From a virus, in IMG/VR virus record IMGVR_UViG_3300032241_000984, positions 1 to 21,476 of that record: DNA of 21,476 bases; one strand, written 5' to 3'. Shown here one piece after another: positions 1-21,476 of the stretch. How positions within the stretch are numbered: position 1 is the first letter of the stretch; each line of letters opens with the position of its first letter. The notes under the pieces are model-generated. The model was not told the origin of the DNA. It searched no databases and worked only from the letters and a program-made list of their open reading frames with translations. Made by a program: the position numbers and the translations under genes.

Positions 1-101
1 ACCCAAGAACAACGTCGGCGGTTTGGCTTGTGTATCTCACTTCAAGTGGTGGAGCATTTTACGACCAACCTTGGGTCAATATCGCAATTTTCGGAAACTA
101 A
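1..101 (+). CDS. C-terminal end of a tail-fibre-like protein (partial)
   Basis: An open frame enters from the left edge (codons in phase with base 3) and stops at TAA 99-101, giving about 32 residues. The end reads SSGGAFYDQPWVNIAIFGN, a hydrophobic beta-strand-like ending of the kind seen in phage fibre proteins. The next gene's Shine-Dalgarno sequence directly follows the stop, as expected if this is a real upstream gene. Two other frames are also open here, so frame choice rests on the plausible ending and the spacing. Function as a fibre protein is inferred from position and composition. Confidence 0.55.
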   Translation, partial: PRTTSAVWLVYLTSSGGAFYDQPWVNIAIFGN

Positions 102-112
102 AAGGAAACATC

Positions 113-544
113 ATGGCACAAGTTATCATCTACACAAATACAAACGGCGGCGTATCTGTCTGTGTCCCTACAGGCGAATTGCCAATTGAACAGGTTTTAA
201 CAAAAGATTGCCCTGCTGGTGCGATCATTGTTGACGACAGCACATTACCACAAGGTAATGATGCGCAGTTTTTTGACTCTTGGGTTCTTAATGGTACAAC
301 AGTAACTGTTGATATAACCAAAGCAAAAGCACAGGCAACAAGCCAGCTTAATCAATTGGCTTATACGGAAGCACAGCATCGCATGGCAAAAGCTGGCGCT
401 GGTCTTTCTAATGTTCTTTCTGATACTGACTGGGCTACTGCTCTTTCTACTGCGCGCTCTACTATTACAGCAGCAACAGACACAACTGGTTTAGTCAATG
501 CTTTACAGCCTGTTCAAACAGCAATTGCCGCTAATGCACTATAA
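113..544 (+). CDS. Small tail-fibre-associated protein (143 aa)
   Basis: The start is ATG at 113, preceded by AAAGGA at 101-106; the longer open frame back to base 23 has no ribosome binding site and would overlap the previous gene. The N-terminus (MAQVIIYTNTNGGVSVCVPTG) and the segment with CPAGAIIVDDSTLP resemble a small protein I recall from many tailed phages, encoded beside tail-fibre genes. The C-terminal half (from about residue 65) is Ala/Thr/Gln-rich and probably helical. No catalytic motif is visible. A structural or fibre-assembly role is inferred from neighbours: a fibre end upstream and a fibre-tip domain 9 nt downstream. Confidence 0.7.
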   Translation: MAQVIIYTNTNGGVSVCVPTGELPIEQVLTKDCPAGAIIVDDSTLPQGNDAQFFDSWVLNGTTVTVDITKAKAQATSQLNQLAYTEAQHRMAKAGAGLSNVLSDTDWATALSTARSTITAATDTTGLVNALQPVQTAIAANAL

Positions 545-553
545 GGAAACAAT

Positions 554-1060
554 ATGAGTATTACTCTTGATGGCAGCAACGCAACAACAGGCGGTTTGAT
601 TAACGTTGGTACGGCTCAAAACAGTACCAGCGGTACATCTGTTTTGTTCACAGGTATACCTGCAACGGCAAAACGTATTACTGTGATGTTTAATGGCGTT
701 AAAACAAGTGGAACATCAACCAAACAATTACAAATTGGTTCTGGTTCGCTTGTAACAACTGGATATACAACTAGCTATACTCAAGTTGGTTCCGCCGGAA
801 CTTCTGCTGGAAACTTATCTACGGGGTTTCCCATTGATCTTGCAGATACAACTATGACAAATTATGGTTCTCTTGTTTTAAATTCGTTTGGTAATAATAT
901 ATGGATGTATACATCAATTATTGGTAGAGCTAACGAAGCATATACGACTTATGCTGCTGGCGCAGTAAGTTTATCTGGCGCATTAGATCGTGTGAATATT
1001 ACAACTGTTAACGGAACTGATACGTTTACCGCAGGTTCAATCAATATATTGTGGGAATAG
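554..1060 (+). CDS. Fibre-tip / receptor-binding-like domain protein (168 aa)
   Basis: ATG at 554 follows AAGGA at 543-547. The protein is almost entirely a Thr/Ser/Gly-rich beta fold. Its pattern, SGTSVLFTGIPATAKRITVMF near residues 26-46 and a close in TFTAGSINILWE, is one I recognise from C-terminal domains of many phage and prophage tail fibres, where it probably forms the trimeric distal tip. Here it stands alone as a gene, so it may bind to the end of another fibre. It lies between two fibre-related genes. Receptor binding is inferred from family resemblance; no ligand can be predicted. Confidence 0.7.
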   Translation: MSITLDGSNATTGGLINVGTAQNSTSGTSVLFTGIPATAKRITVMFNGVKTSGTSTKQLQIGSGSLVTTGYTTSYTQVGSAGTSAGNLSTGFPIDLADTTMTNYGSLVLNSFGNNIWMYTSIIGRANEAYTTYAAGAVSLSGALDRVNITTVNGTDTFTAGSINILWE

Positions 1061-1068
1061 ATTTATAG

Positions 1069-1076
1069 CATAAATA
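1069..1076 (+). promoter_or_regulatory. T4-type late promoter variant (CATAAATA)
   Basis: CATAAATA differs from the T4 late consensus TATAAATA only at the first base. It lies in the 37-nt gap upstream of the large fibre gene, 29 nt before the ATG, and is followed by an A/T-rich stretch. Octamers in comparable positions occur upstream of other genes in this window. Confidence 0.5.
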
Positions 1077-1097
1077 ATAATAATAAAAAGGTAGAGA

Positions 1098-3641
1098 ATG
1101 ACACAGGCATATCAATTAAGTGATCTTGGACAACTACTGACAGTTGATACTGTCGGTAACAATATCACATTGGCTGCCAATAGTTTTGTTGTTGGTAATG
1201 CTTCTGTTAATGCTACTATTAACTCGACTGCTTTTACAGGTACAGCTAACAATACATCATATTTTGGTGGTGTTGCTGCTTCGTCATACGTTAATACGTC
1301 TGGCTCATATACTATTTCAGGCATTCATACGCATACGGCTAATTTAATTGTTAATGCGGTTTTATCTGTTAACAATGAAGTTGTTTCGGGTAATGGTTTC
1401 TATTCTAATTCTACGTTTGCTGGTGCACCTACATATGGCGATGGTATTGTTGTCGATTACGTCACAGGTAATGGGCGTATTTCAGTTGGATCTGCTGACG
1501 GCATTACTCTTTATACAAACGGGGTTGCTGGCGTTGCAATGGCTTCTGCAAATACCTCTGGTTTTTATATTGCCAATGGTGGGGTTAACGCTGCTTCTTT
1601 TAACGTTAGCACTTCTACAATTGCTAACTCAACGGGTGTATATACTGGAGTTGTCAATGCAACTTCTATAACCACTACAAACGCATATTTTTCTGGTTCT
1701 GCAAATATTGCTGGAAATTTGGTTGTTAGTGGAAACGTTGCTATCTCAGGCAATCTTACCATCTCAGGTAATACTGTTTCAATCGGCGCGAATAATCTTG
1801 CTGTTCTTGACTCTGTTATTTCTCTTCATACGCAAGCTAACTTAGCGCCATGGACAACTAATGATGGTCAAAATATCGGTGTTTCTTTTCACTATTATAA
1901 TGGTGCTGATTCACAAGCATTGCTTGACTTAGATAATAGTAGTGGTCGTTTGATATGGTGGGCCAATTCAACAGATGCTATTTTAGGTAATCCATCAGGC
2001 ACTGCGTTAGGTACTTTCCAAGCAAATACTCTTTGGGTTGGTACTAATACTGTTTATACTGTTGTTAATAGTACTGGCTTCAGTGGCACTGCAAATAATT
2101 CTTTATATCTTGGTGGTACTGCAGCTGCTAATTTTGTACAAAATTCTGGCGCGTATACTATTTCGGGTGTTCATACACATACTGCAAACGTAGTATTAGC
2201 AGGTTTAATAGCAAATGGAAGTATAGGTTCATCAGGTCAATATCTTACATCAAATGGTTCTAGTACATATTGGTCAGCAGGTTCTAGTTATACTTTTGGT
2301 ACTGGATTAGTCAATAGCTCAGGTACAATAACCGTTGACTCTTCTTATATTGCTAAAATATCTGCTAACAATGCATCATATCTTGGTGGTGTTGCTGCTT
2401 CATCATACGCTTTACTTTCAGGTCCAACATTTACTGGTACAACAACAACTTCCGCCCTCACAGTAAATGGAGGATTTTATCAGGGTTCTGGATACGCGTA
2501 CATAGGATATTATAATTCAGCTGGCGCTTATCCGAGTCCCGCAAATTCTTTAGGAATTGGTTCCAATTTCACTAATGGTAATTCTGAAATAAATCTTTGG
2601 AATACATATAACCCTTCAACCTATTCTTCCACTGGTTTTAGATTTATGCAACAATTAACATCAAGTACATATCGAGACTTGATGTTTTTAAGACAAGATG
2701 GGTATATAGGTTTTGGTACAATATCACCAATTAGACCAATTCATTTTAATAATGGAACAAATGTTTTTGAAATGAGTTGTTCAGGTTCCTCATCGTCGGG
2801 AACTTCCTATTTTAACATATCAGATTCATCAGGAAGCAATGGCGGCGGGTGGTCTTATATTATCAGAGGGCTTGCAAGCAGTGGCAGTGCTACTGTTAAT
2901 CTTTCGGGTATGTCTATATATTCTAATTTGTTAACAGTTTATGGTGGTTTAATAACAAGCGGAACAGGTGGGTTTTTATCCTCACAATCTGGTCTCACCA
3001 ACGAACCTGGTTCTGTAAGTGCAACGAATTGGTTTAGAACTTATGGTGCCACTGGACTTTATTGGGAAAGTTATGGAAGAGGTATTTCTCCGACCGATGG
3101 CTTTGTTAGCTATGGTAATTTGTGTGTTTATGGATCAGGTCTTAATGGTTGGCAAGGTATATCATTTACTACTGGCAATAATACCATTTTAATGGGTAAT
3201 GGTAGTAGTTGGGGTGTTTATAATCCTTCCACTAGTGTGTGGATGATGATTAGCGATTATAGTGGTAACGTCACATTTAACGGTAACGTTGCAGCTTATT
3301 CAGATCTTAGATTAAAACAAAATGTGCAACCTATTGACAATATAACTCAACGTAGAAATACTCTTGCATTAAGCGCTATTAAATATGAAAGAGATGGACG
3401 TACAAGAATTGGTTACGGTGCTCAAACACTAAGAGACAATGGCTGTTCAGAATTTGTTATGGAACAAAATGACTCTTTAAAACTTGTTACTGGTTTGGGT
3501 ACTCTTTCTGTTGATTATGGCGAAACATCAGCTATACTTGCAGTTGCATCTAAAAATACGGATGATAAAGTTGATGCTTTAGAACAACGTATTGCATATC
3601 TTGAATCTGTTATTAGCAATTTTTTGGGAGATAAAAAATGA
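1098..3641 (+). CDS. Large tail fibre with C-terminal S74 intramolecular chaperone (847 aa)
   Basis: This is a long trimeric fibre protein. ATG at 1098 follows AAGGTAGAGA. The shaft is Gly/Ser/Thr/Asn-rich with beta-repeats (for example VSGNVAISGNLTISGN around residues 209-224) and duplicated units at residues 42-82 and 324-364. Residues about 253-288 (DGQNIGVSFHYYNGAD, then an LIWW strand) match a segment I recall from marine T4-like phage fibres. The C-terminal 113 residues are a peptidase S74 (endosialidase-type) chaperone: YSDLRLKQNV with the Ser735-Asp736 pair, a GYGAQTL motif, and a final coiled coil (VDALEQRIAYLESVISNFL). Known S74 domains trimerise the fibre and cut themselves off just before the Ser. 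It overlaps the next start by 4 nt (ATGA). Confidence 0.93.
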   Translation: MTQAYQLSDLGQLLTVDTVGNNITLAANSFVVGNASVNATINSTAFTGTANNTSYFGGVAASSYVNTSGSYTISGIHTHTANLIVNAVLSVNNEVVSGNGFYSNSTFAGAPTYGDGIVVDYVTGNGRISVGSADGITLYTNGVAGVAMASANTSGFYIANGGVNAASFNVSTSTIANSTGVYTGVVNATSITTTNAYFSGSANIAGNLVVSGNVAISGNLTISGNTVSIGANNLAVLDSVISLHTQANLAPWTTNDGQNIGVSFHYYNGADSQALLDLDNSSGRLIWWANSTDAILGNPSGTALGTFQANTLWVGTNTVYTVVNSTGFSGTANNSLYLGGTAAANFVQNSGAYTISGVHTHTANVVLAGLIANGSIGSSGQYLTSNGSSTYWSAGSSYTFGTGLVNSSGTITVDSSYIAKISANNASYLGGVAASSYALLSGPTFTGTTTTSALTVNGGFYQGSGYAYIGYYNSAGAYPSPANSLGIGSNFTNGNSEINLWNTYNPSTYSSTGFRFMQQLTSSTYRDLMFLRQDGYIGFGTISPIRPIHFNNGTNVFEMSCSGSSSSGTSYFNISDSSGSNGGGWSYIIRGLASSGSATVNLSGMSIYSNLLTVYGGLITSGTGGFLSSQSGLTNEPGSVSATNWFRTYGATGLYWESYGRGISPTDGFVSYGNLCVYGSGLNGWQGISFTTGNNTILMGNGSSWGVYNPSTSVWMMISDYSGNVTFNGNVAAYSDLRLKQNVQPIDNITQRRNTLALSAIKYERDGRTRIGYGAQTLRDNGCSEFVMEQNDSLKLVTGLGTLSVDYGETSAILAVASKNTDDKVDALEQRIAYLESVISNFLGDKK
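1221..1343 (+). repeat. Fibre shaft repeat unit, copy 1 (41 codons)
   Basis: Residues 42-82 of the large fibre carry the pattern N-S-T-x-F-x-G-T-A-N-N, then Y-x-G-G-x-A-A, then Y-T-I-S-G, then H-T-H-T-A-N. The unit recurs at residues 324-364 with the same length and conserved anchors, and a shortened version occurs near residue 422. Confidence 0.85.
2067..2189 (+). repeat. Fibre shaft repeat unit, copy 2 (41 codons)
   Basis: Residues 324-364 match copy 1 in register without gaps, including NSTGFSGTANN, YLGG, the AYTISG strand and HTHTAN. Third-position differences are many, so the duplication is old or maintained by protein-level selection. Confidence 0.85.
2361..2438 (+). repeat. Partial third copy of the fibre repeat
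   Basis: Residues 422-447 repeat the first half of the unit (SANNASYLGGVAASSY) and then switch to SGPTFTG, a common phage fibre linker. The HTHTAN part is missing. Confidence 0.7.
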
Positions 3642-3934
3642 ACGTAGAAATTATAGCTCATGATACAGTTAATGGATTAGCAGAAATTAAATTTACTCAT
3701 AACGGGGTTGTTCATCAGGATAAATATGATTTAATACATGTTATTCCTGGAACTTCAAAAACATTAAAAGATACTAACAAGGTTTTTGACAAAGATATGC
3801 AATTAAAAGTTATAGATACTTTAACTGCATTAATTCAGAATAATATTGAAAATGGTTCTCATAGTCCAAATTTAGTTGGAGTTAATGAACCACCTCAACC
3901 AAACAATAATACACAAAATATTGTTAATAGATAA
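3638..3934 (+). CDS. Small fibre-accessory protein of T4-like phages (98 aa)
   Basis: The ATG overlaps the fibre stop codon (ATGA, 3638-3641), which suggests coupled translation with the fibre. The first 70 residues are compact: a beta-strand pair (NVEIIAHDTVNGLAEIKFTHNG), a short segment with VIPGTSKTL, and a helix (LKVIDTLTALIQNNIENG). The last 25 residues are Pro/Asn-rich and probably disordered. I recall similar short proteins beside fibre genes in T4-like phages of aquatic bacteria, with no established function. A role in fibre assembly or attachment is inferred from the coupling only. Confidence 0.7.
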   Translation: MNVEIIAHDTVNGLAEIKFTHNGVVHQDKYDLIHVIPGTSKTLKDTNKVFDKDMQLKVIDTLTALIQNNIENGSHSPNLVGVNEPPQPNNNTQNIVNR

Positions 3935-3950
3935 AGTGTGGCTTACACTT
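3934..3950 (+). other. Short hairpin after the fibre operon
   Basis: AAGTGTG and TACACTT can pair over a 3-nt loop (six Watson-Crick pairs plus one G-T), starting on the stop codon of the preceding gene. No run of T follows, so it is at best a weak terminator or an RNA-processing or stabilising structure between the fibre genes and the cassette. Confidence 0.35.
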
Positions 3951-3997
3951 ACTTAACCACTCATGCCATGGACTAATACATAAAGGAGAACTTAGTA

Positions 3998-4153
3998 ATG
4001 AATACAATAACTCTTGAATTGAACATTGATCAACTTAATATTGTTCTATATGCTTTAAGAAAATTACCTTTTGAAACAGTAGAACAAATTTTACCAGAAA
4101 TCATTAGTCAAGCACAGAAACAGCTGCCAAATGGACCCCAACAGGCTAATTAA
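3998..4153 (+). CDS. 51-aa small phage protein, paralogue of the 64-aa protein at 10492
   Basis: ATG at 3998 is preceded by AAAGGAG at 3983-3989, one of the strongest ribosome binding sites in the window. It encodes 51 residues beginning MNTITLELNIDQLNIVLYAL. The pattern (hydrophobic strand, Asn/Asp-Gln, helix, R-K-L-P-F, helix ending near Q-K-Q-L) matches residues 7-47 of the 64-aa protein encoded at 10492 position by position (T-L-x-L, L-P-[FY], then an I-x-x-Q/F helix). Short proteins of this type occur near fibre genes in other T4-like phages as far as I recall; function unknown. It ends 2 nt before the first Cys-tailed gene. Confidence 0.75.
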   Translation: MNTITLELNIDQLNIVLYALRKLPFETVEQILPEIISQAQKQLPNGPQQAN

Positions 4154-4155
4154 AA

Positions 4156-4443
4156 ATGGCTATTAACTACGCTAGGGATATCTATAACGTTGCTCAGCAT
4201 TACGCTGGTGAAGTTATGGATTATTACGGTTTCACATATCCAGCAGCTACGTCAATGTATAATCTAAATTATTTTAGAGGTAAACCAAGATACGTTGGTG
4301 GCTCTGGACCAGGTGGGCCTAGCCCTGGATATTTTTCTGGTGGGACTATAACTTTAAACGATTTTTATAATACAGACGGTAATTGTAATTGTAATTGTAA
4401 TTGTGATTGCGCGTGTGCGTGTGATTGTGCTTGTAACTGTTAG
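4156..4443 (+). CDS. Cys-tailed protein A: candidate radical-SAM substrate (95 aa)
   Basis: The final 20 residues are ten consecutive Xaa-Cys dipeptides (NC x4, DC, AC, AC, DC, AC, NC); no other cysteine occurs in the protein. Residues 1-75 form a separate region: an aromatic-rich N-terminus (ARDIYNVAQHYAGEVMDYYG), a Gly/Pro-rich hinge (GGSGPGGPSPG, about 48-58) and GGTITLNDFYN (62-72), which resembles strand motifs of phage tail adhesins. The stop is 8 nt before the radical SAM/SPASM gene, whose AGGA ribosome binding site overlaps this stop codon. I infer that the tail is modified by that enzyme. There is no signal peptide. The ribosome binding site is weak, so translation may be coupled to the 51-aa gene just upstream. 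Metal binding by unmodified cysteines is the main alternative. Confidence 0.75.
   Translation: MAINYARDIYNVAQHYAGEVMDYYGFTYPAATSMYNLNYFRGKPRYVGGSGPGGPSPGYFSGGTITLNDFYNTDGNCNCNCNCDCACACDCACNC
4381..4440 (+). repeat. Tandem hexamer array encoding ten Xaa-Cys dipeptides
   Basis: Ten hexamers run in phase to the stop codon. Four are identical AATTGT copies, followed by variants GATTGC, GCGTGT (twice), GATTGT, GCTTGT and AACTGT. The second codon of each is TGT or TGC. Identical adjacent units make replication slippage, and hence length variation, plausible. Confidence 0.95.
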
Positions 4444-4451
4444 GATATAAT

Positions 4452-5861
4452 ATGAAATTTGATATACTTTGCACTGAACCCGATAACGATAAAGTTAGAG
4501 TTAGAAAATTTGTTTATGATAACATGACTTCTGAGATATTTGATGAAAATCAAAATTTAATAGATGTTACCCAAGTATTTGAAAAAGCAATTAAAAAAGA
4601 TTATAGTAAATTTAAAAAAGTAAAAACTGTATCTAAAGAAACACCACTCGGTAAAAGTGATATTAAGCTACTTAAAATTCAACTTGGACTTTCATGTAAT
4701 TATGGCTGTGAATATTGTTCACAAAGATTTGTACCAACCGAAGATGAAACCTCTTCAAAACATGTAGATAAGTTTGTTAAAAATTTAGATCTTTGGATTA
4801 AAGAGCCTGTTGAATGGGTTGAATTTTGGGGCGGTGAACCACTCATTTATATTAAAACACTAAAGCCATTAGCTGAACAACTCAGAGAAAAATGGCCAGA
4901 AGTAAAATTTAAAATAATAACCAATGGCTCACTACTAAATAAAGAGTTGAACGAATGGTTAGAAAACATGGAATTTCATGTTGGTATTTCTCATGATGGG
5001 CCTGGGCAAGCTGTTCGTGGACCTGATCCATTAGAAGATAGAAAAACAAGACAAGCAATTTTAGATCTATTTTATAGATTAGTTGATAAGAATAGAATCA
5101 GTTTTAATTCTATGATTCATCGTGAAAATATGGACCGTAAAAAAATTCAAGAATTCTTTGAAAATCTTTTAGGCGGTCAATATGTACGTATAGGTGAGGG
5201 TGGGTTTATTGACGCTTATGATGAAGGTGGATTATCAAATGCTCTTCAAAATAGAGATGAGCATTTAGCATTTCGCCGTATTACTATGCAGCAACTTAGA
5301 GAAGGTGAAATTCAAAAATTCAATATAACTCGTCAAAGATTGTTCGAATGGCTTGAAACTTTTGCCTTTCATAGACCCGCAGATATTATTGGTCAAAAAT
5401 GTGGTATGGATAACGAACACACAATAGCAGTTGACCTTAGAGGAAATGTTCTTACTTGTCAAAATGTTTCCGCTATTTCAACTGCTCCAAATGGAAAACC
5501 TCATAGAATAGGTCATGTTTCAAAGCTTGATGATGTTAAACTAAATACATCAACACACTGGTCTTTTAGAAAAGAATGCATGGGTTGCCCAGTCCTTCAA
5601 GGTTGTAAGGGAGCGTGCATGTTTCTTGAAGATAAATTATTTAAAGTATCTTGTGATAATGCTTATTCTGATCACCTGCCGTTTTTTGCTGGCGCGTTTG
5701 AAATGGCTACGGGATGTATGCCTTTCGGTATTATAGCTCATGATAAATCTTTACCAGATGATAGATCAGACTTATGGGGACCATTAGATTACGAAGTTAA
5801 ATTACCAGAAACAAGAGTAGCATATGAAAAGAATCTCGAGTCAGGCGATACAGTTTACTAA
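4452..5861 (+). CDS. Radical SAM/SPASM peptide-modifying enzyme A (469 aa)
   Basis: The radical SAM core has CNYGCEYC (Cys82, Cys86, Cys89) for the [4Fe-4S] cluster that cleaves AdoMet, and GGEP at 127-130. The C-terminal half has a complete SPASM pattern: Cys317, then GNVLTC with Cys336, a gap, Cys376-x2-Cys379-x5-Cys385-x3-Cys389, and Cys401. These are the ligands for two auxiliary clusters in enzymes such as sulfatase-maturating and thioether-forming RiPP enzymes. The first 70 residues are a basic, non-core extension shared with the second copy and may recognise substrate. It starts 8 nt after the Cys-tailed gene, so that protein is the obvious candidate substrate. The reaction (thioether formation, epimerisation, other Cys chemistry) cannot be told from sequence. 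Phage origin is clear from flanking genes. Confidence 0.9.
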   Translation: MKFDILCTEPDNDKVRVRKFVYDNMTSEIFDENQNLIDVTQVFEKAIKKDYSKFKKVKTVSKETPLGKSDIKLLKIQLGLSCNYGCEYCSQRFVPTEDETSSKHVDKFVKNLDLWIKEPVEWVEFWGGEPLIYIKTLKPLAEQLREKWPEVKFKIITNGSLLNKELNEWLENMEFHVGISHDGPGQAVRGPDPLEDRKTRQAILDLFYRLVDKNRISFNSMIHRENMDRKKIQEFFENLLGGQYVRIGEGGFIDAYDEGGLSNALQNRDEHLAFRRITMQQLREGEIQKFNITRQRLFEWLETFAFHRPADIIGQKCGMDNEHTIAVDLRGNVLTCQNVSAISTAPNGKPHRIGHVSKLDDVKLNTSTHWSFRKECMGCPVLQGCKGACMFLEDKLFKVSCDNAYSDHLPFFAGAFEMATGCMPFGIIAHDKSLPDDRSDLWGPLDYEVKLPETRVAYEKNLESGDTVY

Positions 5862-6489
5862 AGTATTACCTAGTATTCTTGTTGAACAGGACTGTGTAAC
5901 TATTCATGGGCTGCTTTTAACAAGAACACTAAACGAAAGAGACGTTATTCTTAATGCTGGTGAAGTTCTTGACTTATTAAATTCAAGAGCACCTCTTGAC
6001 GTAAATAATTTAGAACAAAACAGTTTTTTAAACCACGATCAGGCTATATACGGTGGTAGCGGTAAAGTATTCTTATATAGAGATTTTCCAGGCGTAAAAG
6101 CTGATTGGCTTGATAATACTGGTTCTTATGTTAGGTTTATGAGCAGTAAAACTTTACCTTTTTCTAGCCCACAATATTATCCAATGCGTCAATTGTCATT
6201 AGGTATTTCAGAATCTGGTTACCCTAATAACATGGTTTTACGTAATGAAATAGTTAATTCAAATGATGCTATACCACAGGTTATGCTTAAAGTTCCTTAT
6301 TTTAAAAACAATAATAATTTTATAACTGACTTCACTCAAACCAACATAACAATTATTTACGGTTTAGGTGGCTATTGGTGCAATTTAGATGGGTTTACAG
6401 AAATGCAACCAACAGATTTTATAAGTTCTGGCGCTTTAAGTAGAAATATTAAAGACCCAAATATACTAAAATTATTCGGAGTAAGTTAA
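5824..6489 (+). CDS. Unrecognised 221-aa protein, probably virion-associated
   Basis: The ATG at 5824 lies inside the radical SAM gene and overlaps its end by 38 nt; no other ATG lies early in the frame, so this start is likely although the ribosome binding site (AAGAG) is weak. I do not recognise the family. The protein is mostly beta-rich, with aromatic and Asn-rich segments (VFLYRDFPGVKADWLD around 82-97, a run of Asn near 161-165, and IIYGLGGYWCNLDGF around 176-190). There is no signal peptide, membrane segment or catalytic motif. The composition resembles phage baseplate or fibre accessory proteins. The overlap ties its expression to radical SAM enzyme A. Confidence 0.7.
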   Translation: MKRISSQAIQFTKVLPSILVEQDCVTIHGLLLTRTLNERDVILNAGEVLDLLNSRAPLDVNNLEQNSFLNHDQAIYGGSGKVFLYRDFPGVKADWLDNTGSYVRFMSSKTLPFSSPQYYPMRQLSLGISESGYPNNMVLRNEIVNSNDAIPQVMLKVPYFKNNNNFITDFTQTNITIIYGLGGYWCNLDGFTEMQPTDFISSGALSRNIKDPNILKLFGVS

Positions 6490-6912
6490 ATGGCAGATGC
6501 TAATACTTCAGCTAATACACCAGCAAATTTAGATTCAATCAATTTCACTTGGAACATTACAAATTTATCCTATGCACCTCAAAGTAATGGGCAGAATAAT
6601 GTTGTAAATGCTGTTTGGTGGACGCTAAAAGGAGTAGATGCTAATACTAACGCTAATTCTTTTATTGCGGGTATTGCCCCTATAGCATATGATGCAAATA
6701 GTACCTTTACTGCATATTCAGATTTGACACAAAATACCGTTATAACATGGGTCACTGAAGCTTATGGCAATACGTACGTAGATGATATGAAAACAAAACT
6801 TGGTTGGAGAATATTTTATAAAAACGCAAATAGCGCTGTTACTGTTGCAACTCCTCCATGGGTTGACCCTTCTAATGCATATTCTGGCCCTTGGCCTCCA
6901 ACAAATGTATAA
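6490..6912 (+). CDS. Small phage structural-type protein, DUF7936-like (140 aa)
   Basis: ATG at 6490 immediately follows the previous stop, with GGAG at 6478-6481. After an Ala/Asn/Thr-rich start, the pattern INFTWNITNLSY (about 17-28), a VVNAVWWTLKGVD strand, then FTAYSDLTQNTVITWVTEAYG (about 74-94) resembles a widespread small phage protein that I associate with DUF7936. That assignment is from memory and needs a profile search. The last 25 residues are Pro/Trp-rich. Function is not established. The stop codon forms part of a TATAAATA late promoter motif. Confidence 0.65.
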   Translation: MADANTSANTPANLDSINFTWNITNLSYAPQSNGQNNVVNAVWWTLKGVDANTNANSFIAGIAPIAYDANSTFTAYSDLTQNTVITWVTEAYGNTYVDDMKTKLGWRIFYKNANSAVTVATPPWVDPSNAYSGPWPPTNV

Positions 6913-6915
6913 ATA
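6908..6915 (+). promoter_or_regulatory. T4-type late promoter (TATAAATA)
   Basis: An exact match to the T4 late promoter octamer, containing the TAA stop of the preceding gene. It lies 28 nt before the ATG at 6936, so transcription would start just upstream of the ribosome binding site. It would give the second Cys-tail module its own late transcript. Confidence 0.7.
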
Positions 6916-6935
6916 ATAAAAAAATAGAGGAAGTT

Positions 6936-7163
6936 ATGACTGCACTGAGAACAGGAATTAGTTATCAAATTGTTAATACATTTACAACATCTACCAATGG
7001 GTTTGATGAAAATAGAGCACAGGTAGAATTGACATATCTTGATACAGAATCAAATTCTTCAATTATTATTGCTACATTAAATCTTAGTTTAGGTTCTGCA
7101 GAAGCTAATGATTCATCAATCATGCACCTTCTTTCAACTTCAGTTCCACAGTATTTTGTATAG
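6936..7163 (+). CDS. Unrecognised 75-aa protein
   Basis: The start at ATG 6936 is chosen because AGAGGAAG precedes it and because a late promoter lies just upstream; the open frame extends back to 6891 but would overlap the previous gene. The product starts MTALRTGISYQIVNTFTT, has a strand-rich middle (AQVELTYLDTESNSSIIIATLNLSL), and ends PQYFV. There is no cysteine and no recognisable motif. The stop overlaps the next gene's ribosome binding site. A virion-related role is only suggested by the company it keeps. Confidence 0.65.
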   Translation: MTALRTGISYQIVNTFTTSTNGFDENRAQVELTYLDTESNSSIIIATLNLSLGSAEANDSSIMHLLSTSVPQYFV

Positions 7164-7171
7164 AGGGAATT

Positions 7172-7660
7172 ATGGCATTTAAGATAGGTAGTACAACAGT
7201 TATTGATGGTAGTGGAAATCACATAAGTACTCAGCAAAACGGTTCTTATGCATTACCTACAGGGTTTTTTAATTCGGCTTCTGTTGATCTCGGTAATCTT
7301 ATTAGATATACAACGTATACTGATGATTTAGCAGCAAACTGTCGTGGTTATCTCCCAAGTGGGAATTGTTATGGTAATCCTCATTGGAATCCACCTAATG
7401 GTAGTTGGTGGACTTGGGGTGTTGGTGTTAATTGTCTTTGCTCTAATGATGTAGGTTACGATTTTGGAGGTGGCCAAACAAACTGTAATTTTTATAATAT
7501 TGCAGTTAATTTAGTTTATGATGGATATTATGAACTCTATAATCGTATTAGAGGATCAGAACAACATCGTAACTATAGTAACTGTAATTGTGCGTCAGAT
7601 TATGGTTCATTTAATAACTGTAATTGTAACTGTGCTTGCAACTGTAATTGCAACTGCTGA
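7172..7660 (+). CDS. Cys-tailed protein B: second candidate radical-SAM substrate (162 aa)
   Basis: GAGGGA at 7163-7168 precedes the ATG. The N-terminus (MAFKIGSTTVIDGSGNHIS) resembles the start of many marine phage fibre and adhesin proteins. The C-terminus holds two Cys blocks: SNCNCAS (136-142) and a terminal run of seven dipeptides (NC x3, AC, NC x3; residues 149-162). Five more Cys, nearly all after Asn or Leu, sit in the middle (57, 66, 88, 90, 105), in a Trp/Gly/Asn-rich region. There are 14 Cys in total. It shares the tail design with protein A but no obvious N-terminal similarity. The downstream genes for a 266-aa protein, a 2OG-oxygenase-like protein and radical SAM enzyme B form its module. 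Modification of the tail is inferred. Disulfide or metal binding are alternatives. Confidence 0.75.
   Translation: MAFKIGSTTVIDGSGNHISTQQNGSYALPTGFFNSASVDLGNLIRYTTYTDDLAANCRGYLPSGNCYGNPHWNPPNGSWWTWGVGVNCLCSNDVGYDFGGGQTNCNFYNIAVNLVYDGYYELYNRIRGSEQHRNYSNCNCASDYGSFNNCNCNCACNCNCNC
7616..7657 (+). repeat. Hexamer array encoding seven Xaa-Cys dipeptides
   Basis: Seven in-phase hexamers (AACTGT, AATTGT, AACTGT, GCTTGC, AACTGT, AATTGC, AACTGC) run to the TGA stop. Synonymous codons alternate (AAC/AAT, TGT/TGC), so the peptide pattern is conserved better than the DNA, unlike the uniform start of the first array. Confidence 0.95.
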
Positions 7661-7668
7661 GAAAATAA

Positions 7669-8469
7669 ATGCAAATATACGTATCATATAATAAAATAGC
7701 CAATCGTTATTATTCATTTGATCTAGCAAATACTAGTCTCAAAATTACAAGAAGTATGAGACCAAACGGAAATACTAGTGCAAATGCTATGATTTCTGAT
7801 CCTGAAACATTTGATCTTCAACAAATAATTAATAATTATTCAGTAGATCACGGTTGTATTGCATTAATTGATACTGCTGATAAACAATATCATTGGATAG
7901 AAACAACCCATCTTACAGCCCAATATAGAGCACCATACGGGAAAACATATTCATCTTTATATGTTGGTAATAATGCGGTTGATGATACTGCTAATACTGT
8001 TGGCAATAATAATTATGCCTCACCTTTCTGGGCACTGAGACAGATAAATGGACTTAATGATTTTAGACCCATTATGTATCTTCTTACCCCTTCTGAGAAT
8101 TGTTCTTTAGATGATACTGTTTTAATTTATAAAGATGCTACTGATGAAACAGATCATTCCATATTAACAGTTAATGGTTTACAACAATCAAATGCAACTC
8201 TTGCACAGGTACAATCTGTAAAAACATTCTTAAATGGTTGGAATCCTGTTAATTTTACATTTACTAATTCAACTGCCTTTGTTGTTGGTGCAAATACAAC
8301 CGGTAACATTTATTTAAATTCATCCGCCGGTATTCTCAATAGAACAGTTGCTAAAAGCGGTCAAACAGTGGTTATAAATACTAGCGGTCTTACAACCGGT
8401 GAACAGATTACTGTAAAAGCCGGTTATAAGTATTATCCTAATATTTCAAATACGGTGATAACTGTCTAA
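7669..8469 (+). CDS. Unrecognised 266-aa beta-rich protein, probably virion-associated
   Basis: The gene starts 8 nt after the Cys-tail stop with only a weak ribosome binding site, so coupling to protein B is likely. I do not recognise the family. Residues 1-60 have alternating strands and polar turns (MQIYVSYNKIANRYYSFDLA), and the middle has a segment SPFWALRQINGLNDFRPIMYLL (about 117-138). The C-terminal 60 residues look like an Ig-like or fibre-type beta domain (NTTGNIYLNSSAGILNRTVA, TVVINTSGLTTGEQITV). There are only two cysteines. There is no enzyme motif. The TAATG overlap with the oxygenase-like gene puts it in the same translational unit. A structural partner of protein B is a reasonable guess. 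Confidence 0.65.
   Translation: MQIYVSYNKIANRYYSFDLANTSLKITRSMRPNGNTSANAMISDPETFDLQQIINNYSVDHGCIALIDTADKQYHWIETTHLTAQYRAPYGKTYSSLYVGNNAVDDTANTVGNNNYASPFWALRQINGLNDFRPIMYLLTPSENCSLDDTVLIYKDATDETDHSILTVNGLQQSNATLAQVQSVKTFLNGWNPVNFTFTNSTAFVVGANTTGNIYLNSSAGILNRTVAKSGQTVVINTSGLTTGEQITVKAGYKYYPNISNTVITV
8373..8380 (+). promoter_or_regulatory. Possible internal late promoter (TATAAATA)
   Basis: An exact TATAAATA lies inside the 266-aa gene, 96 nt before the oxygenase-like start. It could add late transcription for the two enzyme genes, or occur by chance in AT-rich coding DNA. Confidence 0.25.
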
Positions 8470-9104
8470 TGATTAAATCCTTATGGAGTACGAATGTTCT
8501 ACATGATCACCGTGCTATTGAGGTTACTGATGAGGTCTTGCAAGATCTTATAGCCATTGGGAATGAATATGAAAAATACCATCCGGAAGCTCATGTTCCG
8601 GTTGCAATGCGTAATTCTGCAGAAACATCATATAATTTATTAGCAGATAACAGACCTTCATGTCAGTTATATAAGTTAATGCTTAAGCAAAGAATGATTG
8701 AATTAGCTAAAGCAGAAGGATTTCATGATCCTGAAAATATAAGATTTGAAGCGGTTACAAATATGCGGCGCTTTGGTCCTATGGAATATGCTAAACCACA
8801 TAATCATCGTTCTGTTGATTATGTAGCAGTTCTTTTTCTTCAGGTCGGTATAACAGATTATGATATAGATGTACATCAAAAAATGGCCGGTAATAGATTA
8901 CATCTTTTAGATCCAATGCCAATGCGTAATCGTTGGCTTAATCATAATATGTTGCATCCAATAAGTCCAAAGCCGGGGTCATTTATAATTCATCCGGCAA
9001 GTCTTTTTCACACTACTGAACTTAATCTTTCTGATATAGATCTAATAGCATTAGTATCAAATATAAAAATTGTAGATAATGTTAGAAATTATGTGGAGCT
9101 ATAA
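8469..9104 (+). CDS. 2OG-Fe(II)-oxygenase-like protein (211 aa)
   Basis: The central motif KPHNHRSVDYVAVLFLQ supplies a His111-x-His113 pair, followed by a long beta region with HLLDPMPMRN (about 145-154) and GSFIIHPASLFHTTEL with the likely distal His181. This order matches the iron-binding HxH...H core of phage 2OG-Fe(II) oxygenases, which are common beside tail genes of T4-like phages. The Arg that normally binds 2-oxoglutarate about 10 residues after the distal His is not evident; the strand reads DLIALVSNIKI. The gene overlaps both neighbours by 1 nt, so it is translated with radical SAM enzyme B. Hydroxylation of the Cys/Asn tail or of a virion protein is speculative. Confidence 0.7.
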   Translation: MIKSLWSTNVLHDHRAIEVTDEVLQDLIAIGNEYEKYHPEAHVPVAMRNSAETSYNLLADNRPSCQLYKLMLKQRMIELAKAEGFHDPENIRFEAVTNMRRFGPMEYAKPHNHRSVDYVAVLFLQVGITDYDIDVHQKMAGNRLHLLDPMPMRNRWLNHNMLHPISPKPGSFIIHPASLFHTTELNLSDIDLIALVSNIKIVDNVRNYVEL

Positions 9105-10495
9105 TGGCAAAATTTAAAGTATTCGCAAAACACCCAGATACAAAACAAGAACATATTTTGTTTTATGATAATATGTCATCAGTTCTTACATGGGACAATG
9201 GTAATGAAATTTATAATGAGGATATAAGAAAATCCAAACAAGATAATTGGAAAATAGCTGATATAACCACACCTGCTAATCCACTTGGTAAAACTAGTAA
9301 GATTAAAACATTAAAGATACAACTTGGTCTTTCATGCAATTATTCCTGTGATTATTGTTCTCAGAGATTTGTACCGCATGCAGATGAAACAAGTGCTAAA
9401 AATGTTAATAAGTTTGTTTCAAATTTAGATCTTTGGCTTGAAGGTGAACCAAAGCGTATTGAATTCTGGGGTGGTGAACCTCTTGTGTATATTAAAACAA
9501 TTCGGCCTCTTGCTGAAAAGTTAAGAATTAAGTATCCAAATGCACAATTTATTATGGTTACAAATGGTTCATTATTAAACCCAGAGTTAAATGAATGGCT
9601 TGATACTATGGGCTTTAATATTGGTTTATCGCACGATGGCCCAGGTCAACCATTACGAGGACCTGACCCACTAGAAGATTTGGAACAAAAGGCAAATATA
9701 GCAGATCTTTTCCACCGTCTTATTCCACAAGGTCGTATAAGTTTTAATACTATGATCAACCGTGAAAATATGGATCGTGCTGCAATACAAAGATATTTTA
9801 GAAAGTTTTTTGATTCCATTGGAATTACCAATTTTTCTATCGGTGAGGGTGGTGTCATTGATCCTTATGATGAAGGTGGACTTGCACATAGTTTTCATAG
9901 TCGAGAAGAACATTTAGGGTATCGTCGTCTAACATTAAGTCAGACACGACAAAAGAAAAATCTCACCTTTGGTGTTGTGAATACAAGAATTAATGAATAT
10001 ATTACCAGCATATCGCTTAACCGCCCTGCTTCATCACTAGGTCAGAAGTGTGGTATGGATGAAATTGATACAATAGCAGTTGATCTTCGTGGTAATGTAT
10101 TAACATGTCAGAATGTATCTGCTGTTTCAACTGCACCTAATGGTAAACAACATATGATTGGTCATGTATCAAATCTTGATAAAGTAAAATTAAAAACATC
10201 AACTCATTGGTCTGCTCGTAAAGAATGTGTTGATTGTCCCGTTCTTCAATCCTGTAAAGGTGCTTGTATGTATCTTGAAGGTAAATTATGGGATGCAGCA
10301 TGTAACAATGCATATACAGACCACATTCCATTTTGGGCTACAGCAATAGAACAAATGACTGGGTATCTTCCTTATTATATTGAGAATGAAAACTTACCGG
10401 AAGATCGTAAGAATATATGGGGTAATCCAACTGATAAAGCAATTATCCCAGAAACTAGAACAAAAGTAACTGAATTGAAAGGATCCTTACAATGA
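9104..10495 (+). CDS. Radical SAM/SPASM peptide-modifying enzyme B (463 aa)
   Basis: This is a full-length paralogue of enzyme A. CNYSCDYC supplies Cys78, Cys82 and Cys85; GGEP is at 123-126. SPASM cysteines are at 316, 335, 375, 378, 384, 388 and 400, with the same spacing as in A. Long stretches agree between the copies, including SQRFVP, SHDGPGQ, RENMDR, YDEGGL and QKCGMD. Differences concentrate in the N-terminal 60 residues and the C-terminal 50 residues, where substrate selection could lie. It is coupled to the oxygenase-like gene by a 1-nt overlap and to the following 64-aa gene by ATGA. Its nearest Cys-rich candidate substrate is protein B, two genes upstream. Confidence 0.9.
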   Translation: MAKFKVFAKHPDTKQEHILFYDNMSSVLTWDNGNEIYNEDIRKSKQDNWKIADITTPANPLGKTSKIKTLKIQLGLSCNYSCDYCSQRFVPHADETSAKNVNKFVSNLDLWLEGEPKRIEFWGGEPLVYIKTIRPLAEKLRIKYPNAQFIMVTNGSLLNPELNEWLDTMGFNIGLSHDGPGQPLRGPDPLEDLEQKANIADLFHRLIPQGRISFNTMINRENMDRAAIQRYFRKFFDSIGITNFSIGEGGVIDPYDEGGLAHSFHSREEHLGYRRLTLSQTRQKKNLTFGVVNTRINEYITSISLNRPASSLGQKCGMDEIDTIAVDLRGNVLTCQNVSAVSTAPNGKQHMIGHVSNLDKVKLKTSTHWSARKECVDCPVLQSCKGACMYLEGKLWDAACNNAYTDHIPFWATAIEQMTGYLPYYIENENLPEDRKNIWGNPTDKAIIPETRTKVTELKGSLQ

Positions 10496-10686
10496 GAAAA
10501 GAAGATTTTCGCCTTACCTTAACTTTAGATGTTAATCAGGCAAATGATCTATATGTTCTATTAGCTTCTTTACCCTATAATCAGGTTCAATTTCTAATGG
10601 AAGAAATAAGAAAACAATTTGATAAACAAATGATTCCTCCAGAAGATTTTGAATCAGATAAGCCAGAGACAGATTTCCCATTATAA
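10492..10686 (+). CDS. 64-aa small phage protein, paralogue of the 51-aa protein at 3998
   Basis: AAAGGA at 10478-10483 precedes the ATG, which overlaps the enzyme B stop (ATGA). The conserved core (RLTLTLDVNQANDLYVLLAS, then LPYNQVQFLMEEIRKQF) lines up with the 51-aa protein at the other edge of the cassette; an acidic tail of about 17 residues is added. It is predicted to be one strand plus two helices. Function is unknown. The two copies bracket the whole radical SAM region. Confidence 0.8.
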   Translation: MRKEDFRLTLTLDVNQANDLYVLLASLPYNQVQFLMEEIRKQFDKQMIPPEDFESDKPETDFPL

Positions 10687-10689
10687 ATA
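10682..10689 (+). promoter_or_regulatory. T4-type late promoter (TATAAATA)
   Basis: An exact TATAAATA octamer contains the TAA stop of the 64-aa gene and lies 40 nt before the GTG start of the next fibre gene. It is likely to drive that fibre and the neck genes behind it. Confidence 0.75.
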
Positions 10690-10721
10690 AAAGAAACAAT
10701 AACCATAGGGGATAGTGAACC

Positions 10722-11615
10722 GTGGCATATTCCAATTTTGTAGTCAAAAATACACTTGTAGTAAATACTTCTTTTACAGTAAATTCCACTTCATTATCAT
10801 ATAGTGGTAATAACTCTTTCAGCGGTATAACACTTTTTACTGGTAATACAGTATACAGCAATAACGTAATATTTAATGCTGGTGCTAACGTATATGCTAA
10901 TGGCTCTCTTGGTGCTGCAGGTCAAGCTCTGGTATCGAATGGATCTTCTGTTTATTGGGGAACTGTTGTTGCTGGTTCAAATACTCAAGTTCAATTTAAT
11001 AACAGTGGCCAACCAGCTGGTGCTGCTGGATTAACCTTTAATAATACTACCAATTCGGTATCTATTTCAAATGCTTTATCGGTTGGTGGCGGCACTACTA
11101 TTTCTGGTAATGCTAATATCTCAGGTATAGTCAACATTACCGGTGGTGGTGGGTTTCAAGCATTATCACTTTATAGTGGTGGTGATATATGGCTCTATAG
11201 TGCTGGTAATACGAATTCAGCACAAATATATTGTGATAATGCAAATGAAATAAGAACAAACGGTAATAGTTGGGTTGCTGGTTCATTACTTGTTGTTGGT
11301 GATGTTATAACCAATTATTCTGATGACCGTCTTAAAGATAAAGTTAGTTCAATTCCTAATGCTCTTGATAAGATTAAAGCATTGGATGGTTTCTATTATA
11401 TTCCAAATAAAACAGCAATTAATCTTGGTATTGAACAAAATCAACTCCAAAAGGTTGGTGTGTCTGCTCAACAAGTTCAAGCTGTATTACCAGAGGTTAT
11501 TAAGAATTCACCTTATGGTAATGGTTATCTTACAGTACAATATGAAAAACTTGTTCCACTTCTCATTGAAGCTATTAAAGAACTTACCGCTAAAGTAGAA
11601 AAGCTTGGAGGTTAA
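10722..11615 (+). CDS. Short S74 fibre protein in the wac/whisker position (297 aa)
   Basis: The start codon is GTG at 10722 (GTG GCA TAT), supported by TAGGGGA at 10706-10712. Residues 1-199 are a Ser/Asn/Gly/Val beta-repeat shaft. Residues 59-79 match a segment of the large fibre (ANGSxGxxGQ, then SNGSSxYW). The last 98 residues are a canonical S74 chaperone: NYSDDRLKDKV with Ser200-Asp201, VGVSAQQVQAVLPEVI (about 247-262) and a C-terminal helix (LVPLLIEAIKELTAKVEKL). Self-cleavage before Ser200 is expected from the family. The gene sits directly upstream of gene 13, where T4 has its whisker gene wac, but shows no fibritin similarity. Confidence 0.9.
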   Translation: MAYSNFVVKNTLVVNTSFTVNSTSLSYSGNNSFSGITLFTGNTVYSNNVIFNAGANVYANGSLGAAGQALVSNGSSVYWGTVVAGSNTQVQFNNSGQPAGAAGLTFNNTTNSVSISNALSVGGGTTISGNANISGIVNITGGGGFQALSLYSGGDIWLYSAGNTNSAQIYCDNANEIRTNGNSWVAGSLLVVGDVITNYSDDRLKDKVSSIPNALDKIKALDGFYYIPNKTAINLGIEQNQLQKVGVSAQQVQAVLPEVIKNSPYGNGYLTVQYEKLVPLLIEAIKELTAKVEKLGG

Positions 11616-11617
11616 TT

Positions 11618-12355
11618 ATGGCTTGGATCAACAACCGAGACGAGTTTAAAGCATATTGCCTTCGTAAACTTGGTGCACCAGTTATTGAGATCAATGTTGA
11701 TGAGGATCAAGTAGAAGACCGTGTAACAGAAGCACTTAATTTCTATTGGGACTATCACTTTGATGGTGCCGATAGAGTTTTTTACAAATATCAAATAACT
11801 CAAGTAGATATTAATAATCGTTTCATTACAATGCCAGATAACATTCGTGGTGTTGTAAATATCTTTCCAATTGGAGAAGGTCTGAATACAAATAATCTAT
11901 TCAACATTCGTTATCAGATTGCTTTGAATGATTTGTATACATTAACTTCTGTGTCGATGGTCCCTTATTATATGGCTCTTCAACATGTTCAATTCTTGGA
12001 AATGATGCTTGTTGGTCAACAACCATTTCGTTATAATCGTATAATCAATAAAATGTATATTGATATGGATTGGTCGCTAGTGTCCATCGGTGATTATCTT
12101 ATTATTGAAGCATATCAAGTTATTGATCCTGAAGTTTATACAAAGGGTTATAATGAACGCTTGCTTCAGAATTATGCTACAGTATTGATTAAGGAACAGT
12201 GGGGATCAAATCTTACAAAGTTCTCTGGCATGCAATTGCCAGGTGGTGTTACTTTTAATGGTGATAAAATCTATACTGATGCTGTTACTGAAAGAGAAAA
12301 ATTAGAAAAACAAATCTATGATAGTTCATTACCAATTGCGGATATGATAGGTTAA
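11618..12355 (+). CDS. gp13: Neck protein gp13
   Basis: The protein has 245 residues, somewhat shorter than T4 gp13 (309). The N-terminus (MAWINNRDEFKAYCLRKLGAPVIEINVDEDQVEDRVTEAL) is the conserved signature of T4-type neck proteins, followed by FYWDYHFDGADRVFYKY. Gp13 and gp14 close the filled head below the portal and make the site where the tail attaches. GGAGG at 11607-11611 supports the start, and the stop overlaps the next ATG by 1 nt. Identification rests on the signature and on the unbroken 13-14-15-16-17-18-19-20 order. Confidence 0.92.
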   Translation: MAWINNRDEFKAYCLRKLGAPVIEINVDEDQVEDRVTEALNFYWDYHFDGADRVFYKYQITQVDINNRFITMPDNIRGVVNIFPIGEGLNTNNLFNIRYQIALNDLYTLTSVSMVPYYMALQHVQFLEMMLVGQQPFRYNRIINKMYIDMDWSLVSIGDYLIIEAYQVIDPEVYTKGYNERLLQNYATVLIKEQWGSNLTKFSGMQLPGGVTFNGDKIYTDAVTEREKLEKQIYDSSLPIADMIG

Positions 12356-13077
12356 TGGCTACTTCTTTTTACTTCAATAACTACAAAAACTCTGGTGAAC
12401 AAGATTTGCTGGAAGATTTGGTTGTTGAGTCAATCAAGATTTACGGGGAAGATATGTATTATATCACTCGTAATATTAATAATCTTGATACATTATATAC
12501 GGCTGATGATCAATCATCCTATACACTAGCTTATCTCTGTGAATTTTATATTAAGTCAGTTGATGGTTTTTCTGGCGATGGTAATTTTATGTCTAAGTTT
12601 GGACTTGAGATTCGTGATCAAGTTGTATTCTCTATAGCACAAAGAACATTTAATCGTGAGATTGGTGCTTATACAACTCTTGTAAGACCAAACGAAGGTG
12701 ATCTTATCTATTTCCCGCTGAACAATAAATGCTTTCAAATCAAGTTTGTTAACAAATTTGAGATGTTCTATCAATTAGGGGCACTTCAAACTTGGGAAAT
12801 GACTTGTGAGTTATTTGAATACAGTGATGAAGTATTTAATACTGGTATCCCAGAAATTGATCGTATTCAGCTCAATTACAGCACTAACATTCTTGATTAC
12901 ACAATTATGGATGAAACAGGCGCTCCATTGCTTGATGAAGATGGCAACTATATTGAAATGGAACAATATAGTCTTGATGCAATTGAAGGTACTGGTACTA
13001 ATTCTACAATAGCTAATAATTCATCAAGCTTTATTGATTGGTCTGTACAGGATCCATTTAGTGAAGGACAGATCTAA
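12355..13077 (+). CDS. gp14: Neck protein gp14
   Basis: The protein has 240 residues (T4 gp14 has 256). It opens MATSFYFNNYKNSGEQDLLEDLVVESIKIYG, with a following DMYYITRN, a typical gp14 pattern. The middle (FSIAQRTFN, PNEGDLIYFPL, CFQIKFVNKFEMFYQLG) is also family-like. The last 60 residues are acidic and Ser/Asn-rich. It works with gp13 in the connector. It overlaps by 1 nt at both ends (TAATG). Confidence 0.92.
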   Translation: MATSFYFNNYKNSGEQDLLEDLVVESIKIYGEDMYYITRNINNLDTLYTADDQSSYTLAYLCEFYIKSVDGFSGDGNFMSKFGLEIRDQVVFSIAQRTFNREIGAYTTLVRPNEGDLIYFPLNNKCFQIKFVNKFEMFYQLGALQTWEMTCELFEYSDEVFNTGIPEIDRIQLNYSTNILDYTIMDETGAPLLDEDGNYIEMEQYSLDAIEGTGTNSTIANNSSSFIDWSVQDPFSEGQI

Positions 13078-13922
13078 TGTTTGGCCAGCAATTTTACTTC
13101 CAAACAATTCGTAAATATGTATCTCTTTTTGGAACTCTTTTTGATGATATTATCATTGAAAGAACAGATAGTGCTGGGAACTTGACTGCTGTTATTAAAG
13201 TGCCTATTACATATGCACCAAAAGAAAAGATGTTAGCACGTACACAACAAGATCCTAATATTGATCGCCCAACTGCTACTATGACAATGCCCTTTATGTC
13301 ATTTGAAATGACTGATGTTCGTTATGATGGCTCTAGAAAACTAAAAACTATAACACGTTCGGCTAATGTTTTAGCTAATTCCCCAAATACTTTACAGTAT
13401 CAATATAATCCAGTCCCTTACAACTTTGGATTTAGACTTTATATCTTAGTGAAGAATGCTGAGGACGGAACTAAGATTGTTGAGCAAATACTTCCTTATT
13501 TTACACCAGATTTTACTGTTACACTTGAACTTATTCCGCAAATGAATGAATTAAAGGATATACCAGTAGTTCTGAACAGTATTACACAGGAAGATACATA
13601 TACTGGTAACTTTACAGAACGTCAAGCTCTTATTTGGACACTTGACTTTACAATCAAAGGTTATCTGTATGGCCCAGTAATGAATAATGGTGTGATTAAG
13701 TTTGTTTTTGCAAATTACTATACACCAGAAGTTCCAGATGGTCAATTAAGTACTGCTGTTGGTAATACAGCAATAATCTCTCAAACAATTGATCAACCAG
13801 GCTTAACTGCTAATGGTCAACCTACTTCAAATGCAGCTGCTTCAATTCCTGTATCACAGATACAAATAACTGATGACTATGGTTTTGTTATAACAAAGAC
13901 TGATTTTACAAATGACGGATAA
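13077..13922 (+). CDS. gp15: Tail completion / sheath stabiliser gp15
   Basis: The protein has 281 residues, close to T4 gp15 (272). The N-terminus (MFGQQFYFQTIRKYVSLFGTLFDDIIIERTD) and the following VPITYAPKEKMLAR, TATMTMPFMSFEM segments are conserved in T4-like gp15. The hexameric protein caps the tail tube and sheath and joins the tail to the neck. The C-terminal 50 residues are Thr/Gln/Ala-rich and low in structure. The start of gene 16 overlaps its last 11 nt. Confidence 0.92.
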   Translation: MFGQQFYFQTIRKYVSLFGTLFDDIIIERTDSAGNLTAVIKVPITYAPKEKMLARTQQDPNIDRPTATMTMPFMSFEMTDVRYDGSRKLKTITRSANVLANSPNTLQYQYNPVPYNFGFRLYILVKNAEDGTKIVEQILPYFTPDFTVTLELIPQMNELKDIPVVLNSITQEDTYTGNFTERQALIWTLDFTIKGYLYGPVMNNGVIKFVFANYYTPEVPDGQLSTAVGNTAIISQTIDQPGLTANGQPTSNAAASIPVSQIQITDDYGFVITKTDFTNDG

Positions 13923-14340
13923 TAATTCAAGTAATACAGTATACTCATCTCTGGGTTTAAACCCTATTTCTACTAACAATGCAGTCAAAAGTATTGTAGC
14001 AAAAGCACACGATGACTCTGCTAAAAATGACTTTGAAATGGCTCGTTCAAATATTCACGAAGTCATTCAAAATGGTGTATTTGCAATGGAGAAACTATCA
14101 CAGATAGCCGATGCATCACAACACCCTAGAGCATTTGAGGTCCTTGCAAAATTAATGGATACAATGCTTCAAGCCAATAAAGACTTACTTGATTTACAAA
14201 AGACTATTCGTGAGATAGATTCAAAAGATGAACCTATTAATAATGAAGCAAAGAGTGTCACTAACAATCTATTTGTTGGATCTACAGCTGAACTTCAAAA
14301 AGCTATAGAAAGTATGAAGAATGGCCCAGGAAATTCTTAA
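13912..14340 (+). CDS. gp16: Small terminase subunit gp16
   Basis: The 142-residue protein is mostly helical, with a long central helical region (FEMARSNIHEVIQNGVFAMEKL, then HPRAFEVLAKLMDTMLQANKDLLDLQKTI) typical of T4-type small terminases (T4 gp16 has 164 residues). It forms a ring that binds DNA and controls gp17 during packaging start. The gene overlaps gene 15 by 11 nt and gene 17 by 20 nt, as in other T4-like phages where 16 and 17 overlap. Confidence 0.88.
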   Translation: MTDNNSSNTVYSSLGLNPISTNNAVKSIVAKAHDDSAKNDFEMARSNIHEVIQNGVFAMEKLSQIADASQHPRAFEVLAKLMDTMLQANKDLLDLQKTIREIDSKDEPINNEAKSVTNNLFVGSTAELQKAIESMKNGPGNS

Positions 14341-15964
14341 AGGTTATAATGGTAATGCTCTCCTTAAGAGAACAAGCCAAAATATAGAATGGACTGAGGA
14401 ACTTGTAGCCGAATATGTTAAATGTTCTCAGGATGTAGTTTACTTTACTGAAACCTACATGAAGATTATCAGTATTGATAAAGGTTTGATAAACTTTAAA
14501 CTATGGAAAGAACAAAAAGAAATGTTGAAGTCGATGGCGGACAATCGCTTCACCATCATTGCTACAGCTCGTCAGGTCGGTAAGTCAACCACAACTTGTG
14601 CTTTCATACTGTGGTACATTATCTTTCATGCTGATAAAACCGTTGCTCTTCTGGCCAATAAAGGTGATACGGCCCGTGAAATTATGGGTCGTATTCAACT
14701 AGGCTATCAGTATCTTCCAGCATGGTTACAACAAGGTGTGAAAGAATGGAATAAAGGATCTATGGTCCTTGAAAATAATTCCCGTGTTCTAGCAGCCGCT
14801 ACTTCATCTGATAACATTCGTGGTTATTCTATTAATCTATTGTTCATTGATGAGGCTGCATTTATTGAGAATTGGGACACATTCTTCACCTCAGTTTATC
14901 CTACCATTTCATCTGGTAAAGAATCCAAGATTATTCTAGTATCTACACCTAATGGACTTAATCACTTCTATGCTCTATGGACTAATGCTCTGGAAAAGAG
15001 GAATGGCTATAATGCTATTAAGATTCTATGGAATCAAGTTCCAGGCCGTGATGAGGATTGGAAACAACAAACACTAGCTTCTATGAACTTTGATCAAGAG
15101 AAGTTTGAGCAGGAGTATTGTGTTGAGTTTATGGGGTCATCCGGAACACTTATTTCCGGTTGGAAACTTAAAGAACTTATTCATCAGATTCCATTGCAAT
15201 CTAAGGATGGGTTAAACCAATATGTAGTACCAGAACCTAATCACATCTATACTCTGGTAGCTGACGTATCTCGTGGTAAGGGACTTGATTATTCTGCTTT
15301 CTCTGTGATCGATGTCACAACAATGCCCTATAAACAAGTGTGTGTTTATAGAAATAATATGATTACTCCTATTGACTATGCTGATGTTATCTTTAGAATA
15401 GCAAGAACATATAATAATGCTGCAGTATTAGTTGAGATTAACGACATTGGTGAGCAGGTAGGTCATGCACTACACTATGATTTTGAATACGACAGTGTTC
15501 TTATGACTGAAAATGCCGGTCGAGCAGGTAAAAGAATCAGTTCGGGTTTTAATTCGGGCAATATAGATAGAGGTATTCGTACAACCAAACCAGTAAAAGC
15601 AAGTGGTTGTTCTATCCTTAAACTGCTAATAGAACAGAATCAGCTTATCATAAATGACTTCCATACGATTGAAGAATTATCAACTTTCTCTCGTAAAAAA
15701 CAAAGCTATGAGGCGGAAGAAGGTAAACATGACGACCTAGTTATGCCGTTAGTTCTTTTTGCTTGGTTGTCAGATCAGCAATATTTTAAGGATTATACGA
15801 ACATAAATACTCTCATAAAACTCCGAGAAAAATCTGAAGAAGATATAATGAATGACCTGTTACCATTCGGATTCATTAATGATGGCAGAAATGACCTCGT
15901 AGAAGACCTAGATTTACCTTCTACTTGGAACTGGATGTATGGAGTAGAAAACGATAACTTATAA
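14321..15964 (+). CDS. gp17: Large terminase subunit gp17
   Basis: This is the packaging motor ATPase and nuclease, 547 residues (T4 610). It has Walker A TARQVGKST (82-90), Walker B LLFIDE (173-178) with the catalytic Glu178, and the coupling motif STPNG (208-212). The C-terminal RNase H-type nuclease is supported by acidic residues in place: Asp315 (LVADVSRG), Glu372 (LVEINDIG) and the Asp pair 471-472 (GKHDDLV). All key residues are intact, so it should be active. It uses ATP to move DNA through the gp20 portal and cuts headful lengths. The stop codon lies in a TATAAATA motif that precedes gene 18. Confidence 0.97.
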   Translation: MAQEILKGYNGNALLKRTSQNIEWTEELVAEYVKCSQDVVYFTETYMKIISIDKGLINFKLWKEQKEMLKSMADNRFTIIATARQVGKSTTTCAFILWYIIFHADKTVALLANKGDTAREIMGRIQLGYQYLPAWLQQGVKEWNKGSMVLENNSRVLAAATSSDNIRGYSINLLFIDEAAFIENWDTFFTSVYPTISSGKESKIILVSTPNGLNHFYALWTNALEKRNGYNAIKILWNQVPGRDEDWKQQTLASMNFDQEKFEQEYCVEFMGSSGTLISGWKLKELIHQIPLQSKDGLNQYVVPEPNHIYTLVADVSRGKGLDYSAFSVIDVTTMPYKQVCVYRNNMITPIDYADVIFRIARTYNNAAVLVEINDIGEQVGHALHYDFEYDSVLMTENAGRAGKRISSGFNSGNIDRGIRTTKPVKASGCSILKLLIEQNQLIINDFHTIEELSTFSRKKQSYEAEEGKHDDLVMPLVLFAWLSDQQYFKDYTNINTLIKLREKSEEDIMNDLLPFGFINDGRNDLVEDLDLPSTWNWMYGVENDNL

Positions 15965-15967
15965 ATA
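15960..15967 (+). promoter_or_regulatory. T4-type late promoter for gene 18 (TATAAATA)
   Basis: An exact octamer contains the TAA stop of gene 17. It is 51 nt upstream of the gene 18 ATG, in a 46-nt intergenic gap that also holds the ribosome binding site GGAGGAGA. High late expression fits the major sheath protein. Confidence 0.8.
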
Positions 15968-16010
15968 ATTACTACAAAATCAGAAGCCTTTCCATGGGAG
16001 GAGAATCCAA

Positions 16011-18098
16011 ATGCCAACTCAATTAAGTCCAGGCGTGAATGTTACAGAAATAGATCTAACAACTATTGTGCCTGCTGTTGCCACTTCTACTGGCGCTATT
16101 GCAGGTATCTTTAATTGGGGTCCACTTAATACACGTGTTCTTGTTGACTCAGAAACAACACTTGTTAATACATTCGGTAAGCCAAATTCAAATAATGCCG
16201 AAACATTTTTTACAGCTGCTAACTTTCTGGGCTATACAAATGCTCTATGGGTAGTTCGTGCGGCTAATACAACATCAGCAAATACGGCACAGGCTGCTAA
16301 GAATGCTTATGCAAACGTTGGCACAGTTTCAAATTCTGCTGTGGTTGCAAATACAGTGGATTTTCAATCAAAACAAGGTTTGTTTGATAACGACATTCTT
16401 TACATTGCTAAATACCCAGGTGGTACATACGGTAATTCACTCCGTATTTCCATTTGTGATAGCGTAAATGCATTCTCTTCAAACGTAAGTCTTGTTGCTA
16501 ATTCTGATACATCAGCAACTATTACAACAAATATTGGTTCAAATTCAGTTACAATTACAGTTACTTCTGTTGCTGCAAACGTACTTTCTACAAATGCTTT
16601 TGCTTTTGCACTTGCTAATAGTTTTGTTGTTGGTGATCAATTAGCTCTTGGTAATACATCAATTGGTTTTCAATATCCTTCTATCTCTGCTATTAGCGGA
16701 ATGTCAGTAGTTGGTACAAATACATCATTTACAATCTCAACATATGATCCATATCGTCTTGGGACTCAGTTCATTGCCAATAGCACTGTTAACCCATCGG
16801 TAACACGTCGTTGGGAATTCTTTAATGCTGTAGGTTCTGCACCTATTACATCTCAATATAATGCTCAGTTTGGTAATTCGGCTGCAGTTGATACAATGCA
16901 TATTGTTGTTCAAGACGAAAATGGCATCTTCTCAGGTCAGCCAGGAACAATTCTAGAAACATTCCTTAATGTTTCTCGTGCAACTGATGGTAAGAATACA
17001 GATGGTACTGTTAATTATTATCAAACAGTTATCAATAATGATTCAAACTATACTTGGGTTGCAAATGATCGCTCTGGTGCGGCATCTGCTCCTGCAGCTA
17101 CAATTGCTTCATCGACAAACCAATTACCACTTTCTATTTCATACGTAAATGGTCAAGATGGTTATTCAGAAGCAACTGTACCACTTTCAACAATTTCTTC
17201 TGGTTATAACTACTTTACATCCGCTGAGGATGTTGATATTTCATTGGTTCTTCAAGGTAAGCCAATTGCTGGTTCAACTGCTTCTCAAGGCTTTACTGTA
17301 GCAAACTTCCAACTTGCTAACTGGATAATTGATAATATCTGCGCAGTTCGTAAAGATTGCGTTGCCTTTATTACACCAGATGACGGCATTGTGACAGGCA
17401 ATCAAGGTAACCAAGCTGCAGCTGTTGTGGCATGGAGAGATATTCTTCATGATTCTTCATACACTGTTCTTGACTCTGGTTACAAATATCAATATGACCG
17501 CTATAATGACATCAATCGTTATCTGCCTACAAATGGCGATATCGCTGGTCTCTGCGCTCGTACTGACAATCAACGTGATCCATGGTGGTCACCAGCTGGT
17601 TTCAATCGTGGTCAAATCAATAACGTGATTCAGATGCGTTGGAATCCAAAACAAGCTTCTCGCGATCTGCTTTATAGCAACGGTATCAACCCTGTTATCT
17701 CAATCCCAGGTCAAGGTACAATTCTTTATGGTGATAAGACACTTCAGTCAAAACCATCAGCATTTGATCGTATCAATGTTCGTCGCTTGTTTATTGTTCT
17801 TGAAAAAGCTATTTCAAGAGCTGCTAAGTACTCATTGTTTGAATTCAATGATGCATTTACACAAGCTCAATTTAAGAACTTGGTAACACCTTATCTTCGT
17901 CAAATCCAAGGTCGTCGTGGTATTACAGACTTCTTGGTTGTATGTGATAGCACAAACAACACTCCACAGGTTATTGATTCTAACCAATTTGTTGGTGATA
18001 TCTACATTAAACCAGCTCGTTCAATTAACTTCATTCAGTTGAACTTTGTGGCTGTTGGAACTGGTGTTCAATTCTCTGAAATTGTTGGTAAGTTCTAA
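16011..18098 (+). CDS. gp18: Tail sheath protein gp18
   Basis: The protein has 695 residues (T4 659). The N-terminus PTQLSPGVNVTEIDLT and IAGIFNWGPLNTRVLV are strongly conserved in contractile sheath proteins. The C-terminal third (DPWWSPAGFNRGQI, then GTILYGDKTLQ, INVRRLFIVLEKAI, then FIQLNFVAVGTGVQFSEIVGKF) is the conserved sheath core. The middle (about residues 150-290) is Asn/Ser/Thr/Val-rich and probably the surface-exposed variable domain. The gene uses a strong GGAGGAGA ribosome binding site. Confidence 0.96.
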   Translation: MPTQLSPGVNVTEIDLTTIVPAVATSTGAIAGIFNWGPLNTRVLVDSETTLVNTFGKPNSNNAETFFTAANFLGYTNALWVVRAANTTSANTAQAAKNAYANVGTVSNSAVVANTVDFQSKQGLFDNDILYIAKYPGGTYGNSLRISICDSVNAFSSNVSLVANSDTSATITTNIGSNSVTITVTSVAANVLSTNAFAFALANSFVVGDQLALGNTSIGFQYPSISAISGMSVVGTNTSFTISTYDPYRLGTQFIANSTVNPSVTRRWEFFNAVGSAPITSQYNAQFGNSAAVDTMHIVVQDENGIFSGQPGTILETFLNVSRATDGKNTDGTVNYYQTVINNDSNYTWVANDRSGAASAPAATIASSTNQLPLSISYVNGQDGYSEATVPLSTISSGYNYFTSAEDVDISLVLQGKPIAGSTASQGFTVANFQLANWIIDNICAVRKDCVAFITPDDGIVTGNQGNQAAAVVAWRDILHDSSYTVLDSGYKYQYDRYNDINRYLPTNGDIAGLCARTDNQRDPWWSPAGFNRGQINNVIQMRWNPKQASRDLLYSNGINPVISIPGQGTILYGDKTLQSKPSAFDRINVRRLFIVLEKAISRAAKYSLFEFNDAFTQAQFKNLVTPYLRQIQGRRGITDFLVVCDSTNNTPQVIDSNQFVGDIYIKPARSINFIQLNFVAVGTGVQFSEIVGKF

Positions 18099-18104
18099 TA
18101 AATA
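18097..18104 (+). promoter_or_regulatory. Late promoter variant before gene 19 (AATAAATA)
   Basis: AATAAATA, one base off the T4 consensus, overlaps the gene 18 stop and lies 34 nt before the gene 19 ATG. AAGGAGA at 18117-18123 follows. The ATAAATA core matches the other late motifs here. Confidence 0.55.
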
Positions 18105-18130
18105 GATCAGGATTACAAGGAGAATAATAA

Positions 18131-18724
18131 ATGTCAGGTTTCAATATTAGTAGCTTCAAACAACAGGGCCTTATCTATGGTGGGGCCCGTCCTTCCCAGT
18201 TTGAAGTTTATCTTTCAATCCCAACATTTGTTGCAGCGGATACTGGTTCAGATACTAAATTTCGCTTTACATGTCAGGCAGCTCAACTACCTGCAGCAAC
18301 ACTTGGAACAATTGAAGTAGGTTACTTTGGTCGTAGAATTAAATTAGCAGGTGATCGTACATTTGCTGATTGGACTGTAACAGTTCTCAACGACGAGGAT
18401 TTCCTAGTTCGTGCTATGTTCGAAAAGTGGTCAAATGCATTGAATAAGTTGGAAGCTAACCAACGTCAATCATATGCAACAGAAAATGATTACAAAGCCA
18501 CATTGAATGTTATTCAATATTCAAAGGATGGTAATGTCATTCGTTCATATGATATGATTGGTGCTTATCCATCAGTTGTTGATGCAATTAACTTAAATTG
18601 GGATCAACAAAGCCAAATTGAAACATTTGGTGTAACATTTGCTTACGATTACTGGTTACCAACACCAGGCACAGAGCTTAATAACTCGTATGTAGCTGAT
18701 GCAACAACACCAATTGGTCTATAA
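18131..18724 (+). CDS. gp19: Tail tube protein gp19
   Basis: The protein has 197 residues (T4 163). The opening MSGFNISSFKQQGLIYGGARPSQFEV and the strands FRFTCQAAQLPAATLGTIEV, YFGRRIKLAGDRTFADWTVTVLNDEDF are the tube-protein signature. Subunits stack as hexameric rings to form the inner tube through which DNA leaves. It is followed by a strong intrinsic terminator, consistent with a separate abundant transcript. Confidence 0.95.
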   Translation: MSGFNISSFKQQGLIYGGARPSQFEVYLSIPTFVAADTGSDTKFRFTCQAAQLPAATLGTIEVGYFGRRIKLAGDRTFADWTVTVLNDEDFLVRAMFEKWSNALNKLEANQRQSYATENDYKATLNVIQYSKDGNVIRSYDMIGAYPSVVDAINLNWDQQSQIETFGVTFAYDYWLPTPGTELNNSYVADATTPIGL

Positions 18725-18763
18725 TATATAATGATGGCCTCTTAAAATAGATTATTATACTAG

Positions 18764-18798
18764 AGAGGGGCTGAGTAGTCTTAGCTCCTCTTTTATTT
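18764..18798 (+). terminator. Rho-independent terminator between genes 19 and 20
   Basis: AGAGGGGCTGAG (18764-18775) and CTTAGCTCCTCT (18780-18791) pair over a TAGT loop as a 12-bp stem with two G-T pairs, followed by TTTATTT. It lies in the 86-nt gap downstream of gene 19, which also carries the AAAGGAAA ribosome binding site of gene 20. It should limit read-through from the highly expressed 18-19 unit. Confidence 0.88.
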
Positions 18799-18810
18799 GA
18801 AAGGAAAAAA

Positions 18811-20559
18811 ATGGCTGAGTTGTTTGGATGGGAATTTAAGCGCAAGGCGCAGCAAGATCCGGTTGTTTCATTTGCTCCCAAGGAAACAGATGACGGCGCT
18901 CTAGTTATTGCTGCCGGCGGATCATTTGGCACGTACGTTGATCTTGATGGCACAGTTAGAACAGAAGCGGAACTTGTTACAAAATACCGCGAAATGGCTT
19001 TACAACCAGAATGCGATGCTGCAGTTGATGAAATTGTCAACGAAACAATGGCTATTGATGAGAAAGATATTGTTAAAATTGACCTAGATCAATTAGAAAT
19101 TCCAACTAATATCAAAAAAGTCATTTATGAAGAATTCAAAAACGTCCTTAACATCTTAGATTTTAATCGTCATGCCTACGAAATCTATCGTCGTTGGTAT
19201 ATTGATGGCCGTTTATATTATCACGTTATCATTGATGATAAAGATCCTAAAGCCGGTATCAAAGAAGTTCGTTATATTGATCCACGCAAAATTCGTAAAG
19301 TACGTGAAATTGCAAAGAAACGTACACGTGGTGGTGAGAGTGGTGAAGCAGTTATTCAAAAAGTTCAAAATGAATATTATATCTTTAATGATAAAGGTTT
19401 TAACTACGGAAATAAAACTGTTGGGCCTACAACAACAGGTCTAAGAATTGCCAAGGATGCTATTGTGAATATTACATCTGGTCTTACAGATACAAACGGA
19501 ACAATGGTTCTTTCATATCTTCACAAAGCAATTAAAGCACTTAATCAATTAAGAACACTTGAAGATGCTCTAGTCATTTATCGTTTAGCTCGTGCTCCTG
19601 AACGTCGTATTTGGTATATTGACACAGGTAACTTGCCTAAGATGAAAGCCGAACAATACGTTCGTGATATAATGGTCAAACATAAGAATCGTTTGATTTA
19701 CGATGCTGAAACCGGTAACGTAAGAGATGATCGTAAGTTTATGACTATGTTGGAAGACTATTGGTTACCACGCCGTGATGGCGGTAAAGGTACTGAAGTT
19801 ACAACATTGCCAGGCGGTCAGACTCTCGGTCAGATGGATGACGTATTATATTTTCAAAAGAAATTCTATGGAACATTAAATGTTCCTATTAATCGTCTTA
19901 ATTCAGATGCATTATTCTCACTTGGTCGTGCAACAGAAGTAACACGTGATGAACTTAAGTTTGCTCGTTTTATTGCTCGTCTTCGTGCAAAGTTTGCTAT
20001 ATTGTTTACTAAGATGCTTGAGAGACAATTAGTTCTCAAAGGTGTTATGACAATTGAAGACTTTAATAATATTGCAGCTGACTTTAAATACAACTTCTCT
20101 AAGGATAACTACTTTACAGAACTTAAAGATGGTGAAATTCTTGATAACCGTATTAATCTTGCTCGTAACTTACAGGATATGGTTGGCAAATACTATTCAC
20201 AAGAATGGCTCCGTAAGAATATCCTTCAGCAAACTGATGAGGATATTGAGGAACAAGATGATCAGATTATTGCTGAAAATGATTCAGGTGACCCACGTTG
20301 GGTTAATCAGGCAATCCTTCAGAATGAAATGATGGAACAACAGGCTGGTGCTCCACCCGAAGGACCAGAAGGTGATACAGAACAACAGCCTTTAGCATCG
20401 GATGAAGATACTGATGCAACTCCTGAAACGGATGAGAAGAATTCAAAGATCCGTAATGCACAGGCAGATTATGATCGTCTTTCACAGAAGAAGAATCGTT
20501 CACTATCGGATGAGGCTAAGTTAAAATCAGCTTCCTTAATAATTTCTAAGAATAAATAA
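18811..20559 (+). CDS. gp20: Portal vertex protein gp20
   Basis: The protein has 582 residues (T4 524). Conserved portal segments include PECDAAVDEIVNETM (about 67-81), DGRLYYHVIIDD, RYIDPRKIRKVREI, APERRIWYIDTGNLPK and a TLPGGQTLGQMDDVLYFQKKF region. The dodecamer is the DNA entry channel and the starting point of head assembly, and it binds gp17 and the neck. The extra length is mostly a C-terminal acidic, Gln/Pro-rich extension (about 495-582) ending in a Lys/Ser-rich tail. AAAGGAAA precedes the ATG. Confidence 0.96.
   Translation: MAELFGWEFKRKAQQDPVVSFAPKETDDGALVIAAGGSFGTYVDLDGTVRTEAELVTKYREMALQPECDAAVDEIVNETMAIDEKDIVKIDLDQLEIPTNIKKVIYEEFKNVLNILDFNRHAYEIYRRWYIDGRLYYHVIIDDKDPKAGIKEVRYIDPRKIRKVREIAKKRTRGGESGEAVIQKVQNEYYIFNDKGFNYGNKTVGPTTTGLRIAKDAIVNITSGLTDTNGTMVLSYLHKAIKALNQLRTLEDALVIYRLARAPERRIWYIDTGNLPKMKAEQYVRDIMVKHKNRLIYDAETGNVRDDRKFMTMLEDYWLPRRDGGKGTEVTTLPGGQTLGQMDDVLYFQKKFYGTLNVPINRLNSDALFSLGRATEVTRDELKFARFIARLRAKFAILFTKMLERQLVLKGVMTIEDFNNIAADFKYNFSKDNYFTELKDGEILDNRINLARNLQDMVGKYYSQEWLRKNILQQTDEDIEEQDDQIIAENDSGDPRWVNQAILQNEMMEQQAGAPPEGPEGDTEQQPLASDEDTDATPETDEKNSKIRNAQADYDRLSQKKNRSLSDEAKLKSASLIISKNK
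20551..20558 (+). promoter_or_regulatory. Possible late promoter variant before the gp67-like gene
   Basis: AATAAATA overlaps the last codons of gene 20 and is 28 nt upstream of the next ATG. The position fits, but the motif is one base off consensus and lies in AT-rich coding sequence. Confidence 0.4.
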
Positions 20560-20578
20560 TTGATAATTGGAGACAAAT

Positions 20579-20803
20579 ATGGATAATGTATCAGATTTAA
20601 TTGCTCATGCTTACGATCGGAAACCTTTAGAGTTTCAAACAGCATTTAACAATGCTATTGCCGACCGTCTTGTACAAGCTATTGACGATAAGAAAATTGA
20701 AGTAGCGCAGATTATGTTTAGTCAACCTGATTCAGATACAGAATTAGAATCGGATACAGATTACCAAGATCAAGAGGAAACAGAAGATGTCACAACAGCT
20801 TAA
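20579..20803 (+). CDS. gp67: gp67-like prohead core protein (74 aa)
   Basis: The ATG at 20579 is chosen; a TTG four codons upstream falls inside the GGAGA ribosome binding site (20569-20573). The product begins MDNVSDLIAHAYDRKPLEF, followed by AIADRLVQAIDDKKIEVAQIMF and a very acidic tail. This matches T4 gp67 in size (80 aa), helix pattern, acidic end and location just after gene 20. Gp67 is a scaffold component degraded by the gp21 protease during head maturation. It overlaps the next gene by 17 nt. Confidence 0.8.
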   Translation: MDNVSDLIAHAYDRKPLEFQTAFNNAIADRLVQAIDDKKIEVAQIMFSQPDSDTELESDTDYQDQEETEDVTTA

Positions 20804-21476
20804 GGATATTCTTAAACAAGCACATGAACGCATCAAAGGCGTGCATGCTGCTAAGACTGAAGCAGGTTCAACAGGTAAAGATCCTGGCGTTGATTATGAT
20901 CCTAAGGCTGGTGATGAGCAAGAATTCATTGCTAAGCACTCTGTAGAAAAGTGGGATGAACCAAACGGTAATCCAGATTATGCTGATAAGGTAAAATACT
21001 CACTAGATACACCTCAAAATTCACGTATGGGTCATAAGCAAAGTGAAGCTAAAAAAGCTGAATTTAAGCCTGTAAAAGAAGCAAAAGAATCCGAAGATGT
21101 ACAGTGCAATCACACACCTAAGGGTAAAATGTGCCCTGTTCATGGTATGACAGAATGCTGGTCAGCAAAGACAATTAAAGAAGTATCAAAAGTAAATGAA
21201 GTACTAACAAAGTCAACAACAGCTGGCGAAACAATCCACGATTTCGTTCACTCTAAAAATCCTAAGTTTGCTGGTAAGTCAAAAAAGAAGCGTAAGCAAA
21301 TGGCTCTCGCTGCTTATTATGCAAAACAGAACGAAGAAACAATCAATGAGTGGGAAGCTGTTGAGCCATTGTTAGGTTCAGCTGATATTGCTAAAAACAA
21401 AACAGATGATACTCAGGACGAAATCGATATGGTCCGCACAGAGTTGAAAGCAATTGCTAATAAAGTTATGCATTTG
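20787..21476 (+). CDS. Putative prohead core protein in the gp68 position (partial)
   Basis: ATG at 20787 follows GAGGAAA, and the frame stays open for 230 codons to the window edge. It begins MSQQLKDILKQAHERIKG, is highly charged, and has a Cys/His cluster (CNHTPKGKMCPVHGMTEC: Cys107, Cys116, His119, Cys124) that could bind zinc. Residues 137-180 (VNEVLTKSTTAGETIHDFV, FAGKSKKKRKQMALAAYYAK) match a Lys-rich module I recall from several T4-like phage head-region proteins. The gp68/core role is inferred from position between gp67 and the expected gp21. Similarity to T4 gp68 is not evident. Confidence 0.7.
   Translation, partial: MSQQLKDILKQAHERIKGVHAAKTEAGSTGKDPGVDYDPKAGDEQEFIAKHSVEKWDEPNGNPDYADKVKYSLDTPQNSRMGHKQSEAKKAEFKPVKEAKESEDVQCNHTPKGKMCPVHGMTECWSAKTIKEVSKVNEVLTKSTTAGETIHDFVHSKNPKFAGKSKKKRKQMALAAYYAKQNEETINEWEAVEPLLGSADIAKNKTDDTQDEIDMVRTELKAIANKVMHL

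Follow-up and report, generated by a model that had tools for sequence, protein, structure and literature searches.

A radical SAM/SPASM enzyme paired with Xaa-Cys-tailed phage proteins: a candidate modification system for tail-fibre tips

Proteins that carry a run of alternating Xaa-Cys residues on fibre-type backbones are accompanied, almost obligately, by one family of radical SAM/SPASM enzymes. I propose, with a probability of about 0.58, that the two constitute a phage-encoded post-translational modification system for the tip of a tail fibre or adhesin. The description starts from a virus record of 21,476 bases, the whole of which is referred to here as the window, and extends to related loci in other viral and bacterial genomes.

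The window contains two Xaa-Cys systems

The first system (Table 1) consists of a small protein and an enzyme. Protein 1 ends in NCNCNCNCDCACACDCACNC, with Cys at every second position of its last 20 residues, and all of its Cys (10/10) belong to these terminal dipeptides, just as a preliminary description of this DNA had claimed; Cys makes up 0.48% of the remaining window proteins. Even with ten Cys placed in the last 20 residues, a perfectly alternating order would arise with p ~5e-6. The stop codon of protein 1 and the ATG of enzyme 1 at 4452 are separated by 8 nt (GATATAAT), and the likely Shine-Dalgarno sequence of the enzyme, AGGA, shares bases with the TAG stop, so that the spacing and the overlapping ribosome binding site reported earlier are both borne out.

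The adhesin-like N-terminus proposed in the same description fared unevenly. Profile comparisons gave no family match for this part of protein 1, and no relatives of the protein were found among phage records, but elsewhere in the system the fibre assignment stands: many run proteins match, in their N-terminal parts, tail fibre families as well as proteins annotated as fibres in cultured phages. For window proteins 1 and 2 it is the gene context that points to a virion role, and for run proteins in general a place in the virion is likely. Neither a transporter nor a leader protease was recognised among the window genes, in keeping with the earlier account, and no leader cleavage or export genes were recognised among the frequent conserved neighbours.

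The preliminary description missed a second, fuller cassette at 7172-10495. Its radical SAM/SPASM enzyme is 55-56% identical to enzyme 1, and both match phrog_1802, a family labelled 'radical SAM domain-containing protein' to which no function had been assigned before. Between the run gene and the enzyme gene lie a conserved protein, U, and a 2OG-Fe(II) oxygenase. Although the AlphaFold model of U has a confident fold (pLDDT 83), an assignment of function from that fold had to be abandoned, as no solved structure is similar and only uncharacterised phage proteins match. Two short ORFs of similar appearance (51 and 64 aa), at 3998-4153 and 10492-10686, flank the two cassettes.

Run protein, U, oxygenase and radical SAM enzyme, in this order, form the commonest architecture among the loci. 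Many loci have the run protein and the enzyme alone, without U or the oxygenase, and the enzyme sits before or after the run gene depending on the locus. The idea that the oxygenase governs the X residue was rejected, since loci with and without it show no clear difference.

Table 1. Features of the two Xaa-Cys systems and their fibre context in the window.
Feature	Coordinates	Strand	Details
Fibre-type protein (fibre context)	1098..3641	+	847 aa; weak match to an S74 chaperone at the C-terminus
Xaa-Cys-tailed protein 1 (proposed substrate)	4156..4443	+	95 aa; 10 Cys, in the tail only
C-terminal run NCNCNCNCDCACACDCACNC of protein 1	4381..4440	+	residues 76-95
Radical SAM/SPASM enzyme 1	4452..5861	+	469 aa; phrog_1802
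Xaa-Cys-tailed protein 2	7172..7660	+	162 aa; 14 Cys
C-terminal run NCNCNCACNCNCNC of protein 2	7616..7657	+	end of protein 2
Conserved cassette protein U (function unassigned)	7669..8469	+	266 aa; cluster of 106 loci
2OG-Fe(II) oxygenase of the cassette	8469..9104	+	phrog_81; PF13759 just below cut-off; cluster of 118 loci
Radical SAM/SPASM enzyme 2	9104..10495	+	463 aa

The Cys run and the enzyme occur together

The co-occurrence check suggested in the preliminary description was run in both directions. The forward test applied codon patterns for the Cys run alone to IMG/VR viral contigs, blind to the enzyme, and recovered 163 distinct run genes; the reverse test started from enzymes with a score of 370 bits or more and 4 kb of upstream sequence, mostly in bacterial genomes. 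The counts are not fully independent, because some contigs appear in both directions and the loci are kin by descent, but the enzyme set covers 85 rows below 72% identity. Among distinct run genes with full flanks whose run is C-terminal or of the CSK type, 58 of 58 had the enzyme on the same strand; a control with the pattern reversed but of the same make-up gave 87 loci (788 kb), of which 0 had it. The run was found at 52 of 54 enzyme loci in the reverse test, and another scan of viral sequences from the enzyme gave 46 of 52. Three of the six misses in this last scan carry shorter or variant Cys runs. The pairing was present in 11 of 12 whole viral contigs, short chance frames (<60 aa) that matched the pattern had the enzyme in 2 of 18 cases, and in the enzyme-seeded loci Cys-run proteins adjoined the enzyme.

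The association holds over several unrelated fibre backbones, in phages and prophages, and in several bacterial phyla. Near-obligate pairing of this breadth supports the earlier reading that the phage modifies the tip of a virion protein. As in ranthipeptide and sactipeptide systems, the loci place a Cys-rich gene, the putative substrate, beside a maturase-type enzyme, and from the gene association it is very likely that the run is the enzyme's substrate. The enzyme might instead act on another fibre protein, on the host surface or on a small molecule, with the run as a co-inherited neighbour. In favour of this, conservation in many loci extends to U and the oxygenase, and some divergent relatives of the enzyme have no run; yet the run is the sole feature common to unrelated fibre backbones and to loci without U or the oxygenase, and the enzyme gene is found on either side of it, so that another substrate seems very improbable.

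Below an enzyme score of 370 the run is found at only 7 of 17 loci, and low-scoring relatives, for example those of Bacteriovorax, Variovorax and Ramlibacter, have no run at the locus. The Bacteriovorax-type relatives without a run (L398 7863-9526 and L401), followed in L398 by a small PqqD-like gene, possibly represent a cellular branch.

The genes are present in cultured Limnohabitans, Thalassobacter, Nereida, Thalassovita and Polynucleobacter. The enzyme search matched three phage records, and the isolated phages JWF and 2-1 carry the genes. Other arrangements were also observed. Three or four tandem Xaa-Cys genes share a single enzyme at L087, L172, L102 and L202, and the short Xaa-Cys peptide at L033, L097 and L110 (viral contigs G006 and G009) has a group of divergent radical SAM genes, three or four in number, nearby. 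Proteins of 2081 aa (L143 3914-10159, L173 6708-12953) have an internal NCNCACNCACDC and no such enzyme in the locus. Campylobacter phage CP20 encodes a 69-aa protein with NCxxC repeats (L410 19880-20089) and, in the same region, a distantly related radical SAM gene. Finally, in L417 (6274-6762) the ORF right after the enzyme is Gly-rich and collagen-like and has, close to its start, a Cys run in which X is Q, D, V, A, E or L.

Composition and carriers of the run

The run is conserved in hundreds of loci. Cys is the last residue in 80 of 107 distinct tails, and in the loci found from the enzyme ~83% of X residues are Asn, Ala or Asp. Cys codons are mixed (TGC 307, TGT 244), and in the CSK class conservation is 93% in the Cys columns and 66% in the others. 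Mixed synonymous codons, exact Cys ends and conserved Cys columns together argue for selection on the protein. An origin of the run by chance or as a nucleotide repeat was rejected on the strength of the mixed codons and the co-occurrence tests. Simple disulphide pairing within the chain is disfavoured because odd and even numbers of Cys (57 and 50 tails, respectively) are equally common.

What follows the run divides it into three classes: in most families it closes the protein, in others it precedes a conserved domain that starts with CSKIIC, and in the third class it precedes a Hint domain that begins on the run's final Cys, Achromobacter phages JWF and 2-1 being examples. In many prophages, lysis genes of the lysozyme and spanin-like kinds come next. 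The cyanophage SynMITS9220M01, whose record is absent from the three matched by the enzyme search, has a fibre-locus protein (L411 4669-6519) in which a long stretch of Pro, with eight Arg, stands where the Cys run would be, ahead of a homologous CSK-type C-terminal domain, a swap that suggests that the run serves as a special rod or tip.

A strand-like segment often precedes the run, and strict alternation fits an extended strand. Phage fibres are trimers, and the needle of T4 gp37 contains HxH iron sites. These features would suit a fibre tip that binds metal or an Fe-S cluster through alternating Cys that face the trimer axis, with the radical SAM enzyme assisting or modifying neighbouring residues. 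Such a tip would leave the near-obligate presence of a peptide-maturase-type enzyme unexplained, however, and I regard it as quite unlikely.

The enzyme family

Enzyme 1 has the radical SAM motif CxxxCxxC at C82, C86 and C89, invariant among relatives, and a SPASM set that reads C317-x13-G331-x4-C336 ... C376-x2-C379-x5-C385-x3-C389 ... C401. All radical SAM and SPASM motif positions are invariant or at least 90% conserved among 47-48 relatives, and the complete SPASM Cys set noted in the preliminary description is thereby confirmed. The seven Cys that define a SPASM domain with two auxiliary clusters are C317, C336, C376, C379, C385, C389 and C401.

PF04055 (radical SAM) is matched above its cut-off, as is TIGR04085 by enzyme 2. 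The best NCBIfam model is that of the PapB ranthipeptide maturase (NF047865), with 68.4 and 63.1 bits against a cut-off of 340, and the HxsB equivalog (45.8 and 40.9 bits, cut-off 370), the QhpD model (47, cut-off 453) and the anaerobic sulfatase maturase equivalog (45.7 bits, cut-off 349) were also matched. Every score is far under its cut-off, and assignment of the enzymes to a named NCBIfam maturase family was rejected.

The AlphaFold model of enzyme 1 (pLDDT 93) has as its nearest solved structure CteB, a thioether-forming maturase, with anSMEcpe second and the epimerase EpeE also among the nearest folds. A Pfam search found no RRE match in the enzyme. Its N-terminal part is short and seems to have none of the helices of a full RRE: in the model, three strands and no helix of at least 4 residues precede residue 103.

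The likeness to anSMEcpe and EpeE, together with the annotation of the phage JWF homologue as an anSME, allows for a change to the run other than a thioether, namely conversion of Cys to formylglycine, epimerisation or some other C-H modification that would yield reactive or D-configured tips. Against this, neither a CxPxR nor a CxAxR sulfatase motif occurs in the run, and the nearest families are thioether maturases; I therefore consider a non-thioether change unlikely. By analogy with the enzyme family, a thioether product is somewhat favoured.

Proposed mechanism and significance

In the modification system that I propose, the radical SAM/SPASM enzyme would act on the (Asn/Ala/Asp-Cys)n run of its neighbour before virion assembly, most likely by hydrogen abstraction from the alpha- or beta-carbon of Asn, Asp or Ala followed by coupling to Cys sulphur. 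The product would be a compact, redox-stable and protease-resistant thioether-linked tip touching the host surface, and in the larger cassettes the 2OG-Fe(II) oxygenase and U would take part in the same pathway. The links made by PapB run from Cys to the Asp beta-carbon, may span 0-6 residues and can be nested (PMC9413430), which makes dense cross-linking of the run chemically plausible. Asn and Ala would be new acceptors for PapB-type chemistry.

Some findings count against this scheme. PapB needs a carboxylate acceptor and has a natural CX3D spacing, whereas in the run most acceptors would be Asn or Ala, and their spacings odd. In the model, the stretch before the enzyme's core looks too short to form a full RRE. 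Protein 1 has an N-terminus without detectable relatives, and the low-scoring enzyme relatives lack the run.

It is probable that phages equip their fibres with chemically modified tips. The arrangement would work chemically like known RiPP maturation, and its use on virion proteins would be new; no description of a phage radical SAM enzyme tied to tail fibres or RiPPs was found in open-access papers. At a little under even odds, one may go further and picture widespread phage virions with receptor-binding tips knotted by thioethers of radical SAM origin, a RiPP pathway transferred from secreted peptides to viral structural proteins and sometimes combined with Hint self-cleavage and 2OG hydroxylation. 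If true, fibre tips made by radical chemistry would add a new class to the modifications of virion proteins, a PHROG without a function would receive one, as perhaps would some unexplained radical SAM genes of aquatic phages, and maturases acting at the end of large folded proteins would become available.

Comparison with known systems

The closest likeness is to PapB (freyrasin) and CteB (SCIFF), in which a radical SAM/SPASM enzyme also stands beside a Cys-rich substrate and which are the top NCBIfam model and top fold, respectively. The phage systems differ from both in their fibre-type substrate with Xaa-Cys alternation, in having neither an exporter nor a leader protease, in a PapB score of 68 where 340 is the cut-off, and in that a full RRE is not seen. 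In the His-Xaa-Ser system (HxsA/HxsB/HxsC), too, a short-period repeat is paired with radical SAM/SPASM enzymes; here, by contrast, the repeat is a Cys dipeptide, it is phage-borne, and HxsB is a weak match (45.8 against 370). QhpD makes radical SAM thioethers inside a working protein, a subunit of quinohemoprotein amine dehydrogenase, rather than in a secreted peptide, although its cross-links are few and fixed within an enzyme subunit and its model scores 47 against 453 here. The nearest remark in the literature concerns a T4-like virus of marine origin, also rich in such enzymes, whose 12 radical SAM genes and Fe-S carrier gene its authors ascribed to a proposed Fe-S cluster-related metabolism (PMC5332604). 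Finally, Achromobacter phages JWF and 2-1 share the enzyme family and have a fibre with NCNCDCNC(NC)SC, the difference from the window being that their run continues into a Hint self-processing domain.
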